DNA of 64,000 bases from Candidatus Fermentibacteraceae bacterium (GTDB lineage Bacteria; Fermentibacterota; Fermentibacteria; Fermentibacterales; JCC-6): positions 1 through 64,000 of the forward strand of contig JAMOUX010000044.1 in NCBI GenBank assembly GCA_027067855.1, written 5' to 3'. The notes beneath the pieces were generated by a model that was not told where the DNA came from, made no database searches, and was given only the letters and a program-made list of their open reading frames with translations. Each line of letters opens with the position of its first letter. Positions within the stretch are counted from its first letter, which is position 1. Positions 1-64,000 of the stretch are shown here, piece after piece. The position numbers and the translations under genes were made by a program.

Positions 1-546
1 TATAGCGCCGTACTCCTCGAGGAGAACCGCCTTCTGAGCAACATTTCCTCCGCAGGTTCCCGGACCGAGGTTCGCCATGTCGAAGATGAAAAACGGGAAA
101 CCGTCGAACAATTCGCTCCTCCTTCCACGGCGAAAAAAACGGACAAATCCTCCGGAACCGGATCGCTGCTCATAGTGGACGATGATCCCGACATACGCGG
201 GCTGCTCAAGGTCATCCTCTCCAAGGAAGGCTACGATCTGACGTTCGCCTCGGACGGTGTGGAAGCGCTGCTCCTGCTTGGCCGGGAAGATTTCGACCTC
301 GTAATCTCCGATATCAACATGCCGGACCTCGACGGCCTGAAACTTCTGGACCTGATCAACCGGAAAAACATTAAGGTCCCGGTGATGTTCCTTACTTCCC
401 AATCGGGTGACGAGTCCGAGTTCAAGGGGCTGGAACTCGGCGCGGTGGATTACATCAGGAAACCGGTCAACAGGAAATCTCTCCTGCTCAGGTTGAAAAG
501 ATTTCTCGCCCAATCGGGTGCGATGTCCGGAAAAACGGATTCATGA
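1..546 (+). CDS. C-terminal receiver domain of a larger response-regulator protein (5' end outside window)
   Basis: The frame is open back to base 1, so this is the C-terminal 181 residues of a longer protein; an ATG at 175 lies inside the receiver domain and is not the true start. About 55 residues of charged linker precede a complete CheY-like receiver. It has the acidic triad (VDDDPD), the phospho-acceptor Asp in ISDINMPDLDG, the switch Thr in FLTSQSG and the conserved Lys in RKPV. Phosphorylation by a histidine kinase is the expected input. What sits upstream (ATPase, PilZ or other module) cannot be seen. A 7-bp hairpin follows the stop. Confidence 0.85.
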   Translation, partial: YSAVLLEENRLLSNISSAGSRTEVRHVEDEKRETVEQFAPPSTAKKTDKSSGTGSLLIVDDDPDIRGLLKVILSKEGYDLTFASDGVEALLLLGREDFDLVISDINMPDLDGLKLLDLINRKNIKVPVMFLTSQSGDESEFKGLELGAVDYIRKPVNRKSLLLRLKRFLAQSGAMSGKTDS

Positions 547-560
547 ACCGTTAGGTCGTA

Positions 561-578
561 TTCCCGGTTCTCCGGGAA
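561..578 (+). terminator. hairpin after the response-regulator gene
   Basis: TTCCCGG (561-567), a TTCT tetraloop and CCGGGAA (572-578) form a perfect 7-bp stem 14 bases after the stop codon. Only a weak T-rich stretch (gttgttt) follows about 15 bases later. Probably a terminator for the upstream gene; the following gene is on the opposite strand. Confidence 0.5.
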
Positions 579-646
579 AAGCGGTAGTGCGTTGTTTAAA
601 ATAGCAGTATACGACGTACGGGAATTCCATAGGATAAAAACAATAT

Positions 647-1579
647 TTACGAAGAATCAGAATCGGTTATAACTGAATGTTTAAAGTCCATCGGCCAAAA
701 TTCTATCGTTCCACGTTTGAAGTTACACCATAATCGTCCGTATTTCGGCTTGTGCAGCATAATTGTCATGAATGCAAGCTGAACTAAAAAACAAACTAAA
801 TTTATGCAGGCAAAAAAAATGTTGGTGATGTTAATTAAAGATGTCCGGTTTACCGGCCCCAGATGCATTCCGGCGGCTGAAAAAGGTTGTGGGATCGCTT
901 CAAGGGAATTTCCAGGTGAGTTCATAACGATATCTCTGAGTGAATTCCGCCCATGGGAGGGCGGATCTACTAAAAAATAGTCCGTGAATATCCACGGATT
1001 GGCTACAATAATTTGTTCATAATAGTTTTCGTTATACACAGGTATCATCTGTAAAATTTCATTAAATGTAAACATGTCATGCTCCGGAAAAGACAACGCC
1101 CGCTCTTCAATAATATAATTCAGGCACAGAATATTAGCATTAGTATCCAACTTGGCACGATTAAGAGGGCTTTTCTTTTTCATTTTAAGTGCCCTGCCGG
1201 TTAGTATCAAATAGGTTAGTATGCGAAAGATCCAAGCAGTATGATTGCGAACGATGATGAACAAATCTATGTCATCAATTTCTTTTGCATTTCCTGTCGC
1301 TACAGAGCCTGTCACCGCGACAAATTTAATGAATGGAATGTTTAACAGACCTGGTAGAAGCTCCTGATGAAAATATCTAAACTTCTTTTCAGATTCGGAT
1401 GTTGGTGGGTGAAGTTGTTTAAGATTTTTTTGGAGCTCTTTGACCAGTACTTTATACCGGTTAAAACCATCTTTCCCAAAAACCATCGTAATGTTCTCTT
1501 CACGTAACGGTAAGCCTAACGGTCGACGAAATTTCAACCAATTTCCGAGTATTTGATTTGTTACGTTTTCTCGTGTCAT
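647..1579 (-). CDS. nucleotidyltransferase-fold protein
   Basis: A 310-residue protein with a polymerase-beta-type nucleotidyltransferase signature near residues 85-105: VTGSVATGNAKEIDDIDLFII, i.e. the G-S helix start followed by the D-x-D metal pair (DID). The family moves nucleotidyl groups onto antibiotics, proteins or tRNA; the substrate is unknown here. A hydrophobic stretch near residues 250-275 (INITNIFFACINLVCFLVQLA) could be one membrane segment. The gene is clearly AT-richer than its neighbours, has Lys/Asn/Ile-rich codons and is isolated from any operon, which suggests recent acquisition. The MNT-HEPN toxin-antitoxin family is an alternative, but no HEPN partner is evident. Confidence 0.6.
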   Translation of the reverse strand: MTRENVTNQILGNWLKFRRPLGLPLREENITMVFGKDGFNRYKVLVKELQKNLKQLHPPTSESEKKFRYFHQELLPGLLNIPFIKFVAVTGSVATGNAKEIDDIDLFIIVRNHTAWIFRILTYLILTGRALKMKKKSPLNRAKLDTNANILCLNYIIEERALSFPEHDMFTFNEILQMIPVYNENYYEQIIVANPWIFTDYFLVDPPSHGRNSLRDIVMNSPGNSLEAIPQPFSAAGMHLGPVNRTSLINITNIFFACINLVCFLVQLAFMTIMLHKPKYGRLWCNFKRGTIEFWPMDFKHSVITDSDSS

Positions 1580-1628
1580 GTCAAAAACCTACCGGAATAG
1601 TATTGAATTCTCATTACAAAAAACACCC

Positions 1629-1646
1629 ATTATAGAAAATATTATA
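1629..1646 (-). promoter_or_regulatory. tandem -10-like TATAAT boxes upstream of the nucleotidyltransferase gene
   Basis: Read on the minus strand, two exact TATAAT hexamers lie at 1646-1641 and 1634-1629, about 50-65 bases before the ATG at 1579. No clean -35 box at ideal spacing is visible. The surroundings are AT-rich, so one of the two may be chance. Confidence 0.35.
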
Positions 1647-1678
1647 CCTTCGGGGCGGTTTCGCAAGAAACTGCGAGG

Positions 1679-1864
1679 ATGCTGATGACGTTCCTGCTTA
1701 AGAAAAATGCCCCATTACACATTGGGATGCTTATACACGAAAAAGCTGATGCGTTGTTAAAACAGGTTTACCGGAAATGGTCGCCGGAGCAAATCAATGA
1801 TCGAAACGCTTACCATTTTATGGAATACTTTGACAAACGGTTAGAAAGCATCGCCCCCCTATAG
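1679..1864 (+). CDS. small hypothetical protein, 61 residues
   Basis: A short reading frame, divergent from the nucleotidyltransferase gene and in the same AT-rich patch. The product is basic and probably helical (MLIHEKADALLKQVYRKW, then FDKRLESI). I recognise no family and see no convincing ribosome binding site. It may be a real small gene, a remnant of a larger acquired element, or noise. Its position beside a nucleotidyltransferase recalls nucleotidyltransferase/helical-partner pairs, but the divergent order argues against a standard two-gene toxin-antitoxin operon. Confidence 0.3.
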   Translation: MLMTFLLKKNAPLHIGMLIHEKADALLKQVYRKWSPEQINDRNAYHFMEYFDKRLESIAPL

Positions 1865-2114
1865 AGCCGGGATCATAGGAATTTTTCCGAACCGGATTTT
1901 CGTCATAAGATTTATTGAGATGGCATTGCTGAAACAACATGAGGATCGGATGATCGAAAAGAAGTACATGAGATCCGAATCACTCAGATTACCGGACAAT
2001 CAGTCAACTGAAAAAACAAGGTAAGACTAAATGTGCCGAGGTCTGAGTTATCGCCCTTAATACAAATGTGATGAACGAATGAAGTCCCGTCTTATCTTTT
2101 TTTATAAAGCGCAC
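1865..2114. other. AT-rich spacer without a supported gene
   Basis: This stretch continues the AT-rich composition of the preceding genes. A 34-codon frame (ATG 1920 to TAA 2024, plus strand; charged, beginning MALLKQHEDRM) is the only thing resembling coding sequence. It has no ribosome binding site I can see, and I do not call it a gene. A run of seven Ts at about 2097-2103 precedes the hairpin of the selenium operon. Confidence 0.4.
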
Positions 2115-2142
2115 CCCGCGCAGTTCCACGAAACTGCGCGGG
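2115..2142 (-). terminator. hairpin ending the selenium operon
   Basis: CCCGCGCAGTT (2115-2125) and AACTGCGCGGG (2132-2142) form a perfect 11-bp GC-rich stem with a six-base loop. On the minus strand it starts 12 bases after the stop codon of the gene ending at 2155. The downstream minus-strand sequence (GTGCGCTTTAT) is only weakly T-rich. Position and strength make it the likely 3' end of the whole selenium transcript. Confidence 0.6.
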
Positions 2143-2154
2143 ATGCCGGGTACT

Positions 2155-2769
2155 TTAATCGTTGAACATGGCCTTTATCTCCGCAAACGTGGAAGAATGA
2201 AGGCCGATGGTTCCCGTCAGCTTCATGTGAAGCACTTTCTTATCCAGGTTGCCGGTGGAGCTGGATGCGCCACCGTAGACCATCCTGTTGGCTCCAGAAT
2301 CCCAGGCGTAGACGTAGATCTCCTCTTCGCCCCATTCCCATACGAAGTCGATTATCAGGTTGTCCTGTCCGTTGTAGTTGAAGGAATTGGTCAACTCGAG
2401 GTTGAACCACTCGCCGGGTCCGTTGGCTTTAATCCAGACATCAGGGCTACTGTAAACCAGTTTTTTCGATCCGGATATGTAGTTGGCTTCGAAATCCTTT
2501 CCCAACTCGTCGGAGGAACAGTAACCCATATAGATATTGAAGTTTTTAAGATGAACGGCGGCATCTCCGGAAGTATGCCTAACCCATTCGATGGAGCTGA
2601 TCTCTATGGGAGTATCGATCTCGCCGTGCAGTACCACCAACTGGTGGCGCATGCTGACGAATCAACTGCCGCAGAACGGCTTGTTGCTGGGCAATTCGTT
2701 TGAGCCGAACTCGACCGAATCGCCGTAACATATCCCGGCGATCATGACGAATATCGCAACAGCTTTCAT
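2155..2769 (-). CDS. small exported protein with an in-frame TGA: candidate selenoprotein or nonsense-interrupted gene
   Basis: From the ATG at 2769, which has a strong AAAGGAG ribosome site, the frame reads a signal peptide (MKAVAIFVMIAGICYG), then a mature start ending FCGS. A TGA at 2664-2662 follows, then 168 further codons in the same frame to the TAA at 2157-2155. The downstream part is a coherent beta-rich extracellular domain (NFNIYMGYCSS, WFNLELTNSFNYNGQDNLIIDFVW), so both sides belong to one 204-residue product. Read as selenocysteine, the TGA makes a C-G-S-U (CxxU) motif at residues 33-36. The gene is last in an operon with selD, itself a TGA-containing selenoprotein, and a SECIS-like hairpin follows the TGA. 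Alternatives are a premature stop derived from Trp, Arg or Cys, or a sequencing error. I favour neither strongly. Confidence 0.6.
2634..2647 (-). promoter_or_regulatory. SECIS-like hairpin downstream of the in-frame TGA
   Basis: On the minus strand CCACC (2647-2643), loop AGTT and GGTGG (2638-2634) form a perfect 5-bp stem; outer GCA/TGC bases can add three pairs. The loop begins 20 bases after the TGA and its second base is G. This matches the known description of bacterial SECIS elements, in which an apical loop with an early G lies about 16-37 bases after UGA. A short palindrome can also arise by chance, so this supports rather than proves function. Confidence 0.4.
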
Positions 2770-2820
2770 CTTTTCTCCTTTCGTTCGTGGAGCGTTCCCG
2801 GCGACACCATGCCGGCGGGG

Positions 2821-3042
2821 TTATTCACTCCGTTTTTTCAGTATGAGCCTTATTTCACCGTCTTCCATCTCCACCGTCGTACTGCAATTCAGTTTCTCCG
2901 CGTACCTCTTGCAGTTTTCCAGCGAGGTCAAAGAATCCAGTAACACGACGGCGCCATCCGAATCCATAGTTTCTATGGCCTTTTTCGTGAAAAGAACCGG
3001 CTGAGGACATGATAAGCCTTTCGCATTCACCTTCAACATCAT
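2821..3042 (-). CDS. TusA/SirA-family sulfur or selenium carrier
   Basis: A 73-residue single-domain protein with the family signature near the N-terminus: AKGLSCPQPVLFTKKAI, where the Cys-Pro pair holds the persulfide (or selenide) carrier cysteine. TusA-like proteins pass sulfur from a cysteine desulfurase to acceptors. Its start ATG overlaps the stop of the YedE transporter gene in an ATGA arrangement, so it is translationally coupled to the selenium operon. Selenium trafficking is therefore the likely role, by context. The length is normal for the family. Confidence 0.85.
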   Translation of the reverse strand: MMLKVNAKGLSCPQPVLFTKKAIETMDSDGAVVLLDSLTSLENCKRYAEKLNCSTTVEMEDGEIRLILKKRSE

Positions 3043-4178
3043 TCGCCCCTCCCTACGTTCAGGGTGTTGCCGAACCCGACCCAGAGGCAGTAAAGCAGGC
3101 CCAGGCCCACCGCCACCATTCCGGCTGCGCCCGGTCCGCCGATTACCGCGGATCCGTCGATCATCTTGTCAGGAACGGCGGCCAGTCCGAAATCGTGGGC
3201 CAACGCCCCCCCTGCTATCATGCCCAGGACGAAGACGGCGGAATCTCCGTCACCCTCCCCCGCCAGAAAAAGCTGCCGCCCCGGACATCCTCCCGCCAGG
3301 ACGAAGGCAAGACCGGCGAGAAGCATCCCCAGGAAATTCCAGAGGTGCGCACTATGGGATATCGGCTGGTTGCCGAACGAAACGTGAAAATAATTACCTC
3401 CGGTTATCCATGAAAGCAGCAGGTTCATAACCAAGGCGGTCGCCACCAGGGCGACAACTCCTCTCAGAAGGTGGCTATCCCTTATCAGGAGCCTGTCGCG
3501 AACCGCGCCCACGGTGCAGAACCTGCTTCTTTGGGCCAGGAAACCTATCACCACGCCTACCACGAGGGACACGAGCAAGGGCGCGTGCATTGCCCCGGGC
3601 CCGGAGATACTGCTGAAAAACGCCCTGCCTTCCACTGGTTTCAGAACCGCGAAAAGCAACAACGCCAAGGCCAGCATGACTGGAAGCACAAGCCCGGACA
3701 TAGCCCTGGCCGGTTCCGCCCTTCCAAGGGAAAAACCCCTTTTCAGGAAAAAGTTCCCCACAGCAATCCCGGCGGAAAGCCCAAGAAGCCCGGTAACGGC
3801 GTTGAGATCACCTCCCGAAAGACGGAGCAACGCTCTCCATGGACACCCCAGGAAAACGAGGGCTCCCACCATAGCGAATATCCCCAGGGTGAACCTGGTG
3901 ACGGGAGACGAACCGGCTCTCGGCTTCCACTCTTTCCACAGGAATGCCGCAAGGGAGGAACCAAGTACGAATCCCACTATTTCCGGCCTAAAATACTGAA
4001 CCACTCCCGCCCGATGCAAACCCAGGGCGCCGGCCATGTCCCTCTGGAAACAGGCCACGCATACCCCCATGTTCGAAGGGTTGCCCAGAAGCACCAGGAC
4101 AGGGGCGAGAATTCCCACGAGAATTCCGGTGAAAACAGGCGAAGTAAAGATTTTACCCGGGTTCGTCTCCATTTTCAT
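3039..4178 (-). CDS. yedE: YedE/YeeE-family membrane transporter, putative selenium or sulfur uptake
   Basis: A 379-residue polytopic membrane protein with about ten hydrophobic segments. The family's cysteine motifs in loops are present: GVCVACFQRDMAGALG near residue 37, FLGCPWRAL near 108, AQRSRFCTVGA near 217 and LAGGCPGRQLF near 297. This is the YeeE/YedE fold, whose YedE branch accompanies selD and yedF. Transport of a selenium species is inferred from that association and from this operon; thiosulfate or sulfide-derived species are the alternative. Both ends overlap neighbours by ATGA, so it is tightly coupled. Confidence 0.85.
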   Translation of the reverse strand: MKMETNPGKIFTSPVFTGILVGILAPVLVLLGNPSNMGVCVACFQRDMAGALGLHRAGVVQYFRPEIVGFVLGSSLAAFLWKEWKPRAGSSPVTRFTLGIFAMVGALVFLGCPWRALLRLSGGDLNAVTGLLGLSAGIAVGNFFLKRGFSLGRAEPARAMSGLVLPVMLALALLLFAVLKPVEGRAFFSSISGPGAMHAPLLVSLVVGVVIGFLAQRSRFCTVGAVRDRLLIRDSHLLRGVVALVATALVMNLLLSWITGGNYFHVSFGNQPISHSAHLWNFLGMLLAGLAFVLAGGCPGRQLFLAGEGDGDSAVFVLGMIAGGALAHDFGLAAVPDKMIDGSAVIGGPGAAGMVAVGLGLLYCLWVGFGNTLNVGRGE

Positions 4179-4393
4179 ATCGCGACTATCCTCTCGTAAT
4201 TCACACCGTGTTTCTCGACAACTTCAAGAACCTTGACGACCTGCGCACTCTCGAACCTCAACACCACGCCGCAGTTCGAACTTATCTTCCGCGGAGTCGG
4301 AATCAGTTTGCATTCTATTCCATTCTCCTTCATCAGCTTCTCTGATATCAGGGCATGGCTTATCGATGGCATGAGCATCACGGAGTAAGTCAT
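4175..4393 (-). CDS. DUF3343 small Se/S carrier-like protein
   Basis: A 72-residue protein starting MTYSVMLMPSISHALISEKL and containing RKISSNCGVVLRF. This resembles the DUF3343 family, whose members lie beside yedF and selD and are proposed selenium/sulfur carriers working through the central Cys. The chosen ATG at 4393 overlaps the yedF stop (ATGA), and its own stop overlaps the transporter start, which fixes both ends. A longer in-frame extension upstream only mirrors yedF and is not coding. Confidence 0.8.
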   Translation of the reverse strand: MTYSVMLMPSISHALISEKLMKENGIECKLIPTPRKISSNCGVVLRFESAQVVKVLEVVEKHGVNYERIVAI

Positions 4394-4995
4394 ATCGTAA
4401 CCGTTTTCCGGGACAGGAGAATCGTTTCGGCAATAGTGTACATGTTGGATACCCGGCCCACCAGCACATCCTCCAGGAGGCCGAAACGGTCCAGGCAGGT
4501 ACCGCAAACCAGTATGTCCGCCCCGGAAGATTCCAGTGCGGCGAGATCGTCGATAACGGGTGAACCTTTTACGGCGAGTTTCACGCCGGAATTGTAGAGA
4601 ATCACCGTCCTGGGCGGTACGTCGATCTCCGTGAGGGTATGCATGAATGCCCCGGTCAATATTTCTCCCAACTCGTCGTCGCCCGAACCCATGCACCGGG
4701 AATTAATCACCAGGACACATCCGTCTTCCGGGGATTCTCCGTCCGAAGCATCTCGAACATCTTTCATCCCGGTTTCAACCGTATCCTCTCCCCCGGTCAC
4801 TTCGACGCGATATCCTTCTTCCGTTCCTTCTATCTGCACACTACAGTTCATGGACCGGGCATAACCCGCAACATTGGCCGCCTGTTCCCGTTTGGAAACC
4901 AGCACCACGAATCCGCCGGAGCCTTCCTTTATCCGCTTCTTCGTCAACAACACCGGCTGGGGGCACGGAAGCCCTTTGGCATCGATAACGTCCAT
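4390..4995 (-). CDS. yedF: selenium metabolism protein YedF (TusA-like plus DsrE-like domains)
   Basis: A 201-residue two-domain protein. Residues 1-70 are a TusA/SirA domain with the carrier motif AKGLPCPQPVLLTKK. From about residue 90 there is a DsrE-like domain (CVLVINSRCMGSGDDELG, then GADILVCGTCLDRFGL) with several conserved cysteines. This arrangement is the YedF family found with selD in selenium-using bacteria; its biochemical role is unproven, though delivery of selenium to SelD is the common proposal. A GAGGGAAGGG stretch directly precedes the ATG, 13 bases after the selD stop. Confidence 0.9.
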   Translation of the reverse strand: MDVIDAKGLPCPQPVLLTKKRIKEGSGGFVVLVSKREQAANVAGYARSMNCSVQIEGTEEGYRVEVTGGEDTVETGMKDVRDASDGESPEDGCVLVINSRCMGSGDDELGEILTGAFMHTLTEIDVPPRTVILYNSGVKLAVKGSPVIDDLAALESSGADILVCGTCLDRFGLLEDVLVGRVSNMYTIAETILLSRKTVTI

Positions 4996-5008
4996 CCCTT
5001 CCCTCTCT

Positions 5009-6067
5009 TCAGACCAGGTTCAACCCCGTACCTTCTTCCACTCTGCCTATATCGTAGAGTTCCATTCCATGTTCCTCCGCATAATCACGCAAGCGTCCGG
5101 CTACGGCTTCGGGGGCGGTCAGCAACAGTCCTCCCGAAGTCTCGGGAGTATGTATCAACCTGAATATCTCCTCCTCGACGTCTTTCCCCCTACGGATTTT
5201 CGATTCGAAGGCAGCCAGGTTCCTGCAGGTGCCCCCCGGGAAAAGCCAATTCTCGGCGTACTCCTCGGCTCCGTCCAGAAACGGCAGGGAGGAAATATCG
5301 ATCGTCATCATCACTCCGCTGCGGTCGGCGATTTCGAGTACGTGTCCCGCAAGACCGAAGCCGGTCACGTCGGTACACGCGGTAGCCCCCATCGAAACCG
5401 CCATACCCGAACACCCGGAATTCAACCGGAGCATGGACTCCATGGCGCTTTTCAAGTGATCCTCGGACGCCGCGTTCCCGGCGGCCGCCGATGTGATTAT
5501 TCCGGTTCCCAGAGGTTTACTGAGAAACACGATGTCACCCGCATTCGCGCCGTCCTTGGAAAGAACTTCCGAGGGTTTGGCGAATCCGAGCACCGCGAGA
5601 CCGTAGAAAGGTTCCTTAGACATTACCGTGTGCCCCCCGGCAAGGATCGCACCGGCCTCGGATATCTTCGAGGCCCCCCCCTGGAAAATCCCCGTTATGA
5701 GATCATGGGGCATTTCTTCCGGAAACCCGGCAACGTTGAGGGCAAGCACTACCCTGCCGCCCATGGCGTAGACATCACTCATGGAATTGGCGGCGGCTAT
5801 GGCTCCGTACGTGAACGGATCATCCGCCACCGGGGTAAGGAAATCCACCGTGAGTATCACGGCGAGATCTTCCGAAACCCTGTAAACGGCGGCATCATCC
5901 GCGCTGTCCAGCCCGTACATGACATGTTCGTCATGCATCACCGGAATAATGTCGCCGAAACATTCGAGGATATCGGAAAGGGCCTCCGGCCCCATCTTGG
6001 CAGCTCAACCCACCGAGGCAGCCATGGTGGTCAGCCGTACCTTGCGCGTACCCTTATCCTTACCCAT
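5009..6067 (-). CDS. selD: selenide, water dikinase SelD, itself a selenoprotein (Sec at residue 21)
   Basis: SelD makes selenophosphate from selenide and ATP, the Se donor for selenocysteine and selenouridine. The gene must be read from the ATG at 6067, through an in-frame TGA at 6007-6005: the N-terminus is MGKDKGTRKVRLTTMAASVG, then TGA, then AAKMGPEAL. The TGA occupies the active-site Cys/Sec position, followed by the catalytic Lys. Downstream are DDAAVYRV, ANSMSDVYAMGG and GGHTV, all SelD landmarks. Total 352 residues, normal for the family. Stopping at TGA and restarting at 5995 would remove the active site. The start overlaps the cysteine desulfurase stop (TAATG). A SECIS-like hairpin lies just after the TGA. 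Confidence 0.93.
5979..5993 (-). promoter_or_regulatory. SECIS-like hairpin of selD
   Basis: On the minus strand GGGGCC (5993-5988), loop GGA and GGCCCT (5984-5979) form a 6-bp stem closed by one G-U pair. The loop begins 18 bases after the selD TGA and its first base is G. Both match the known geometry of bacterial SECIS elements, which bind SelB to recode UGA. Confidence 0.6.
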
Positions 6068-7227
6068 TATGCATTCCCGCCTTTCACTATCTCAGCGACC
6101 GCTTCGACCGCCGTTTCCATTTCTTCCCCCGTATTAAAAACACCGGGGCTGAATCGAACGGTACCGGACGGATAGGTGCCCAACGTTCTGTGTGCCCACG
6201 GGGAGCAATGCAAACCCACCCGGCACATGATTCCATACCGCTCGTTCAGCATGCCGCCCAACTGGTCGCAACGGTATCCTTCAATGATAAACGACAGTAC
6301 CGGGGCCGAACCCGTTCTTCGGGGATCTCCCTGGATCTTCAACCCCGGTATCCCATCCAACCCGTCGACGAGCAACCGGGTCAGCTTCCTCTTCTTTTCC
6401 ATGGTGTTCTTTTCTTCCCGCTCTTCCAGCCACGTGACGGAAGCGAGCAGACCCGCGATTCCGCAGGAATTCAGGGTTCCGGCCTCGAACCTGTCCGGAA
6501 GGAAATCCGGATGTTCATCGGATTCCGAGCGACTGCCGGTACCTCCCGTGTAAAGAGGCTCCATCACCGTGTAGTCGAATTCGTCCGCGAAAACCAGGCC
6601 GCCTATCCCGGTCGGACCCAGAAGCCCCTTGTGCCCCGAAAATGCCAGTATATCCACTCCCAGACGTCTTATATCAACATCGACGCAGCCCGCCGACTGG
6701 GCGGTATCGAGAAGCACCGGAACACCCCGTTCCCGTGCCGCCGCGGCTATCTCCCGGACCGGCTGAACCGTACCGCAAACATTGGATGCATGGTTGAGCA
6801 CCAGCAGGGACGCCTTGCCTTTCTTCAACCTTTTCCGGACGTCATCGGGATCGAGAAGACCCGCGGAGGAACAGGGTATGATTTCAACCGTCACCCCGCG
6901 TGATTCTTCCAGCATCCGCAGAGGTCTCATAACGGAATTGTGTTCCATGGAAGAGGTCAGGACCCTGTCTCCAGGTTTCAGCATTCCCTGCAGAACAATG
7001 TTGAGGGACACGGTCATGCCGCCTGTGAAGACCACCCTAAGGGGATCCGAAACCCCGAAGAACCTTGACAGGGCTATCCTCGCTTCCAAAACCTTGCGAC
7101 CGGCATCGATGGCAAGGCTGTGACCGGCGCGTGAGGGGTTCGCCGCGTATCGTTTTATAAAATCGGATACGCTCCGGTGAACCTCCGGCGGTTTCGGCCA
7201 TGAGGTCGCTGCATTGTCAAGGTACAT
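6067..7227 (-). CDS. class V aminotransferase, cysteine desulfurase / selenocysteine lyase type
   Basis: A 386-residue PLP enzyme starting MYLDNAATSWPKPP. The PLP lysine is in FSGHKGLLGPTG, and a substrate cysteine loop is at CRVGLHCSPWAHRTLG near residue 340. DTAQSAG carries the PLP-binding Asp. The fold group removes sulfur from cysteine or selenium from selenocysteine. As first gene of an operon with selD and Se carriers, mobilising selenium (or Se0/persulfide handling) for SelD is the likely task. It has a strong GGAGGAG ribosome site, and its stop overlaps the selD start. Cysteine versus selenocysteine preference cannot be read from sequence. Confidence 0.9.
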   Translation of the reverse strand: MYLDNAATSWPKPPEVHRSVSDFIKRYAANPSRAGHSLAIDAGRKVLEARIALSRFFGVSDPLRVVFTGGMTVSLNIVLQGMLKPGDRVLTSSMEHNSVMRPLRMLEESRGVTVEIIPCSSAGLLDPDDVRKRLKKGKASLLVLNHASNVCGTVQPVREIAAAARERGVPVLLDTAQSAGCVDVDIRRLGVDILAFSGHKGLLGPTGIGGLVFADEFDYTVMEPLYTGGTGSRSESDEHPDFLPDRFEAGTLNSCGIAGLLASVTWLEEREEKNTMEKKRKLTRLLVDGLDGIPGLKIQGDPRRTGSAPVLSFIIEGYRCDQLGGMLNERYGIMCRVGLHCSPWAHRTLGTYPSGTVRFSPGVFNTGEEMETAVEAVAEIVKGGNA

Positions 7228-7674
7228 CTATGCTCTCCTCCATGCTGGGCCTTCAGCGGGCCACACGGTGGAGCTGCATAAATATCAGGAAGCTGGTACG
7301 CTTCCCTTCAAACGACAGGAACACCGACTACCCGTTGAAAGCCGTCCAGAGTACCAACCGGTACCCTGCACTCGATTTCACGTGCAGCGGTGATACAACG
7401 TGATCAAAACGGCTTCCTTTCCGTCAGATTGGTAATACCTTCAGTGAATATAATCCCGTGAAAATCGCTGACAAGTGTTTCCTGGTAAATTAGGAGTTTA
7501 TGCCATCGGATCGAATACTTCCCGCCACACGTGTGGTCATGACCTTTTATCGAATAATACGGGCATCGGCTTGACGTCCGGCACCGGCGTCCGTATCCTC
7601 GTACCCTGCGGCAGGTGCCGCGAAAAGTCCGGTTCCGCCGGAATGCATAAGTATTAAAAACCTGGAGTCGATTC
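7228..7674. other. long divergent intergenic region between the selenium operon and the GDT1-type gene
   Basis: About 450 bases with no supported gene. It must hold the promoters of the leftward selenium operon and the rightward exporter gene. Visible structures are a GGAAGC/GCTTCC hairpin (7288-7305), a GTACC-AACC-GGTAC repeat near 7351-7364, two abutting palindromes at 7525-7544, and CGGCACC...GGTGCCG (about 7580-7620) enclosing a GC-rich loop. The last could be a structured leader of the exporter mRNA. I compared it by eye with yybP-ykoY manganese riboswitches and did not see that consensus. No tRNA-Sec is present. Confidence 0.5.
7525..7544. promoter_or_regulatory. two abutting perfect palindromes, possible operator
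   Basis: CCACACGTGTGG (7525-7536) is a perfect 12-base palindrome, and GGTCATGACC (7535-7544) a perfect 10-base palindrome sharing two bases with it. They sit in the middle of the divergent intergenic region, about 130 bases before the exporter gene. Dimeric repressor binding is a reasonable guess; which gene they would control is unknown. Confidence 0.35.
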
Positions 7675-7956
7675 ATGGACTGGAAAGTATTCGCAACGGT
7701 TTTCAGCACGGTCTTCGTCGCCGAACTGGGAGATAAGACTCAGATCGCAACCATGTTATTCTCCGCGAACAAGGACGGAAACAGGTTAACCGTCTTTCTT
7801 GCCGCATCCGTAGCCCTGGTGCTTGCTTCCGCTATCGGGGTTCTCGCCGGCAGCCTGTTGTCCAGGTACCTGGATGCCAGGTTTATACAGTACGTAGCCG
7901 GAGCACTTTTCATGGCAATCGGCGCAATTATCCTGTATGGCGCCATCACCGCGTGA
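7675..7956 (+). CDS. GDT1/UPF0016 (TMEM165) family cation exporter, half-size
   Basis: A 93-residue membrane protein with three hydrophobic segments and the family motif AELGDKTQIATM (E-x-G-D-K-T/S) near residues 16-27. Family members move Mn2+ or Ca2+ out of the cytoplasm. Full-length members carry two copies of the motif; this one has a single repeat, so it would act as a dimer, as known half-size bacterial members are thought to. The long upstream leader hints at metal control, but I recognise no specific element. The specific ion is inferred from the family only. Confidence 0.85.
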   Translation: MDWKVFATVFSTVFVAELGDKTQIATMLFSANKDGNRLTVFLAASVALVLASAIGVLAGSLLSRYLDARFIQYVAGALFMAIGAIILYGAITA

Positions 7957-8027
7957 CGGTGATCCGGACGGATATCCTCCGCCGGCTACGAATCGCCCGG
8001 TGAATATGACAAGTGCACGGTTGCAGG

Positions 8028-8051
8028 GATCCGGGATGAACAACCCGGATC
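8028..8051 (+). terminator. hairpin between convergent exporter and ogt genes
   Basis: GATCCGGG (8028-8035) and CCCGGATC (8044-8051) form a perfect 8-bp stem with an eight-base loop, 70 bases after the exporter stop and touching the ogt stop codon. No T-run follows on the plus strand, so efficiency is uncertain. Confidence 0.45.
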
Positions 8052-8703
8052 ATCGGTCGAAACGAACCGCCAAACGGCCCCGCTCATCAAAGGGTGCGCC
8101 CTCCATCCTAAGCAACCTGGTTTTCATAACCGTTCCACCCTGGTAGCCTCCCACCGCTCCGTTCCACGAAACGGTCCTGTGACATGGAATAACCAGCGGA
8201 AAGGGATTCTCCGCCAAAACCCGTCCCACGAACCTGGCCGCCCTCGTCCCCAAGGCCTCAGATGCCACCTCGCCATAAGTTCTCACTTCTCCCCTGGGGA
8301 TACGGCGCTGCACTTCAAGCACCCTTTTCGCATTGGGACCCAGACCGGAAAAATCCAGCGCCGGATTGCCGAAATCCACCCGGGCTCCTTCCAGTAATTT
8401 CACGATTTTACGCGCCAGGTCCGATACCACATCGGCGGTGGCCGCCACCGCTTCCGGAAACATGTCGATCGCCAGTTCCGATGCGCAGACCGTATTACCG
8501 CCCGGAAAAATACGTCGGATGTTGATCCCGGCGCTTACTTCGAACCATACGACGGCGACTTCACCAAAACGGGTATTGAAAACATGCATGCCCGGACGCG
8601 ACACAGTCTTCATTTTCGAATCCGGCTCAAACGGTCCGCCGGCACATCCTTTACGCCGCCACGGAACCGGCCCGTGCGGATATCTCGCCCCGTTCGTCCT
8701 CAT
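8050..8703 (-). CDS. ogt: methylated-DNA--protein-cysteine methyltransferase
   Basis: Repairs O6-alkylguanine by transferring the alkyl group to its own cysteine. The active site is in PLVIPCHRTVSWNGAVGGYQGG (PCHR), preceded by the DNA-binding helix region RRIPRGEVRTYGEVA. An N-terminal ribonuclease-H-like part precedes it. The longest frame starts at 8703, but the first 30 residues are Arg/Pro/Gly-rich and unlike the family; ATG 8613 (MKTVSRPGMHVF) or 8589 may be the real start. No ribosome site settles this. It lies 21 bases after the radical SAM gene and may be co-transcribed with it. Confidence 0.88.
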   Translation of the reverse strand: MRTNGARYPHGPVPWRRKGCAGGPFEPDSKMKTVSRPGMHVFNTRFGEVAVVWFEVSAGINIRRIFPGGNTVCASELAIDMFPEAVAATADVVSDLARKIVKLLEGARVDFGNPALDFSGLGPNAKRVLEVQRRIPRGEVRTYGEVASEALGTRAARFVGRVLAENPFPLVIPCHRTVSWNGAVGGYQGGTVMKTRLLRMEGAPFDERGRLAVRFDR

Positions 8704-8724
8704 CCGCCTTCAACCCCATTGCGG

Positions 8725-10092
8725 TCAAACCCTTTTCATCTTCACCATCGTTCTCTTCAAATTCCTGGGCCCCAGGACCGTCCGCATGGTCTTCAGCAAT
8801 CTCCTGGGATTCGTATAAAACTTCCAGAACGCCTTCTTCTTCAGTTTTTCTATCTCCGACGGGGTAATACCTTCAAGCCGGTATACCGAATTGTGAAAGC
8901 AGTCGAACTCGCAGTAATCCTTGTCTATCAGTTCCTTCGTCCTGTCCCACAGAACCGTGTGGGGAAAAGGGGTGGTTATGTCGAATATCGCGTCGTCGAA
9001 TGGCTCGGCCGCCGCGAAATTTATGGTTTTCATCATTTCTTCCCTGGTTTCTCCCGGGGCTCCCAGCATGAAATATCCCTGTACCACCAGGCCCCTCTCC
9101 TTCGCCATCCTGACCGCTCTTCTGACTCCCTCGACGGTTATACCCTTTTCGTAGATTTCATCGAGTACTCTCTGGGAAGCGGATTCGACTCCCATGTTCA
9201 CCTTCGACAAACCCGCCCGTACCATGTGATCCAGGAGGTCTTCATTCAGCAGATCGGCCCGGACATTGCAACACCACTTAAGATCAAGGCCGCTTTCGAT
9301 CAGGGCATCGCATATCCCGTGAACCCATCCCCCATCCACGACAAACGTCGAGTCTTCGAACATGAAGGCATCTATGCCGTAATCCGATACCAGGAGTTCC
9401 AGTTCCGCCAGGATTGATCCGGCGGATCTCTTCCTCATCCTTTTACCGAAAATTTCGCTCAGGGTCGGCTGACAGAACGTGCACTTGAAGGGGCATCCCC
9501 TGGTCGCCATTATCGAGGTGCCCCTGAGATCGGGGTCCACCCTGTCCATGGAATACCACGTCTCGAAGTACTTCTCCATGTCGAACATGGACCTGTCCGG
9601 CAGGGGCAGTTCGTCAAGATCGCGAACCAGCAGAAGCCCCGGAGTCCTGAATATCTCTCCGTCCTTCATCATGGTGAAGCCGGGAATATCCGCGGGATTC
9701 TCACCATTCACGAACCTTCTCCAGGCCGTCTCGGCTTCCCCGGAGTAGACCAGGTCCGCATTCGTCCTTCTGAGGGTGTCTTCAGGAAGCACAGTGGCAT
9801 GCGGACCACCAACCACCAGCAGCGCATCCGGAAGTTCCTCCCTCACTATCCCGGCCGTTCTCACGGCATCCGCAAGCTGGGGAGTCAGCACCGATATGCC
9901 GACGGTATCCGGTCGGTAACCGGACAACACCGCCCGAAGTTCTTCGAAAGGATGCTCCATGAAAGACATATCGAATACCTTGACATCCAGTCCTTCACCA
10001 CGGGAAACGGCGGTCAGCATCCCGATTCCCAGGGGAGGCTGCCCGGAAGGATATCTCGTCTCGGGAAATACGAACAACACCTTGTCCATCAT
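8725..10092 (-). CDS. B12-binding-domain radical SAM protein
   Basis: 455 residues in the usual two-part order. The N-terminal ~130 residues form a cobalamin-binding-like Rossmann domain (GIGMLTAV, VGISVLTPQL, VVVGGPHATVLPED). A radical SAM barrel follows, with the [4Fe-4S] motif CPFKCTFC near residue 200 and downstream landmarks such as GVESASQRVLDEIYEKGIT. The layout is that of the BchE/P-methylase-like class, which methylates or cyclises unactivated carbons; the substrate is unknown. The family DxHx B12 ligand is not obvious. A GGGAG ribosome site better fits the second ATG (10089). A BtuCDF-like importer occurs elsewhere in the window. Confidence 0.85.
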   Translation of the reverse strand: MMDKVLFVFPETRYPSGQPPLGIGMLTAVSRGEGLDVKVFDMSFMEHPFEELRAVLSGYRPDTVGISVLTPQLADAVRTAGIVREELPDALLVVGGPHATVLPEDTLRRTNADLVYSGEAETAWRRFVNGENPADIPGFTMMKDGEIFRTPGLLLVRDLDELPLPDRSMFDMEKYFETWYSMDRVDPDLRGTSIMATRGCPFKCTFCQPTLSEIFGKRMRKRSAGSILAELELLVSDYGIDAFMFEDSTFVVDGGWVHGICDALIESGLDLKWCCNVRADLLNEDLLDHMVRAGLSKVNMGVESASQRVLDEIYEKGITVEGVRRAVRMAKERGLVVQGYFMLGAPGETREEMMKTINFAAAEPFDDAIFDITTPFPHTVLWDRTKELIDKDYCEFDCFHNSVYRLEGITPSEIEKLKKKAFWKFYTNPRRLLKTMRTVLGPRNLKRTMVKMKRV

Positions 10093-10523
10093 CGCTCCCG
10101 GCGAACTTTACGAACCCCGCACCGCCATTTCCGGCCCGGGGAATTCACGTCTTTCTTTCTTTCTTCCGGCCACGTGCGGGCTCCCGGTGACTAAAGCGGC
10201 TCGTCCGTTCATAAGATGCAATCCGCACACCCAGTCGACCGGAAACCGCGCCCCCGTTCATGAAGTTCGAAAACCCGGCCCATATTTATTCTCATGTACG
10301 TTCGTACGGGGACACACCGGCTTCTTATCATACTTCCGGGGGGTACCTTTTGCAATTTGAAGGACTTCCCGGAACACCTCCCGGAAGGAAAGAACGCACG
10401 CCATTCATGTAATTCCAAGCGAACACGCGGTCCGCCGGAAGAACAGTTCGCAGGGACGTATCGCGTCCTCCGACTTTTCGAAGACGGACGAAGAATGTAT
10501 TGTTCCCCTGAAAGGAGTTCGAC
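10093..10523. other. intergenic region between divergent genes
   Basis: About 430 bases without a supported gene. A short TTTC tetranucleotide repeat (10150-10165) and a GTACG-TT-CGTAC palindrome near 10297 are the only structures noticed. Promoters for the radical SAM gene (leftward) and the small barrel gene (rightward) should be here, but I see no convincing -35/-10 pair. Confidence 0.4.
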
Positions 10524-10967
10524 ATGGCTGTTTTCCTTACTGTACTTTCCATCATAACCGCAATACCCGGGGACGGAGCATTCGAGCTTGGCGCAATACT
10601 CGGTGAACCCACCGGCATCTCCCTCAAATACTGGACCGGTGCAAGCACCGCCCTGGATGGAGCGGTGTCCTGGTCGCTCAGGACCGGTAGAGGCGACTGG
10701 CTCTACATTCACTGGGATTACCTCTGGCACAACTTCCATCTCATCAAGGATGAAAGCGTCGATATCCCTCTATACTACGGCATCGGCGGCAGAACAGTCC
10801 TTGGAGGCGGAGATACCTGGCTGGGCCTGAGATTTCCCGTGGGGCTTTCGTGGCTTCTGAACGGAGCGCCCCTGGATATCTTTCTTGAATTGGCAGGGGT
10901 GATCAACTTGGTGCCCGGCACCGATTTCGACATCAACGGAGGATTAGGCATCAGGTACGTCTTCTGA
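10524..10967 (+). CDS. small predicted outer-membrane beta-barrel protein
   Basis: A 147-residue protein with a short hydrophobic N-terminus (MAVFLTVLSIITAIPGDG) serving as a signal peptide. Alternating-polarity strands follow: GISLKYWTG, YIHWDYLWHNFHLI, IPLYYGIGGRTVLGG, LGLRFPVGLSWLL. It ends in an aromatic C-terminus (GIRYVF), a classical outer-membrane insertion signal. A good ribosome site (AAAGGAG, 9 bases before ATG) supports the start. It resembles small DUF3996-like barrels; function unknown. It indicates an outer membrane. Confidence 0.7.
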   Translation: MAVFLTVLSIITAIPGDGAFELGAILGEPTGISLKYWTGASTALDGAVSWSLRTGRGDWLYIHWDYLWHNFHLIKDESVDIPLYYGIGGRTVLGGGDTWLGLRFPVGLSWLLNGAPLDIFLELAGVINLVPGTDFDINGGLGIRYVF

Positions 10968-10978
10968 CGGATGAGAGT

Positions 10979-11002
10979 GCACGGGGGCGTACGCCCCCGT
11001 GC
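10979..11002. terminator. perfect 24-base palindrome between convergent genes
   Basis: GCACGGGGGCGT and ACGCCCCCGTGC form a perfect 12-bp inverted repeat without spacer; GAGAG/CTCTC bases outside can extend it. It lies 12 bases after the barrel gene stop and 14 bases after the acetate transporter stop, on opposite strands. A bidirectional terminator is the natural reading. Confidence 0.7.
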
Positions 11003-11015
11003 AACCCTCTCATGC

Positions 11016-11579
11016 TCAGTTTCTCGGACCTGTTGGCAGAACGGTCTTCCCGAACTTTTCGTTCAACACTTCCGCCGCGGCGAGGTAGATCGCCGAAAAG
11101 CCGCAGATTATTCCCTCGAAACCCGTCATCCTGCCGAACCATTCCGGCATCCGGAACCAGTGTTCCAGCGCAAGAAGCCAGAACAGCACGGTCAGGCTGG
11201 CGAATACGAATTGCAGGGACCTGTTGGTTCCCCAGGTACCGAACCACATCCAGAAAGTGAACAGCCCCCACATGAACAGATACCATCCCAGGAATACGGG
11301 ATCGAAATCGTACCATCCGAACCTTCCACCCAGGAAGATGAAAACCAGGGAAAGCCAGAACAGACCGTAACTGGTGAATGCCGTGGTTCCGAAAGTGTTT
11401 CCCTTCCGAAACTCCATCACGCCGGCTATGACCTGGGCCATTCCTCCGTAGAAAATACCCATGGCCAGTATCATTATGTCGTTACCGAAAAAACCCGCGT
11501 TGTGCAGATTGAGGAGCACTGTGGTCATGCCGAATCCCATCAACCCCAAGGGGGCGGGATTTGAAAGTTTATCGCTCAT
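11016..11579 (-). CDS. satP: acetate/succinate uptake transporter, GPR1/FUN34/SatP family
   Basis: A 187-residue protein with six hydrophobic segments and the family signature near the N-terminus (NPAPLGLMGFGMTTVLL, the NPAPLGL motif). Relatives import acetate, succinate or ammonium-linked substrates across the inner membrane. GGAGG four bases before ATG supports the start. It lies downstream of the kbl-acp-acs genes on the same strand, separated by a strong hairpin. Acetate uptake would feed the acetyl-CoA synthetase-like enzyme there. Length is normal. Confidence 0.88.
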   Translation of the reverse strand: MSDKLSNPAPLGLMGFGMTTVLLNLHNAGFFGNDIMILAMGIFYGGMAQVIAGVMEFRKGNTFGTTAFTSYGLFWLSLVFIFLGGRFGWYDFDPVFLGWYLFMWGLFTFWMWFGTWGTNRSLQFVFASLTVLFWLLALEHWFRMPEWFGRMTGFEGIICGFSAIYLAAAEVLNEKFGKTVLPTGPRN

Positions 11580-11605
11580 ACGGCCTCCAATCCTGCATCA
11601 GTCGA

Positions 11606-11631
11606 TTCGGCACGCCGGAAGGCGTGCCGAA
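11606..11631 (-). terminator. strong hairpin downstream of kbl
   Basis: TTCGGCACGCC, a GGAA tetraloop and GGCGTGCCGAA give a perfect 11-bp stem 25 bases after the kbl stop and 27 bases before the satP start. No long T-run follows. It may terminate or attenuate the upstream operon, or stabilise its mRNA so that satP is expressed at a different level. Confidence 0.6.
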
Positions 11632-11655
11632 TACATCGTCGCTTCCAAGAACGGC

Positions 11656-12903
11656 CTACGTACCGTACCTGGCTATTATTTCTTCCTTGCTCAGGCCCAG
11701 GATTCCATACTTCTCTCCCACTTTTCCGAAAGCCTCGACACACTTGTCTATGTGCTCACGCTCATGGGCCGCGGAAAGTTGAACCCTGATCCTGGCTTTG
11801 CCGGCGGGGACGACCGGGAAGAAGAAACCTATCACGTAGATTCCCTCGGCATACATGTCTCTCGCCATATCGTTGGCCAACTTTGCGTTGTATAACATAA
11901 CCGGAACGATGGGAGTCTCACCCGGCCTTATGTTCAACCCTATCTTCTCCATTTTCCCGCGGAAATAATTCGTGTTCCACTCGAGTTTATCCCTGCGTTC
12001 CGTACTCCGGGAAATGAGATCTATGACCTTGATGGAGGCGCTCACTATCGGAGGCGCGAGGGAATTGCTGAAGAGATAGGGCCTGGCCTTCTGGCGGCAT
12101 AGTTCCACCAGTTCCCTTCTCCCCGACACGCAACCTCCGGATGCTCCTCCAAGGCCCTTGCCGAATGTAGTCGTAATCACATCCACTCCGTCCATAACGC
12201 CGAAGTGTTCGTGGGTGCCCCTGCCGGTCTTCCCTATGAAACCGGTGGCATGGGAATCGTCGACTAGAAGCATTGCGTCGTACTTGTCGCAAAGGGCCAC
12301 CATCTCGTCGAGGGGAGCCAGGTCGCCGTCCATGGAGAATACTCCGTCGGTCACCACCAATCTGGTTCTCTTGTCCTGGTGTAATTCGAGTTTCTTTTCC
12401 AGGTGCTTCATGTTCATGTGCTTGAACGTATCGTACTCGGCGGAGCAAAGCCTGATTCCGTCCACCAGCGAGGCATGAATGAGCCTGTCGGCTATTATAA
12501 CGTCATTCTGCCCCAGTATGGCCTCGAAAACACCGGAGTTGGCATCCATGCACGAGGGGAAGAGAAGGGTATCCTCCATTCCCAGGAAAGCCGACATTTT
12601 GTCCTGCAGCTCGCGGTGAATATCCTGAGTACCGCAGATGAACCTCACCGAACTCATCCCGTAACCGCGGCTGTCAAGCCCCTCGTGCGCAGCCTTTATA
12701 ACCTCCGGGTGACTTGAAAGACCGAGGTAGTTGTTCGCGCAGAAGTTGAGGACCTTGCGCCTGGGCGCTCCCTCGGGGTATTCCACCACTATTTCGGCGC
12801 CCTGTTCCGAACAGATGAACCTCTTCTCCTTGTAGAGACCGTCATCCTTGATGCGCTGTATTTCTTCAGCAAACACCTTCCTGGTCTCGTCGTTGAACGC
12901 CAT
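11656..12903 (-). CDS. kbl: alpha-oxoamine synthase, glycine C-acetyltransferase (Kbl) type
   Basis: 415-residue PLP enzyme closely resembling E. coli Kbl in sequence landmarks: NFCANNYLGLSSHPEV, GMSSVRFICGTQDIHRELE-like region, DDSHATGFIGKTGRG and the PLP lysine in TTFGKGLGGASGG. Kbl makes 2-amino-3-ketobutyrate from glycine and acetyl-CoA (or the reverse, for threonine breakdown). Here it directly follows an acyl carrier protein, an acyl-CoA synthetase and AcpS rather than threonine dehydrogenase. That context fits ACP-using relatives (serine palmitoyltransferase, capnine synthase) better than threonine breakdown. Ribosome site GGAGGAAG is clear. Substrate is open. Confidence 0.85.
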   Translation of the reverse strand: MAFNDETRKVFAEEIQRIKDDGLYKEKRFICSEQGAEIVVEYPEGAPRRKVLNFCANNYLGLSSHPEVIKAAHEGLDSRGYGMSSVRFICGTQDIHRELQDKMSAFLGMEDTLLFPSCMDANSGVFEAILGQNDVIIADRLIHASLVDGIRLCSAEYDTFKHMNMKHLEKKLELHQDKRTRLVVTDGVFSMDGDLAPLDEMVALCDKYDAMLLVDDSHATGFIGKTGRGTHEHFGVMDGVDVITTTFGKGLGGASGGCVSGRRELVELCRQKARPYLFSNSLAPPIVSASIKVIDLISRSTERRDKLEWNTNYFRGKMEKIGLNIRPGETPIVPVMLYNAKLANDMARDMYAEGIYVIGFFFPVVPAGKARIRVQLSAAHEREHIDKCVEAFGKVGEKYGILGLSKEEIIARYGT

Positions 12904-12917
12904 CTATCTTCCTCCGA

Positions 12918-13166
12918 TCAGCCCATGTGTTTTTTTACCAGCGCACAGATGGAATTGACGGTATCGAAAGCTTCCGGGGTCGCTTCTTCGTCCGGAAGCT
13001 TCACCTTGTACTTATTCTCGAGGAACTTCTTCAACGAAACCATGGAGAAGCTGTCCACGATACCCGAGGATATAAGAGGCGAATCGTAGGTTACCTCGTC
13101 CTCTTCGTCCTCTTCCAGGTATTCGTCTATTACATATTGAAGCACGACGTCCTTCATTTCATCCAT
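12918..13166 (-). CDS. acyl carrier protein
   Basis: An 82-residue acidic helical protein with the phosphopantetheine site at GIVDSFSMVSLKKFLE (Ser of DS). The motif is D-S-F rather than the D-S-L typical of fatty-acid ACP, which marks a specialised carrier. The start at 13166 is preceded by GAAAGGAG at good spacing; a longer start at 13190 overlaps the acs stop and is less likely. It sits between acs and kbl, 14 bases before kbl, and AcpS is encoded two genes upstream, so it probably carries the acyl group used by the alpha-oxoamine synthase. Confidence 0.88.
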   Translation of the reverse strand: MDEMKDVVLQYVIDEYLEEDEEDEVTYDSPLISSGIVDSFSMVSLKKFLENKYKVKLPDEEATPEAFDTVNSICALVKKHMG

Positions 13167-13182
13167 TTCCGTCTCCTTTCCT

Positions 13183-14931
13183 CTATTCATCCGACAGGGT
13201 GGACAGGTCTCCCACTTCCTCGCCCCATTCCAGGGCTCTCAGGTATCTTCTGACGATCTTTCCGGACCTGGTCTTGGGCAACTTTTCCACGTACTCTATC
13301 TCCTGAGGCATCGCCAGCGGAGACAGTTTCTTGCGTATGAAGTTCATGATGTCCAATTCCAGTTCCTCGGAAGGTTCATAACCCGGTTTGAGGGTGACGA
13401 AAGCCTTGACCACCTCCATATTGACTTTGTCGGGCTTGCCCACCGCCGCGGCCTCCGCTATCGCTTCATGCTCCACCAGGGCCGATTCTATTTCGAAGGG
13501 TCCCACCAGGTGCCCGCCGGTGTTTATCACATCGTCGTCCCTGCCCACGAACCAGAAGTAGCCGTCGGCGTCTATGCTCGCTCTGTCTCCCGATACGTAC
13601 CAGAGGCTTTTGTCCGTACGAAGTTCGTCGGGCATCGCGTCTTCCCTCGCGCCCACGAACTTGCTCCTGTAGATATCGGGTCTTTTCCAGTACTGCCTGA
13701 ACATGGATGGCCAGCCGGGCCTGAACGCTATGAGTCCGACCTTACCGGGCTCGGTCAACGGCTCGTGGGTCTCCAGGTCCAGCACCGACGCTTCTATTCC
13801 AGGGAAAGGCTTGCCCATCGAGCCGGGCTTTATCTCCATTCCCGGATAGTTGCTTATCATGATCGCACCGGTCTCGGTTTGCCAGAAAGTATCGTGAAAT
13901 TTCAGGCCGCCGAATACTTCCCCGCTCCATATGACCGCCTCGGGATTGAGCGGTTCTCCCACCGACGCAAGGTGCCGCAGGGAAGACAGGTCGTACTTCT
14001 TCACCAGTTCCCCGCCGTCTTTCATGAGCGCCCTTATCGCCGTCGGAGCGGAGTACCAGACACTGACCTTGTTGTCCTGGATGAACTGGTACCACCTGGC
14101 GGAAGTGAAACCGGAATCCAGCACGCACTGGGTTACTCCCAGGGACCACGGGCCGATGATACCGTAACTGGTACCCGTGACCCAGCCGGGGTCAGCCGTA
14201 CACCAGTAGATGTCGTCATCACGAAGATCCAGGACCCAATTAGCCGTCAAGGCCTGGCCCCAAATGGAATTGTGGACATGAAGAGCGCCCTTGGGCTGCC
14301 CCGTGGTGCCGGAAGTGTAATGGAGAACGGACGGGGTTTCGGAATCGGACCGGTACACATCGAATTCTTTTATCGCGGGATATTTCTCGACATCGAAGAA
14401 TATCTCGTCACCCTTCAATCTGTCCGGGTTTCCATCCACCACCACCACCTTCTCGAGGTGGGGAAGCCTTTCCCTGATTTTGCGCACCTTCTTAACATGC
14501 TTGACCGTGGTAAGAATCGCCTTGGTCTCAGCGCTGGCCAGTCTCACCTCCAACGACTCCTCTCCGAAAGCGGAGAAGAGCGGCTGAACTATGGCGCCTA
14601 TCTTTAAAATTCCAAGGAAGGAGAAGTACAGGCTCGGGATCTTATCCATAAAGATGCATATCCTGTCGCCGGGTTCCATACCCTGTTCCCGGAGGAATCC
14701 GGCGAAAGCGTTGGAGTATACCTTCAGATCATCGAACGTGTACCTGGCGCTGCGACCGCCGAAACCCTCCCAGATCAAGGCCGGCTTGCTGCCCTTGCCC
14801 ATGCCGCATACCCTGTCGGAGCATATCGCGCCGATATTGAGCAGTTCACCATCCTTCCAGTCCAGGACTTCTTTGGCGATATCCCAACTGAAGTTCTTAA
14901 CCCTTTCCTCGTAGCTCCCGATGTTGCTCAA
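13183..14931 (-). CDS. acsA: short-chain acyl-CoA (acetyl-CoA) synthetase, AcsA type
   Basis: A 582-residue AMP-forming synthetase: acid + ATP + CoA give acyl-CoA. The phosphate-binding loop is LHYTSGTTGQPKGALH, then WCTADPGWVTGT, and the acceptor-domain lysine is in KTRSGKIVRR. The pocket motif DTFWQTETG keeps the Trp that in acetyl-CoA synthetases restricts the substrate to acetate or propionate. Most likely start is TTG at 14931 with GGAGG at suitable spacing. It is second in the operon after acpS and before acp and kbl. Loading of the ACP, directly or via CoA, is possible but unproven. Confidence 0.88.
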   Translation of the reverse strand: MSNIGSYEERVKNFSWDIAKEVLDWKDGELLNIGAICSDRVCGMGKGSKPALIWEGFGGRSARYTFDDLKVYSNAFAGFLREQGMEPGDRICIFMDKIPSLYFSFLGILKIGAIVQPLFSAFGEESLEVRLASAETKAILTTVKHVKKVRKIRERLPHLEKVVVVDGNPDRLKGDEIFFDVEKYPAIKEFDVYRSDSETPSVLHYTSGTTGQPKGALHVHNSIWGQALTANWVLDLRDDDIYWCTADPGWVTGTSYGIIGPWSLGVTQCVLDSGFTSARWYQFIQDNKVSVWYSAPTAIRALMKDGGELVKKYDLSSLRHLASVGEPLNPEAVIWSGEVFGGLKFHDTFWQTETGAIMISNYPGMEIKPGSMGKPFPGIEASVLDLETHEPLTEPGKVGLIAFRPGWPSMFRQYWKRPDIYRSKFVGAREDAMPDELRTDKSLWYVSGDRASIDADGYFWFVGRDDDVINTGGHLVGPFEIESALVEHEAIAEAAAVGKPDKVNMEVVKAFVTLKPGYEPSEELELDIMNFIRKKLSPLAMPQEIEYVEKLPKTRSGKIVRRYLRALEWGEEVGDLSTLSDE

Positions 14932-14967
14932 AAGACTTCCTCCGTTCCTTGGGTTGAATGGGTTCCG

Positions 14968-15339
14968 TCAACCTATCGCAGTTGCAACGGCTATCGCATT
15001 TTCACCGGAATGGCTCATGGATATTTCCACCATCGTGACGCCGATTTTTCCGGCCCTTTTCAACGCGGCACCCGTAAGTCTCACGTGTACCCGGCCGGAA
15101 TCCTCCTTCACGATCTCGACGTCTTTCCACCTGAGACCCTGTGACAATCCCGCTCCGAGGGCCTTGAACACGGCTTCCTTCGCGGCGAACCTGGCGGCAT
15201 AACTCTCCCAGGGTCGTGCCCTGGAACTACAGTACTCCGACTCCCCGGGCAGGAACAATTCCTCTATAAGGCCGGGGGCGAGTTTTTTCCTGAAAATGCT
15301 GATGGAAACGATATCTATTCCGACACCGATCAATTTCAA
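14968..15339 (-). CDS. acpS: holo-[acyl-carrier-protein] synthase AcpS
   Basis: A 123-residue phosphopantetheinyl transferase that converts apo-ACP to holo-ACP. It shows GVGIDIVSISIF at the N-terminus, the Mg/CoA-binding FAAKEAVFKALG near residue 70, and SMSHSGENAIA near the end, all AcpS landmarks. The start is probably TTG at 15339. It leads an operon in which the acp lies two genes downstream, which suggests a dedicated enzyme-carrier pair; being the only AcpS of the genome is equally possible. Confidence 0.9.
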   Translation of the reverse strand: MKLIGVGIDIVSISIFRKKLAPGLIEELFLPGESEYCSSRARPWESYAARFAAKEAVFKALGAGLSQGLRWKDVEIVKEDSGRVHVRLTGAALKRAGKIGVTMVEISMSHSGENAIAVATAIG

Positions 15340-15464
15340 GAAGGCTCTCCCGGTACCGTGTTTCCATTCTTTCCGTATACTTTATTACTTTAACAATAAG
15401 AACGGTCGGTGTCCACGGTTCGCCCCCCCTTGACGGTACCCTTACCTTGGAGAATAGAATCCTC

Positions 15465-16865
15465 ATGAAATACCCCTCCTCGAAACCGATGTGGAGCAGG
15501 CTTCTCTTTCCCTGCCTGCTGGTGATGATTCACGTCTTCATTCTCCTGCGGGAGAGGACCGCCGCCGAGATTCCCCCCATGGATGACGTCTACATACATC
15601 TCGTTTACGGCAGATCGCTGATTTCGGGCAATCCTCTGGTGTACACCGGCGGCGACGGGGCGACCACCGGCTTCACCAGCCCGCTCTGGCTGCCGGCAGC
15701 CGCAATATCTTCCCAGGCAGGCACTACGGCGGCACCATCACTGTTGATGTTCGCGTCGCTCCTGGCGGCCGCCACCCTGCTTTACCTGGCCGGACCCATC
15801 CCGGCCATGCTCCTTTTCCTCACCGGGCCTTTCGTGTTCCACGCGGCGAGCGGTATGGAAACCTCCCTGGCATGCCTAGTACTGTTCCTGGCCTGGAGGT
15901 GGATGGAAGAGAACGGCACGCCCCGTTCCGGCGGGCTCATACTTCTCGCCGCTTTCCTTTCCCGACCGGAACTGGCGCTTCTGGCGATTCCCATGTCACT
16001 CTCCCTGAAAAGAATCACCCCGGGGAACGTGGCCGCTCTCCTGGCTCCTTCCGCGGTGGCTGGAATCATCTGGGTGTTTTTCAACCTTTCCGTGACGGGA
16101 CGGCCCCTTCCTTCCACGTTTTACGCCAAGATCTACACATCCTGGCCGGAAGCCGCGAAAATCGGATTTCCCGGATTACTCAAATCGATGTTCCTGACTT
16201 CGCCGCTGCTTCCTTTCGCCACTCTCTTCGCGGCGGCATATACGTGGAAAGACCGGAAACGCGGGGGCGTAAAGCGCCTCGCCCCGGCCCTCACTCCTCT
16301 CGTACTGTTCCTGGCCGCCTTATCCATGCAACCCAACGGTTACTTTCAGCTCAGGTATTACGTTCCATTCCTCGTCTCTTCGGTTCTCCTGGTCGCCCGC
16401 CGGCTGGAGAACTCCATTAAAGACCGAAAACGTAGAATACTGAGCACGGCGATACTGGCCGCATCCATGGTGCCCGGCTTTCTTGTATTCACCGGCAGGC
16501 GTATCGATGCATCCAGGGATGTGATGTACATCGACGTAATGCCGGCGAAGCTCATCGAAAGCATAGCCGACCAAGATGCGGTAGTGGCCGCCGCCGACAT
16601 AGGAGCCGTGGGGTGGATATCGGGAACCGGCATCCTGGACCTGGACGGACTGGTGACCCCCGAAAGACTCAACGGCGAGAACGCCGGATGGAAATGGATT
16701 CGCGAACGGGCCGATTACCTGCTGGCCTTCCCGGAACAATATTCCGATCTCACGGACGAAGCCGGGGAATCCATCGATTTCATAGGCGGATACCGCAGTC
16801 CGACACCGGTCATCTGCGGGGAAGACACCGTGGCCCTCTGGAAAATCGAACGGCTGGACAATTGA
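15465..16865 (+). CDS. GT-C type membrane glycosyltransferase-like protein
   Basis: About 466 residues with roughly ten hydrophobic segments and a soluble C-terminal part. The first loop has the acidic pair and lipid-sugar motif of GT-C enzymes: IPPMDDVYIHLVYGRSL, then TTGFTSPLWLP. Such proteins use polyprenyl-phosphate sugars on the outer face of the membrane; AftB-like arabinofuranosyltransferases show a similar pattern. Acceptor and sugar are unknown. An in-frame TTG at 15447 is an alternative start; the ATG at 15465 with upstream GGAG is preferred. It diverges from the acpS operon and is followed 51 bases on by a histidine kinase gene. Confidence 0.65.
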   Translation: MKYPSSKPMWSRLLFPCLLVMIHVFILLRERTAAEIPPMDDVYIHLVYGRSLISGNPLVYTGGDGATTGFTSPLWLPAAAISSQAGTTAAPSLLMFASLLAAATLLYLAGPIPAMLLFLTGPFVFHAASGMETSLACLVLFLAWRWMEENGTPRSGGLILLAAFLSRPELALLAIPMSLSLKRITPGNVAALLAPSAVAGIIWVFFNLSVTGRPLPSTFYAKIYTSWPEAAKIGFPGLLKSMFLTSPLLPFATLFAAAYTWKDRKRGGVKRLAPALTPLVLFLAALSMQPNGYFQLRYYVPFLVSSVLLVARRLENSIKDRKRRILSTAILAASMVPGFLVFTGRRIDASRDVMYIDVMPAKLIESIADQDAVVAAADIGAVGWISGTGILDLDGLVTPERLNGENAGWKWIRERADYLLAFPEQYSDLTDEAGESIDFIGGYRSPTPVICGEDTVALWKIERLDN

Positions 16866-16916
16866 CCTCCCGCGGAAATATTGTATTCATGGAATTTGAT
16901 ACCGATTGAGAGGTAC

Positions 16917-18110
16917 ATGACCGTCGATCATAAAAAGAATACAAATCCGGTAATAATCCAGGAAAGTATTCCCAGCCGTACGAATCGCATGGTCATTATC
17001 GTGGTCCTTGTGATCGCCTTCGTGCTTCTGAGCGCATACGTCTCGCTGGGATTGCGCCAATCGATAGGGTATTCCCATTTCGCATACATTCCGATAATCT
17101 TCGCAGGTTTCTGGTGGGGCAGGAAGGCGTTGATAGTAGCCGGCATACTTGGAGCGGACGTCATAATCTTCGGCTTGATCTCAGAATCCGGCGGTCCCGC
17201 ATGGGCTTACATGATAAGGGCGTTTTCATTCATGCTGGTGGCATTCGTCATAGGTGAACTCAGCGCCGAGCTTATCGCTGCGCAGAAGAACCTGCGGGAG
17301 CGCGAGAAACGATTACGAAAGACCAACGCTTCCCTGAGGAAGTTCGCGAAACTCAGGAAGGACTTCCTTCACATCGCGATACATGACATGAAATCCCCGG
17401 TGGCCGCCACCGATTCCCTGCTCCACAGCCTGAGAACCCTCCTGGGCAACAACATTACGAACCGGCAAGAACATCTTATCGAAAGAATGCATTCCAGGCT
17501 GGAGGAAGCGGCTTCGTTCCTGAAGGATTTCCAGCTGTTCGCCCAGCTCGAGGATCCCACCCAGGTGATGAAGCATGCCACCGAATTGGATCTCAACCGG
17601 ATAGTCCTTAAGGTAGTTGACGCCAACAGGGATTCCGCCGCGATGAAGTACCAGTCGCTGAACACGGAGCTTGCGGAAAACCTGCCGCCGGTCGGAGGGG
17701 TCGAAAGACTCATTCAGGAAGTTATCAGCAACCTGGTCACCAACGCTATAAAGTACACCCCGTCTGGGGGGCACATAACCGTGCGGACATTCGTGAAGAA
17801 CGGCGTGGTTTCCCTGGAGGTGGAAGACGACGGAATCGGGATCTCCGGTAAAGACCAGAAGAAACTTTTCAAGGAATTCGTCAGAATCAAAAACACCGAG
17901 GTAGACGGGAAGAAAGTAGGGGGAATCGGCCTGGGGCTCTCCATAGTCAAGAGAATAGTGGAAATGCACGGGGGCAGGGTCTACGTGAAAAGTCTCCCCG
18001 GCAAGGGAAGTATTTTCGGATTCGAATTGATGGTATTGGCGCCCGGGGAAGGCCCGCTGGTCAAACCGGCACGAAAACTTTCATCCGGGGAAACCTCCGC
18101 CGGCGAGTGA
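16917..18110 (+). CDS. membrane-bound sensor histidine kinase
   Basis: About 398 residues. Residues 25-120 hold several transmembrane segments, then a helical linker, a HisKA dimerisation domain with the phospho-acceptor at IHDMKSP (His156), and a HATPase domain (N box SNLVTNAIKYTP, G1 VEDDGIGIS, G2 GGIGLGLSIVKRIV). No extracellular sensor domain is visible, so the signal may be sensed within the membrane. The ATG at 16917 follows GAGAGG; a TTG 36 bases earlier is less likely. No response regulator gene is adjacent, so it is an orphan kinase. Confidence 0.9.
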   Translation: MTVDHKKNTNPVIIQESIPSRTNRMVIIVVLVIAFVLLSAYVSLGLRQSIGYSHFAYIPIIFAGFWWGRKALIVAGILGADVIIFGLISESGGPAWAYMIRAFSFMLVAFVIGELSAELIAAQKNLREREKRLRKTNASLRKFAKLRKDFLHIAIHDMKSPVAATDSLLHSLRTLLGNNITNRQEHLIERMHSRLEEAASFLKDFQLFAQLEDPTQVMKHATELDLNRIVLKVVDANRDSAAMKYQSLNTELAENLPPVGGVERLIQEVISNLVTNAIKYTPSGGHITVRTFVKNGVVSLEVEDDGIGISGKDQKKLFKEFVRIKNTEVDGKKVGGIGLGLSIVKRIVEMHGGRVYVKSLPGKGSIFGFELMVLAPGEGPLVKPARKLSSGETSAGE

Positions 18111-18114
18111 GACC

Positions 18115-18136
18115 GGATGCCGCCGGACGGCGGTCC
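18115..18136. terminator. hairpin between convergent kinase and hypE genes
   Basis: CCGCC (18120-18124), GGAC loop and GGCGG (18129-18133) with outer GGA/TCC pairs form a strong GC-rich stem just after the kinase stop. No T-run is present on either side. Likely acts as a bidirectional terminator or mRNA end. Confidence 0.45.
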
Positions 18137-18182
18137 GCTAAGATGATACCGCGACAACCACAAAAAAAGCGGAAGATCGGTA

Positions 18183-19238
18183 TCAACAAATCCTGGGCAG
18201 TTGCTCTCCGCTCAACATGTCAACCACACGCCACGAACCTATCCTGCTTTTCATGACTACGCCGACATGTTCACGCGGTGATACCCGACCTATTATCCCG
18301 GCGTAAACGCAGGTTTCGTGCTTTCTCATCACCTCCACGGCTTTACGGGCTTCATCCGCCGGAAGAACCAGTACGAACCTGCCCTCGTTGGGCATGTAAA
18401 GCGGATCGAAACCCAGCAATTCACATGCCGCAGCCACTGCATCCGTTACCTTTACCAGTTCCTCTTCTATGGAAAACGTAACGTCGGCCGTACCCGCGAT
18501 TTCGTTCAGCGCACCGGCCAGTCCCCCCCTCGTAAGATCTCTCATGCAGTGTATTTCCAACCCGGCGTTCATCAAATCCAACACCACGTCGCCCAGCGGG
18601 GCCAGGTCGCTTACAACCGGCGTGCCGAAACGGATACCCTCCCTTTCGGCCATTATCGCCACCCCGTGCCTGCCCAGGTCACCGCTCAGCACCACGGCGT
18701 CTCCGGATCTCACCATGGACGGAGCCACGAAGACTCCTTCCCGAATAACTCCGATTCCGGCGGTGTTCACGTAAATCCCGTCGCCTTTCCCTCTGTCCAC
18801 GACTTTGGTATCCCCGGTAACGATCTCCACACCGGTTTTCCGTGCGGCTTTCGCCATGGAGGAAACCACTTTCCAAAGGTCTTCCATGGGAAATCCCTCT
18901 TCAATTATGAACCCTGCGGACAACCAAAGCGCCCTGGCACCGCACATCGCGAGGTCATTCACGGTTCCGTACACCGACAGCGTTCCTATGTCACCTCCCG
19001 GGAAGAATATCGGAGTTACCACATGGGAATCCGTGGTGAAGGCCTGCCGCCCGTCCGGCACATCGAGAACGGCCCCATCGTGCCCGGCCAGGAGCGCCGG
19101 GTTCGAGAAAGCCTTCTTCATCATCCCTTCCACCAGGTCGTTCATCAACCTTCCGCCACCGCCGTGAGCCATGGTTACCCTGGGATATTCCGAAATGGGT
19201 ATCGGGCATTCCAGCGGCAGAGCGGCTTCATTATTCAT
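18183..19238 (-). CDS. hypE: hydrogenase maturation protein HypE
   Basis: 351 residues. HypE dehydrates a carbamoyl group, delivered by HypF to its C-terminal cysteine, into the cyanide ligand of the NiFe site. The protein shows [14 protein letters not shown] near the start, [17 protein letters not shown], and ends in PRIC with the acceptor Cys last. Start ATG 19238 overlaps the hypD stop (ATGA); longer in-frame extension mirrors hypD. Last gene of hypFCDE, presumably serving the group 4 hydrogenase encoded 6 kb away. Confidence 0.95.
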
Positions 19239-20344
19239 GCGGATTCCCCTCCCGGATTCCCGTACGGGCGATACCTGTAATAAGCGGCACAGGCACCCTC
19301 GGCAGACACCATGGGAGCCCCGAGAGGACGCTCCGGAGTGCATTCCGTCCCGAAGGCCGGGCATTCGCCCGGTTTTATCCTCCCCATGAGAACCGAACCC
19401 GCCATGCAGCTTTCCGATTCTTCCACGGAATGCCCGCCCACTCCGAATTTCCTGCCGGCATCGAATGCGGCATAGCGTTTTCTCAACTTCAATCCGCTGT
19501 CCGGAATCGTTCCGAGGCCCCTCCACTTCCTGTCCGTGACCTGGAATACCCGGCGTATCATATCCATGGCGGTAACGTTCCCGTCCCTGGTCACAACCCT
19601 CACGTATTGATTCTCCACGGACGTCGTCCCTCTCTCCAGCTGCCTCACGCACATCAGGATACCTTCCAGTATATCCAGGGGTTCGAAGCCGGTCACAACG
19701 ATGGGTACGCCGTATTTCTCCGCCATGGGTTCATACTCCCGGTAACCCATTACGGTACATACGTGTCCCGCCGCGAGAAAACCGTCCACGACGTTCTCTT
19801 TCCCGGACAAGATCAGCTCCATCGCCGGCGGAACCAGGACATGGGCCACGAGCATCGAAAAGTTACCCAGGCCGAGTCTCTCCGCCTGCAGGACCGCCGC
19901 GGCGGTCACCGGTGCGGTGGTTTCGAATCCGACCGCGAAGAATACCACCTCCCTGTCCGGGTTATTTTCGGCGATGGCCACAGCATCCATGGGCGAATAG
20001 ACCACTCTCACGTCACCACCCCCGGACTTTACCCCCATGAGGTCGTCGGTACTTCCCGGAACCCTCAACATGTCGCCGAAGGAACAGAAGACGATTCCTT
20101 CCATCGATGCCAGGCGCACCGCCTGATCCACCATTTCCACGGGGGTTACGCACACGGGACAGCCGGGCCCGTGAATCAGCGTCAACTCGTCGGGTAAAAG
20201 CCTGTCTATACCGTATTTCACTATCGAGTGGGTCTGTCCGCCGCAAATCTCCATGATCTTCCACGGCCCGGTGACCGCCGCGGCGATCGCTTCCGCGTAC
20301 CTGCCCGCGGTCTCAGCGTTCCTGTACTCCGATACGTACTTCAA
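19235..20344 (-). CDS. hypD: hydrogenase maturation protein HypD
   Basis: 369 residues. HypD with HypC holds the Fe(CN)2CO unit during NiFe active-site assembly and carries a [4Fe-4S] cluster. Landmarks: [38 protein letters not shown], and C-terminal Fe-S cysteines ([20 protein letters not shown]...C). The start is best read as TTG at 20344 (MKYVSEYRN-like N-terminus matches the family), 10 bases after hypC; the next ATG would remove the conserved region. Confidence 0.95.
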
Positions 20345-20354
20345 CCCGATGGTT

Positions 20355-20612
20355 TTACCCTTCCTCTATCTCCATCCTGCCGTATTCCGATATCTTCTCG
20401 AGATACTCGAACACCTCCATCGCCTCTTCCTCTTTCAACCTGTTCAAGGCGAATCCGGCGTGCACGACCACCCAGTCTCCCACCTTGGGGTCCTTTACTC
20501 CGGCTAGGTTCACTTCCCTCGTCACCCCGCCGAAATTCACCAGGCCGACGGTGAAAACGGGATCGTCATCGTTCAGTATCTTTTCTATCCTGCCCGGTAC
20601 TCCTAGGCACAT
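20355..20612 (-). CDS. hypC: hydrogenase maturation chaperone HypC
   Basis: 85 residues beginning [12 protein letters not shown]; the essential Cys2 and the CLGVPG motif are intact. HypC binds HypD and then the hydrogenase large-subunit precursor to deliver the iron centre. The start is fixed by the Cys2 requirement and lies 47 bases inside the hypF 3' end, so the two genes overlap and are likely coupled. Confidence 0.95.
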
Positions 20613-22881
20613 CCGGGTTCCCGACTCCTTCCGTTCCGTACATCGCGGCGATCAACTGCCCCGGGGATATTCCGCCGTCGTTGGGAGGAATCCCCTCATG
20701 GCGGACGGGCCGGAATCCTTCATCTTCGAGGAGGCTACAGGCCCTCTTCAGGAGAAGGACATTCTGAAAACAACCCCCGGTGAGCAGCACCCTGGGTTCC
20801 CCCACCCTCTTCGCCGCTTCCAATATCATGTCCGCAAGCGTGTTGTGGAACCTAGCCGAAATGATTCCCGTCTTCAACCCCCGTGACCTGTCTTCCAGGA
20901 TCCCTTCAATCATCGGGGTCCAATTCATCTCCAGCAGGTCATCCCGTTCCACCACCGCGAACGGATAGGATTCCGGCGTGTCCACCCCTTCGGCTGCGTG
21001 CTGAAGAGCCATGGCGGCATGAGCTTCGAAGTCGTTAACATGAACCAGTCCGAGAAGCGAGGATACCGCATCGAACAACCTACCGACACTCGAAGTCGAA
21101 GGAGTGTTCACGTTTTTTTTCAGCATGTCCGTCAACACCACGGCGTCCTCCTCCGTGAATACGCCCTGACCGATGCGAGAAAGCGGATCATCGCTTATTA
21201 CGTGCAGCAAGCCCAAGGCGCATCTTCGAGGCTCTCCGGCCGCCGCGTCCCCTCCGGGTAGCGGAAATATCTTCAGCCTGCCCACTCTCCTCGCACCTTT
21301 CCCGGTCACGTGAAAAAATTCACCGCCCCACACCGTCCCGTCGTCTCCGTAACCCGTTCCATCCCATGCAACACCCAGAAAAGGAGGTTCCAGCCCCGCG
21401 TCCAGCATGCAGGAATACACGTGCGCCAGGTGATGCTGTATCTTCAGTACCCTCATGCCGGTTTCCGCCGCCCACCGGGTGGAGAAGTAATCGGGGTGCA
21501 TGTCAGACAACACGAGACCGGGATCAATTCCGAACAGCTTCTTCATGTCCGACGCCGCGCGGTCGAATGCTTCCACCGTCTTTCCGTCTCCCAGGTTCCC
21601 GATGTGTTGACTCACGAAAATCCTGTCGGACGCCGATACGGAAACGGTGTTTTTCAAGTGCCCCCCCACGGCAAGCATGGGAACAGTGCTTTTCCGAAGA
21701 GCCCGGAACGGGAACGGCGCGTACCCCCTGGCCCTGCGCACCATCATGACCTTACCCCTGAAAACCCTGACCACGGAATCGTCCACGTGCCGCGCTATGG
21801 GACGATCATGAACCAGGAACAGATCCGCTGCTCCGCCGAGCCTTGCAAGGGCTTCTCTTTCATCGGTGCAAATCGGTTCGTCCGTAAGGTTTCCGCTGGT
21901 AGCCACCACCGGAACTCCCAGCTCCCGCATGAGGAGTATATGCAATGGAGTATAAGGCAACATTACACCCAACTCTCCATTTTCCGGAGCGACGAACCGG
22001 GACAGAGCCTCTTCGCCCTTCTTACTTTTCTTAAGCAGGACTATCGGCGCCTGTGGAGAGAGGAGCAGTTCCTTCTCTTCGGGAAGCACTTCGCAAAAAG
22101 CAGATGCGACATCCGGATCTTCCACCATGACGGCAAAGGGTTTTACCCTGCGCCCCTTACGTTTTCTGAGTTCTCTCACCGAACGATCGGAGTCGGCCCG
22201 AACCAGCAGGTGAAAGCCGCCCAATCCCTTGAGCGCGACCACCCGGCCCTCGAGTATGGCTTCGGATGCCATCAGCAACGCACGGTCTCCCAAACCCAGG
22301 GTGTTGCCTTTTTCGTCCCACAGCTCCAACCGGGGACCACACTCCGGGCAAGCGTTCGGCTGGGCGTGAAATCTCCTGTTCAAGGGATCCCGGTACTCCC
22401 GCCTGCACTCGGGACACATATCGAAACTTTTCATCGTAGTGAATCGCCTGTCGTAAGGCATCGAAAGAATTATGGAAAAACGGGGGCCGCAATCCGTGCA
22501 GTTGGTGAAGGGATACCCGTATCTCCTGTCCGACGGATCAAGGATTTCTTCCCTGCATCTCCAGCACGTGGCGATATCGGGAGGCACAAACACCTCCGGA
22601 ATTCCTCTCCCGCTCTCCCTTATTTCGAAGCTCTCAGCCCCCAGGGGATCTATTTCTTTCCATCGGACTCCGTCGACAACGGCCGGACCGGGCTTCTCCA
22701 GTTGCAACGCATTCAAGAAAACATCGACGGCATCAGCGTTACCCTCCACTTCGACCAGCACACCCCGGGGCGTATTCGAAACCCAGCCCGCCAGGCCCAG
22801 CCTGCCGGCCAGCCTGTATACGAAGGGGCGGAAACCCACCCCCTGTACCGCGCCTCCGATCTCTATCCTTATCCTGCGCAT
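20566..22881 (-). CDS. hypF: carbamoyltransferase HypF
   Basis: 771 residues. HypF uses carbamoyl phosphate and ATP to carbamoylate HypE. Domains in order: acylphosphatase-like (GGAVQGVGFRPFVYRLA, residues 8-25); zinc-finger region with four CxxC motifs (CWRCREE, CTDCG, CPECRRE, CPECG; residues 105-185); YrdC-like domain (LKGLGGFHLLVRAD, then TSGNLTDEPICTD); Kae1-like carbamoyltransferase domain (HHLAHVYSCM, WDGTGYGDDGTVWGGEF, LTGGCFQNVLL). Length is normal. GGATGGAG precedes the ATG. It is the first gene of the leftward hyp operon. Confidence 0.95.
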   Translation of the reverse strand: MRRIRIEIGGAVQGVGFRPFVYRLAGRLGLAGWVSNTPRGVLVEVEGNADAVDVFLNALQLEKPGPAVVDGVRWKEIDPLGAESFEIRESGRGIPEVFVPPDIATCWRCREEILDPSDRRYGYPFTNCTDCGPRFSIILSMPYDRRFTTMKSFDMCPECRREYRDPLNRRFHAQPNACPECGPRLELWDEKGNTLGLGDRALLMASEAILEGRVVALKGLGGFHLLVRADSDRSVRELRKRKGRRVKPFAVMVEDPDVASAFCEVLPEEKELLLSPQAPIVLLKKSKKGEEALSRFVAPENGELGVMLPYTPLHILLMRELGVPVVATSGNLTDEPICTDEREALARLGGAADLFLVHDRPIARHVDDSVVRVFRGKVMMVRRARGYAPFPFRALRKSTVPMLAVGGHLKNTVSVSASDRIFVSQHIGNLGDGKTVEAFDRAASDMKKLFGIDPGLVLSDMHPDYFSTRWAAETGMRVLKIQHHLAHVYSCMLDAGLEPPFLGVAWDGTGYGDDGTVWGGEFFHVTGKGARRVGRLKIFPLPGGDAAAGEPRRCALGLLHVISDDPLSRIGQGVFTEEDAVVLTDMLKKNVNTPSTSSVGRLFDAVSSLLGLVHVNDFEAHAAMALQHAAEGVDTPESYPFAVVERDDLLEMNWTPMIEGILEDRSRGLKTGIISARFHNTLADMILEAAKRVGEPRVLLTGGCFQNVLLLKRACSLLEDEGFRPVRHEGIPPNDGGISPGQLIAAMYGTEGVGNPDVPRSTGQDRKDTER

Positions 22882-22903
22882 ACTCCATCCACGCCCGGAA
22901 TCA

Positions 22904-22933
22904 TTGACAATAAGCCTTGCGGTATTCTATCAT
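22904..22933 (+). promoter_or_regulatory. predicted sigma-70-type promoter of hypAB
   Basis: TTGACA (22904-22909) and TATCAT (22928-22933) are separated by 18 bases, about 40 bases before the hypA ATG. The -35 box is a perfect match and the -10 one base off. It sits in the 93-base gap between divergent hypF and hypA. Confidence 0.6.
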
Positions 22934-22974
22934 TTTCATTGCCGTGGTACCACTTTCCCCGGAAAGACCGGTCG

Positions 22975-23331
22975 ATGCATGAGATGACCCTCGCCCAGGA
23001 CATGATCAGGATAATAGAAAGAACCCTCGGCGGTAAGGTCCGCCTCGAAAGGGTGAACGTCACCATAGGACCGCTTGCGGGAATAAGCGGTGAATCGCTT
23101 CGTTTTTGCTTCACGGAAATAGCCCGGCTCGAAGATTTCGGCGAACCGGAACTGACGATAAACTATACCAAGGCCCGGCTTCTCTGCCTGGACTGCCGGG
23201 AGGAATACTCATCGGACGACCTGTTTCATTGCTGCCCCCGCTGCGGTTCAATACGGAAGCGTGTCCTTTCCGGCAGGGAATTCACCGTGGACAGCGTGGA
23301 ACTCGAAGAAGGAGAAGAACCCGATGGCTGA
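22975..23331 (+). CDS. hypA: hydrogenase nickel incorporation protein HypA
   Basis: 118 residues beginning MHEMTLAQDM with the nickel-binding His2. The zinc site is made by CLDC (about 70-73) and CCPRC (about 87-91). HypA acts with HypB to insert nickel after the Fe(CN)2CO centre is in place. It diverges from hypF and overlaps hypB by eight bases. An apparent long frame upstream through hypF is antisense and not coding. Confidence 0.95.
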   Translation: MHEMTLAQDMIRIIERTLGGKVRLERVNVTIGPLAGISGESLRFCFTEIARLEDFGEPELTINYTKARLLCLDCREEYSSDDLFHCCPRCGSIRKRVLSGREFTVDSVELEEGEEPDG

Positions 23332-23986
23332 GGAGAAAAACAGGAAAGTGAAGATTGCCGAGAAGATACTGGATAAGAATGACCTGATGGCGGCCGTAAA
23401 CCGGGAATTGCTCTCGGCGAAGGGAATATTCAGTATAAACCTGATAAGCTCTCCGGGAGCGGGAAAAACGACCATCCTCGAATACATGGCCGGATATTTC
23501 GGACCACGCATGGCTGTCATAGAAGGCGATATCCAGACCAGGAGAGACGCCGAACGGGTGGAAAGAGCCGGTTGCCCGGCGGTCCAGATAGAAACGGGAG
23601 GAGCATGCCACCTGGACGCCCTTGCCGTGAAGAAGGCGCTCGAATCCATCGACCTCGATGCGGAGAACCTTGATCTCCTCGCCATCGAAAACGTGGGAAA
23701 CCTGATTTGCCCCTCGGGATACGACCTGGGTGAAAACATGAAGATCGGGCTGCTGTCGGTCCCGGAAGGTGATGACAAGGTGATGAAATATCCCTCGCTC
23801 TTCAGCACCGTGGATGTCTTCCTCATCAACAAGATCGATCTCGCTCCGTACCTTGATTTCGACGTGGACAGGGCTATCGAGGAATGCCGGAACATGAATC
23901 CCGATGTAACGGTTTTCACCCTCTCCGCCAAAACCGGAGAAGGCATGGATGATTTCTGCATTTTCCTCGAATCGAATTTCCATTAG
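23324..23986 (+). CDS. hypB: hydrogenase maturation GTPase HypB
   Basis: 220 residues. GTPase landmarks: Walker A SSPGAGKTTILEYM near residue 45, EGDIQTRRDAERV, TGGACHLDA, ENVGNLICP and the guanine-specificity motif NKIDLAPYL. The metal-site cysteine of the G domain is in TGGACHL. No His-rich nickel-storage N-terminus is present, so it is a minimal HypB. ATG 23324 follows GAAGGAGAAG and overlaps the hypA end. Confidence 0.95.
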   Translation: MAEEKNRKVKIAEKILDKNDLMAAVNRELLSAKGIFSINLISSPGAGKTTILEYMAGYFGPRMAVIEGDIQTRRDAERVERAGCPAVQIETGGACHLDALAVKKALESIDLDAENLDLLAIENVGNLICPSGYDLGENMKIGLLSVPEGDDKVMKYPSLFSTVDVFLINKIDLAPYLDFDVDRAIEECRNMNPDVTVFTLSAKTGEGMDDFCIFLESNFH

Positions 23987-24094
23987 GCGGCCCCGCATCC
24001 TCACAGGTTTTGAACTCCCAGCCGTACAGAACAACGGGAAAGCGGGGAGAATATCGAAACGCGGAAAACACATACGAATGAAGCAACTGTTTTT

Positions 24095-24610
24095 TTAATG
24101 CATTTCGGAGCGGTGCAAGCCTGTTATAACGCTATAAAGCAGTTCCGGCAGGTATTCCAGCACATTTTGAACTTCCGGCGAAAGTGGCGCTGCAAACTCG
24201 AGGTTCGAAGGCTGAACGGCAAGTAGAAAAACGGGGGCGTCCGTCTCCCGCTCAATCCTTTCCATGACCAGGGCCGGTGAAAGGGAATGGGTCGTGAAAC
24301 CATTACCGGACGCGATATCCTCTTTTCCCAGGATCTCGACGGAACCCGGTTCCCTTCCAAGGTGAACGGCATCCACGATGACCACCGTATCCGGGTTCAT
24401 CCTTTTCACGACTCCCACGCAATTCTCGGGCACCGTTCCCGCATCTACCGCGGGCATTCCGATTACCGACAGTCTTTCGACCAATTCGGGTCCTATGGCA
24501 TCGTCACCCCTGAGAATGTTTCCGACGCCCAGGAAAACAACCTTCCCGCGGAAGTACTTACCGATGTCACTCGCCAAGTCACCATGCTCCGGGCGTAACT
24601 CACCGGTCAT
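24095..24610 (-). CDS. hydrogenase maturation endopeptidase (HycI/HyaD family)
   Basis: 171 residues. The family cleaves the C-terminal tail of the NiFe large subunit after nickel insertion. Landmarks: FLGVGNILRGDDAIG near residue 26, DAGTVPENC, VIVDAVHLGREPGS, and the metal-binding HSLSPALVMERI. It is the last gene of the 17-gene hydrogenase operon, 50 bases after the ferredoxin gene. The large subunit here keeps a 35-residue tail beyond DPCYCCTER, a plausible substrate. Confidence 0.92.
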   Translation of the reverse strand: MTGELRPEHGDLASDIGKYFRGKVVFLGVGNILRGDDAIGPELVERLSVIGMPAVDAGTVPENCVGVVKRMNPDTVVIVDAVHLGREPGSVEILGKEDIASGNGFTTHSLSPALVMERIERETDAPVFLLAVQPSNLEFAAPLSPEVQNVLEYLPELLYSVITGLHRSEMH

Positions 24611-24660
24611 AACGTTTACTCATTCCGGGGTTATGCAGCAGAAAATACGGTGAATCGTTG

Positions 24661-25281
24661 CTATTCGTCTTCGTACGTGGTCGTCTTCCTTCGACACTCG
24701 GCGCAAAGCACTTTGATCCTGTCGGAACGCCACTTGTCGGGGTGAACCGGTTCGAGGTTGTTATCCGCAAGGCCCAATTCACGAAGTCTCGACAGGTAAA
24801 GCGTGGGATTCGAAAAAGACAGTTCTCCCACCATTCGGGCAAGCCAGAGCAGGTGATCCTTGGTGGCTACCACCGTACCGCATATCTCGCAAAGCTGCAG
24901 TTCCTTCTCTATCGTCTCGTACGCTTTGCTCCTGTCGAAGTAGGAGAGTTCCCACTTGTTGCCGAGGACTATGGCTTTATCGTCGGATTCCCTTATGCAC
25001 GCATCCTGGCATACTCCGCAGAAAATACAGTCATCCGTGTAGTGAATCATCACCCTCTTGGGAACGTCCACGCCTTCGAGCACGTCCTCGTGGGCGATGG
25101 CCGAGGACGGACAAGCCTCCTCGCACGAAAGACAACCCAGGCACTTGTCCCGGTTGAATTCCGGTTGTCCCCTGAAATTGGGATGGGGAACGTGCGGTTC
25201 GACAGGAAATTTAGACGTGTACGGCCCCTTGATCACTGCTTTTACAGCTTCGGCCAATTCTCTAAGTTTTGGATACCTCAT
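24661..25281 (-). CDS. 2x[4Fe-4S] ferredoxin subunit of the hydrogenase, NuoI/HycF-like
   Basis: 206 residues. Two four-cysteine cluster motifs (CLGCLSCEEACP near residue 47; CIFCGVCQDACI near 86) carry electrons between a soluble donor and the proximal cluster. A C-terminal CEICG ... CAEC pair recalls the extra metal site of HycF/HyfH-type subunits. It corresponds to MbhN/NuoI on the peripheral arm. It follows mnhG by 35 bases and precedes the endopeptidase gene. Confidence 0.88.
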   Translation of the reverse strand: MRYPKLRELAEAVKAVIKGPYTSKFPVEPHVPHPNFRGQPEFNRDKCLGCLSCEEACPSSAIAHEDVLEGVDVPKRVMIHYTDDCIFCGVCQDACIRESDDKAIVLGNKWELSYFDRSKAYETIEKELQLCEICGTVVATKDHLLWLARMVGELSFSNPTLYLSRLRELGLADNNLEPVHPDKWRSDRIKVLCAECRRKTTTYEDE

Positions 25282-25316
25282 ATCACCATCCGTAATAATT
25301 CGCTGGCGGCCCTTAC

Positions 25317-25655
25317 CTATGCCTCACCTTCATTATCCTCAGCATAACTGTCGACCACGCTCTTTTCCCACAGCCTGATTCCGGACCTGTGCGCCCCCCT
25401 GGAAATCGCGTGGGCCGAAACCGGTGACGTCAGCACCAGGAATACGATGGTTATCAATGCCTTGACTCCGGTTTCAGTAAACCCTCCGGAAGCCAGGAAG
25501 ACGCCAAAGAGAATACTGCAAGTCCCCAAGGTGACACATTTCGTCGCCGACTGCAGTCGGTTGTAAACATCGGGCAACCTCACCAGGCCCAGGCACCCCA
25601 GGACATCGAACGCCAGGCCCACTCCAATGAAAAACATTCCTATGTTGTCAATCAT
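25317..25655 (-). CDS. mnhG: Mrp/Mnh antiporter subunit G
   Basis: About 112 residues with three transmembrane helices: MIDNIGMFFIGVGLAFDVLG, LGTCSILFGVFLASGG and LITIVFLVLTSPVSAHAISRGAH, the last matching the MnhG signature LTxPvaAHai. It is part of the ion-translocating membrane arm. The ATG at 25655 overlaps the mnhF end; an earlier in-frame start inside mnhF is unlikely. Confidence 0.9.
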   Translation of the reverse strand: MIDNIGMFFIGVGLAFDVLGCLGLVRLPDVYNRLQSATKCVTLGTCSILFGVFLASGGFTETGVKALITIVFLVLTSPVSAHAISRGAHRSGIRLWEKSVVDSYAEDNEGEA

Positions 25656-26019
25656 CGAAACTTTTTCCTTCCAGGTACTTTGAAAGAGCCAGAGTTCCAA
25701 TGAAGCTCTGAAGGCCCCAGGCGATGCCGATATCGATGTACCAGGAACGACCGGTCGCTATGCTCAGAACTGCGCAAAGACCTACTATCAGGATACCGAA
25801 AATATCTATGGCGACTATCCTGTCCGCGGCCGTCGGACCTCTCGTAACCCTGAACAGTACCATGAGGGAAGCCAATATCAGGATGTAGACCACCCTTCCC
25901 ACGAAACCTATGTGAGTCGGGTTGTTTTCAAAGAATACACTCCTGAACGGCAGGGCGATCACCAAGCCCATCAGGACCAGCAAAACTATCGTACCCAGGA
26001 TCCATCTGCCAAATATCAT
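25648..26019 (-). CDS. mnhF: Mrp/Mnh antiporter subunit F
   Basis: 123 residues, three helices. The core LMVLFRVTRGPTAADRIVAIDIFGILIVG carries the R-GP-T--DR--A-D signature of MnhF/MrpF. The start overlaps the mnhE stop (ATGA). MrpF is an essential small subunit of the ion-translocating module, here shared with a hydrogenase. Confidence 0.92.
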   Translation of the reverse strand: MIFGRWILGTIVLLVLMGLVIALPFRSVFFENNPTHIGFVGRVVYILILASLMVLFRVTRGPTAADRIVAIDIFGILIVGLCAVLSIATGRSWYIDIGIAWGLQSFIGTLALSKYLEGKSFDD

Positions 26020-26531
26020 CGTTCTACCGCTTTTTCTTCGAAAATCTTTTTGAGCATCGGTTCGAACCTGCTGCCTATTTCCTTGAAGGTGGTTTCAGGA
26101 TCGGTTCCCTTTACGTTTATCCAATGGATATAGAGTATACCGGCATCCTTATCTATGTCCACGGTAAGTGTACCCGGGGTAAGGGTTATGGAATTGGCGA
26201 GAAAAGTCAATCCGGTATCGGATTCGAGGCTGGTTTTCAATCTCACTATTCCCGGCCTTATGGGCAGGGAGGGATGTATTACCCTGTACGCCACGTCGAA
26301 GTTGGCCTTCATCAGCTCCCACACAAAGACCGGCACGTACCAGAAGAGAAAGTAGAAAACTCTGATCGGGTTGAAAAGCAAGTGAGGCCGCGTCATGAAG
26401 ATGGAGCCCATGATGGAGGCGACCAGGATGGAAACCAGTGCGCCGGCCACCATTTGCTGAGTATCCGGCACCCACGTGAAAATACACCAGACAGCGAAAG
26501 CGAAGATGAACATCATTATTCTGCTCTTCAT
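26016..26531 (-). CDS. mnhE: Mrp/Mnh antiporter subunit E
   Basis: About 171 residues: two or three N-terminal helices, then a soluble domain with IRPGIVRLKTSL and LANSITLTPGTLTVDI, the hallmark of MnhE/MrpE. ATG 26531 is preferred over a GTG 12 bases upstream; it begins one base after the mnhD stop. It lies in the central ion-pumping part of the operon. Confidence 0.92.
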   Translation of the reverse strand: MKSRIMMFIFAFAVWCIFTWVPDTQQMVAGALVSILVASIMGSIFMTRPHLLFNPIRVFYFLFWYVPVFVWELMKANFDVAYRVIHPSLPIRPGIVRLKTSLESDTGLTFLANSITLTPGTLTVDIDKDAGILYIHWINVKGTDPETTFKEIGSRFEPMLKKIFEEKAVER

Positions 26532-26532
26532 C

Positions 26533-28026
26533 TTACACCCCACCCATCCCGATAAGTACCCTTACCGCCGGCGACAGGAACATCTTCCGTACCTGGGGCA
26601 ACAACACCAATCCACCAAGTATGCACGCCAGAGCCAGTATGATAAGGGAAACCCGCATAAGAAGCGGGACCTCTTTTATCCCGGCGAGTTTCTCCTTCAA
26701 CTCTCCGAGAAAGGCGTAGCGAGTGATCCTGAACACGTAAACTATGGTGATGATGCTCATCAAGGCCGCCCAGGCGGCCAACTTCATGTGATGCGCCTGT
26801 ACCGCCGCTACGATAATCACCAGCTTACTCCAGAATCCCGCAAAAGGCGGTATTCCGGCAAGAGACATGGCACCGGCAAGAGCGGTGCCGCCGGTAACGG
26901 GCATCTTCCTGTTCAACCCGCCCATTTCCTTCATGTTCCTCGTCCCGGTCGAGTATTCCACGGCGCCCGAAGCCAGGAAAAGCAGGGATTTGAACATAGA
27001 GTGGTTGAAAAGGTGGAACAAGGCTCCCATTACGCCCAGCGGTGTTCCTATACCGAATCCCAGCATTATGTAACCCACCTGGCTGATGGAGCTGTACGCG
27101 AGCAGTCTCTTCATGTCCCACTGGCGAAGAGCCACCAGTGCTCCGACTCCCATGGATATCGCGGCGAGCACCAGGAGGATAATGGAAACCTGGTGAGGAA
27201 AACCGAAAACGTCAAAGAAGATCCTTGCGATGGTGTAGACTCCCAGGGCCTTTATCAATACGCCGGACAGCATCGCCGAAATCGGCGCCGGGGCCGATGG
27301 GTGGGCATCGGGAAGCCATGCATGGAAGGGAACCAGGGCCGCCTTCAGACCGAAACCCGTCAGGAGCAATCCGAAAACGAGATATACGAGCCCGCTGTAA
27401 TGGGTGCCGCTGAGAATCTCTCTCATATCACCCATGTTGAGCGTTCCCGTGGATGCGTAGAGAAATACCACCGCCAGAAGAATCAAGAGGGAAGCCATAC
27501 CCCCCATAACCGCGTACTTGAAGGATGCCTCCAGTTCCCTCTTTCCGACCCCGAACGCCACCAGCGCGTAGCTTGCTATCGATGCGATTTCTATGAACAC
27601 GTACATGTTGAACATGTCACCGGTTATCAGCACTCCGTTCATACCGGCAAGCATAAGAAGAAAGAGGGTGTAGAACTGCCATCTTCCCGTATACCTCTTC
27701 ATATAGCCGACGGCGTATATCGAAACCCACAGAGCGACGAAGTTCACTATCGCCAACATGAAGACGGTGAATCCGTCCAATACCAACCGGATCCCCACCA
27801 CCTTGCCCATAACCTCGGGAAAACTTCCCCATCCGCCCACGTTAACCGCAAAGGAAGCGCCCGGAGCCGTATCCAAAATAAAGTGAAGCGAAAGGCAGAA
27901 AGAAAACAGGGACGCGAGAACGCCCAGGAGATCGGGTATCCATCCCAGTCTTTTGAAAAGCGCCGCCAAGAATGCCCCCGCAAGCGGAACAGCAACGAAA
28001 AGAGGTATCATACCTTCGTTAATCAT
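26533..28026 (-). CDS. mnhD: Mrp/Mnh antiporter subunit D (MbhH/NuoN-like proton channel)
   Basis: 497 residues, about 14 helices. Key ion-path residues remain: the TM5 Glu in MYVFIEIASIASYAL and the TM7 Lys in GFGLKAALVPFHAWLPDAH. A further Lys lies in SGVLIKALGVYT, and His in LFHLFNHSMFKS. This subunit should therefore translocate ions. Both ends overlap neighbours by ATGA. It contrasts with the second antiporter-like subunit of this operon, which lacks the Glu. Confidence 0.93.
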   Translation of the reverse strand: MINEGMIPLFVAVPLAGAFLAALFKRLGWIPDLLGVLASLFSFCLSLHFILDTAPGASFAVNVGGWGSFPEVMGKVVGIRLVLDGFTVFMLAIVNFVALWVSIYAVGYMKRYTGRWQFYTLFLLMLAGMNGVLITGDMFNMYVFIEIASIASYALVAFGVGKRELEASFKYAVMGGMASLLILLAVVFLYASTGTLNMGDMREILSGTHYSGLVYLVFGLLLTGFGLKAALVPFHAWLPDAHPSAPAPISAMLSGVLIKALGVYTIARIFFDVFGFPHQVSIILLVLAAISMGVGALVALRQWDMKRLLAYSSISQVGYIMLGFGIGTPLGVMGALFHLFNHSMFKSLLFLASGAVEYSTGTRNMKEMGGLNRKMPVTGGTALAGAMSLAGIPPFAGFWSKLVIIVAAVQAHHMKLAAWAALMSIITIVYVFRITRYAFLGELKEKLAGIKEVPLLMRVSLIILALACILGGLVLLPQVRKMFLSPAVRVLIGMGGV

Positions 28027-28379
28027 CCCCTCAACTCCCGCATCCTCGTTATGTCAAAAGTGCCGTACTTGCCGTAGAGTCTTATGGCCAGGGCTATCAT
28101 AAAAGCAGTGGTTGCAAGTCCTATCACTATGGACGTGAGAACCAGTGCGTGGGGCAGTGGATCCACCATGACTTCTGGAAGTATCTCGCCGCGGTTCGGA
28201 GAAAAGATGGCGGCCCTGCCGCCGGCCTTGTAGGCCACCATCACCAGGAAAAGATTGACAGCGTACTCGGCTATGATGATACCAAGAATTATCTTGATGA
28301 TGTTCTTCTTGGAGAGTATGGCGAAGATACCGATGCAGAAAAGTACCAGGCAAAGTACGTATGGCATATACGCGTTCAT
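28023..28379 (-). CDS. mnhC: Mrp/Mnh antiporter subunit C (NuoK-like)
   Basis: 118 residues, three helices, with the NuoK-like core IIKIILGIIIAEYAVNLFLV (Glu in TM2) and the signature DPLPHALVLTSIVIGLATTAFM near residue 73. Both ends overlap neighbours in ATGA arrangements. It forms part of the membrane arm linking the hydrogenase core to the antiporter subunits. Confidence 0.93.
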   Translation of the reverse strand: MNAYMPYVLCLVLFCIGIFAILSKKNIIKIILGIIIAEYAVNLFLVMVAYKAGGRAAIFSPNRGEILPEVMVDPLPHALVLTSIVIGLATTAFMIALAIRLYGKYGTFDITRMRELRG

Positions 28380-28831
28380 TTCTTCTCCGCTTCGAATTTC
28401 TGCGCTGCAATGAGAGTCAGAAAGATTCCGAACAGCCCCGCGCCCACTTTCAAAGCTATCGCTATGTTCTCCAGCGGGATGATGCCTGCGCTGACGAGTT
28501 CGCCGGGTTCTCCGTCGGGATGCATGAAGTTCTTGAAGAATATCCCGTACTTCATGCCTATGAGGGCCAGGGCCAGGAACAACAAGGCTCCCATGGCCTC
28601 TATAACTCCGGTTCCCTCCTTGGAAAGAATACCGGAGGATACCCGTTTACCGAACGCAAGGTCCAGGTTTATGAAGGAGAGGGCGATTATCACTCCCCCG
28701 GCAAAACCTCCACCTGGAGTAATATGACCGTGCAGAACCACGTAAACTCCGTACAGCAGTATCAATCCGACAGTAAGCCTGGTCACCGTCTTGACGATGA
28801 CGGACATTCCCCGTTCCCGCTCTTTACTCAT
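28376..28831 (-). CDS. mnhB: Mrp/Mnh antiporter subunit B
   Basis: 151 residues, four helices, with the MnhB signature GLILLYGVYVVLHGHITPGGGFAGGVI near residues 23-50 (H-x-x-PGGGFxGG). It overlaps the MbhDE gene by eight bases upstream and mnhC by four downstream. Part of the Mrp module of the membrane complex. Confidence 0.93.
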   Translation of the reverse strand: MSKERERGMSVIVKTVTRLTVGLILLYGVYVVLHGHITPGGGFAGGVIIALSFINLDLAFGKRVSSGILSKEGTGVIEAMGALLFLALALIGMKYGIFFKNFMHPDGEPGELVSAGIIPLENIAIALKVGAGLFGIFLTLIAAQKFEAEKK

Positions 28832-29366
28832 CGTTCTCCTGCAAATCCTTCTTCCTGCCCATTTTTCTCATCACGGTGAGAACCCCCACAACCGCCGTGA
28901 AAAGCACCGTGGCCTCTCCAAGGGTATCGTAAGCCCTGTAATCCAGAATCACCGAAGTCACGACGTTCATCGCCCCGGTGCCCTCGAGCGCATTCAGAGG
29001 ATAAAACCTGGAAACCGCCATGAGAGGTTCACCGAACGGCGGCATGCCACTTTTGAAAATCAGTACCCCGGCATAAGTAGTCAGCACGAGGAAGATAAAC
29101 GCCACGAATGCCCCGAACGGCCTGTTTCCCAGGAACTTCGATGCTATGTCCCTGTGAAGCGTGGCCCTGATCAACAATATCACCGCCGCTATTTCCACCA
29201 CCAACTGCGTAAGAGCCACGTCGGGAGCTTTCAACAGGAGGAACACGACGGAAAGCCCCAATCCCACTACTCCCACGGCCACTACCGCGGAAAGCAGGTT
29301 CTTTACTTCAACGGCTATAACGGCTCCCGCAATCATCAGGCCGAGCAGAACGTACAACTCAATCAT
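28824..29366 (-). CDS. fused MbhD-MbhE-type membrane subunit (DUF4040 plus MrpA C-terminal domain)
   Basis: 180 residues in two parts. Residues 1-75 are the DUF4040/MbhD region (LLSAVVAVGVVGLGLSVVFLL, APDVALTQLVVEIAAVI). The rest is the MbhE-like domain (GTGAMNVVTSVILDYRAYDTLGEATVLF). In classical Mrp antiporters both form the C-terminal part of MrpA; in Pyrococcus-type MBH they are separate genes. Here they are one gene, detached from the NuoL-like part encoded just upstream. Confidence 0.88.
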   Translation of the reverse strand: MIELYVLLGLMIAGAVIAVEVKNLLSAVVAVGVVGLGLSVVFLLLKAPDVALTQLVVEIAAVILLIRATLHRDIASKFLGNRPFGAFVAFIFLVLTTYAGVLIFKSGMPPFGEPLMAVSRFYPLNALEGTGAMNVVTSVILDYRAYDTLGEATVLFTAVVGVLTVMRKMGRKKDLQENDE

Positions 29367-29384
29367 AATATTCCCAACACCCCG

Positions 29385-31079
29385 TCAAACAAGCACTACG
29401 CACAACACCACGAGACCCGCCAGGAACCACAGGAAGTACCTCGAAAGTACCCCGTTGTGCATGAACGATAAAATTATTCCGAAAGCACGAGCCGTTTTCT
29501 GCAGCACCTCGTAGAGATCGAAGAACTGTTTTTCGGCCAGGGAATACATGCTTTTCAGAAAACCAAGGTTCTTTATCGTACGGTAGAACTCGACGCCGGA
29601 CACCCGCATATCCGGGTGATCCTCCAGGGTTTCGCCCCCCACGAAGGGAGCTACCTCCCTGGCGTTTTTGAGAGTTCCCGCCATGTACACCAGGTAGCCG
29701 GCCAGGAAACCCAATATCATCACGACGGCTACTATCCCCGAATGCCATATACCGGGCATGGCGAACCCGGGCCCGATCTCGGGTCTGAAGTAATCATCGA
29801 AGGGAATTTTCCAGGCCAGTATTCCAAGTACGATGCATAGAAACGAAAGAACCGCCAGGGGAATCATCGTGGAGAAGTTTATCTTGCCGATCTTCCTCAT
29901 GGCCTTTTCGGACAATTCGGAGGGTTGGCCCAGGAAAATGGCGTGAACAAGTTTCATGAAGCTCGCGAGAGTCAGGGCGCTTCCCAGCATGGCCGCCACG
30001 AGCCACACTGCCCAGAGTCTTCCCCCGCTTTCGAGAATACCGTGGTACAGCATCCATTTAGATGCGAAACCGTTGAAGGGGGGAACACCGGATATCGAAA
30101 GCGAGCACACCAGGAAAGCGGCAAAGACCAGAGGCATCTTTTTGGCAAGCCCGCCCAGCTTCGACAGGTCGGAAGTACCGGTCACTCTTTCCACTTCCCC
30201 GCCGGCCATGAAAAGCCCCGTCTTGTATATGGTATTGTTGAACATGTGAAAGAGAGCGCCAGCGATTCCCACCGGATTCCCGGTTCCTATTCCGAGAACC
30301 ATGTACCCTACCTGGCTTACCGCGTGGTAACCCAGAAGTTTCTTGAAATCATGCTGTACCAGCGCCATCATCACGGCCGCCATGATGGTTATGCTGCCCA
30401 GCGCCATCAGTACGGTATTCATGGCCTGGTTCATGACGAAGACCTCCAGGGTCACCTTCGCCAGGAAATAGATACCCAGTATCTTGTCCAATGAAGCCGG
30501 AAGAAACGCCGTAACCGGAACGGGAGCGTTACGGGCGGTTTCGGGCAGCCAGGTATGGAACGGCATGGCGCCGGCCTTCGCGAAAGCGGCCGATGCAAGG
30601 CAGAGGTACGCTATCACCGCTCCGGTGCTGTTGAGTTTAATGCCCAGATTACCGATCGGCAACCTGAAAAGTCCTTCCAGCCCGGTTCCGCCGTCATAAC
30701 GTATACTCCATATAAGCACGATGCCCAGCAGTAATAAAACATCCGTACCACCTATTATCGCCAGGGCTTTTCCCGCCGCGTCCGGGGTTCCATCACCCCG
30801 TCCGAAGCCTATGAGCAAGTAGAGCATGAAACCGATAAATCCCCATAAGACCATGAGCACCATGAATGTAGTGGAGAAAAGAACGCCGAGGGTCGCGACG
30901 TACGTAAGCACCAGGTACGTGTAATATTTCCAGAGCCCCTTGACCCCCTTCATGTGTTTGAAAGAGTAGATCATGGTCAAAACGAAAAACATCGTTGCGA
31001 ACACGGCACACGTGCAGGAAAGAGGAGTTACTGCAAAATAACCGTCGGGGTTCCGCAGAACGTCCATCAGGTAACTCAT
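29385..31079 (-). CDS. NuoL/MrpA-N-like antiporter-type subunit lacking the TM5 glutamate
   Basis: 564 residues, about 14 helices plus a C-terminal extension. NuoL-type landmarks are AFAKAGAMPFHTWLPETARNAP (TM7 Lys), HDFKKLLGYHAVSQVGYM and FHMFNNTIYKTGLFM. At the TM5 position where relatives read W-E-x-x-G-x-x-x-YLLIGF, this protein reads WGFIGFMLYLLIGF, so Gly80 (codon 30842-30840) replaces the usual ion-path Glu. It may be structural, or pump by a different path. Its start overlaps the large-subunit stop (ATGA). With the next gene it makes up a split MrpA. Confidence 0.88.
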   Translation of the reverse strand: MSYLMDVLRNPDGYFAVTPLSCTCAVFATMFFVLTMIYSFKHMKGVKGLWKYYTYLVLTYVATLGVLFSTTFMVLMVLWGFIGFMLYLLIGFGRGDGTPDAAGKALAIIGGTDVLLLLGIVLIWSIRYDGGTGLEGLFRLPIGNLGIKLNSTGAVIAYLCLASAAFAKAGAMPFHTWLPETARNAPVPVTAFLPASLDKILGIYFLAKVTLEVFVMNQAMNTVLMALGSITIMAAVMMALVQHDFKKLLGYHAVSQVGYMVLGIGTGNPVGIAGALFHMFNNTIYKTGLFMAGGEVERVTGTSDLSKLGGLAKKMPLVFAAFLVCSLSISGVPPFNGFASKWMLYHGILESGGRLWAVWLVAAMLGSALTLASFMKLVHAIFLGQPSELSEKAMRKIGKINFSTMIPLAVLSFLCIVLGILAWKIPFDDYFRPEIGPGFAMPGIWHSGIVAVVMILGFLAGYLVYMAGTLKNAREVAPFVGGETLEDHPDMRVSGVEFYRTIKNLGFLKSMYSLAEKQFFDLYEVLQKTARAFGIILSFMHNGVLSRYFLWFLAGLVVLCVVLV

Positions 31080-32260
31080 CTTATCCCCATCCTCCGTTTC
31101 AGCCGTTCCGTTTTTTCACGACTGAGCCTTACCAGGTCGGTTCCGTCATACAGCATCTTCCCCTTCGTATCCTTTACAGCCAGTCTCTCGGTACAGCAGT
31201 AACACGGATCTATCGCGGCCAGGATGATGGTGGCGTCCGAAATGGTTTCACCTTTAACCGTAGCCTTGTAGGTGGGAAGATTCATGAATGTCGGGGCTCT
31301 GACCTTATGCCTCAACGGCCTGTTCGTACCGTCGCTCTTCACAAAATGAAAGGTTTCTCCCCTGGGAGCCTCAATGTGACCGATACCCTCGCCGGGAGGC
31401 ACGTCCTCTATGTTCGCGTCGATCTCACCCTCCGGCAACCTGTTAAGGCAATATTTCAGGATTTTGACCGATTCGAACATCTCCAGGATCCGAATCACGG
31501 CCTTGTCGAAAACATCACCGTTCCCGGTGACTATCATCTCCCATTCCATTTCCCGGTAGGCTCCGTAGGGCGAATCCTTCCTGACATCCCTGGCGACTCC
31601 GGATGCACGGGACGTGGGTCCCAGGGCGCTGAACTCTATCGCTTCCTGGTAGGTGAGCACCCCAACGCCCTTCAGCCTGGCGTGAAGCACCGGATCGTCC
31701 AGGACGGCTTTCTTCAGCATATCGAGAGTGGGGAGTATGGAATCTATCTTCTTGAGGCATACTGGAATATCCTCTTTTTTGATATCCCGTCGGACACCTC
31801 CGGGTTTGAACATGGCGTAGTTATTCCTGTTTCCCGAGAGGATTTCCATCACGTCCAGTATTTCCTCCCTGAGCTTCCAGGCCCACATATAAACCGTATT
31901 GTAACCCAGGAAGTGCCCCGCAAGGCCCAGCCACAGCAAGTGAGAATGAATTCTTTCGGCTTCCGCTATTATCGTTCTTATGTACTTCGCTCGTACGGGA
32001 ACTTCCATGGGGAATATGTCCTCCACGGCCCTGGTATAGGCGAAGGGATGGCTCGTGGAGCAGATACCGCAAATCCTTTCCACTACGAAGGTGCTGTTCT
32101 CGAAAGTCTTGCTCTCCGAAAGCTTCTCTATCCCCCTGTGGTTGTATCCTATTCTTACGTCTATGTCCACCACGGTCTCACCCTCCACCGTGAGGGTGAA
32201 AAACTCCGGCTCTTCCTGCAGAGGATGGTACGGGCCTATGGGTATTACGGTTCTGCCCAT
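31076..32260 (-). CDS. group 4 NiFe hydrogenase large (catalytic) subunit
   Basis: 394 residues, NuoD-like fold. All four Ni-binding cysteines are present: ERICGICSTSH near residue 62 and DPCYCCTER near residue 351. These separate it from respiratory complex I, where they are lost. The N-terminus EPEFFTLTVEGETVVDIDVRIGYNHRGIE is typical of Ech/CooH/Mbh enzymes. A 35-residue tail follows the C-terminal motif, fitting proteolytic maturation. No selenocysteine codon occurs at the Ni site. The enzyme evolves or oxidises H2 at the membrane's cytoplasmic side. Confidence 0.94.
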   Translation of the reverse strand: MGRTVIPIGPYHPLQEEPEFFTLTVEGETVVDIDVRIGYNHRGIEKLSESKTFENSTFVVERICGICSTSHPFAYTRAVEDIFPMEVPVRAKYIRTIIAEAERIHSHLLWLGLAGHFLGYNTVYMWAWKLREEILDVMEILSGNRNNYAMFKPGGVRRDIKKEDIPVCLKKIDSILPTLDMLKKAVLDDPVLHARLKGVGVLTYQEAIEFSALGPTSRASGVARDVRKDSPYGAYREMEWEMIVTGNGDVFDKAVIRILEMFESVKILKYCLNRLPEGEIDANIEDVPPGEGIGHIEAPRGETFHFVKSDGTNRPLRHKVRAPTFMNLPTYKATVKGETISDATIILAAIDPCYCCTERLAVKDTKGKMLYDGTDLVRLSREKTERLKRRMGIR

Positions 32261-32261
32261 A

Positions 32262-32735
32262 TCAGATCCCCCTCGTTCTGTCGGCCGATTCGTCCCATTC
32301 TTCGTAATCCTGCCTCAGCGGGTAGACGCATTCCGGCCAGTTGTCGGCGAGCAAAAGCCTCCTGGGATCCGGATGGCCGGTGAATGTGATTCCCAGGAGT
32401 TCGCTCATCTCCCTTTCGATCCAGTTGCACGCCTCTATCTCCCGGGCCAGGGAATCCACCACCGGGTTCTCCCTGTCCAGAAACACCCTGAGGGAAATAA
32501 TGAGGTTCACGTCCTCGACTATGAAATGGTAGAGAATCTCTATGTTCGGAGGCAGGTCCGTAGCCGACGCTATGTTGAACCTGGCACCCATGTTCCTGAA
32601 AAGGTAGGTACCTATCCCGACTATCGATTCGGGTTTTATCGTCACGTACAACCTGCTGCCGGACTTGTCGTAGTAATCGATGATATCATCGTTGAAACGG
32701 CTCGTGAAATCCAGCAGTACTTCTTCTCTAGTCAT
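32262..32735 (-). CDS. NuoC-like 30-kDa subunit of the hydrogenase
   Basis: About 157 residues with the NuoC/HycE-N signature IEREMSELLGITFTGHPDPRRLLLADNWP in the C-terminal half. This subunit braces the catalytic pair in group 4 hydrogenases. ATG 32735 overlaps the small-subunit gene end; a TTG at 32747 is a weaker alternative. Its stop is one base before the large-subunit start. Confidence 0.9.
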   Translation of the reverse strand: MTREEVLLDFTSRFNDDIIDYYDKSGSRLYVTIKPESIVGIGTYLFRNMGARFNIASATDLPPNIEILYHFIVEDVNLIISLRVFLDRENPVVDSLAREIEACNWIEREMSELLGITFTGHPDPRRLLLADNWPECVYPLRQDYEEWDESADRTRGI

Positions 32736-33156
32736 TTCCACTGCCAACCTTCTCGATGAGTTTCACCACTCCGGCAATGATCGCCTCCGGTTTTGGAGGA
32801 CATCCCGGAATGTAGACGTCGACCGGGATTATCTTGTCCAACGGCACCGGGCAGTTGTAACTGTCCTTGAAAATGCCCCTGGAAGCGGTACACGTTCCCA
32901 CGGCAACCACCAGGCACGGTTTTGGAACCTGCTCCCAAAGTTCCTTCATCCGCTCCACGGACATCCTGTTGCACGAACCGGTAACCAGCAGGACGTCGGC
33001 ATGCTTGATACTTCCCGCAAGGAGCATACCGAATCTCTCTATATCGAACCTGGGCGTGAGGCAATCCAATATCTCGATGTCGCAATTGTTGCAGCTGCCC
33101 GTAGAGAGGTGGAACACCCAGGGGGATTTCAGAAGAGCTTTCAACTTCAGGCTCAT
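32728..33156 (-). CDS. NiFe hydrogenase small subunit, NuoB-like
   Basis: 142 residues with the proximal [4Fe-4S] ligands in CNNCDIEILDCLTP (CxxC near residues 22-25), GTCTASRGIF and PGCPPKPEAI. It passes electrons to the NiFe site. The short NuoB-type form is usual in group 4 enzymes. It follows the NuoH-like gene by 25 bases. Confidence 0.93.
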   Translation of the reverse strand: MSLKLKALLKSPWVFHLSTGSCNNCDIEILDCLTPRFDIERFGMLLAGSIKHADVLLVTGSCNRMSVERMKELWEQVPKPCLVVAVGTCTASRGIFKDSYNCPVPLDKIIPVDVYIPGCPPKPEAIIAGVVKLIEKVGSGND

Positions 33157-33181
33157 GGTCGTTACGGCTCCACCCTTCCTT

Positions 33182-34096
33182 CTATATACCGTTCAGGGCC
33201 AGCACCACGGCGATCACCGCCAGGATCGTCACCGGACCCCAGAAGAACCTTACGGCCTGATCTATGCGGACCCTGGGATTCGTATTCCGAATCACGGTGA
33301 GAATCGCCACTATCCCCACGTATTCCAGGAGCGTACGGAAAAAACCCGGACCACTGAAACGAAGACCGCCGAAAAACAATACCAGGAGGAAAAAAGGCAG
33401 CGTGAACAGCAACATGCTCCTGGTAAGCTTGAAAATTCCCAAAGCCGGACCGGAATACTCGACCAACGGACCTTCCACTATCTCGGTTTCAGCTTCGGGA
33501 ATATCGAAAGGAACCATGGCCAGCTTGGCCTGTATGCACAGGATCGCCACCGCCAGCGCTATCATCCCCGAAATATGACCCGCGGTCATAAAGGACTTCT
33601 GACTCTCGATTATGTCACCCAATCCGAAACTTCCGGCCCAGATCACGGGCACCAGGATGGCCAGGATGAAAGGTAACTCATAGGCCACTACCAGTTTCAT
33701 CTCCCTCGAAGCTCCCAGGCTCGCCAGGGGGTTCCCCGAGGCAAAGCCGCCGAGGATTATACTCAGCGAGGGTATCGTCAGAAGGTAGACGGCCACTATC
33801 AAGTCGCCCATGAATCCCGCCGCATGCAACTGGTTCGCCCAGAGAACAGTGGAAGCCGATACGACTCCTGCAAAACCCAGCAACGGCGCGAACAGGAACA
33901 TTTCCCTGGCTGCTCCGGCGGGTATCACGGTCTCCTTGCCCAGCAGCTTGACGATATCTATGAGAGGCTGGAGAAAAGGAGGACCCACCCGGTACTGTAC
34001 CCTGGCGGTCACCTTTCTGTCTATCCAACTGGTCACCAGGCCCATCACGATGGTGACGACGAGTCCGAAAACCAGGAAGTAAAGCAAGAACATCAT
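33182..34096 (-). CDS. NuoH/HycD/EchB-like membrane anchor subunit
   Basis: 304 residues, about eight helices. Landmarks: SWIDRKVTARVQYRVGPPFLQPLIDIVKLLGKE at the N-terminus, ELPFILAILVPV, and MVPFDIPEAETEIVEGPLVEYSG, the conserved acidic loop of the family. It docks the hydrogenase to the membrane and begins the ion path. The start ATGATG overlaps the ferredoxin gene stop. Confidence 0.93.
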   Translation of the reverse strand: MMFLLYFLVFGLVVTIVMGLVTSWIDRKVTARVQYRVGPPFLQPLIDIVKLLGKETVIPAGAAREMFLFAPLLGFAGVVSASTVLWANQLHAAGFMGDLIVAVYLLTIPSLSIILGGFASGNPLASLGASREMKLVVAYELPFILAILVPVIWAGSFGLGDIIESQKSFMTAGHISGMIALAVAILCIQAKLAMVPFDIPEAETEIVEGPLVEYSGPALGIFKLTRSMLLFTLPFFLLVLFFGGLRFSGPGFFRTLLEYVGIVAILTVIRNTNPRVRIDQAVRFFWGPVTILAVIAVVLALNGI

Positions 34097-34635
34097 GCCC
34101 TGCTCCTGTCCCAGTGGGTGGAATGTACCACGAGCCTTTCACCGAGCCCGAATACGTTCTCTCCCTCTATTTCACCCTCTACCACCGACAGGGCCCCGTA
34201 CGGGCACGTGGGGACGCAGGTGTATTCCCCGCGGCCCCGGCAATAGTCGCAGATGTCGGCCATCCCGGGAAGAATCTCGGGGTATATGGTTCCATACGGA
34301 CAAGCATGGGAACAAGACCTGCAGGAGACGCACCTCATGGTATGCCTTACAAGAACGCCGTCCTCGCGTTTTTCGATGGCATCCTTGGGACAGACGTTCA
34401 CGCAATGGGGCTCCAGGCACCTGCGGCAAACCAGGGCATACGTGGCCAGTTCGATCAGCGAGATGATGCCGTTGTTGTAGGGATGGAAAAAGTAGCTGCA
34501 TTCAACCACGCAACCCCCGCACTTGTCGGAACTGCATATGTCCAGGTCTATTAAGAGCCTTCTGCCGTCCTTTCTTTTCCTGACGGCATTCATATCTCCA
34601 TGAAGCTGGTCTATGCTTGTCCCGTTCCTATCCAT
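34093..34635 (-). CDS. four-cluster ferredoxin-like electron-transfer subunit (HycB/CooF type)
   Basis: About 180 residues with four cysteine sets: CSSDKCGGCVVEC, CRRCLEPHCVNVCP, CVSCRSCSHACP and CDYCRGRGEYTCVPTCP. This spacing is that of HycB/CooF/DMSO-reductase-B-like proteins binding four [4Fe-4S] clusters. It probably wires the HydB/HydG module to the membrane hydrogenase. ATG 34635 has AGGTG at good distance; a GTG six bases upstream is less likely. It lies 6 bases after hydG. Confidence 0.9.
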   Translation of the reverse strand: MDRNGTSIDQLHGDMNAVRKRKDGRRLLIDLDICSSDKCGGCVVECSYFFHPYNNGIISLIELATYALVCRRCLEPHCVNVCPKDAIEKREDGVLVRHTMRCVSCRSCSHACPYGTIYPEILPGMADICDYCRGRGEYTCVPTCPYGALSVVEGEIEGENVFGLGERLVVHSTHWDRSRA

Positions 34636-34641
34636 GATCAC

Positions 34642-35457
34642 CTATTCCCAAATGCCGGGATAGTCCCGTATCATGTCGTAAGTAAAGACCGGGCCGTCCT
34701 TGCAGCAATAGTACGGCCCTATGCGGCAATGTCCGCATTTACCGAAACCGCATGACATGTTCTTTTCCATGGACAGGTATATATTCCTGTCTTTTACTCC
34801 GAGTTCCTGGAGCTTAAAAGTAGCGAATTTCATCATTATCGGCGGCCCGCACACCACCGCCCTCGCCCTGGAAAAATTGACGTCGATGTCATCCATGATC
34901 GTGGTAACGACTCCCACCGGGCCGTTCCAGGCCTCGTCCGCCTGGTCCACGGTAAGCTTCATGTCCAGGTCGCTCCTTTTCATCCAGTCCTCGAGTTCAC
35001 TTCTATAGAGCAATTCACCGGGATTCCTGCAGCCGGCACGGTAAACCAGTTTGTCTATCTGGTCACGCATGTGAAAGAGCCCGTACATCAAGGTCCTTAT
35101 CGGTGCGAGGCCCACTCCGCCGCCCACTACGATGACATCCTGGCCGATGAATTTCGTCATGGGGTAACCCTTGCCCAGGGGTCCCCTCAGTCCCACCGTG
35201 TCTCCCGGTTTCAAGTCGTGTATGGCCTCCGTAACCTTCCCGACTTTCACGATGGTTATTTCCATCGTTTCTTTTATCTCCGAGTCCGAAGACGGCGTGA
35301 AAGGAGCCTCACCCACGCCGGGAACGGACATTTCCATGAACTGCCCGGGCCTGAACGTGAGTTTCTCCCCGGGTTTGAGGAGGAACGTTTTTATGGTAGG
35401 CGTCTCCGTCGTAACCTTGAGAACCTCGGTCTTTATGGATCGATAAGGATTCTTCAT
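34642..35457 (-). CDS. hydG: FAD/NAD(P)-binding, [2Fe-2S] subunit, HydG/AsrB type
   Basis: 271 residues in ferredoxin-NADP-reductase order. An FAD-binding barrel (FRPGQFMEMSVPG, APFTPSS) comes first, then a nucleotide-binding fold (VVGGGVGLAPIRTLMYGL; CGPPIMMKFA) and a C-terminal [2Fe-2S] motif (CGFGKCGHCRIG...YYCCKDGP). In sulfhydrogenases this is the gamma subunit, which exchanges electrons with NAD(P)H. Its pairing with a group 4 hydrogenase instead of a soluble group 3b enzyme is unusual. It starts 3 bases after hydB. NAD versus NADP cannot be decided by eye. Confidence 0.88.
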   Translation of the reverse strand: MKNPYRSIKTEVLKVTTETPTIKTFLLKPGEKLTFRPGQFMEMSVPGVGEAPFTPSSDSEIKETMEITIVKVGKVTEAIHDLKPGDTVGLRGPLGKGYPMTKFIGQDVIVVGGGVGLAPIRTLMYGLFHMRDQIDKLVYRAGCRNPGELLYRSELEDWMKRSDLDMKLTVDQADEAWNGPVGVVTTIMDDIDVNFSRARAVVCGPPIMMKFATFKLQELGVKDRNIYLSMEKNMSCGFGKCGHCRIGPYYCCKDGPVFTYDMIRDYPGIWE

Positions 35458-35460
35458 TTG

Positions 35461-36534
35461 CTATACTTCCAGCCTCGCAAGAACTTCCCTGATGTCGATC
35501 TTCCCCGGGCACGCGGCTATGCATCTTCCGCATCCCGTACAGGCGATCTCCCCGGCCACCTCCGGGAAATAGTTGAACTTCTTGTCGAACCTGTTTCGCA
35601 GCCGCATCCAGAGCCTCGCCCTGGGATTCTCCCCTCCGGCGACCCTGGCAAAGTCCTTTATCATGCAGGAATCCCACACCCTGAAACGTGCGAACTTATC
35701 ATCGGTCTTCTGTTCGTAGAGAAGGAAACAATGGCATGTGGGGCAGACGGTATTGCAAGCGCCGCATTCCACGCAATTCCGGGAAGATTCCTCCCAAACC
35801 TCCATGTTCTCGTACTGCTTGGTGACTATTCTTTCCAGCCTGCGGTAGGCGGGAATGTTCTTCTCGGCCACCCGGACTTCCACTTCTTTTTTGACGGCCT
35901 TACGGTTTTCCTTCACCGCCCCGTCCAGCTTGACATCTTCCACATTTCTGAAAAGAAGACTGTACTCTTCCACCAGTTTTTTACCCTTCCCGCTGCCCAA
36001 CTCGACCACGAAACCACCGTCCACGGGTGAAAGGTTAATGTCGAATTGAGAATCGGGCCAGGGATTCAGGTTGACGGCGGTACAGAAGCAATTCTCTCCC
36101 ACCGCCGTACAATCCGAGGAAATTATCAGGCCGTCCCTGCGGGCCTTCATGTAGGTAGGATCACCGAATTCCTCGTCTATGAAAACGAAATCCAGTATCT
36201 TGAACCCTTTAAGGTCGCAGGATTTTACGCCGACCATGCAGGGCGGTTTGTCATTTTTTCTTGGAATATCGGGTTTGAAATCCTCGGCGACCTTCTCTCT
36301 CCCCAGGAAGTAGAAAGACTTAAGAGGATCGAAAGATCTTATCCCGCCGACGGCGTAATCGGTTCCAGGCCCCCGGTACCTGGTATAGCCCGCGCCTCTC
36401 GCTGTATTAACCGGAACGTATACGTGATAATCTCCCGAAAGGGAATCTAGAAGCTCATCAAGATCGGCATGCTTCAGAAAAATCATGAAAAAGAAATAGG
36501 AACCCGATTCCGCTTTGTCAAGTGGGTATTGCAT
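35461..36534 (-). CDS. hydB: iron-sulfur subunit, HydB/AsrA type (sulfhydrogenase beta-like)
   Basis: 357 residues. The N-terminal ~200 residues match the HydB/AsrA family (KPPCMVGVKSCDLKGFKILD). The C-terminal part has two [4Fe-4S] sites: CVECGACNTVCPTCHC and CTGCGRCIAACPGKIDIREV. It should relay electrons between the HydG flavin and the next iron-sulfur subunit. First gene of the 17-gene operon. GGTGAT precedes ATG 36534; the alternative ATG 36486 has no ribosome site. The upstream 88-base gap holds an inverted repeat. Confidence 0.88.
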   Translation of the reverse strand: MQYPLDKAESGSYFFFMIFLKHADLDELLDSLSGDYHVYVPVNTARGAGYTRYRGPGTDYAVGGIRSFDPLKSFYFLGREKVAEDFKPDIPRKNDKPPCMVGVKSCDLKGFKILDFVFIDEEFGDPTYMKARRDGLIISSDCTAVGENCFCTAVNLNPWPDSQFDINLSPVDGGFVVELGSGKGKKLVEEYSLLFRNVEDVKLDGAVKENRKAVKKEVEVRVAEKNIPAYRRLERIVTKQYENMEVWEESSRNCVECGACNTVCPTCHCFLLYEQKTDDKFARFRVWDSCMIKDFARVAGGENPRARLWMRLRNRFDKKFNYFPEVAGEIACTGCGRCIAACPGKIDIREVLARLEV

Positions 36535-36585
36535 ATCACCGTCGATTGATCACCATCATCTTGCATGGCAACATGATATATAACC

Positions 36586-36610
36586 CTTGACAATCCGGTG
36601 TTACGTCAAG
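36586..36610 (-). promoter_or_regulatory. inverted repeat in the hydrogenase operon promoter region
   Basis: CTTGAC (36586-36591) and GTCAAG (36605-36610) are inverted with a 13-base spacer, in the only gap before hydB. Read leftward, TTGAC is also a plausible -35 element, and TATATA-rich sequence follows at about 36575-36582. It may be an operator overlapping the promoter that regulates the whole hydrogenase operon. Confidence 0.4.
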
Positions 36611-36622
36611 TCCTTTACGGTA

Positions 36623-38845
36623 CTATTTTCGTGCCGGTAGACACGAAGCGGTATTACCGTCCCCGTAAAGAAAGGAGTAGACCTGGAAATCGTGGTTGAC
36701 CTTCCGGGTATAGTTCTTGGTCTCGTTGTACGTTATGAGGGAGTAAAATTCCTCGACGGACATGTCGAAAGCTCCCCAGTGGGTCGCGTTATGTGGTCCG
36801 CCATTATAGGCGGCGGCGGTGAGAACCGGGTTTCCTCCCATGGTTTCAGCCAAGCCCGCTATGTAACACGTACCATATTCTATGGAAACTTCCGGATCGT
36901 ACAACCTATCGGGCGAAAAATCATCCCATCCGTTCTCCAGGGCAACATACTCCGACGTGCTCGGAATCATCTGTATCAATCCCCTGGCCCCGGCGACGGA
37001 ATACGTTGATGGCCTGAACATGCTCTCGTTCCTCATAATAGCCCATATGAACAGGGGATCTATGCCGTACCTGCGTGACGCCGGAATCACCAGTTCCGGC
37101 CAGGCCTCCTGGTAACGCAACATCCAAAGCTCCCTGGGTCTCGCCTCCCCTTCGCCTCCGAGATTCCACATAACGTACCCTGATAACGGTTTTCGTTCCC
37201 ATACATCGTTCTCAAGGTAGAAAGGAGCCAGGAATCGCGGGCCGCCCACCTTCTCCTCTCCCGCCAGAAACTCGTCCACGGCGTAACCCCGTAATCCGGC
37301 CCTCTGCAGGAACAATCCCCTGAGCGTCTCCTGAGGTGGTTCGGCCGGGATCACACCGTGCCTCCGCATCCAATGCCTCAATGGTTCCTCGCTCACCTCC
37401 GGCTTCCAGGCCGGAAGACCCAGCATGTCGCGGGCAAACCGCGCCGGAAGACCGTCGGAAGCAGCGTCCGCCAGGTCCTCCAGTATATCTCTTCCCCCGG
37501 GATCCCCTCGCCGGTACAGGATCCTTCCCAGCCAATACTCGGCGGAAGAAAGGTATACGCTTCCCGGCCACCTGCGGATGAAACGTCTCAATTCCGCAAC
37601 CGCGGCGGTAGTGTCCCCGGTTTTCATAAGCGAGAAGCACAGGTAAAAATGAGCATCGTCGGCGGTTACGTTGCCCGGATATTCCTCCGGAGTCTTACGG
37701 AACCAGGGTATGGCCTTCTTCCAAATCCTGTTTCCGGCGTACAGATCGCCCATATACCACGGCAGGTTGCTTATCCGGCAATGATCCGGGTAATCTTCCC
37801 CGTACTCCATGAGCACCTTCGAACCTTCATCCGGCCTGCCGGAACGCCCCAGGTTCCTTCCCAGGTATATCATTACATCCCGGATGTCCCGCCCTCCGGG
37901 CCATCTCTCCATGTACTCCTTCAGCATTTCCACTGCGATGTCGTAAAAACCCAGTCGATCCCTGGTTCTCGCGGCCAGATACCAGAGATGGGGATCGGGA
38001 GCGTTCGAATTACGGGCCATATCGTACAACTCGTTCCAGAGGCCGCCGGAATAGAAACAGTCGGCTATCGACGCCGCCAAAGAACTATCATGCAGAATTT
38101 CGTTCCTGATGAGATCATAGGCGGCCGCGTGAACGGGAGCCGCCGGCCACAGGCGGAAAGACTCGACGAATTCCTCCCTGAATCCGCCACGACTTTCGCG
38201 GAACTTCCACGCACCCAGGTAATGGCGGAGAAGAGATTCCAGACGGGAATCGTTTCCGGCCCGCACCTTCGCCAGGATGTACTCCGCCCCCGACACATCC
38301 CCGGTACCCAGGAGTCCCCGGAAAAGCAGAACGGAGCGCCTGTCGTCCGCGGCCTCCGGAAGGTCTTCAGGCACCCGGCGGAGCGCAACGACGGCGCCGG
38401 CGTAATCACCGGATTCCACCAACGTATCGGCAATAACCAGGAAGAGGTACTCCGGCATGACGCAACCGTACCTCGAAACGTATGAAAGTATCGACGGAAC
38501 AACTTCCGCTCCGCCGATTCGAAGAGCCACGTACGGCCCCAGGGAATCCGGTTTTTCAAGCAGCAGGTGCGCAGTGACAAGGCTCCGGGCGTTACATTCG
38601 AAAGCGGATTTCCAAGCGAGTTCCCATCTCAGGCTGTCACCCACGGGTCTGAGCAGCGCGGCCCTTACGTATTCCTTTCCGGCTTCCCCGGAAAAACCGC
38701 GGGCCAAAAGGGAATCCCCCCTCGCCTCGGCCAGGAGGCTTCGCTCCAGACGTGAAACATCCGCTTCCGATCTCACCATCCCGCACCCGGCGACGGCGGC
38801 CAGGAACAGGACGGCGAAAATCAGTCTACGAACCGTACTTCGCAA
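36623..38845 (-). CDS. lytic transglycosylase (Slt-type) lipoprotein with helical-repeat N-terminus
   Basis: 740 residues. A lipoprotein signal (IFAVLFLAAVAGCGM) opens the protein. A long TPR/superhelical region follows (for example FYLCFSLMKTGDTTAAVAEL). The C-terminal SLT domain has the catalytic Glu in WAIMRNESMFRP, then SVAGARGLIQMIPST and AAYNGGPHNATHW. It cleaves peptidoglycan glycan strands, forming anhydro ends. The start is probably TTG at 38845, overlapping the upstream gene's end by 20 bases. It is last in a four-gene cell-wall operon. Confidence 0.88.
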   Translation of the reverse strand: MRSTVRRLIFAVLFLAAVAGCGMVRSEADVSRLERSLLAEARGDSLLARGFSGEAGKEYVRAALLRPVGDSLRWELAWKSAFECNARSLVTAHLLLEKPDSLGPYVALRIGGAEVVPSILSYVSRYGCVMPEYLFLVIADTLVESGDYAGAVVALRRVPEDLPEAADDRRSVLLFRGLLGTGDVSGAEYILAKVRAGNDSRLESLLRHYLGAWKFRESRGGFREEFVESFRLWPAAPVHAAAYDLIRNEILHDSSLAASIADCFYSGGLWNELYDMARNSNAPDPHLWYLAARTRDRLGFYDIAVEMLKEYMERWPGGRDIRDVMIYLGRNLGRSGRPDEGSKVLMEYGEDYPDHCRISNLPWYMGDLYAGNRIWKKAIPWFRKTPEEYPGNVTADDAHFYLCFSLMKTGDTTAAVAELRRFIRRWPGSVYLSSAEYWLGRILYRRGDPGGRDILEDLADAASDGLPARFARDMLGLPAWKPEVSEEPLRHWMRRHGVIPAEPPQETLRGLFLQRAGLRGYAVDEFLAGEEKVGGPRFLAPFYLENDVWERKPLSGYVMWNLGGEGEARPRELWMLRYQEAWPELVIPASRRYGIDPLFIWAIMRNESMFRPSTYSVAGARGLIQMIPSTSEYVALENGWDDFSPDRLYDPEVSIEYGTCYIAGLAETMGGNPVLTAAAYNGGPHNATHWGAFDMSVEEFYSLITYNETKNYTRKVNHDFQVYSFLYGDGNTASCLPARK

Positions 38846-40022
38846 ATTCCCGCACCAGTTCCGGGTGTTCCGGCGCCACTTTCTCCGCTTTCTTCAGAAG
38901 TTCCAGTGCCTTGGCATGTTCGCCCTGAAGCGAGTAGGCCCTGCTCAGGGCTACCATCGCGCCGACGGAGGTATTTTCACCGTCCTCCAGGTATTTCTGA
39001 AGAAAATCTATGCTGTCCCCGGTTCTTCCCGACATCATCATCACCGTTCCAAGGCCGGAAATCGCCGGTTCCAGGTCGGGATTCATATCCAGGGCTTTCT
39101 TGAAATGTCCTTCCGCGGCCTCCAGGTCTCCCATCGAAGCTTCCACATGAGCCATGTTCGCCAGGAGTTCCGGGTTCTCGGGATCCGATTCTATGGCTTC
39201 CTTCAAGGCGGCCAGGGCCTGATCGTATTCCGCGTTGTTGAAATGAATTATCGCCCTGCGGTTGAGATCCCTAACCCTGTTGTCCCGGACTTCGACGGAA
39301 TGGACGGCGAGAAGTCCCTTCATATTCTCCAGCTGTTCCCGCTGGAGACGACCGTTCTCCTCTACCTTACCGCCTATTTCCGAGACTTCCCTGACCGTTT
39401 CCTTCCTTATATCCTCCATACTCTCACGGATGGCATCCTCGGCATCCCCGACCTTCCCGGTTATCTCTTCGATCTTTTCGACTACCATGCCCAGATTCTC
39501 CTCCAGCACCCGATCCCTCTGTTTCGAGGATTTTCCGATAACCTCGGTGATGGAAGCCTCAACGATCCTGGCCGATTCGGATACGTTTTCGGACAACTTG
39601 TCCATGGCCTCGCCGAACTGCTCTTTGCTCACGGCGTCCTCAACTCTCCTGGTCAATACTTCCAGGAGTCCGTCCCTGGTGTTGCCCATATCCTCCCTGA
39701 TACCGGCCAGTTCCACGCCGATATCCTCGAGTTTCCGCAGCATGTCCCCGGCGGCCGGAGCGGAAGTTTCCAGGTTCGCTTTCTCTCCCCCGACCGATCC
39801 CGCCGAAACCATCTCGGCCAAAAAATCGTTGGACCGGGCCAGCTCCGCCGAGATGTTTTTGAAACTCTCTTCCAGAATACCCGAAAGCCCTTGCTGGAGA
39901 TCTTCAACCCGTTTCTCAACTTTCTGAACGGATTCGTTCAGCTTGATCACCAGGCGTCCGATACCCTGTATGAGTTCCTGCATGGTGATCTCGCTATTTT
40001 CGTTTCCGGTTCCCCCGCTCAT
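38826..40022 (-). CDS. coiled-coil and TPR protein, function unknown
   Basis: 398 residues. The first ~250 are predicted long amphipathic helices/coiled coil (VEKRVEDLQQGLSGILEESFKNI; VVEKIEEITGKVGDAEDAI), in a pattern reminiscent of signal-transducer or secretion scaffold helices. The last ~140 contain three or four TPRs (AIIHFNNAEYDQALAALKEAI, NMAHVEASMGDLEAAEGHFKKAL). No signal peptide or membrane segment is visible, so it is likely cytoplasmic. The start overlaps the end of the 1229-residue repeat gene (ATGA), and its end overlaps the transglycosylase gene. A scaffold role is inferred only from form and context. Confidence 0.75.
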   Translation of the reverse strand: MSGGTGNENSEITMQELIQGIGRLVIKLNESVQKVEKRVEDLQQGLSGILEESFKNISAELARSNDFLAEMVSAGSVGGEKANLETSAPAAGDMLRKLEDIGVELAGIREDMGNTRDGLLEVLTRRVEDAVSKEQFGEAMDKLSENVSESARIVEASITEVIGKSSKQRDRVLEENLGMVVEKIEEITGKVGDAEDAIRESMEDIRKETVREVSEIGGKVEENGRLQREQLENMKGLLAVHSVEVRDNRVRDLNRRAIIHFNNAEYDQALAALKEAIESDPENPELLANMAHVEASMGDLEAAEGHFKKALDMNPDLEPAISGLGTVMMMSGRTGDSIDFLQKYLEDGENTSVGAMVALSRAYSLQGEHAKALELLKKAEKVAPEHPELVREFAKYGS

Positions 40023-43000
40023 TTTTCACCTTCTGTTCCTGGGTTGATCCTCAATCCCGCAATCGTCTCCAACCCAACGGATCCGTGCGGAACCTTTTCA
40101 TGTTCCATGACTCCGGCGAACCCCGGTAATCTCGATGCCATAAATCTCTTCAAAGCCGCCTGCTCAAAATGCGCCCCGGCCTGACCCAACGCCCAGAACA
40201 GGCGTTTCAAGGCCGCGGCTTCGGATGTTTTCCTGTAATCCCTCAACCAGGTCATCACCGCCTGTTCGCGGTAACCCATGTCCCACAGGGCCAAGGCCAT
40301 GGTGTCGAGAACCTCGTGCGACTCTTCCAAGCCTTCCAGGAGTTCCAGAGCCGCCTCGGGCCTTCCGGCGGGAATCAGGTCTTTCGCCGCTTTCACCGCT
40401 TCTTCGTGATCACCCGGCACGGTTCGAAGTTCCTCCGCCAGCTTCCGTCTCGACCGGGCAAGGCCTTCCCACAACAGAGAGAGAACCTCGTCGGAACCCT
40501 CGGACACGGCGACTTCCGATGCTTTGCCGAACATACCGGCAGACAGCAGTATATCCACGAATTTCACTGTCTCGTCGTGAGTAAGCACGTCTCCTTCATC
40601 CATGTTCCTGAAAGCTTCCAGGCATTTTTCGGCAAGGTTCCTCCTGGATTCCGACTCGTCCATCGGGAAAAGCGTTTCGTCATCGGACAACCGCAATAAC
40701 CATCTTATTCCTCTTCCGGATCTCAAGACGGCTGAAACGACTTCCCTGAGTTCCTCCTTCGGTACTTTCGTGTAATCCCCCGGAAGCAGCCTGCGCATGG
40801 CCTCGGCCGTCACGCTGTCGGACCTGACCGATTTCCAGAACCTCATCCTGTCGGCATCACCCTTGTCCACGGCTTCCAGGTAATCCGTGGCCGCCGTGGA
40901 ACTCCAGGGCTCCGGACTTCTCTCGGAAAGCATGACCAATATGTTCTCGGCCTTCTCCTTCAAACCTTCTCTCATCGCATGACCGGCAAGCACCATAAGG
41001 ACATCGGCGTCTTCTTCCGGAGTCCACGACGAAATACCCTTAACAAGTATGCGCTCGTTGAGAGGTATCTCCATGTTCTCCGATGCTCCCAGGGTGTTCA
41101 GAAACGTATCCTTGTCACCCAATGCCAAGGCGCAAAGCGCCTTGGGTATCGGCCCCATCCTGTGAAACTCCTGTATCAGCCCCTGTCCCGCAATGTCGGG
41201 TTTGGCAAGAATCGCTTCAGTCAACATTCCATCTATGTCCGCGGAGATCCGGTACCGTACAGCCACCCTTGCAGCATAGAGGAATGCGTCTCCCGAGGAC
41301 GATTCCGATCCCATTCTCTCCGCCGTCTCCACTATTTCGCCGGCGGATCTTCCGTTCATCTCCAGGAGTACGGCCGAATACCTGTGGAACCTGTCGAAAT
41401 CCTCCCTCCCGGCCGCGGCAAGGGTCAAGGCCCTCACCACCGGGTATTCCCCCGGTGTCTCCCCGACCATCTCCTCCAGGAGTTCCATGACTCCCTCGAC
41501 TCCGAGCACGGGATCCAACACAGAAGCCGCTCTCTCCGCCTGCTTGTCCACAAGGTACGAACGCGCCATGAGCATTCGTATCCTGGTCCCGTTGGCCGGA
41601 GATTTGGGCAGAACAAACTCCAGGACCTTTCTGGCCATTCCCGCCGCCCATGGTCGTTTCGCCGGTTTCTCCAGAAGTTCTACAGCTCCGGCATAATCGT
41701 CCTTCGCCACTTTTCTGCAGGCGAGGGCGACGTTTTCCAGCAGCGGTTCGCCCATAGTACCTTCTTCATAGGAAACCCCGGCCAGTATCACCCTGTTCCG
41801 GTCGAGAAGGTACTTCAGCCTGAACCGGGCCACTTCGGAAGCGTTGTCCCAGTTGAGAGAAGTCGCCAGGGATATCTTCCATTCTTCGGAGCCACCACAC
41901 TTTTCCAGTATCGAAGCCACCGTTTTCGCCGCAGGCCCACTGGAAATACCGGAGAGAATCTTCTCCAGGTCAAGACTCTTCCTCAATTCCTCCGGCATTA
42001 TTTCTATTTTATGAACTATGTCCGCCTGCAGATCCGGATCCTCCATCGCCCTTGCGAGGTATGCGTCAGCCCGTTCCGTATCGTTCTCCCTCAGGCATAC
42101 GATCGCCATTATGAACGCCTGCCAGGGGGTTTGGGGTTCGAACCCGGATTCGATTATCTCCTTGACCGTTCCGACTTTCACGTCGTCTCTCGAAAGAAGC
42201 TTCCTCCCCTCGGGAACGGGTATCCTCCCCGTAAGAAGCAGTCGGAACCAGTCCTCGGCGGCTTCGATCTCCCTCTCCGAACGAAGTCTGAAAAGAGCCC
42301 TCGCTTCCAGCAGATCCGGATTTCCGGCTACAAGGTCATCGATTTTATCAAGCACTCCGGCGGCATCACCACAAAACTTTTTATCTTTCTTTTTAATCAA
42401 TATCTGGAGAGCGGCCGAGGCCTTCTCATTTCTACCGGTTTCCTGAAGCACCACCGCAAGAAGTGTGAGGACCGATGCGTTGCTCTTTTCCCTGGCCAGC
42501 AGTTTCTGAACGTGCCTGAACACCCACGAAGGATCGGACTCGAGTATGGGCAGCAACGCGAACACGGCATCTTCAACCCCGCCGTTTTCGCACAGATAGT
42601 GAGCCAGCTTCATCGCGATATCCCCCGAGGTTTCCCCGGTCTTCTCTATGATGTTATTGCACACGTCTATGAGGATGGAAGGTTCGGCATCACCGGCATC
42701 AAATGCTCTTTCCAGCGCCTGTATGGCCTTTTCCAGCCTGCCCCTCTCCAGGTGCATCCTGGCCGCCAGCAACTGGGGGGCGGCGCCGCCTCCGGGAGAC
42801 GCGACCAGATTGTCTATGGCTTTCTCCAGTTCCTCCCGGTCCAGGCTTTCTCCGTATATATCCTCGAGTATCCCGGCGGCGTCGTCTATCCTGCCCGCTA
42901 TCGCCAGCATTTCAGCCAGCAGGGCCGATGATTTGGAACGGTCGTGCGGAACCATGTATTTCTCCATGACGACGGAGGCCTCAGCCGCCTCGTCCTTCGT

Positions 43001-43708
43001 GGGATTCGAATCCAATAACCTGTTGGCGAACTGGATCGCCTGGTCCATGTTACCGGTCGCCGCCGCGATACCCATGAGGGGAATGAGGAAAAGGCTGTCC
43101 GGATCCTTGACCTGGTTGCCTATCCAGAACGCCAGCATGGGAATGTCCCGCTGGGGATACTCCACCTCCCTGCAGACCTTCCACAGGAATTCCACCGCTT
43201 CGCCTACCCGCCTCTTCCGATACAGGTTCAGCGCCCATTCCACCAACGTGGCCTGGTCGGCTTCGGGATGCACGGTGCCGTCGAATCGTATGGAGTTTTT
43301 CATTTTTTCGTAGACGGAATCGAAGAGTTCCTTTACGGTGATCTCATCGGCCATCCTCATCAATTCCATGGCCCCCTTGAAATCATGCAGGTCCATGTAA
43401 TTCCGCCATATCACTCTCAGGAGTTCCGTGGACCTGGAGTATTCGCTCATCCGTTCCCGGAGAAGGTTGCGAACCTCCACCGCCACCCGGCGATGCCTGT
43501 GCATGACCTCCTCGCCTATCGCTGCGGCAAGACTGGGATGTCCTATTTCCAGCAGGAGTTCCAGGAGTTCCATGGCCACCTCGCTGTCCTCCAGCAATGC
43601 GGCCCGTTCGTCCCTCACCGCGGACGAAACCTTGTTTATGTTGCCTTCCTCCGCGAACTTCCTGATCTTCTTCAATACCCTCTTCGAGCCCGATTCGAAC
43701 AATGCCAT
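40019..43708 (-). CDS. giant helical-repeat (TPR-like) protein, function unknown
   Basis: 1229 residues made almost entirely of degenerate helix-turn-helix repeats (SALLAEMLAIAGRIDDAAGILEDI; LLAARMHLERGRLEKAIQALERAF), suggesting a very long alpha-solenoid. There is no signal peptide, membrane segment or enzyme motif I can recognise. The composition is acidic and Glu/Ala/Leu-rich. It lies three bases after the LysM transglycosylase gene and overlaps the coiled-coil/TPR gene, so all four are co-translated. Probably a scaffold or adaptor; the family is unknown to me. Confidence 0.8.
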   Translation of the reverse strand: MALFESGSKRVLKKIRKFAEEGNINKVSSAVRDERAALLEDSEVAMELLELLLEIGHPSLAAAIGEEVMHRHRRVAVEVRNLLRERMSEYSRSTELLRVIWRNYMDLHDFKGAMELMRMADEITVKELFDSVYEKMKNSIRFDGTVHPEADQATLVEWALNLYRKRRVGEAVEFLWKVCREVEYPQRDIPMLAFWIGNQVKDPDSLFLIPLMGIAAATGNMDQAIQFANRLLDSNPTKDEAAEASVVMEKYMVPHDRSKSSALLAEMLAIAGRIDDAAGILEDIYGESLDREELEKAIDNLVASPGGGAAPQLLAARMHLERGRLEKAIQALERAFDAGDAEPSILIDVCNNIIEKTGETSGDIAMKLAHYLCENGGVEDAVFALLPILESDPSWVFRHVQKLLAREKSNASVLTLLAVVLQETGRNEKASAALQILIKKKDKKFCGDAAGVLDKIDDLVAGNPDLLEARALFRLRSEREIEAAEDWFRLLLTGRIPVPEGRKLLSRDDVKVGTVKEIIESGFEPQTPWQAFIMAIVCLRENDTERADAYLARAMEDPDLQADIVHKIEIMPEELRKSLDLEKILSGISSGPAAKTVASILEKCGGSEEWKISLATSLNWDNASEVARFRLKYLLDRNRVILAGVSYEEGTMGEPLLENVALACRKVAKDDYAGAVELLEKPAKRPWAAGMARKVLEFVLPKSPANGTRIRMLMARSYLVDKQAERAASVLDPVLGVEGVMELLEEMVGETPGEYPVVRALTLAAAGREDFDRFHRYSAVLLEMNGRSAGEIVETAERMGSESSSGDAFLYAARVAVRYRISADIDGMLTEAILAKPDIAGQGLIQEFHRMGPIPKALCALALGDKDTFLNTLGASENMEIPLNERILVKGISSWTPEEDADVLMVLAGHAMREGLKEKAENILVMLSERSPEPWSSTAATDYLEAVDKGDADRMRFWKSVRSDSVTAEAMRRLLPGDYTKVPKEELREVVSAVLRSGRGIRWLLRLSDDETLFPMDESESRRNLAEKCLEAFRNMDEGDVLTHDETVKFVDILLSAGMFGKASEVAVSEGSDEVLSLLWEGLARSRRKLAEELRTVPGDHEEAVKAAKDLIPAGRPEAALELLEGLEESHEVLDTMALALWDMGYREQAVMTWLRDYRKTSEAAALKRLFWALGQAGAHFEQAALKRFMASRLPGFAGVMEHEKVPHGSVGLETIAGLRINPGTEGEK

Positions 43709-43711
43709 TCT

Positions 43712-45280
43712 TCACTCACCTAACCCGGGAAAGATTACCAGAACTTCACCAAGAGACAGATGGCTGTCCTCCAGGGAATTCAGGTACATGATCTGCTCGA
43801 TCGAAACACCATATTTCAATGCAATATCCCAGAGGGTATCCCCCTTGATAACCGTATGAACAACTCTTTCGGCATCGGATAATACTATATCCGTTTCAGG
43901 CCCGGAGAAAAGTGTCGGTTTGTCGGCGCCACCGGTGTCGGAACCTTCCGCCGATTCCGGTCTTCTCAGCATGAGGACGTCACCGGGATAGATGACGGCA
44001 TCCGGAGATATTCCGTTCCACGCGGCCACTTCCCTCGAACTTACACCCACCGATGCCCCGATACCGCCCAACGTGTCACCCATTCTCACGGTATACCTGA
44101 AGAAACGGGGATTCCCCGCAACCCCCCTGTTGACCGGCCGCCTCCGGCTCTCCGGTATTTCCAGGTAATTTCCCGGTTCCATGGACCCCGCCGGATTCAT
44201 GTCCATCAGCGATTTTTTCGAAACTCCGAGAGAAGCCGCCACCGTTTCCCAGGTGTCGCCTTCCCTCACGGCATACCTCTGCGGATCCATTTTCCAAGCA
44301 GCCGGAAAAGCCCTTTCGGCGTACTCTTCCGGTACGACCACGGTCCAGGGACCGCTCCCGCGGGGTGTGCGTTCTTTCAGGTATGCCATGTTGAGGTTCA
44401 TCAGCGTATCCACGTTCATGCCGATTTCCGCCGCCAGGAGCCTGAGGTCCAGATTCGCCGGCACCCATATTACGGCCAGTTCACACGATTCGTCTTCAAT
44501 TCCGGCATAAGCCTCCGCGGCGGCGGCGAACCTGGGCACGAACGCATCGGTTTCTCCCGGAAGGTCTATCTCGCCGAACCCGCATCCGCCGTTCTTCAGC
44601 CCTCTCATCATCCTTCCGGGACCGCAGTTGTAGGCGGCAACGGCCAGTGACCAGTCTCCGAAGGTTTTATGGAGATTCCTGAGATATCTTGCCGCGGCCC
44701 TTGTCGACTCCACCCACGAATATCTCTCGTCGACTTCGTCGTTTACCTCCAGGCCGAGTTCACGGGCAGTGGTAGGCATCAGCTGCCATGGTCCAGCCGC
44801 GCCTGTCCGGGAATGGCACGCCGCGTTGAAACTGCTCTCCACCCACACCAGGGCGGCCATCTCCCGGGGAACCCCTTCCGACAGGAGAATCATCTCCAGC
44901 AGATTTTTCAGGCCGCGGGCGGCCGGAAAATCCTCGGGCCGGTACCTGACATCGCTTTTCAAAGACAGGGAAGCCGGGACGCCGGAAAGCGACGATTCGA
45001 TTCCGGATGATCCGCCGCCCTGCAGAATGGGCAGCACCATCATCGCGTCCGTTACCTTCGCTTCCGTTACGGAGGGCCTGCTCTCCATGCGGACCATCCT
45101 GGAACCGGAGCACGCAACCAGGCTCAGGCTTGACCACAGTACCAGCAGGACTATGTATCCACTGTGAAGAAAGGAGGGACGGCCATGGCTGTCGTTGGTG
45201 TGGTCGGAGCCACCGGCCTCGTTGGTGAAACCATGATCAGGATACTCGAAGAACGTTCCTTTCCCGTAGATGATCTCCAT
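43712..45280 (-). CDS. MltD-like lytic transglycosylase lipoprotein with LysM repeats
   Basis: The recognisable protein begins at a lipoprotein signal (VLWSSLSLVACSGS). An SLT domain follows (catalytic Glu in LVWVESSFNAACHSRTGAAGPWQLMPTT; VAAYNCGPGRMMRG). At least three LysM domains come next (YAVREGDTWETVAASLG, YTVRMGDTLGGIGASVG, HTVIKGDTLWDIALKYG), which bind glycan. The order matches MltD. The start is a puzzle: no ATG, GTG or TTG lies just before the signal. The first in-frame ATG (45280) would add 40 residues and overlap the divergent asd gene. A non-standard start near 45154-45140 is possible. Confidence 0.85.
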   Translation of the reverse strand: MEIIYGKGTFFEYPDHGFTNEAGGSDHTNDSHGRPSFLHSGYIVLLVLWSSLSLVACSGSRMVRMESRPSVTEAKVTDAMMVLPILQGGGSSGIESSLSGVPASLSLKSDVRYRPEDFPAARGLKNLLEMILLSEGVPREMAALVWVESSFNAACHSRTGAAGPWQLMPTTARELGLEVNDEVDERYSWVESTRAAARYLRNLHKTFGDWSLAVAAYNCGPGRMMRGLKNGGCGFGEIDLPGETDAFVPRFAAAAEAYAGIEDESCELAVIWVPANLDLRLLAAEIGMNVDTLMNLNMAYLKERTPRGSGPWTVVVPEEYAERAFPAAWKMDPQRYAVREGDTWETVAASLGVSKKSLMDMNPAGSMEPGNYLEIPESRRRPVNRGVAGNPRFFRYTVRMGDTLGGIGASVGVSSREVAAWNGISPDAVIYPGDVLMLRRPESAEGSDTGGADKPTLFSGPETDIVLSDAERVVHTVIKGDTLWDIALKYGVSIEQIMYLNSLEDSHLSLGEVLVIFPGLGE

Positions 45281-46144
45281 CCTTTCGCATCAGGAAATTC
45301 AGAAGGTAAAACAGTCCTCTTCCGTGACTCCGAATACCCGGTTGAAATAATATCACCGGAAAAAATTAGCAAGGGAATGTACGTTTTCGGGGCGACCTCC
45401 GCCGAGACGGCCGGAACCTGGGTTCCGATGTGCAGGGAACGCGGCGCGGTGGTCATCGACAACTCGTCCGCCTACAGGATGGAGCCGGATGTTCCGCTGG
45501 TGGTGCCCGAGGTGAACGGAGCCCGGGTCACCGGCTGTGAAAACCTGCTGGCCAACCCGAACTGCTCGACCATCCAGCTTGTCGTCGCCCTGAATCCCCT
45601 TCTCGCCCTGGGCGAAATATCGTGGGTCAACGTCTGCACCTACCAGGCCGTTTCAGGGGCTGGTTCCTCCGCATTGAGAGAACTTTCCGGACAACAGGCC
45701 GGAAAACCGGCGGAAAACGGTCCGCTCTTTCATGAAAACATCGTAACCACTATCGGAACACCCGATCATCACGGTTTCTGCGAGGAAGAATCGAAACTGG
45801 TGAGAGAAACCCGCAAGATAATGAGCCGTGAATTCACCCTTTATCCTTCAACGGCCCGCGTCCCGGTGCGAACCGGCCACACCGAGGCCGTAACTCTCAG
45901 GTTCGAAACACCGGTGAATCCCGACGACGCCATCGAACTCATGAGGTCCGCACCGGGCATCATTATCGGTGAACACTCATTCGGCCCCGTTGACGTCGAG
46001 GGCATGGATAATATCGTGGTCACCAGGATGAGAACACCTCCGGGCGATCCCAACGTTCTGCAATTCTGGGTGATAGCGGATAATCTCAGGAAAGGAGCGG
46101 CCCTGAACGCCGTCCAGATAGCGGAAATCCACATGAAAAAGTAG
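45185..46144 (+). CDS. asd: aspartate-semialdehyde dehydrogenase
   Basis: 319 residues. It reduces aspartyl phosphate to aspartate semialdehyde, the branch point to lysine/diaminopimelate, threonine and methionine. The NADP-binding N-terminus is VGVVGATGLVGETMI; the active-site Cys is in LANPNCSTIQLV; YQAVSGAGSSALREL and a substrate Arg/His region (VPVRTGHTEAV) follow. AAAGGAGGG before ATG 45185 fixes the start; a GTG 21 bases upstream is not needed. It diverges from the LysM transglycosylase gene and overlaps its putative 5' end. Diaminopimelate supply links it loosely to cell-wall neighbours. Confidence 0.95.
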   Translation: MAVVGVVGATGLVGETMIRILEERSFPVDDLHPFASGNSEGKTVLFRDSEYPVEIISPEKISKGMYVFGATSAETAGTWVPMCRERGAVVIDNSSAYRMEPDVPLVVPEVNGARVTGCENLLANPNCSTIQLVVALNPLLALGEISWVNVCTYQAVSGAGSSALRELSGQQAGKPAENGPLFHENIVTTIGTPDHHGFCEEESKLVRETRKIMSREFTLYPSTARVPVRTGHTEAVTLRFETPVNPDDAIELMRSAPGIIIGEHSFGPVDVEGMDNIVVTRMRTPPGDPNVLQFWVIADNLRKGAALNAVQIAEIHMKK

Positions 46145-46169
46145 AGCCGGCCGCGGAAGCGACCGGCTC
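46144..46169. terminator. hairpin between convergent asd and phosphatase genes
   Basis: GAGCCGG (46144-46150) and CCGGCTC (46163-46169) form a perfect 7-bp stem with a 12-base loop, immediately after the asd stop and 27 bases from the phosphatase stop. No T-run is obvious. Likely bidirectional. Confidence 0.55.
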
Positions 46170-46195
46170 CTTACCGTTATACGCTTATCCGGAGA

Positions 46196-47626
46196 TTAGC
46201 GCAACAGCACCATCTTCCGTACATCCACTACTCCAGGGGTACTCAGCCTGCAGTAGTAGACTCCGTCGGGATGATTCCCGGCTTCCCATACGAACTCATA
46301 CTCTCCCGGTGCCATGAAAGCATCCGCAAGAGTAGCCACTTCCCTACCGGCCATATCGTACACCTTCAGCGAGACATGTCCGGCGTTATGCACCGAAACA
46401 TCTATGGTGGTGTACCCGTTGAACGGGTTCGGAGTGTTCTGGTGAAGTTCGTTGTGCATCAGCCTGGCGAATCCCTGTCCTTCTATACCGGTAGGATAAA
46501 CGGTGAAGGAATCTATCAGGGAAGCGTCCGTGGCGTAGGCCTCGAAATGCAGCGTATTGTTGGCTATGTCGATCTTGCAGAAATGGTTCTTTTTGGCGGT
46601 GGCGACTATTTTGTCGGCATTCGGATCCGGGGAGTACAACGGCGCGCCTCCGCCGCCGGTGGTTATGTGCTGGACGCCATCCACCTCGGCACGCGCATAG
46701 TAATGGTTGTGTCCGCCGAAGACTATCGCAACACCGTAATCCTTGCAGAGAGGCTGGATATAGTCCTGCACGGGCTTCTCATTGCTGTGACCGCCGGCGG
46801 ACCAGCCGGGCTCGTGGAGTATTATGAACTTCCAGGTCTTGTTCGAGTTTTTCAGGTCGTTCTTTATCCAGTTGTACTGGGTCGAACCGGAAGAATAGCT
46901 CTTGTACTGGTCTATGTAGGTGAAGTGAGCTGGACCGTAGTCGAACGACCAGTAGCACGGAGTTTCGTAGGGATAGGGGAAGTATTTCTGGAACAGGCTC
47001 GAATTACCCTCGTGGTTACCCCTGCTCGAAAGGAAGGGTATGGTCGCCCTGAGTTCGTTGACGTTCGGGGCGTCCTCGGTGAAGAACTGGTCGTCCCAGT
47101 CCCCTTCTTTTTCCCCGTCACCAACGAGGTCGCCGGTCATGATCAGTATGGTCTGGGAGGCCGGATTGGTATCGATGTAGTCCAGCACTCCGCCGGCTAC
47201 GGCGTTCTGTGTCTCCGGATAATTCCTGGTATCGCCGTACGCGTAGAAAGACAGGCTCGTGGCCGAAGCGGCCGGAGCCGTGTAAAAGGAACCGGTGTGC
47301 GTGTCGGATCCGGCTATCACCTTGAAGTAGTATTTCTTTCCCGTTTCCAGTTCCTTTATAGTGTACTTATGCTGATGGGAGTTGTTGTATTCCGTAGTCG
47401 AGGCCGAATCGGAATACGTGGTATCCTGGCTCCACTTAATGGTACATGCTTTTTTGCTGGTCAGCTGCCAATGCACTTCCATTTCGCCGGCGTTACCGTT
47501 GAAAAGAAGGTACGGCGCCTTCCTGGTGTCAGTCCATTCGTCGGTACCCGCATAAAGAACGGAAGCCGTGAGCAACACGACCACCGCCATCATACAGGTT
47601 CGCACCGAAGATCCTCCGAATCGCAT
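46196..47626 (-). CDS. secreted purple-acid-phosphatase-like metallophosphoesterase with C-terminal sorting-type domain
   Basis: 476 residues. A signal peptide (MMAVVVLLTASVLYAG) and a fibronectin-III-like N-terminal domain (residues 35-115) come first. The calcineurin-like phosphoesterase domain follows: YAYGDTRN, MTGDLVGDG, SSRGNHEG, ILHEPGWS, FGGHNHYYAR, which supply the two-metal ligands. The last ~85 residues form a FlgD-like beta-sandwich (NTPNPFNGYTTIDV, VSLKVYDMAGREV, DGVYYCRLSTPG, ending KMVLLR), as in type IX-like secreted proteins. It hydrolyses phosphoesters outside the cell; substrate unknown. A GAGAGGAG ribosome site supports the start. Apparently monocistronic. Confidence 0.88.
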   Translation of the reverse strand: MRFGGSSVRTCMMAVVVLLTASVLYAGTDEWTDTRKAPYLLFNGNAGEMEVHWQLTSKKACTIKWSQDTTYSDSASTTEYNNSHQHKYTIKELETGKKYYFKVIAGSDTHTGSFYTAPAASATSLSFYAYGDTRNYPETQNAVAGGVLDYIDTNPASQTILIMTGDLVGDGEKEGDWDDQFFTEDAPNVNELRATIPFLSSRGNHEGNSSLFQKYFPYPYETPCYWSFDYGPAHFTYIDQYKSYSSGSTQYNWIKNDLKNSNKTWKFIILHEPGWSAGGHSNEKPVQDYIQPLCKDYGVAIVFGGHNHYYARAEVDGVQHITTGGGGAPLYSPDPNADKIVATAKKNHFCKIDIANNTLHFEAYATDASLIDSFTVYPTGIEGQGFARLMHNELHQNTPNPFNGYTTIDVSVHNAGHVSLKVYDMAGREVATLADAFMAPGEYEFVWEAGNHPDGVYYCRLSTPGVVDVRKMVLLR

Positions 47627-47826
47627 CTCTACTCCTCTCGGGTTTTACTTACTTTGCGTCGAAACGCCGCTTCCAGGGACCCTTGTCTCAATATAAACGT
47701 CCGTCCATCCGTCACTTCCTTTCTCCGTCGCGTCTCTTTCATACATGTCGCTCAGGCTTTTACCGAACATTTTCAAATGTTGCCGGAACCGTTTCCAGAA
47801 ACGCTTCCCGTTAACTCGCATTGAAC

Positions 47827-47869
47827 ATTATAGAACGCGACTACGGATGTCAAGTTCTTAATCCGTAGT
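47827..47869 (-). promoter_or_regulatory. promoter-like boxes within a perfect inverted repeat, phosphatase upstream region
   Basis: On the minus strand TTGACA (47853-47848) and TATAAT (47832-47827) are both perfect but only 15 bases apart. ACTACGGAT (47840-47848) and ATCCGTAGT (47861-47869) form a perfect 9-bp inverted repeat with a 12-base spacer that covers the -35 box. This suggests a repressor site, or a terminator hairpin for the gene ending at 47999. The predicted leader to the phosphatase ATG is about 195 bases; the rest of the 47627-47998 gap shows nothing else I can name. Confidence 0.5.
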
Positions 47870-47998
47870 GAAAAGCACCAACGCCGAGAGCAATGCGTCG
47901 GAACACCATGCGACCGCATCGCCTCATAACCGCGAGACGGAAAACACGGTCTGAAGGCGGCCGGGATTCCGATCTTGCGAACGGCGTTCTCTATATCC

Positions 47999-48733
47999 CT
48001 ATATATCCACGTCCATATCGTCGAAATCGAATTCGTCGTCTATATCCTGACTCAGATCTTCGAGTTCGGCGCCGCACTTCTCGCACACTACAAGATGAGG
48101 GGGATTGACATGACCGCAAACGGGACACTTGTTCTCGTCAGCGTCGGGTTCCTCGGACAGGTCTTCCAGTTCCATGTCGAGTTCCTCGATCTCCTCCACC
48201 GAGTCATCATCGACCATCTCGGCTTCGGCTATATCGAGTTCTTCCTCCTCCACTTCCTCCAGAACATCTTCATCGCCTCCGGGAACCCCGGCTGAAGTGG
48301 CATGATCAACGTCGCTGAGCACGCCCTTAAGGTCATCGAGTTCCTTCTTGAGCTGTTCGAGCACATTGAAGGTGACGTCCCGCTCGCTCTCTGCGGCATT
48401 CAACTCGTTCTTGAATTCTTCGTTGTCCTGGTTGAACTCGCCCAGCTTGGCCCTTATCTGCAGTTCGTCCACCCTGTCGGACTGATTGGTGTAAAGTTCT
48501 TCCTTCTCTCTTATTTCCTCGGTCAATTCCCTGGCCTTCGACTCCAGGGAATCCCTCTGCTCGTTCACTTTTTCCAGTACGTCCTGGAGCTTAGCCGAGT
48601 AATCTTCCCGAATCCTTTTGTACACCCTCGGGTTGGTCTCGTCCTTCATACTTTCAAGGTTGTTGAGCCTGTTGACCAACTCTTCCCTGCTGGCAAGCAG
48701 GTCGAGAATTTTTTGTTCGAGTACCTCTGCCAT
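47999..48733 (-). CDS. acidic coiled-coil protein with C-terminal zinc ribbon
   Basis: 244 residues. Residues 1-130 are a long coiled coil (LVNRLNNLESMKDET..., ELTEEIREKEELYTNQSDRVDELQ). Then comes a very acidic linker (DEDVLEEVEEEELDIAEAEMV), a C4 zinc ribbon (CPVCGHVNPPHLVVCEKCG) and an Asp-rich tail. The form recalls zinc-ribbon nucleic-acid-associated proteins of the CT398/DUF family, but I cannot assign a function. TAGGAGGATAGC precedes the ATG. It sits 66 bases after holA on the same strand, so co-transcription is likely. Confidence 0.75.
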   Translation of the reverse strand: MAEVLEQKILDLLASREELVNRLNNLESMKDETNPRVYKRIREDYSAKLQDVLEKVNEQRDSLESKARELTEEIREKEELYTNQSDRVDELQIRAKLGEFNQDNEEFKNELNAAESERDVTFNVLEQLKKELDDLKGVLSDVDHATSAGVPGGDEDVLEEVEEEELDIAEAEMVDDDSVEEIEELDMELEDLSEEPDADENKCPVCGHVNPPHLVVCEKCGAELEDLSQDIDDEFDFDDMDVDI

Positions 48734-48799
48734 GCTATCCTCCTAGACTTTCAGTGGCGGTGTCACAACCGGCGCAAGCTGCACAACCGTTATTGTCAT

Positions 48800-49795
48800 T
48801 TATGGATCTCTCCGTGTCAAGGCGAAAACCAGATCAGCAAAAACCACCAGGTCTTCCCTCCCTGATTTCAACTCCATGTCCGCCATCGCAAACGCCTTGG
48901 AAACCCTCGCGACGTCGTCCGCCCGCAGTTTTCCCGCCTTCGCCATCAACCTGTCCAAGTTCTTGTACCTGGCCCCGGTCCCGGCGGAGACATCGTTTCG
49001 CCCACCGCCGCCCGCCATTATTCCGGCGGCCAGCGCCACTTTGCGCCACGCCCCGTACAGGTAGTTGAGCAGTGACAGCGGATCTTCCCCCATGTCCAGG
49101 AGCCTTGCGGCGCAATCCAGGGCATCACCCCTTCGACCCGTCAAAACCGACTCGCCGAAACGGAAGACATCCACGTCACCCGGTCCGAAAAGCACCTTGG
49201 TTACGCCTTCGGCATTTATCTTCATTCCTTTTCCATGATAAAGCGAGAGGGTCGTTACAGCGCCGGAGAGTTTTGCGAGGTTCCTCCCGGCATAATCCGC
49301 CAGGAGTCGCTTTGCCTCTCCGTCAAGGGAGATGCCTTCTTCGCGGGTCAACATGGCGATCCACCGCGACATGTCGCTTTCGAAAGGCTCGTAACAGGTA
49401 TAGAATGACGCCGGCTTCTCCAGTTTCCTCAGGATAGAGGAATTCCTGGGCGACTTCTCGGAAACGAGCAGCACCGCGGCCCCGGTTATTCCCCTCTTCA
49501 GAACTTCCAGCAATTCGGAAAAGGAACGCCTGCCCAACGCGTGAACCCGGGATATCACCAGAAGACGGCCTCCCGCGAACAATGATCCTTCCGTCAGCAT
49601 CCTGCCTATGTCACCGATCGAAAGTTCCTTGGCATCGAACCTGGAAATTTCGTAACCCTGGTCCCTGAACCTGGCGACAGCCCGATCCAGGATTCTTCCC
49701 GACTGGAAGGAATCCGGTCCGGCGACCGCCAGTACCGCGCCGTCCGAGGCCGAACAAACCAGCCGTTCCATCTCTTCGAATTTCCTGATCCTCAA
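48800..49795 (-). CDS. holA: DNA polymerase III delta subunit
   Basis: 331 residues matching HolA, the clamp-loader subunit that opens the beta clamp. The AAA+-like region shows VLAVAGPDSFQSGRIL, ELSIGDIGRMLTEGSLFAGGRLLVISRV and AAVLLVSEKSPRNSSILRKL. The C-terminal collar domain has DPLSLLNYLYGAWRKVALA and ADMELKSGREDLV. The longest frame starts at a TTG (49795); ATG 49771 is an equally credible start. Length is normal. Confidence 0.88.
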   Translation of the reverse strand: MRIRKFEEMERLVCSASDGAVLAVAGPDSFQSGRILDRAVARFRDQGYEISRFDAKELSIGDIGRMLTEGSLFAGGRLLVISRVHALGRRSFSELLEVLKRGITGAAVLLVSEKSPRNSSILRKLEKPASFYTCYEPFESDMSRWIAMLTREEGISLDGEAKRLLADYAGRNLAKLSGAVTTLSLYHGKGMKINAEGVTKVLFGPGDVDVFRFGESVLTGRRGDALDCAARLLDMGEDPLSLLNYLYGAWRKVALAAGIMAGGGGRNDVSAGTGARYKNLDRLMAKAGKLRADDVARVSKAFAMADMELKSGREDLVVFADLVFALTRRDP

Positions 49796-49820
49796 GAAAC
49801 ACCGACCTCCGTCACCAACC

Positions 49821-49849
49821 TTGCACCGCGGCTCCCAGGTGTGTATTTT
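49821..49849 (+). promoter_or_regulatory. predicted promoter of the PpiD-like gene
   Basis: TTGCAC (49821-49826) and TATTTT (49844-49849) are 17 bases apart, 40 bases before the ATG at 49890, in the short gap between divergent genes. Both boxes deviate from consensus, so this is a moderate call. Confidence 0.4.
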
Positions 49850-49889
49850 TGCATCTTCATAATGTCACTCGATTCCGGGAGAAACAAAC

Positions 49890-51764
49890 ATGCTGACATG
49901 GTTCAGAGACAATGCAAAGATATTCCTGATAATCACGATTGTCATATTCGTATCCCTCATCTTCCTGAGATGGGGCATGGGGAAAAACGGCGCCCCGCCC
50001 AAGAATCCCTACCAGAGGCCGATCGCAATGGTCAATGGGAAGAAGATAATGCCCGACGATTACAACCGGGCACTGCAGTTCCTGAACAACTCGTACCGGA
50101 ACATGCTGGAAAATATGAACAATCCCGATCCCGAGGCGATGCTCATCCTGATGGCGGACACCCTGACCGAGGAAGCTTTCAGGAAGCTGATAAACGAAGA
50201 GCTGAAAGACGAATACCTGAAGAAACACGGCTGGGACTACCTGACACTCCGACAGGCCGAGGCGCTCCTCATGGTACAGATCGAAATGCAGAGCCAGGGA
50301 GAAGCGGACGCCGAAGAGTACCTGGAAACCATAAAGTCGGAAGAACCCATGGTTTTCAACCAGTACCTATACCAGGCTCTCGAAAGCGTCAATTCCTCCA
50401 TTTTCCCGGCGGCGGTCTCCATGGTGAACATGGTATCGCTGGACGAAGTCAGGTACCTGGAATCGGAAACCCGAACCGTGATATTGGCAAGGTACATACT
50501 GGTGGATTCCATGCCTCCGGTTCCCGGTGAAGAGTATCTCAGGCGGTATTACGCCGAAAAAACGGAGGTTTTCACAAGACCTTCGGGATCACTGCTGAGG
50601 TACGTAACCATGCAGGTGCGGCCCTCCGAAGAGGATTACCGTGCGGCCCTGGACCGAATAGATTCTCTAGCCTACGCTTCCCCCGGCACACCTTTCGTTT
50701 CCACTAGGTCTCAATTGGAAACGGTTTTCGGAGATTCTCTGAACCTGGAAAAAGGACGGAGAACGGATCCCGTACTCGGTTTCTTCTCGGGCAACCCCTC
50801 CATCGACGCTTACCACGTATTCCTGTTGGATTCGACGAAAACCTTCCGGTCGGATTCCATAACGCTGGCCGATGCACTCCGGGACACTCTTTTCATAAAG
50901 GCCTGGGAAACGCCGGTACTACCGGGGTACAACACCATACGAAGGGCAATGTGGGACCTGGAATCCTCCATGGAAACCCTGCTCGAATCTCCCGTTCCCA
51001 ACATTCCGGATACCATGAACATCATAGATTTCGGAGAAGTGGAAGTGATCGGAAGAACTCCGTCGACATCCTGGATGCCGGATGAAATGCTGGTTTTCGC
51101 TTCCGACACCACCTGGAACGATCCCCTTGGGCCCGTATTCTACATCCCTTCGTACAACGGCGGATATCCCGCATTCGCCGTGGTGCGAAGGATCGAGTTC
51201 TTCGGGGCCGACACCCTCGATTACGAAGAAGCCTCGGAATCCGGCATGCTCCTCGCCTCCGCGTACAAAGAACTCAGGAGCGAAGCCTCCACGGCGAAGG
51301 CGGAAAAAATCATGCGGAGATTGGAAAACAGCGGGATGAGTCTCACCGAATTCGCAGAGGCCGAGTCGCTGCAGGCGAACGACACCGGGCAATTCACAGC
51401 GGCCGAAATATGGATGAATTCCATCTCGGACGGAGAAATCCCATACGATCTGCTGTCATCCGGCGACTTCGCCCTGGCAGTCCTCAGCGCTCCGGAATTT
51501 TCACCCATCGGGCCATTCCCGACACTCCGGGGAAGCGCCATAGCGGAAATCATTTCCAGGACTTTCCCGCCGGATGAACCCGAGAGACAGATTCCCTCCT
51601 ATATTTCCACCCAGTACGGACACCAGTTGCTGGTCGAGTCCAAGCTACTCGAAATGCTCGGCGAGGCTGCGGAAATACAGGATCTGCGGGAAGAATGGTC
51701 CGAGTACCTGGAGAGCGTGGAAGATTCTCTCAGGACGGAGCAGGAAGAAGCCGGCAAGCAGTAG
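49890..51764 (+). CDS. SurA/PpiD-like membrane-anchored periplasmic folding factor
   Basis: 624 residues. A single N-terminal membrane anchor (IFLIITIVIFVSLIFLRWGMG) precedes MVNGKKIMPDDYNRALQFL, the SurA/PpiD N-terminal chaperone signature. A large extracytoplasmic helical body follows. Two weak parvulin-like stretches may lie in the middle and C-terminal parts, but I do not see the full set of active-site residues. It may therefore be a chaperone without isomerase activity. A GGGAG ribosome site supports the start. It stands alone, convergent with the ABC importer genes. It would assist folding of exported or outer-membrane proteins. Confidence 0.78.
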   Translation: MLTWFRDNAKIFLIITIVIFVSLIFLRWGMGKNGAPPKNPYQRPIAMVNGKKIMPDDYNRALQFLNNSYRNMLENMNNPDPEAMLILMADTLTEEAFRKLINEELKDEYLKKHGWDYLTLRQAEALLMVQIEMQSQGEADAEEYLETIKSEEPMVFNQYLYQALESVNSSIFPAAVSMVNMVSLDEVRYLESETRTVILARYILVDSMPPVPGEEYLRRYYAEKTEVFTRPSGSLLRYVTMQVRPSEEDYRAALDRIDSLAYASPGTPFVSTRSQLETVFGDSLNLEKGRRTDPVLGFFSGNPSIDAYHVFLLDSTKTFRSDSITLADALRDTLFIKAWETPVLPGYNTIRRAMWDLESSMETLLESPVPNIPDTMNIIDFGEVEVIGRTPSTSWMPDEMLVFASDTTWNDPLGPVFYIPSYNGGYPAFAVVRRIEFFGADTLDYEEASESGMLLASAYKELRSEASTAKAEKIMRRLENSGMSLTEFAEAESLQANDTGQFTAAEIWMNSISDGEIPYDLLSSGDFALAVLSAPEFSPIGPFPTLRGSAIAEIISRTFPPDEPERQIPSYISTQYGHQLLVESKLLEMLGEAAEIQDLREEWSEYLESVEDSLRTEQEEAGKQ

Positions 51765-51767
51765 CCC

Positions 51768-52727
51768 TCATCGCCTGCCGCCGAGCAACAGCATCATGAA
51801 AAAGGTGCCTCCGGCAACGGACATCACTATCCCCACCGGCAATTCCCCCGGGGACACCAGGACCCTGGACAAGGTATCCGCCAGGATCACCAGGAGCATG
51901 CCTCCCACCGCGGACGCCGGAACGAGTTTCCTGTAATCCGAGCCCACAAAGGTCCTCATGATATGCGGAACCATCAATCCCACGAAACCCACGGGGCCCA
52001 CGGTTCCCACGGTTGAACCGGCGAGAAGGGCGGCGGACGCGAGAAGAACGTTTTTCTCGCTTCGTACGGACACTCCCCTCGAATAGGCTATATCGTCACC
52101 TACCGACAGCTGGTTCATCACCCCGGTACGAGCGGCCACCACGATCAGACCCAGCACAACCGGGAGAGCCAGGAAGAGCGGCTTGCTCCACCCTACCACG
52201 GCCAGGTCCCCCATCATCCATCTCACTATCTCCATCATCCTGGAAGCTCCGCTGAAATATTCCAGAAGGAGCAGGAAGGAAGCCCCCACCAGGTTCATGG
52301 TGACCCCGGCGAGCACCAGGGAGGAACCCAGGTCGCCCCTACCGGATCCCACCGCCAGGGAATACACCACCGCAACCGAAAGAAGTGCGCCCGCCGTGCC
52401 CAGCAGGACCATCCCCAGCGCGGGCACCATCAGGCCGGATACGATGACGGCTCCGGCCGTCACACCGGCTCCGGCCGAGATGCCGAGAGTGTAAGGAGTC
52501 GCCAGATCGTTGCGCAGTATGGCTTGGAGCACGCAACCCGAAACCGCCAGGGCCGCCCCGGTCAATAACCCCAGTACCAACCTCGGCAGCCTCATGTCCA
52601 TGATCACCCACGAGGGAGGATCATGTACGGCACCGGTGACCAGTGAAAGAACGGATGCCGCAACCAGGCAAAAAATGAAAACGACCCGGAAAAGTCCGCC
52701 CGGTTTCCCGGCTCCACGTTCATCCAT
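51768..52727 (-). CDS. FecCD/BtuC-family ABC importer permease
   Basis: 319 residues, about nine or ten helices. Family landmarks: MRLPRLVLGLLTGAALAVSGCVLQAILRNDLATPYTLGISAGAG near the start and GTVGPVGFVGLMVPHIMRTFVGSDYRKLVPAS near residue 230. It forms the membrane channel for cobalamin, heme or ferric-siderophore uptake. It overlaps the ATPase gene by eight bases and is last in a run from dnaK. Cobalamin is a reasonable guess given the B12-binding radical SAM gene, but the substrate is not determined. Confidence 0.92.
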   Translation of the reverse strand: MDERGAGKPGGLFRVVFIFCLVAASVLSLVTGAVHDPPSWVIMDMRLPRLVLGLLTGAALAVSGCVLQAILRNDLATPYTLGISAGAGVTAGAVIVSGLMVPALGMVLLGTAGALLSVAVVYSLAVGSGRGDLGSSLVLAGVTMNLVGASFLLLLEYFSGASRMMEIVRWMMGDLAVVGWSKPLFLALPVVLGLIVVAARTGVMNQLSVGDDIAYSRGVSVRSEKNVLLASAALLAGSTVGTVGPVGFVGLMVPHIMRTFVGSDYRKLVPASAVGGMLLVILADTLSRVLVSPGELPVGIVMSVAGGTFFMMLLLGGRR

Positions 52728-53508
52728 TTCCGTCTCCCGGAACCACGAGCCACGACCCGGTCTCTTCCTCGCGCCACACTTTCAACCGTACCCCGAAAAC
52801 CTCGGAAAGCGTTTCCGGGGTGAAAACCCCGGTCGGCGGTCCCGACGCCAGGACCCGCCCGCCCGCAAGCGCCAGTACCAAATCCATGTACCTGCCCGCC
52901 ACCGTTATCTCGTGGGTACTGACCAGGATGGCGATCCCCCTGCCGGAAAGCCTTTCCAGGAGTTTCCACATTTCCAGCAAATGTTTGAAATCCAGTGAAG
53001 AACCAGGTTCGTCCAGGAGCAGCAGTTCGGGTTCCTGTGCAATGGCCGCAGCCAGCATGACCAGGCGTTTCTCGCCCCCGGAAAGTTCAACGAACAGCCT
53101 GTTCCTCAGGTGCCATACGCCGATTTCCTTCATGCACTCCCCGGAAATTTTCAAATCCTCCCCGGAATCCGGCGCCCATCCCTTTCTGTAAGGATGCCTG
53201 CCCATCAGAACCATCTCGTGAACCGTCAGACGCAACCTGTGATCGAAGTTCTGAGGCAGGTAGGACACCAATTTCGCCAGTTCGTTCCTGGTGAGATCCC
53301 GGAAATCCCTGCCGCATACCAGCACCTTTCCGGTAGTGCCGACTCCCAATCCAAGAATCGCCTTCAGAAAAGTGCTCTTCCCCACCCCGTTGGGGCCCAC
53401 CAATCCGCATATCCTGCCGGGTTCGAGGGATATGTCTATTCCGGAGAGCACCACCCGGTCGCCGTAGGAGGCGCAGACTCCGGCCATGGTCAAAGCAGGC
53501 ACGAACAT
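52720..53508 (-). CDS. ABC importer ATP-binding protein, BtuD/FecE family
   Basis: 262 residues. Walker A GPNGVGKSTFLK near residue 42, Q-loop SYLPQNFD, signature ELSGGEKRLVMLAAAIAQ, Walker B LLLLDEPGSSLDF and H-loop STHEIT are all present. It energises the adjacent FecCD-type permease. The frame starts at ATG 53508; MAGVCASYG seven residues later is an alternative. It overlaps the binding-protein gene upstream and the permease gene downstream. Confidence 0.93.
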   Translation of the reverse strand: MFVPALTMAGVCASYGDRVVLSGIDISLEPGRICGLVGPNGVGKSTFLKAILGLGVGTTGKVLVCGRDFRDLTRNELAKLVSYLPQNFDHRLRLTVHEMVLMGRHPYRKGWAPDSGEDLKISGECMKEIGVWHLRNRLFVELSGGEKRLVMLAAAIAQEPELLLLDEPGSSLDFKHLLEMWKLLERLSGRGIAILVSTHEITVAGRYMDLVLALAGGRVLASGPPTGVFTPETLSEVFGVRLKVWREEETGSWLVVPGDGNG

Positions 53509-54341
53509 ATCCTCTCGGCAATCATGTCCATCCTGCCTCCGGGAATCATGATGAAGGGTTCGAAGAGACAGTGAACCCTTTCTTTTCCGAATCCGAGCGA
53601 CTCCCAGAATTCCACCTCGGTTTCTCTCACGAAAGAAGAATCGCGGGCATCGGGAAAAAGCAGCACCACGTGATCCGGGTCCAGGTCCAAGACACCCTCC
53701 GCCGAAATCTCCGGCCAGGTTCCGGTTCCGGGAGCGGAAAGATTGCAGCCGACGGCGTTCAGAAGACCGTCATAGAAGGTTCCTTTCCCGGCCACGGTCA
53801 TGCTTGAAGAACCCGGCTCGTGGTAAACCGCCACCATCACCGAAACCGGCCGCAGGCGTTCGAACCGTGATCTCAAAGAATCCAGCGTATGGTTCAGGCG
53901 TTCCAGATAGGCCTCCGCGCCGGCTCCGTATCTCGACGCCAGGGAATCCAGCGCCTCGTAGAAACCGTCCAACGAATCGAAATCGTAACGGTAACACGGG
54001 ATGCCCAGCTGCGAGGCCAGTTCCGCGAGCGTAGCATTCTCCCCCGAAACATGTATGGACGTCGGAGAGAGTTCGACGATCGCCTCCAGGGACGGGTCCA
54101 CGTAGCCGCCTACCCTGGGCAGGGATTCCACCTTCGGCGGCCATTGGGAGTACCTGTCCACTCCCACCACCCTGTCTCCGAGCCCGCAGGTAAACATCAA
54201 TTCGACCAGCGACGGTCCCAGGACCACGAACCTGTCGTCCATATCCCGCCCGCTCCCGCCTTCAGCCCCGCAACCCATCATGAGGAGCAGCGCCGCCGAC
54301 GCGAGGCCGAGTAATCTCGAAATCCGGGTTCCGGTAATCAT
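53490..54341 (-). CDS. ABC importer substrate-binding lipoprotein, BtuF/FepB family
   Basis: 283 residues with a lipoprotein signal (GLASAALLLMMGCGAEGG). The two-lobed helical-backbone fold shows FVVLGPSLVELMFTCGLGDRVVGVDRYSQWP, RVGGYVDPSLEAIVELSPTSIHV and a C-terminal lobe with GTWPEISAEGVLDLDPDHVVLLF. It captures cobalamin or an iron chelate outside the inner membrane. The start overlaps the dnaG stop (ATGA), an odd coupling of a nutrient importer to replication genes. Confidence 0.9.
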   Translation of the reverse strand: MITGTRISRLLGLASAALLLMMGCGAEGGSGRDMDDRFVVLGPSLVELMFTCGLGDRVVGVDRYSQWPPKVESLPRVGGYVDPSLEAIVELSPTSIHVSGENATLAELASQLGIPCYRYDFDSLDGFYEALDSLASRYGAGAEAYLERLNHTLDSLRSRFERLRPVSVMVAVYHEPGSSSMTVAGKGTFYDGLLNAVGCNLSAPGTGTWPEISAEGVLDLDPDHVVLLFPDARDSSFVRETEVEFWESLGFGKERVHCLFEPFIMIPGGRMDMIAERICSCLL

Positions 54342-56071
54342 TCCCGTAACTCCTTCAGCCTTGCTTCCAGTTCCGCTATTCTTTTTCTATCCACCGAATT
54401 CTCCCCGGTATCTCCGGCCAGCGATTCTCTCAGTCGCCTTCTCTCTTCCAGCAGCCTCGCCCTTTTAACGGCTCTCATTATTCTCCGGGAATCGTCGGGG
54501 TTCGTCACTGCCGGACGTCCGGCCATCAGGCCGGCGTAGAGGTTCCTTTCCGACTCGGGCAGAACCGATACCTGGAATTCCTTCAGACCCTCGGCGGCCT
54601 GTTCCTTCATGGCCGCAAGTATCTTCCTGGCGGAAAAGCTCTTCAGATCTTCCTCCCTCAAAAAACCGACGAGAGGATCCTCAAGTCCTTCCGGTGAACC
54701 GGCAAGACATCCCAGTATGCTGGCGTCCCAGCCCGGCATCTCCTTCGATTCCAAGTTATTACGCCGCCTGCGCCGCCCGGGTCTGTTTCCGGCCTCGATT
54801 TCCTCGATCTCCGTCGCCACCGTCCGTTCCGAGTATCCCGTACTTGACGATATTATCTTTACCAGGGTTTCCCTCACAACGGGGTCTACCGCCTTCGAAG
54901 CCATCTCCGCCAACCTCCGAACCACTTTAACCCTCCTCTGGGGATCGCGCACGGAGTCCCAACCTCCCACCAGATCCAGTGCGAAAGTAACGGGATCGAC
55001 GGCGTTCTCCGCGAGTTCGAATACCGCATCTCCCGGTTTGTCTCTAAGAAAATCGTCAGGATCCGATCCCCCGGGAACGGCCATTATCTTCGGTAGGCAT
55101 CCCTGTTCCAGGAATATCTCGGCGGCGCGGACCGATGCCTTCCTGCCGGCATCGTCTCCATCGTAACAGATGTAGATGGAAGGCGTCAGGCCCATTATCC
55201 GCCTCGCCTGGTTGGAAGTCAGCGCCGTTCCGCATGTTGCGGTTACGCAATCGAAACCCAGTTCCACGAAACGCGCGTGATCGAAATAACCTTCAACCAG
55301 TATCACCATGTCCAGTTCCCTGGCGGCCCTGACGGCCTTCCCGAACCCGTAGAGATGGTTGCCCTTTACGTATACCGGAGAATCGGGGCCGTTCAGGTAC
55401 TTGGGCACGTTTCCATCGGAATCACCAAGAAACCTTCCTCCGAAACTGACCACCCTGCCGCGCCTGTCGGAAATGGGAAAGATTATTCTTCTGCGGAAAC
55501 GATCGTACATACCTCCACCCTTGCGGGAACGAAGGGCCACCCCGGCTTCTTCCAGCCGGCTGTCCGAAAATCCCTTCTTCCTGAGAAACCTGTAAAGCGG
55601 GTTTCCGTCGGGGGCCCAACCGATGCCCAGCGTTTCGATCGTCTCCGGGGAAAGAAAACGTGATTCCAGGTAATCCATGGCCCCGCGACCCTCGGTCGAG
55701 TGCAACCTGCTCTCGAAAAAACCCCGGGATACTTCGAGAATCTCTTTCAGGGCATCATTCCTGGATGAGTTATTCCTGCCCGTTTTTTCCAGCGCTATGC
55801 CCGATTCGGAGGCCAATTCTTCCAGGGCTTCCGTGAACGAATAATTAAGGTACTTCATGAGGAAGGAAAAAACGTCCCCTCCTACTCCGCATCCGAAACA
55901 ATGAAACGCCTGGCGGTCGGGGGACACGATGAAGGACGGTGTCTTCTCCCTGTGGAAGGGACATAACCCCTTAAGGTTCTTGCCGGAACGTTTGAGCTTC
56001 ACGTACCTGCCCACCACCGTTGCAATGTCCGTGGCTCCCCTCACTCTTTCTATCGAACCGTTGGAATACAT
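54338..56071 (-). CDS. dnaG: DNA primase
   Basis: 577 residues. The CHC2 zinc domain (CPFHREKTPSF, HCFGCGVGGDVF) is at residues 35-65. The TOPRIM catalytic core (VILVEGYFDHARF; YICYDGDDAG) is near residues 245-300. A C-terminal helicase-interacting region ends in a Lys/Arg/Glu-rich helix. It makes RNA primers at the replication fork. ATG 56071 shares a base with the mutS2 stop (TGATG); a longer in-frame extension upstream is antisense-like noise within mutS2. Confidence 0.95.
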   Translation of the reverse strand: MYSNGSIERVRGATDIATVVGRYVKLKRSGKNLKGLCPFHREKTPSFIVSPDRQAFHCFGCGVGGDVFSFLMKYLNYSFTEALEELASESGIALEKTGRNNSSRNDALKEILEVSRGFFESRLHSTEGRGAMDYLESRFLSPETIETLGIGWAPDGNPLYRFLRKKGFSDSRLEEAGVALRSRKGGGMYDRFRRRIIFPISDRRGRVVSFGGRFLGDSDGNVPKYLNGPDSPVYVKGNHLYGFGKAVRAARELDMVILVEGYFDHARFVELGFDCVTATCGTALTSNQARRIMGLTPSIYICYDGDDAGRKASVRAAEIFLEQGCLPKIMAVPGGSDPDDFLRDKPGDAVFELAENAVDPVTFALDLVGGWDSVRDPQRRVKVVRRLAEMASKAVDPVVRETLVKIISSSTGYSERTVATEIEEIEAGNRPGRRRRRNNLESKEMPGWDASILGCLAGSPEGLEDPLVGFLREEDLKSFSARKILAAMKEQAAEGLKEFQVSVLPESERNLYAGLMAGRPAVTNPDDSRRIMRAVKRARLLEERRRLRESLAGDTGENSVDRKRIAELEARLKELRE

Positions 56072-58404
56072 CACCCGTCCTCTTCCCCCGGCTGCTCCAG
56101 GTAGATGATCGTTACGCCGGTTCCCCCTTCGAAAGGCCTGCCGGACCTGAAAGACTTCACCCTCGGATCCTTCCTGGCCATGTCCACCACCGCCCTCATC
56201 AATATTCCCTTCCCTTTTCCGTGAATAACTCTCACGTAGGGCAAACCGACGGCGATTCCATTGTCCAGAGCGGCATCCAGCAAAGCCAGGGCCTCCTCCG
56301 CGAAGGTACCCCTCAAGTCTATTTCCGGGGAAACATCCGCGGAACCGTTCCATTCCGCCGATGAGGACTTCGTCTCGGGAACCTCCGACCGTGAGACCTC
56401 ACTCTTCTTTTTTCGCAACCTTAGGTTGCCCATCAAAACCACGACGTGTTCTTCACCGACTTCTTCAACCCTGCCCCTGCCGCCCCAACCTTTCACCTCC
56501 ACCCAGTCACCGGGCTCCAGGCGGATTCCATCCGCTTCCTCATCGCTTCCCGATCCATGGCTCAAGCGGACGGGGACATCGATCTTCCTTATCTCTTCCC
56601 TCAGTTTCCGTCTCTCGTCCCTGTCCGCGGCAAGCGCCAGTTTTCCCAGCAGGGAATCGGCCCGTGAATTTATTCCTTCCACGAGGCTGCGGAGTCTATG
56701 GTCCATTTCCTTCCGCCTGTGCTCCAGCTTCTCTCTTTCCTCCCGGAGTTCCTCCATCTCGGCGGTGAGCATCTTCTCGTCATCCTTTACACGCCGCCTG
56801 TACTCGGCCAGTGTATTTTTCAGCCGGCTCCTGAGGGCAGTCACCTCTTCCAATATCCCCTCCAAGCGGAAATAATCGCCTGCAAGTTCCTCCGCCCTCG
56901 TGAGCACGCTCCCGGGAAATCCTATCCTTTTCGCGATTTCCAAGGTGAACGACGAACCCGGAACACCGGGAACGTACCTGAAATCCGGCTTCAGGGTTTC
57001 CTTTTCGAAGCCCATACTACCGTCGTAGAATCCCGGTCTTCCCCCGCCGAGGTTCTTAAGACCGCCCTGATGGGTGGTTACCATGACCCTGCAGCCGGAA
57101 TCCGCAAGGTTCTCCAGGACGGCTACAGCCAGCGCGGTACCGGCCATGGGATCCGTTCCGGCCGAAGGTTCATCGATCAGGGCGATGGATTCTCCGTCGG
57201 CTTCCTCCAGCATCCTCAACTGTTCCATCAATCTTGCCGAATACGTACTCCTGTGCTCGTCTATCGACTGCTGGTCACCCATCGAGACGAACATCCTGGT
57301 AAAATGGGGAAGCGTGGAACCCGCGGAGGCCAGGCAACCCAGTCCCGCCTGACTGCATGCCACGGCCAGGCCGACCGACTTCAACAAAACGCTCTTCCCG
57401 CCGGCATTCGGCCCGCTGACGACCAGGATATTCCAGTCTTCGGGCAGGGTGATCGTATTGGTCTTCATTTCCGGCGGAGAAATCAGCGGATGTCCGAGTT
57501 CCTCCAGGAAAAGAGCCCCTTCCCCGGGGAAAACCGTTTTCCTCTGCAGGTGAAAGGCAGCTCTGGCGAAAACGGCGTCCAGTTCCGCCAGTGCCCGGGC
57601 GGTCATTTCCAGGGCGGGCAATGCACTCCTCAGTCTGCCGGTCTCCTCGCGGAGTATTCTCCTTTTCTCGGATTCCAGGGCCAGGCTCGCTTCGACCAGA
57701 GCATTACCGTCTTCAACCAATTCCGAGGGTTCTATGAAAACAGTTTCTCCACTTTCCGACCTGTCGTGGACGATACCACCCACTCTCCTCTTCAGGGAGG
57801 CCTTCACCGGAAGTACGTACCGTCCATTCCTTATCGTGGGCGGGATGTCGCGAAGCAGTCCGCCGCGGTCCAGGCGTGATCGAATGCTCTCGACTTTCCT
57901 TGCCAACCTGTCTTCCAGACGAGCCACCTTCCGGTACAGTTCCGACATCTTTTTGGATGCCGACGGACTCACCTCGCCATCGGGTGAAATCAGCGTCAGA
58001 AGCCTTTTCCCAAATCCGGGAATACCGGTCATGACCCGGATGTACTTTTCCAACCCTTCCGGTATGCCCGGTCCGTCGCCGCTCTTCATGGATCCGAGAA
58101 ATTCCTCCACGGCGACCATCGTCTCCCCGGCGCTTCTGAGTTGCACCGGATCCAGGGCTATTACACCTTCCTGAAGAGACATGCATACATCGAACAGGGA
58201 GTCCGCCCGATCCACAGGCGGCCTAAAACCTCTTCCCGAAAGATCCGCGGCCGCAAGTGTCTCCCGTTTCAGGGCCAAGGCGCACTCCCGGCTCCAGCCG
58301 GGTTCCAGTGCCGATACCAGAGATCCGCCGGACTCACTGGAAGCGTATGCCGTCACCTCCTCCAGTACCCTTGCAAATTCCAACCTGGCCAGGGAATCGT
58401 CCAT
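56071..58404 (-). CDS. mutS2: endonuclease MutS2
   Basis: 777 residues. A MutS core without mismatch-recognition domains comes first. The ATPase has Walker A VSGPNAGGKSVLLK near residue 330 and Walker B ALIDEPSAGTDPMAG near 410. A long coiled coil follows, then a KOW-like stretch (EPGDWVEVKGWGGRGRVEEV) and a C-terminal Smr nuclease domain (IDLRGTFAEEALALLD, VIHGKGKGILM). MutS2 proteins suppress recombination or rescue stalled ribosomes. It lies 11 bases after dnaJ and overlaps dnaG. Confidence 0.95.
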   Translation of the reverse strand: MDDSLARLEFARVLEEVTAYASSESGGSLVSALEPGWSRECALALKRETLAAADLSGRGFRPPVDRADSLFDVCMSLQEGVIALDPVQLRSAGETMVAVEEFLGSMKSGDGPGIPEGLEKYIRVMTGIPGFGKRLLTLISPDGEVSPSASKKMSELYRKVARLEDRLARKVESIRSRLDRGGLLRDIPPTIRNGRYVLPVKASLKRRVGGIVHDRSESGETVFIEPSELVEDGNALVEASLALESEKRRILREETGRLRSALPALEMTARALAELDAVFARAAFHLQRKTVFPGEGALFLEELGHPLISPPEMKTNTITLPEDWNILVVSGPNAGGKSVLLKSVGLAVACSQAGLGCLASAGSTLPHFTRMFVSMGDQQSIDEHRSTYSARLMEQLRMLEEADGESIALIDEPSAGTDPMAGTALAVAVLENLADSGCRVMVTTHQGGLKNLGGGRPGFYDGSMGFEKETLKPDFRYVPGVPGSSFTLEIAKRIGFPGSVLTRAEELAGDYFRLEGILEEVTALRSRLKNTLAEYRRRVKDDEKMLTAEMEELREEREKLEHRRKEMDHRLRSLVEGINSRADSLLGKLALAADRDERRKLREEIRKIDVPVRLSHGSGSDEEADGIRLEPGDWVEVKGWGGRGRVEEVGEEHVVVLMGNLRLRKKKSEVSRSEVPETKSSSAEWNGSADVSPEIDLRGTFAEEALALLDAALDNGIAVGLPYVRVIHGKGKGILMRAVVDMARKDPRVKSFRSGRPFEGGTGVTIIYLEQPGEEDG

Positions 58405-58415
58405 CAGACGCCCGG

Positions 58416-59486
58416 CTACTTCCCGGGAGGAGTGAAATGTCCGGATTTATCAAGTTCTCCCAGAAGATTTTTTTCTTTCCTGGAAAGTTTCCTCGGAATG
58501 TAAACGTCGGCGATCAGCACGAGATCTCCCCGTCCGAAACCCTTGAGTTTGGCGATGCCTTTCCTTTTGAGCACCAGTTTCTCGCCGGGTTGAACGCCAG
58601 GGGGAAGTTCCACCTCGATCTCGCCGTCTTCAACGGGGGGAATTTTTATCTTCGTCCCCAGAGCAGCCTGGGGAAAAGAGAGAGGAACCCTGTAAAGCAA
58701 ATCGAAACCATCCCTCCGGAACCTGCCGTAGTCGATTTTTTCTATTTTCAGGACGAGGTCGCCGGGACGGCCTCCACCGGGAGGGTGATGCCCCTGTCCC
58801 CTCAGCCTGATGAAATGTCCTTCGGAAACCCCCGCCGGGATATCCAGGAAGATCCTGCGCTTCCTGATCTCCAATCCTTCTCCGGAACATCGCGGACAGG
58901 GTTTTACCGGTACCCGCCCGGTTCCCTTGCAGACGGAACAGGTCCCCACCGATCGCATCGTTCCGAAAAAAGTCCTGTGCAGTGTGATCACCTTCCCGTG
59001 CCCGTCGCACCTGGAACAAGTTTTCATTCCCGATTCGGGGTCGGCTCCCGTTCCAGCGCAATCATCACAGGGTTCCAGTCTGCTCACCTCGAGTTCCCTG
59101 GTTCCCCCGGTCACCACCTCCCTGAGTTCCAGAGAAACCGTCATGACCACGTCTTTCCCCACAGCCGCCGCCGAGCCCGCGGAATGTCCGAATCCGAAGA
59201 ATTCCTGGAAGGCCCTCAAAGCTTCGTCGATACCGAAACCGGAATAAGCGTCCGAGCCCCCCCCGGCACCGCCAACCGACCCGGTCAGGTCGTACATGCG
59301 CCTCTTCTCGGGATCGCACAGTACCTCGTACGCCCTTGTTATCTCCTTGAACTTTTCCTCGGCTTCCCTGTCTCCGGGATTCCTATCCGGGTGGTATTTA
59401 AGGGCCAGTTTCCTGTAAGCGGCCTTTATCGCGGATGGATCGTCGTTCCTGCCGATGCCGAGAATTTCGTATAAGTCACGTTTCAT
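58416..59486 (-). CDS. dnaJ: chaperone DnaJ
   Basis: 356 residues. J domain with the HPD triad (KYHPDRNPGD), a short Gly-rich linker, four zinc repeats CxxCxGxG (CDDCAGTG, CSRCDGHG, CSVCKGTG, CPRCSGEG) and the C-terminal substrate-binding domain (RGQGHHPPGGGRPGDLVLKI). It stimulates the DnaK ATPase. ATG 59486 has GGAG four bases before it; longer in-frame extension is unlikely. It lies 146 bases after dnaK. Confidence 0.95.
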   Translation of the reverse strand: MKRDLYEILGIGRNDDPSAIKAAYRKLALKYHPDRNPGDREAEEKFKEITRAYEVLCDPEKRRMYDLTGSVGGAGGGSDAYSGFGIDEALRAFQEFFGFGHSAGSAAAVGKDVVMTVSLELREVVTGGTRELEVSRLEPCDDCAGTGADPESGMKTCSRCDGHGKVITLHRTFFGTMRSVGTCSVCKGTGRVPVKPCPRCSGEGLEIRKRRIFLDIPAGVSEGHFIRLRGQGHHPPGGGRPGDLVLKIEKIDYGRFRRDGFDLLYRVPLSFPQAALGTKIKIPPVEDGEIEVELPPGVQPGEKLVLKRKGIAKLKGFGRGDLVLIADVYIPRKLSRKEKNLLGELDKSGHFTPPGK

Positions 59487-59632
59487 TGTCTCCATACCGA
59501 ACCGGCTCCTAAGTTTATGAACATACTCCGAGGTCGGAATATACCCAAAGAACCCGGCCCGCGGCACGGCTCAACCGGTCACGAAACGCCGGCGGACGGT
59601 TGGGGATGATGTATTGAAAAAACGGAACGGGG

Positions 59633-61513
59633 CTACTCTATGAGGGTTTCGCCGAGAGCCTCGCCGAGAGTTCCGCCGTCTAGATTTCCAAGTCCCCCGG
59701 TATCGTCTTCGAAAGTTTCCACCATGTTCAATATGTTCCTCACGGTGTGCACCACCATGCCCAGTTCTTTCATGGCATTCTCGATGGCGTCCTTATCGTC
59801 CCCGTCCCTGGCTCTCCTCAGGTCATCCAGGGCGGATTCCAACTCGTGCACCGAATCCTCGTCCAAGGTGGTCTTGTTCGAAGCCAGGAGCTTGGCGGCC
59901 TCGTAGATCGAATGATCGGCCCTGTTCCTAACCTCTATCAGCTTGGTCCTCTCCCGGTCCGCTTCCTTGTTCTTGTTGGCTTCCTGAATCAGACGGTTGA
60001 TCTCATCATCGGAGAGACCGCCGCTGGGATTTATCTTCATCTCCTGCTTTTTACCGGTTACGGCATCCTTTGCACTTACGAAGAGTATGCCGTTGGCATC
60101 TATGGAGAACGATACCTCTATCCTGGGAACTCCCCGGGGCGCAGGGCTTATACCCACCAGATCGAATTTGGCCAGGCTCCTGTTTTCCTCCGCCAGGGCC
60201 CGCTCTCCCTGGAGAACGTGTATGCTCACTACCTGCTGGTTGTCCACGGCGGTGGTGAACATTCTGCTTCTCTTTATGGGGAGAGGACTGTTCTTCTCTA
60301 TTATCGGGGCCATCACGCCGCCCAGGGTCTCGACTCCCAGGGTCAGCGAGGTCACGTCCAGGAGGACCAGATCCTTCCTTTGCCCGGTTACCACCGCGCC
60401 GGCTATGGCAGCGCCCATCGCCACCACCTCATCAGGATTGACGCTGTAGACCGGTTCCCGTCGGAAAGTCTCTTCCACCAGTTTCCTCACCAGTGGAATC
60501 CTCGTGGATCCCCCCACCAGCACCACCGTATCCAGGTCGTCTATGGTCATTCCGGCATCTCGCACGACCTGTTCGCAGAGGGGTCTGGAACTTTCCACCA
60601 GGTCCATGATGAGATCCTCGAAAAGTTTTCGCGTCACCGACATTTCCAGGTGCACCGGCCCGGAACCACCGGAAGCTATGAAGGGAAGGTTTATGGTGGT
60701 CTCCATCGCGGTGGAAAGCTCACACTTGGCCCTTTCCGCCGCCTCCCTCACCCTCTGCGGCGCCACGGGATCCTTCCACAGGTCTATGCCGGTGGTCCGC
60801 TCGAATTCGTTCATTATCCATTCCACCAACCTGGAGTCGAAGTCGTCCCCTCCGAGTTGGGTATTTCCAGTCGTGGCCTTTACCTCGAATACGCCGTCAA
60901 CCATCTGGAGAATGCTTATGTCGAAGGTTCCGCCACCGAAGTCGTAGACGGCTATCCTCTTTTTCTCCACCGGTTCCATGAATGCCAGGGCCGCGGCGGT
61001 GGGCTCGTTCAGAACCCTCTTCACATTGAGTCCGGCTATGGTGCACGCCGCCTTGGTAGCTTTCCTCTGTACCTCGTTGAAATGCGCAGGAACCGTGACG
61101 ACCACGTCGGTTACTTCCTCGCCCAGGAACTCTTCGGCCCGGTACTTCATCTTCTGGAGAATCATCGAGGATATCTCCTGCGGGGTGAAGGTCCTGCCGT
61201 CACTTATCCTCACTACCGCATCGCCCTTTTCGTTGGGAACGATATCATAAGACACCGCGTCCGAACCCATCTCCAGCTCATCGTACTTCCTGCCCATGAG
61301 CCTCTTGATGCTGGTGATGGTGTCCTTGGGATTGGTGATCGCCTGCCTCTTCGCCACTATGCCCACCAGCCGGTCTCCGGCGGGTGTGAAGGCGACCACG
61401 GAGGGCATGACCCTCGGACCTTCCCCCGTCTGGATCACCACGGGATCTCCGCCTTCGCTTATCGCCATGCAGGAATTGGTGGTTCCCAAGTCAATGCCTA
61501 TAGTGCAGCCCAA
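59633..61513 (-). CDS. dnaK: chaperone DnaK (Hsp70), TTG start
   Basis: 626 residues. The nucleotide-binding domain opens GCTIGIDLGTTNSCMAI and contains YDFGGGTFDISIL and VLVGGSTRIPLVRKLV. The substrate-binding domain follows (LLDVTSLTLGVETLGGVM), then a helical lid ending GEALGETLIE. The start is best read as TTG at 61513, directly after AGGAGGAAGA, because this reproduces the normal Hsp70 N-terminus. Upstream frame residues are Arg/Pro-rich and not family-like. A good promoter precedes it. grpE and hrcA are not adjacent, and no CIRCE element was seen. Confidence 0.95.
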   Translation of the reverse strand: MGCTIGIDLGTTNSCMAISEGGDPVVIQTGEGPRVMPSVVAFTPAGDRLVGIVAKRQAITNPKDTITSIKRLMGRKYDELEMGSDAVSYDIVPNEKGDAVVRISDGRTFTPQEISSMILQKMKYRAEEFLGEEVTDVVVTVPAHFNEVQRKATKAACTIAGLNVKRVLNEPTAAALAFMEPVEKKRIAVYDFGGGTFDISILQMVDGVFEVKATTGNTQLGGDDFDSRLVEWIMNEFERTTGIDLWKDPVAPQRVREAAERAKCELSTAMETTINLPFIASGGSGPVHLEMSVTRKLFEDLIMDLVESSRPLCEQVVRDAGMTIDDLDTVVLVGGSTRIPLVRKLVEETFRREPVYSVNPDEVVAMGAAIAGAVVTGQRKDLVLLDVTSLTLGVETLGGVMAPIIEKNSPLPIKRSRMFTTAVDNQQVVSIHVLQGERALAEENRSLAKFDLVGISPAPRGVPRIEVSFSIDANGILFVSAKDAVTGKKQEMKINPSGGLSDDEINRLIQEANKNKEADRERTKLIEVRNRADHSIYEAAKLLASNKTTLDEDSVHELESALDDLRRARDGDDKDAIENAMKELGMVVHTVRNILNMVETFEDDTGGLGNLDGGTLGEALGETLIE

Positions 61514-61625
61514 TCTTCCTCCTAAAACACGGTCTGAAACGCGTTCAAGTACCTCCCGGGGCGGTGCCGGGCGAAAATCAACGAAAGCATACGACCCCTG
61601 CCGGGCCAACCCTTACAGAATTGTA

Positions 61626-61654
61626 ACAGTATTTCATGTGTAAACTATTGTCAA
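61626..61654 (-). promoter_or_regulatory. predicted dnaK promoter
   Basis: Read on the minus strand, TTGACA (61654-61649) and TACTGT (61631-61626) are 17 bases apart, about 113 bases before the TTG start. The -35 is perfect; the -10 matches at four of six positions. It lies in the only gap between mtnA and dnaK. No heat-shock sigma consensus or CIRCE repeat was noticed. Confidence 0.55.
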
Positions 61655-61670
61655 TGCTGAAATCATTAAA

Positions 61671-62723
61671 TCATTGACCGCCGAATTCATCGACCATTCC
61701 GGTGAATTCCCGCACCGAATCTTCGTTCGGATACCGAATCACTCCCTTCTCGCATATTATGGCGTCGACCAAGTCCGAAGGCGTCACGTCGAACGCGGGA
61801 TTCCAGGCATCCACTCCATCGGGAACGAGTTTTCTTCCTCCCAGACAAGCCATTTCCCCCCTCCCCCTGAACTCTATGACTATGTCCTTCCCGGATTCGG
61901 TTTCCATGTCGAACGTGGACAGCGGCGCCACAACGTAGAAGGGAACATCGTGGGCCCTGGCCGCCAGGGCCAGCGGATACGTTCCCACCTTGTTGGCCAC
62001 GTCCCCGTTGGCGGCTATCCTATCGCTTCCCACTACCACTGCGTCCACGGAACCGGACGCCAGGAGGGATGCCGCCGCCGAGTCCGGCAGTACGCTCACC
62101 GGAATACCGGCTTTCTCCAGTTCCCAGGCCGTAAGCCTGGAACCCTGGAAGAGAGGGCGGGTTTCGTCCGCGAAAACCTTTACGAGCTTGCCGGCGTCCC
62201 AGGCCTCGTAGACCACCGCCAGCGCCGTTCCCAGGCCCGCAGTCGCCAACCCGCCCGCGTTGCAGTGGGTCAGTACCGTGCAATTTCCGGGGAGGAGGCC
62301 GGCACCGTGCTTCCCCATGCTCATGCTCGCCGCCAGGTCCTTCTCCACCATGTCGTGCGCGGATCGAAGCAGCGCCCGGATCAATTCGTCCCTGTCGCCG
62401 ACTCCTTCGAAAATCCTCCTCTGGACACCGGTACAATGAAAAAGGTTCACCGCAGTGGGCCTGGTGCTTTCCAGGAGCGCAACCTTCTCCAGAAAAATCT
62501 TTCCGAAATCACCGCCTTCCGGAGTCGTGAGCGCCGCCAGGACGCAGCCGTACGCCGCCGCTATCCCTATGGCGGGCGCACCTCGAACCGCCAGGTTCCT
62601 TATCGCATCGGCGAGGGATTCCACGTCTCCGCAGCATACGTATTCCTCCCTGCCGGGTAAAAGCCTCTGGTCCAGGAGCCTCAGGGCATTTCCGGTCCAC
62701 TCCAGCGTGGGAATAGGCTGCAT
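61671..62723 (-). CDS. mtnA: S-methyl-5-thioribose-1-phosphate isomerase
   Basis: 350 residues of the eIF2B-like fold. MtnA converts methylthioribose-1-phosphate to methylthioribulose-1-phosphate in methionine salvage. Landmarks: RNLAVRGAPAIGIAAAYG near residue 43, LTHCNAGGLATAGLGTALAV with the catalytic Cys near 153, and DRIAANGDVANKVGTYPLA with the catalytic Asp near 233. GAWNPAFDVTP-like sequence follows. It abuts the CoaC-like gene with no gap. No other salvage genes are in view. Confidence 0.95.
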   Translation of the reverse strand: MQPIPTLEWTGNALRLLDQRLLPGREEYVCCGDVESLADAIRNLAVRGAPAIGIAAAYGCVLAALTTPEGGDFGKIFLEKVALLESTRPTAVNLFHCTGVQRRIFEGVGDRDELIRALLRSAHDMVEKDLAASMSMGKHGAGLLPGNCTVLTHCNAGGLATAGLGTALAVVYEAWDAGKLVKVFADETRPLFQGSRLTAWELEKAGIPVSVLPDSAAASLLASGSVDAVVVGSDRIAANGDVANKVGTYPLALAARAHDVPFYVVAPLSTFDMETESGKDIVIEFRGRGEMACLGGRKLVPDGVDAWNPAFDVTPSDLVDAIICEKGVIRYPNEDSVREFTGMVDEFGGQ

Positions 62724-63272
62724 TTATCCTTTTCCCCTCAACGCATCCAGGCAAACCTCCAGGATTTCCCGTGGTTCCATCATCCTCCCCGGTCCCGTGG
62801 TACCGCACGCCAGTTCGCCCTCTACAGGCCCGGCCAGCACCACCCCCATTTCCGCCAGTCTTTCGACATTGAATCTCGTGGCGGGGTTGTTCCACATCCT
62901 CTGATTCATGGCCGGAGCCATCACCACGGAACAATCGCATGCCAGGTAAACCGAAGACAGGAGGTCATTCGCCAGGCCCCATGCCGCCTTCGCCATAAAA
63001 TCCGCCGTAGCAGGCGCCACGACAAACAGGTCGAGATCATCCGTCAAATGTATGTGAGGCACCGTCGATACTACGTCTTCTCCGAAAAGCTCGGTAAAAA
63101 CCGGCCTGCCGGTCACCGACGAGAGCTGGGTTTCGGTAACGAACTTCAACCCCGCCGGGGTTATCACTCCGTCCACCTGGAAACCTTTCTTCCTGAGTAA
63201 CGAAGCCAGCATCACACCCTTGAAAGCCGCCGCGCTCCCGGTGATACCCAGTAGAATTCTCCTACTTTCCAT
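62724..63272 (-). CDS. flavoprotein of the phosphopantothenoylcysteine decarboxylase (CoaC) family
   Basis: 182 residues. The HFCD flavoprotein fold shows LLGITGSAAAFKGVMLASLL at the N-terminus, an active-site His in VPHIHLTDDLDLFVVAPATADFMAKAAWGLANDLLS and the substrate motif APAMNQRMWNNPAT. Only the decarboxylase half is present; the CoaB synthetase domain usually fused to it is absent. The start at 63272 overlaps the coaX stop by 11 bases. Neighbouring coaX supports a coenzyme A role. Confidence 0.85.
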   Translation of the reverse strand: MESRRILLGITGSAAAFKGVMLASLLRKKGFQVDGVITPAGLKFVTETQLSSVTGRPVFTELFGEDVVSTVPHIHLTDDLDLFVVAPATADFMAKAAWGLANDLLSSVYLACDCSVVMAPAMNQRMWNNPATRFNVERLAEMGVVLAGPVEGELACGTTGPGRMMEPREILEVCLDALRGKG

Positions 63273-64000
63273 GACCGTACCTCTCTCCGATACTGTCGAT
63301 CCCCACAAGAGTCAGCTCCGGGCACAATTTCATCCCGGTGTCGCAGTGGGCCGTCATCATCTCCGCCCAACCCCCGGTGGCCCAAACGGTAGGTTCTCCC
63401 TCCATTTCCGAGATCAAACGTCTTACTATGTAATCCGTGGCTCCGACAGCACCCAGCAACACCCCCGAACGTACCGCATGGGACGTGGATTTGCCTATGA
63501 CGGTATCCGGAAACCGCAGGTCCACCGGGTTGAGTTTCTCCGCTTTCTTGAAAAGCTCGGCCGCCGCAGTACCTACACCCGGCGAGATGACACCTCCAAG
63601 GAACGCACCGGAGGCGTCTACGGCGTCGAAGGTAGTGGCGGTTCCGAAATCCACCACGATAGCAGGAAGGCCGCCCAGTTTCATGGCTCCAACAGTGTTG
63701 GCCAGCCTGTCGGCTCCTATTTCGCCGGGATAGTCATACTTTATCTTGACACCTGCGGTCTCCACATCCACTTCCACCGGTTCCACTTCCAGGAACCGCC
63801 CGGAAAACTCCCGCAACGAGTGGCGCACCTGGGGGACGACCGTGGCAAAGGCCATGGCCTGCGGCAACCCCGTACCTCCGGATCCGAGCAGCGATCCCAT
63901 GATCACCCAAAGGTCGTCCGCCGTCCAGTGAAAAGTGGTGATTCTCCAACTCTCCGCCAGTTTTCCATCCACGAAGACGCCCACCGCCGTCTTGGTATTG
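63262..64000 (-). CDS. coaX: type III pantothenate kinase, 5' end outside window
   Basis: At least 246 residues; the frame is open to the window edge and begins NTKTAVGVFVDGKLAESWRI, matching the D-x-G-N-T-N phosphate motif of CoaX just after its start. A few N-terminal residues are missing. Other landmarks: IGADRLANTVGA, IVVDFGTATTFDAVDASGAFLGGVISPG, and GKSTSHAVRSGVLLGAVGATD. The enzyme phosphorylates pantothenate as the first step to CoA. It begins the coaX-coaC-mtnA cluster. Confidence 0.94.
   Translation of the reverse strand, partial: NTKTAVGVFVDGKLAESWRITTFHWTADDLWVIMGSLLGSGGTGLPQAMAFATVVPQVRHSLREFSGRFLEVEPVEVDVETAGVKIKYDYPGEIGADRLANTVGAMKLGGLPAIVVDFGTATTFDAVDASGAFLGGVISPGVGTAAAELFKKAEKLNPVDLRFPDTVIGKSTSHAVRSGVLLGAVGATDYIVRRLISEMEGEPTVWATGGWAEMMTAHCDTGMKLCPELTLVGIDSIGERYGHGK

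Follow-up and report, generated by a model that had tools for sequence, protein, structure and literature searches.

The question raised by this locus was whether the only in-frame TGA in the last gene of a selenium operon is read as selenocysteine (Sec) and, if so, what kind of protein it yields. The operon lies in a stretch of 64,000 nucleotides from a Candidatus Fermentibacteraceae bacterium, which is referred to here as the window. Feature coordinates are collected in Table 1. With the TGA translated as Sec, the minus-strand frame 2769-2158 gave a protein of 204 amino acids. The TGA fell at residue 36, in the sequence P-F-C-G-S-U, and was followed by 168 further codons and a TAA. A preliminary description had reported a strong ribosome site, a signal peptide, a coherent frame through the TGA and a CxxU redox motif. 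Translation reproduced the frame, homologues kept the TGA (see below), the motif is present as Cys33/Sec36, and both the Shine-Dalgarno site and a hydrophobic N-terminus (MKAVAIFVMIAGICYG) are found in the sequence. AGGAG/GGAGG-type sites precede most homologues as well. A signal-peptide-like shape was recognized by eye, without a dedicated predictor, in nearly all full-length homologues. A lipoprotein was ruled out, as no lipobox was seen (AGIC, with no G/A/S preceding the Cys). Under translation table 11, the mechanically derived reading frame started only at an internal ATG (2652) and comprised 165 amino acids, so ordinary annotation would lose both the signal peptide and the motif. An antisense reading frame (2143-2703, plus strand) was discarded as merely mechanical, the conserved frame being that of the minus strand. 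The inverted repeat directly past the gene has arms of 11 bp followed by an A/T-rich stretch; it was absent from the terminator-scan listing.

Table 1. Features of the selenoprotein gene and its operon in the window
Feature	Position	Strand	Basis
Predicted exported CxxU beta-sandwich selenoprotein gene	2155..2769	-	204 codons including one UGA, TAA stop
In-frame UGA, residue 36, predicted selenocysteine	2662..2664	-	TGA or Cys in homologues with the site
Cys33 codon, partner of Sec36 in C-G-S-U	2671..2673	-	Conserved in most members
Bacterial SECIS-type hairpin, 6-bp stem GCCACC/GGUGGU, loop AGUU	2633..2648	-	RNA folding, covariation
Predicted signal peptide, about residues 1-16	2722..2769	-	By-eye inspection; similar hydrophobic N-terminus in homologues
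Shine-Dalgarno AGGAG, 5 nt ahead of ATG	2775..2779	-	Sequence
Inverted repeat CCCGCGCAGTT/AACTGCGCGGG, possible operon end	2115..2142	-	Sequence reading
SirA/TusA-like sulfurtransferase, adjoining the selenoprotein gene upstream	2821..3042	-	PF01206; N-terminal part of TIGR03527
YedE-family putative selenium transporter	3039..4178	-	TIGR04112, E 2e-136
DUF3343-like putative Se/S carrier	4175..4393	-	ORF without NCBIfam match itself; PF11823 in the corresponding gene of a relative
YedF selenium metabolism protein (TusA + DsrE)	4390..4995	-	TIGR03527, E 6.5e-52
selD, selenophosphate synthetase, itself a selenoprotein	5009..6067	-	TIGR00476, E 5.7e-100; UGA 6005-6007 in SVGUAAK
Class V aminotransferase, cysteine desulfurase/Sec-lyase-like	6067..7227	-	TIGR01977 above cut-off, NF040779 below cut-off

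A homologue search gave matches in 40 of 60 related genomes, at about 150 listed places, nearly all of them with exactly one TGA. Family members with TGA or Cys at the site were present in 40 of the 42 Fermentibacterota genomes. Relatives identified by name were Candidatus Aegiribacteria, Ca. Fermentibacter, Ca. Sabulitectum and other Candidatus Fermentibacterota/Hyd24-12, and the window genome was placed in the same genus as genome G010. The preliminary description had singled out residue 36 of the homologues as the place to look, and uniform Trp or Arg without a conserved hairpin as the outcome that would refute Sec. About 111 distinct members contained the site: 98 had TGA, 13 had Cys, and none had another residue without an adjacent Sec. 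Neither Trp nor Arg was seen, and the hairpin was kept with compensatory changes. As the TGA is conserved in homologues, its in-frame position is not put down to chance. In 89 of the 98 Sec members the UGA stood at the aligned column itself; in the rest it was displaced by one residue (PFxCU or PFSSUC). All six orthologues of the window gene (L002-L007) retained it. Exchange between Sec and Cys is a classic mark of a genuine selenoprotein family. A maximum-likelihood tree calculated without the site required three Sec/Cys changes and grouped the window gene with its six orthologues, all of which have Sec; on the strongest branches alone, the Cys form could still have arisen just once. The gene thus satisfies two criteria for a bacterial selenoprotein, a UGA aligned to UGA or Cys in homologues and coding sequence conserved downstream. 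All sequences are metagenome assemblies, and the member counts depend on how the search was bounded, with scoring confined to the 8 best candidates of each genome. A scan of the genome collection with the single protein gave no matches, probably reflecting too distant homologues and the use of one pattern with Cys for UGA. The competing explanation offered in the preliminary description, a point nonsense mutation (e.g. Trp TGG to TGA), or an assembly error, truncating the gene, would look alike in one genome with a lone in-frame TGA, and only one family member was found in the window genome, but it is refuted by the UGA/Cys pattern in homologues from about 40 genomes, by the 168 conserved codons downstream and by the covarying hairpin after the UGA, and can be dismissed.

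The hairpin was predicted in the preliminary description as a 5-bp stem with G in the loop, starting 20 nt after the TGA. The bacterial SECIS geometry and the G were confirmed; the stem has 6 bp and starts 13 nt past the UGA, with the loop beginning after 19 nt. In the window gene, the minimum free energy over 49 nt was -20.5 kcal/mol, with z = -2.7 relative to dinucleotide-shuffled sequences, and only 1.6% of synonymous versions of the gene retained stem and loop. For this gene alone, the fold-energy z was merely marginal (p = 0.055). Published limits for bacterial SECIS elements are an apical loop of 3-9 nt, a stem of 4-16 bp, a G in the first two loop positions, a UGA-to-loop distance of 16-37 nt and a minimum free energy of at most -7.5 kcal/mol (PMC13188914, Fig. 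2). All were satisfied by the window hairpin (4-nt loop, 6 bp, G in second position, 19 nt, -13.4 to -20.5 kcal/mol).

Comparison across the family gave a much firmer picture. A 6-bp stem with an AG(G/U)N loop 19-22 nt past the UGA was present in 95 of 97 Sec members, whereas the synonymous codon usage of the individual genes would predict about 8. In Sec members the hairpin overlies the codons of a conserved R-Y-Q-V-V segment. Where Tyr was TAC, the codon paired with it was Val GTN; where Tyr was TAT, it was Ile or Met ATN. Only 2 of 97 members were exceptions. The Arg codon was CGC in all 77 Arg-bearing Sec members; Cys paralogues mostly have AGA and no hairpin. For 76 distinct sequences, 99.6% of cells were paired, 30 cells had changed on both sides, and the covariation score was reached by no shuffle. 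Mean fold-energy z was -1.60 for Sec versus +0.46 for Cys members; the p value of 9e-8 is optimistic because related sequences are not independent. Judged from these alignments, the hairpin is under selection at the RNA level. The SECIS element is written into a conserved protein motif, a Val/Ile change being locked to a silent change of the Tyr codon, and Sec/Cys exchange is accompanied by hairpin loss.

The cysteine partner of Sec varied in some members. A P-I-G-I-G-U subgroup (L087, L055 and L054) kept Sec and has no Cys three residues earlier, implying that CxxU disulfide chemistry is not universal in the family. Another subgroup has adjacent Cys and Sec (PFGCU/PFSCU). Across the family, the site thus takes the form Cys-x-x-Sec, Cys-Sec or Cys-x-x-Cys.

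Genomic context was in line with Sec usage. The preliminary description had the gene ending a selD-yedF operon whose selD itself uses TGA for Sec. Profile matches (TIGR00476, TIGR03527 and TIGR04112) bore out the first point, and an in-frame TGA was seen in selD at 6007-6005. The selenoprotein gene closes a compact operon on the minus strand, in which neighbours overlap or are separated by gaps of at most 51 nt, with the order 5'-Sec-lyase-like, selD, yedF, DUF3343-like, yedE, sirA-like, selenoprotein-3'. SelA, SelB and tRNA-Sec (anticodon TCA) were found in the window genome (1.86 Mb, 98.9% complete), in addition to the selD of the operon. Translation of UGA as Trp or another standard amino acid, by a changed code or leaky read-through and without Sec, would also account for a codon that is clearly translated in this family. 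However, in the same operon UGA serves as the normal stop of selD, yedF and yedE; the alternative residue at the site is Cys and never Trp; the full Sec machinery with tRNA-Sec(UCA) is present; and the SECIS-type hairpin occurs only in UGA members. Read-through as Trp was rejected on the homologues, and decoding without Sec in any form is very hard to sustain. We regard Sec insertion at the UGA of the window gene as nearly certain on sequence grounds; no expression, labelling or mass-spectrometry evidence supports it.

Placement in a selenium operon was shared by the window gene and two further genomes of the same genus (G010 and G016), and selenium-gene neighbours were partly kept in three genomes of another genus (G022, G025 and G032). 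This placement concerns only one orthogroup of 7 genes, and a nearby contig end leaves L004 without enough context for a judgement. Genes for YedE, YedF, DUF3343 and SirA-like proteins have been linked to bacterial selenium metabolism by Lin et al. 2015 (PMC5322559). The window operon holds the same gene set together with selD and the Sec-lyase-like gene; in contrast, the passages of that paper considered here name no exported selenoprotein among the components.

An AlphaFold2 model, calculated from 40 window and related sequences with Cys substituted for Sec, reached a pLDDT of 92.4 and a pTM of 0.85. It showed a beta-sandwich with a C-terminal helix, and the CxxU motif was located in an ordered loop just ahead of the R-Y-Q strand. 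Foldseek comparison with the PDB yielded mostly beta-sandwich/jelly-roll domains, with probabilities near 1.0 and TM scores of at most 0.46. No thioredoxin-like fold was among the 50 PDB matches listed; on this and on the beta-sandwich model, the protein does not qualify as a thioredoxin-fold oxidoreductase. Comparison with BFVD returned mostly generic phage tail beta-sandwiches, one phage protein reaching a TM score of 0.74. PHR/discoidin-like, esterase and phage-fibre beta-sandwich domains share the general fold, but with at most 22% identity and without Sec indicated in the match tables. Of the adhesin-like beta-sandwich proposed in the preliminary description, the beta-sandwich was upheld by the model and by Foldseek; the adhesin-like character rests only on loose fold resemblance and on distant homologues that form N-terminal domains.

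The preliminary description had also considered the protein new as far as known. No sequence match was obtained in Pfam, NCBIfam 2026 or the PDB, and for 39 members no curated NCBIfam or Pfam model matched consistently even at E 0.5. The family is also missing from a catalogue of 119 prokaryotic selenoprotein families (PMC13188914, Table 1) and from the deep-Sep list. A literature search, of incomplete coverage, found no paper on Fermentibacterota and selenoproteins. Novelty held against these sequence collections and family lists, and the family, large and multi-copy, is apparently undescribed. The catalogued families (PMC13188914) likewise insert Sec at UGA by SelA/B/C/D with a downstream bacterial SECIS element, and CxxU and CU motifs occur there too. 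Most characterized selenoproteins have a thioredoxin-like fold according to this 2026 catalogue, whereas the new family is a beta-sandwich, inferred to be exported, with many paralogues per genome. Among the catalogued selenoproteins, those whose type implies action outside the cytoplasm include the TonB-dependent receptor of FCYXU type (NF049945), a GSU2204-type outer-membrane protein and the ExtKL cytochrome. These are unrelated outer-membrane or haem proteins, however, and no match to NF049945 occurred in the new family.

A sister family was detected outside Fermentibacterota in 11 related genomes from five families. One of these families has 22-27 paralogues per genome, partly in tandem arrays, and genome G396 contains at least 13 places with an in-frame TGA. 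Examples of such arrays are L186 (G396:C1:2061500-2069000), L188 (G391:C82) and L189 (G393:C56). UGA occupied the site in 46 of 72 examined members, in CxxU or CU motifs. SelA was found in all 11 genomes and tRNA-Sec in 8; the three genomes in which tRNA-Sec was not found were all below 90% completeness. A perfect stem of at least 6 bp was present in 30 of 45 Sec members versus 0 of 10 non-Sec members, and most of the remaining Sec members showed, by eye, the same hairpin with a mismatch. Paralogues without TGA in part of this lineage lack both Cys and Sec at the site, implying that the fold can do without a redox centre in some cases. In still more remote homologues, also free of TGA, the domain stands at the N-terminus of a large and probably secreted protein, and the site holds some other residue, often an aromatic one. 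The inferred history is that a secreted beta-sandwich domain of general type likely gained the Cys/Sec site.

Recurrent neighbours of the paralogues pointed to the chemistry involved. Downstream of 29 of the 88 Sec members with enough flanking sequence, a NapH/NosR-like Fer4_5 [4Fe-4S] membrane protein was encoded within 130 nt (L110:5721-7217, L114:5725-7380, L134:5636-7069 and 26 further loci); the remainder had different neighbours. The NapH/NosR-like protein carries repeated CPLGxxPxxAC...DxDGDxxCDN motifs. For 10 of the 13 Cys members, the gene upstream encodes a secreted Omp28-like protein that has a C-G-P-C motif as well as a Por secretion tail (e.g. L010:2161-3174, L017:421-1434 and L012:1626-2678). 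Neither neighbour is homologous to the selenoprotein, and both are candidate partners; the NapH/NosR-like protein is a candidate electron donor for the Sec members. The Fe-S neighbour, the Omp28-like neighbour and the selenium-gene neighbours in two genera indicate redox or selenium chemistry.

A secreted protein of structural or adhesin-like character, with Sec confined to a stabilizing selenosulfide bond, could be argued from the beta-sandwich and from the distant TGA-free homologues. Sec is costly, yet it was kept in 98 genes, and both the Sec/Cys exchange and the Fe-S or Omp28-like neighbours suit a reactive site better; a purely structural role therefore appears improbable. Binding of a metal(loid) (Hg, As, Cu or Zn) or of selenium species by the Cys/Sec pair, in a surface scavenging layer and without thiol redox, has a stronger claim. 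The adjacent Cys-Sec of PFGCU and PFSCU resembles that of the catalogued CU-motif proteins MerB-like SaoL and MbdU (PMC13188914), the copies are many, and the window orthogroup sits in a selenium operon. However, the recurrent neighbours examined included no known metal-resistance gene, and electron transfer better accounts for the Fe-S protein found beside 29 Sec members and for the Omp28-like protein that accompanies 10 Cys members. Such binding in place of redox chemistry is considered unlikely, although it survives better than the structural role.

The reading favoured overall is that of a genuine selenoprotein from a previously undescribed multi-copy family, to which we assign a probability of roughly 0.9; what follows on its function is inferred. 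The product would be exported via the Sec pathway, and the Cys/Sec pair may act as a thiol/selenol redox or selenium-binding centre outside the cytoplasmic membrane. Electrons would come from the partners, i.e. the NapH/NosR-like protein for 29 Sec paralogues and the Omp28-like protein for Cys paralogues. By this inference, the protein probably has some extracytoplasmic redox role. On the outer side of the membrane, the window orthogroup might reduce selenium or carry it (e.g. as selenopersulfide) for YedE and the YedF/SelD route; that it serves selenium acquisition is a hypothesis we put forward only tentatively. In its widest form, the proposal is of an unknown extracytoplasmic redox system of radiating beta-sandwich selenoproteins in Fermentibacterota and at least one other lineage. 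Many of these would have their own electron supply (NapH/NosR-like for Sec forms, Omp28-like for Cys forms), the selD-operon copy would capture extracellular selenium, and tandem arrays in one lineage would represent an unusually large expansion of one selenoprotein family. This proposal falls slightly short of even odds.

The findings add a large selenoprotein family of unexpected fold that probably acts outside the cytoplasmic membrane. It occurs in phyla for which metagenomes are the main source of knowledge, and since annotation stops or restarts at the UGA, such a family is easily overlooked. The findings also predict a new bacterial selenium-handling component beside YedE, as well as a new Sec redox protein that is exported and has a candidate electron donor in the membrane.

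A further observation concerned the C-terminus. The motif [ST][FW][GA]xIKxxF (2155-2200 in the window) closes the family members and also unrelated reading frames of the same genomes, and it was seen at L130:6955, L108:447 and L145:2486. It is perhaps a lineage-specific export or anchoring signal.
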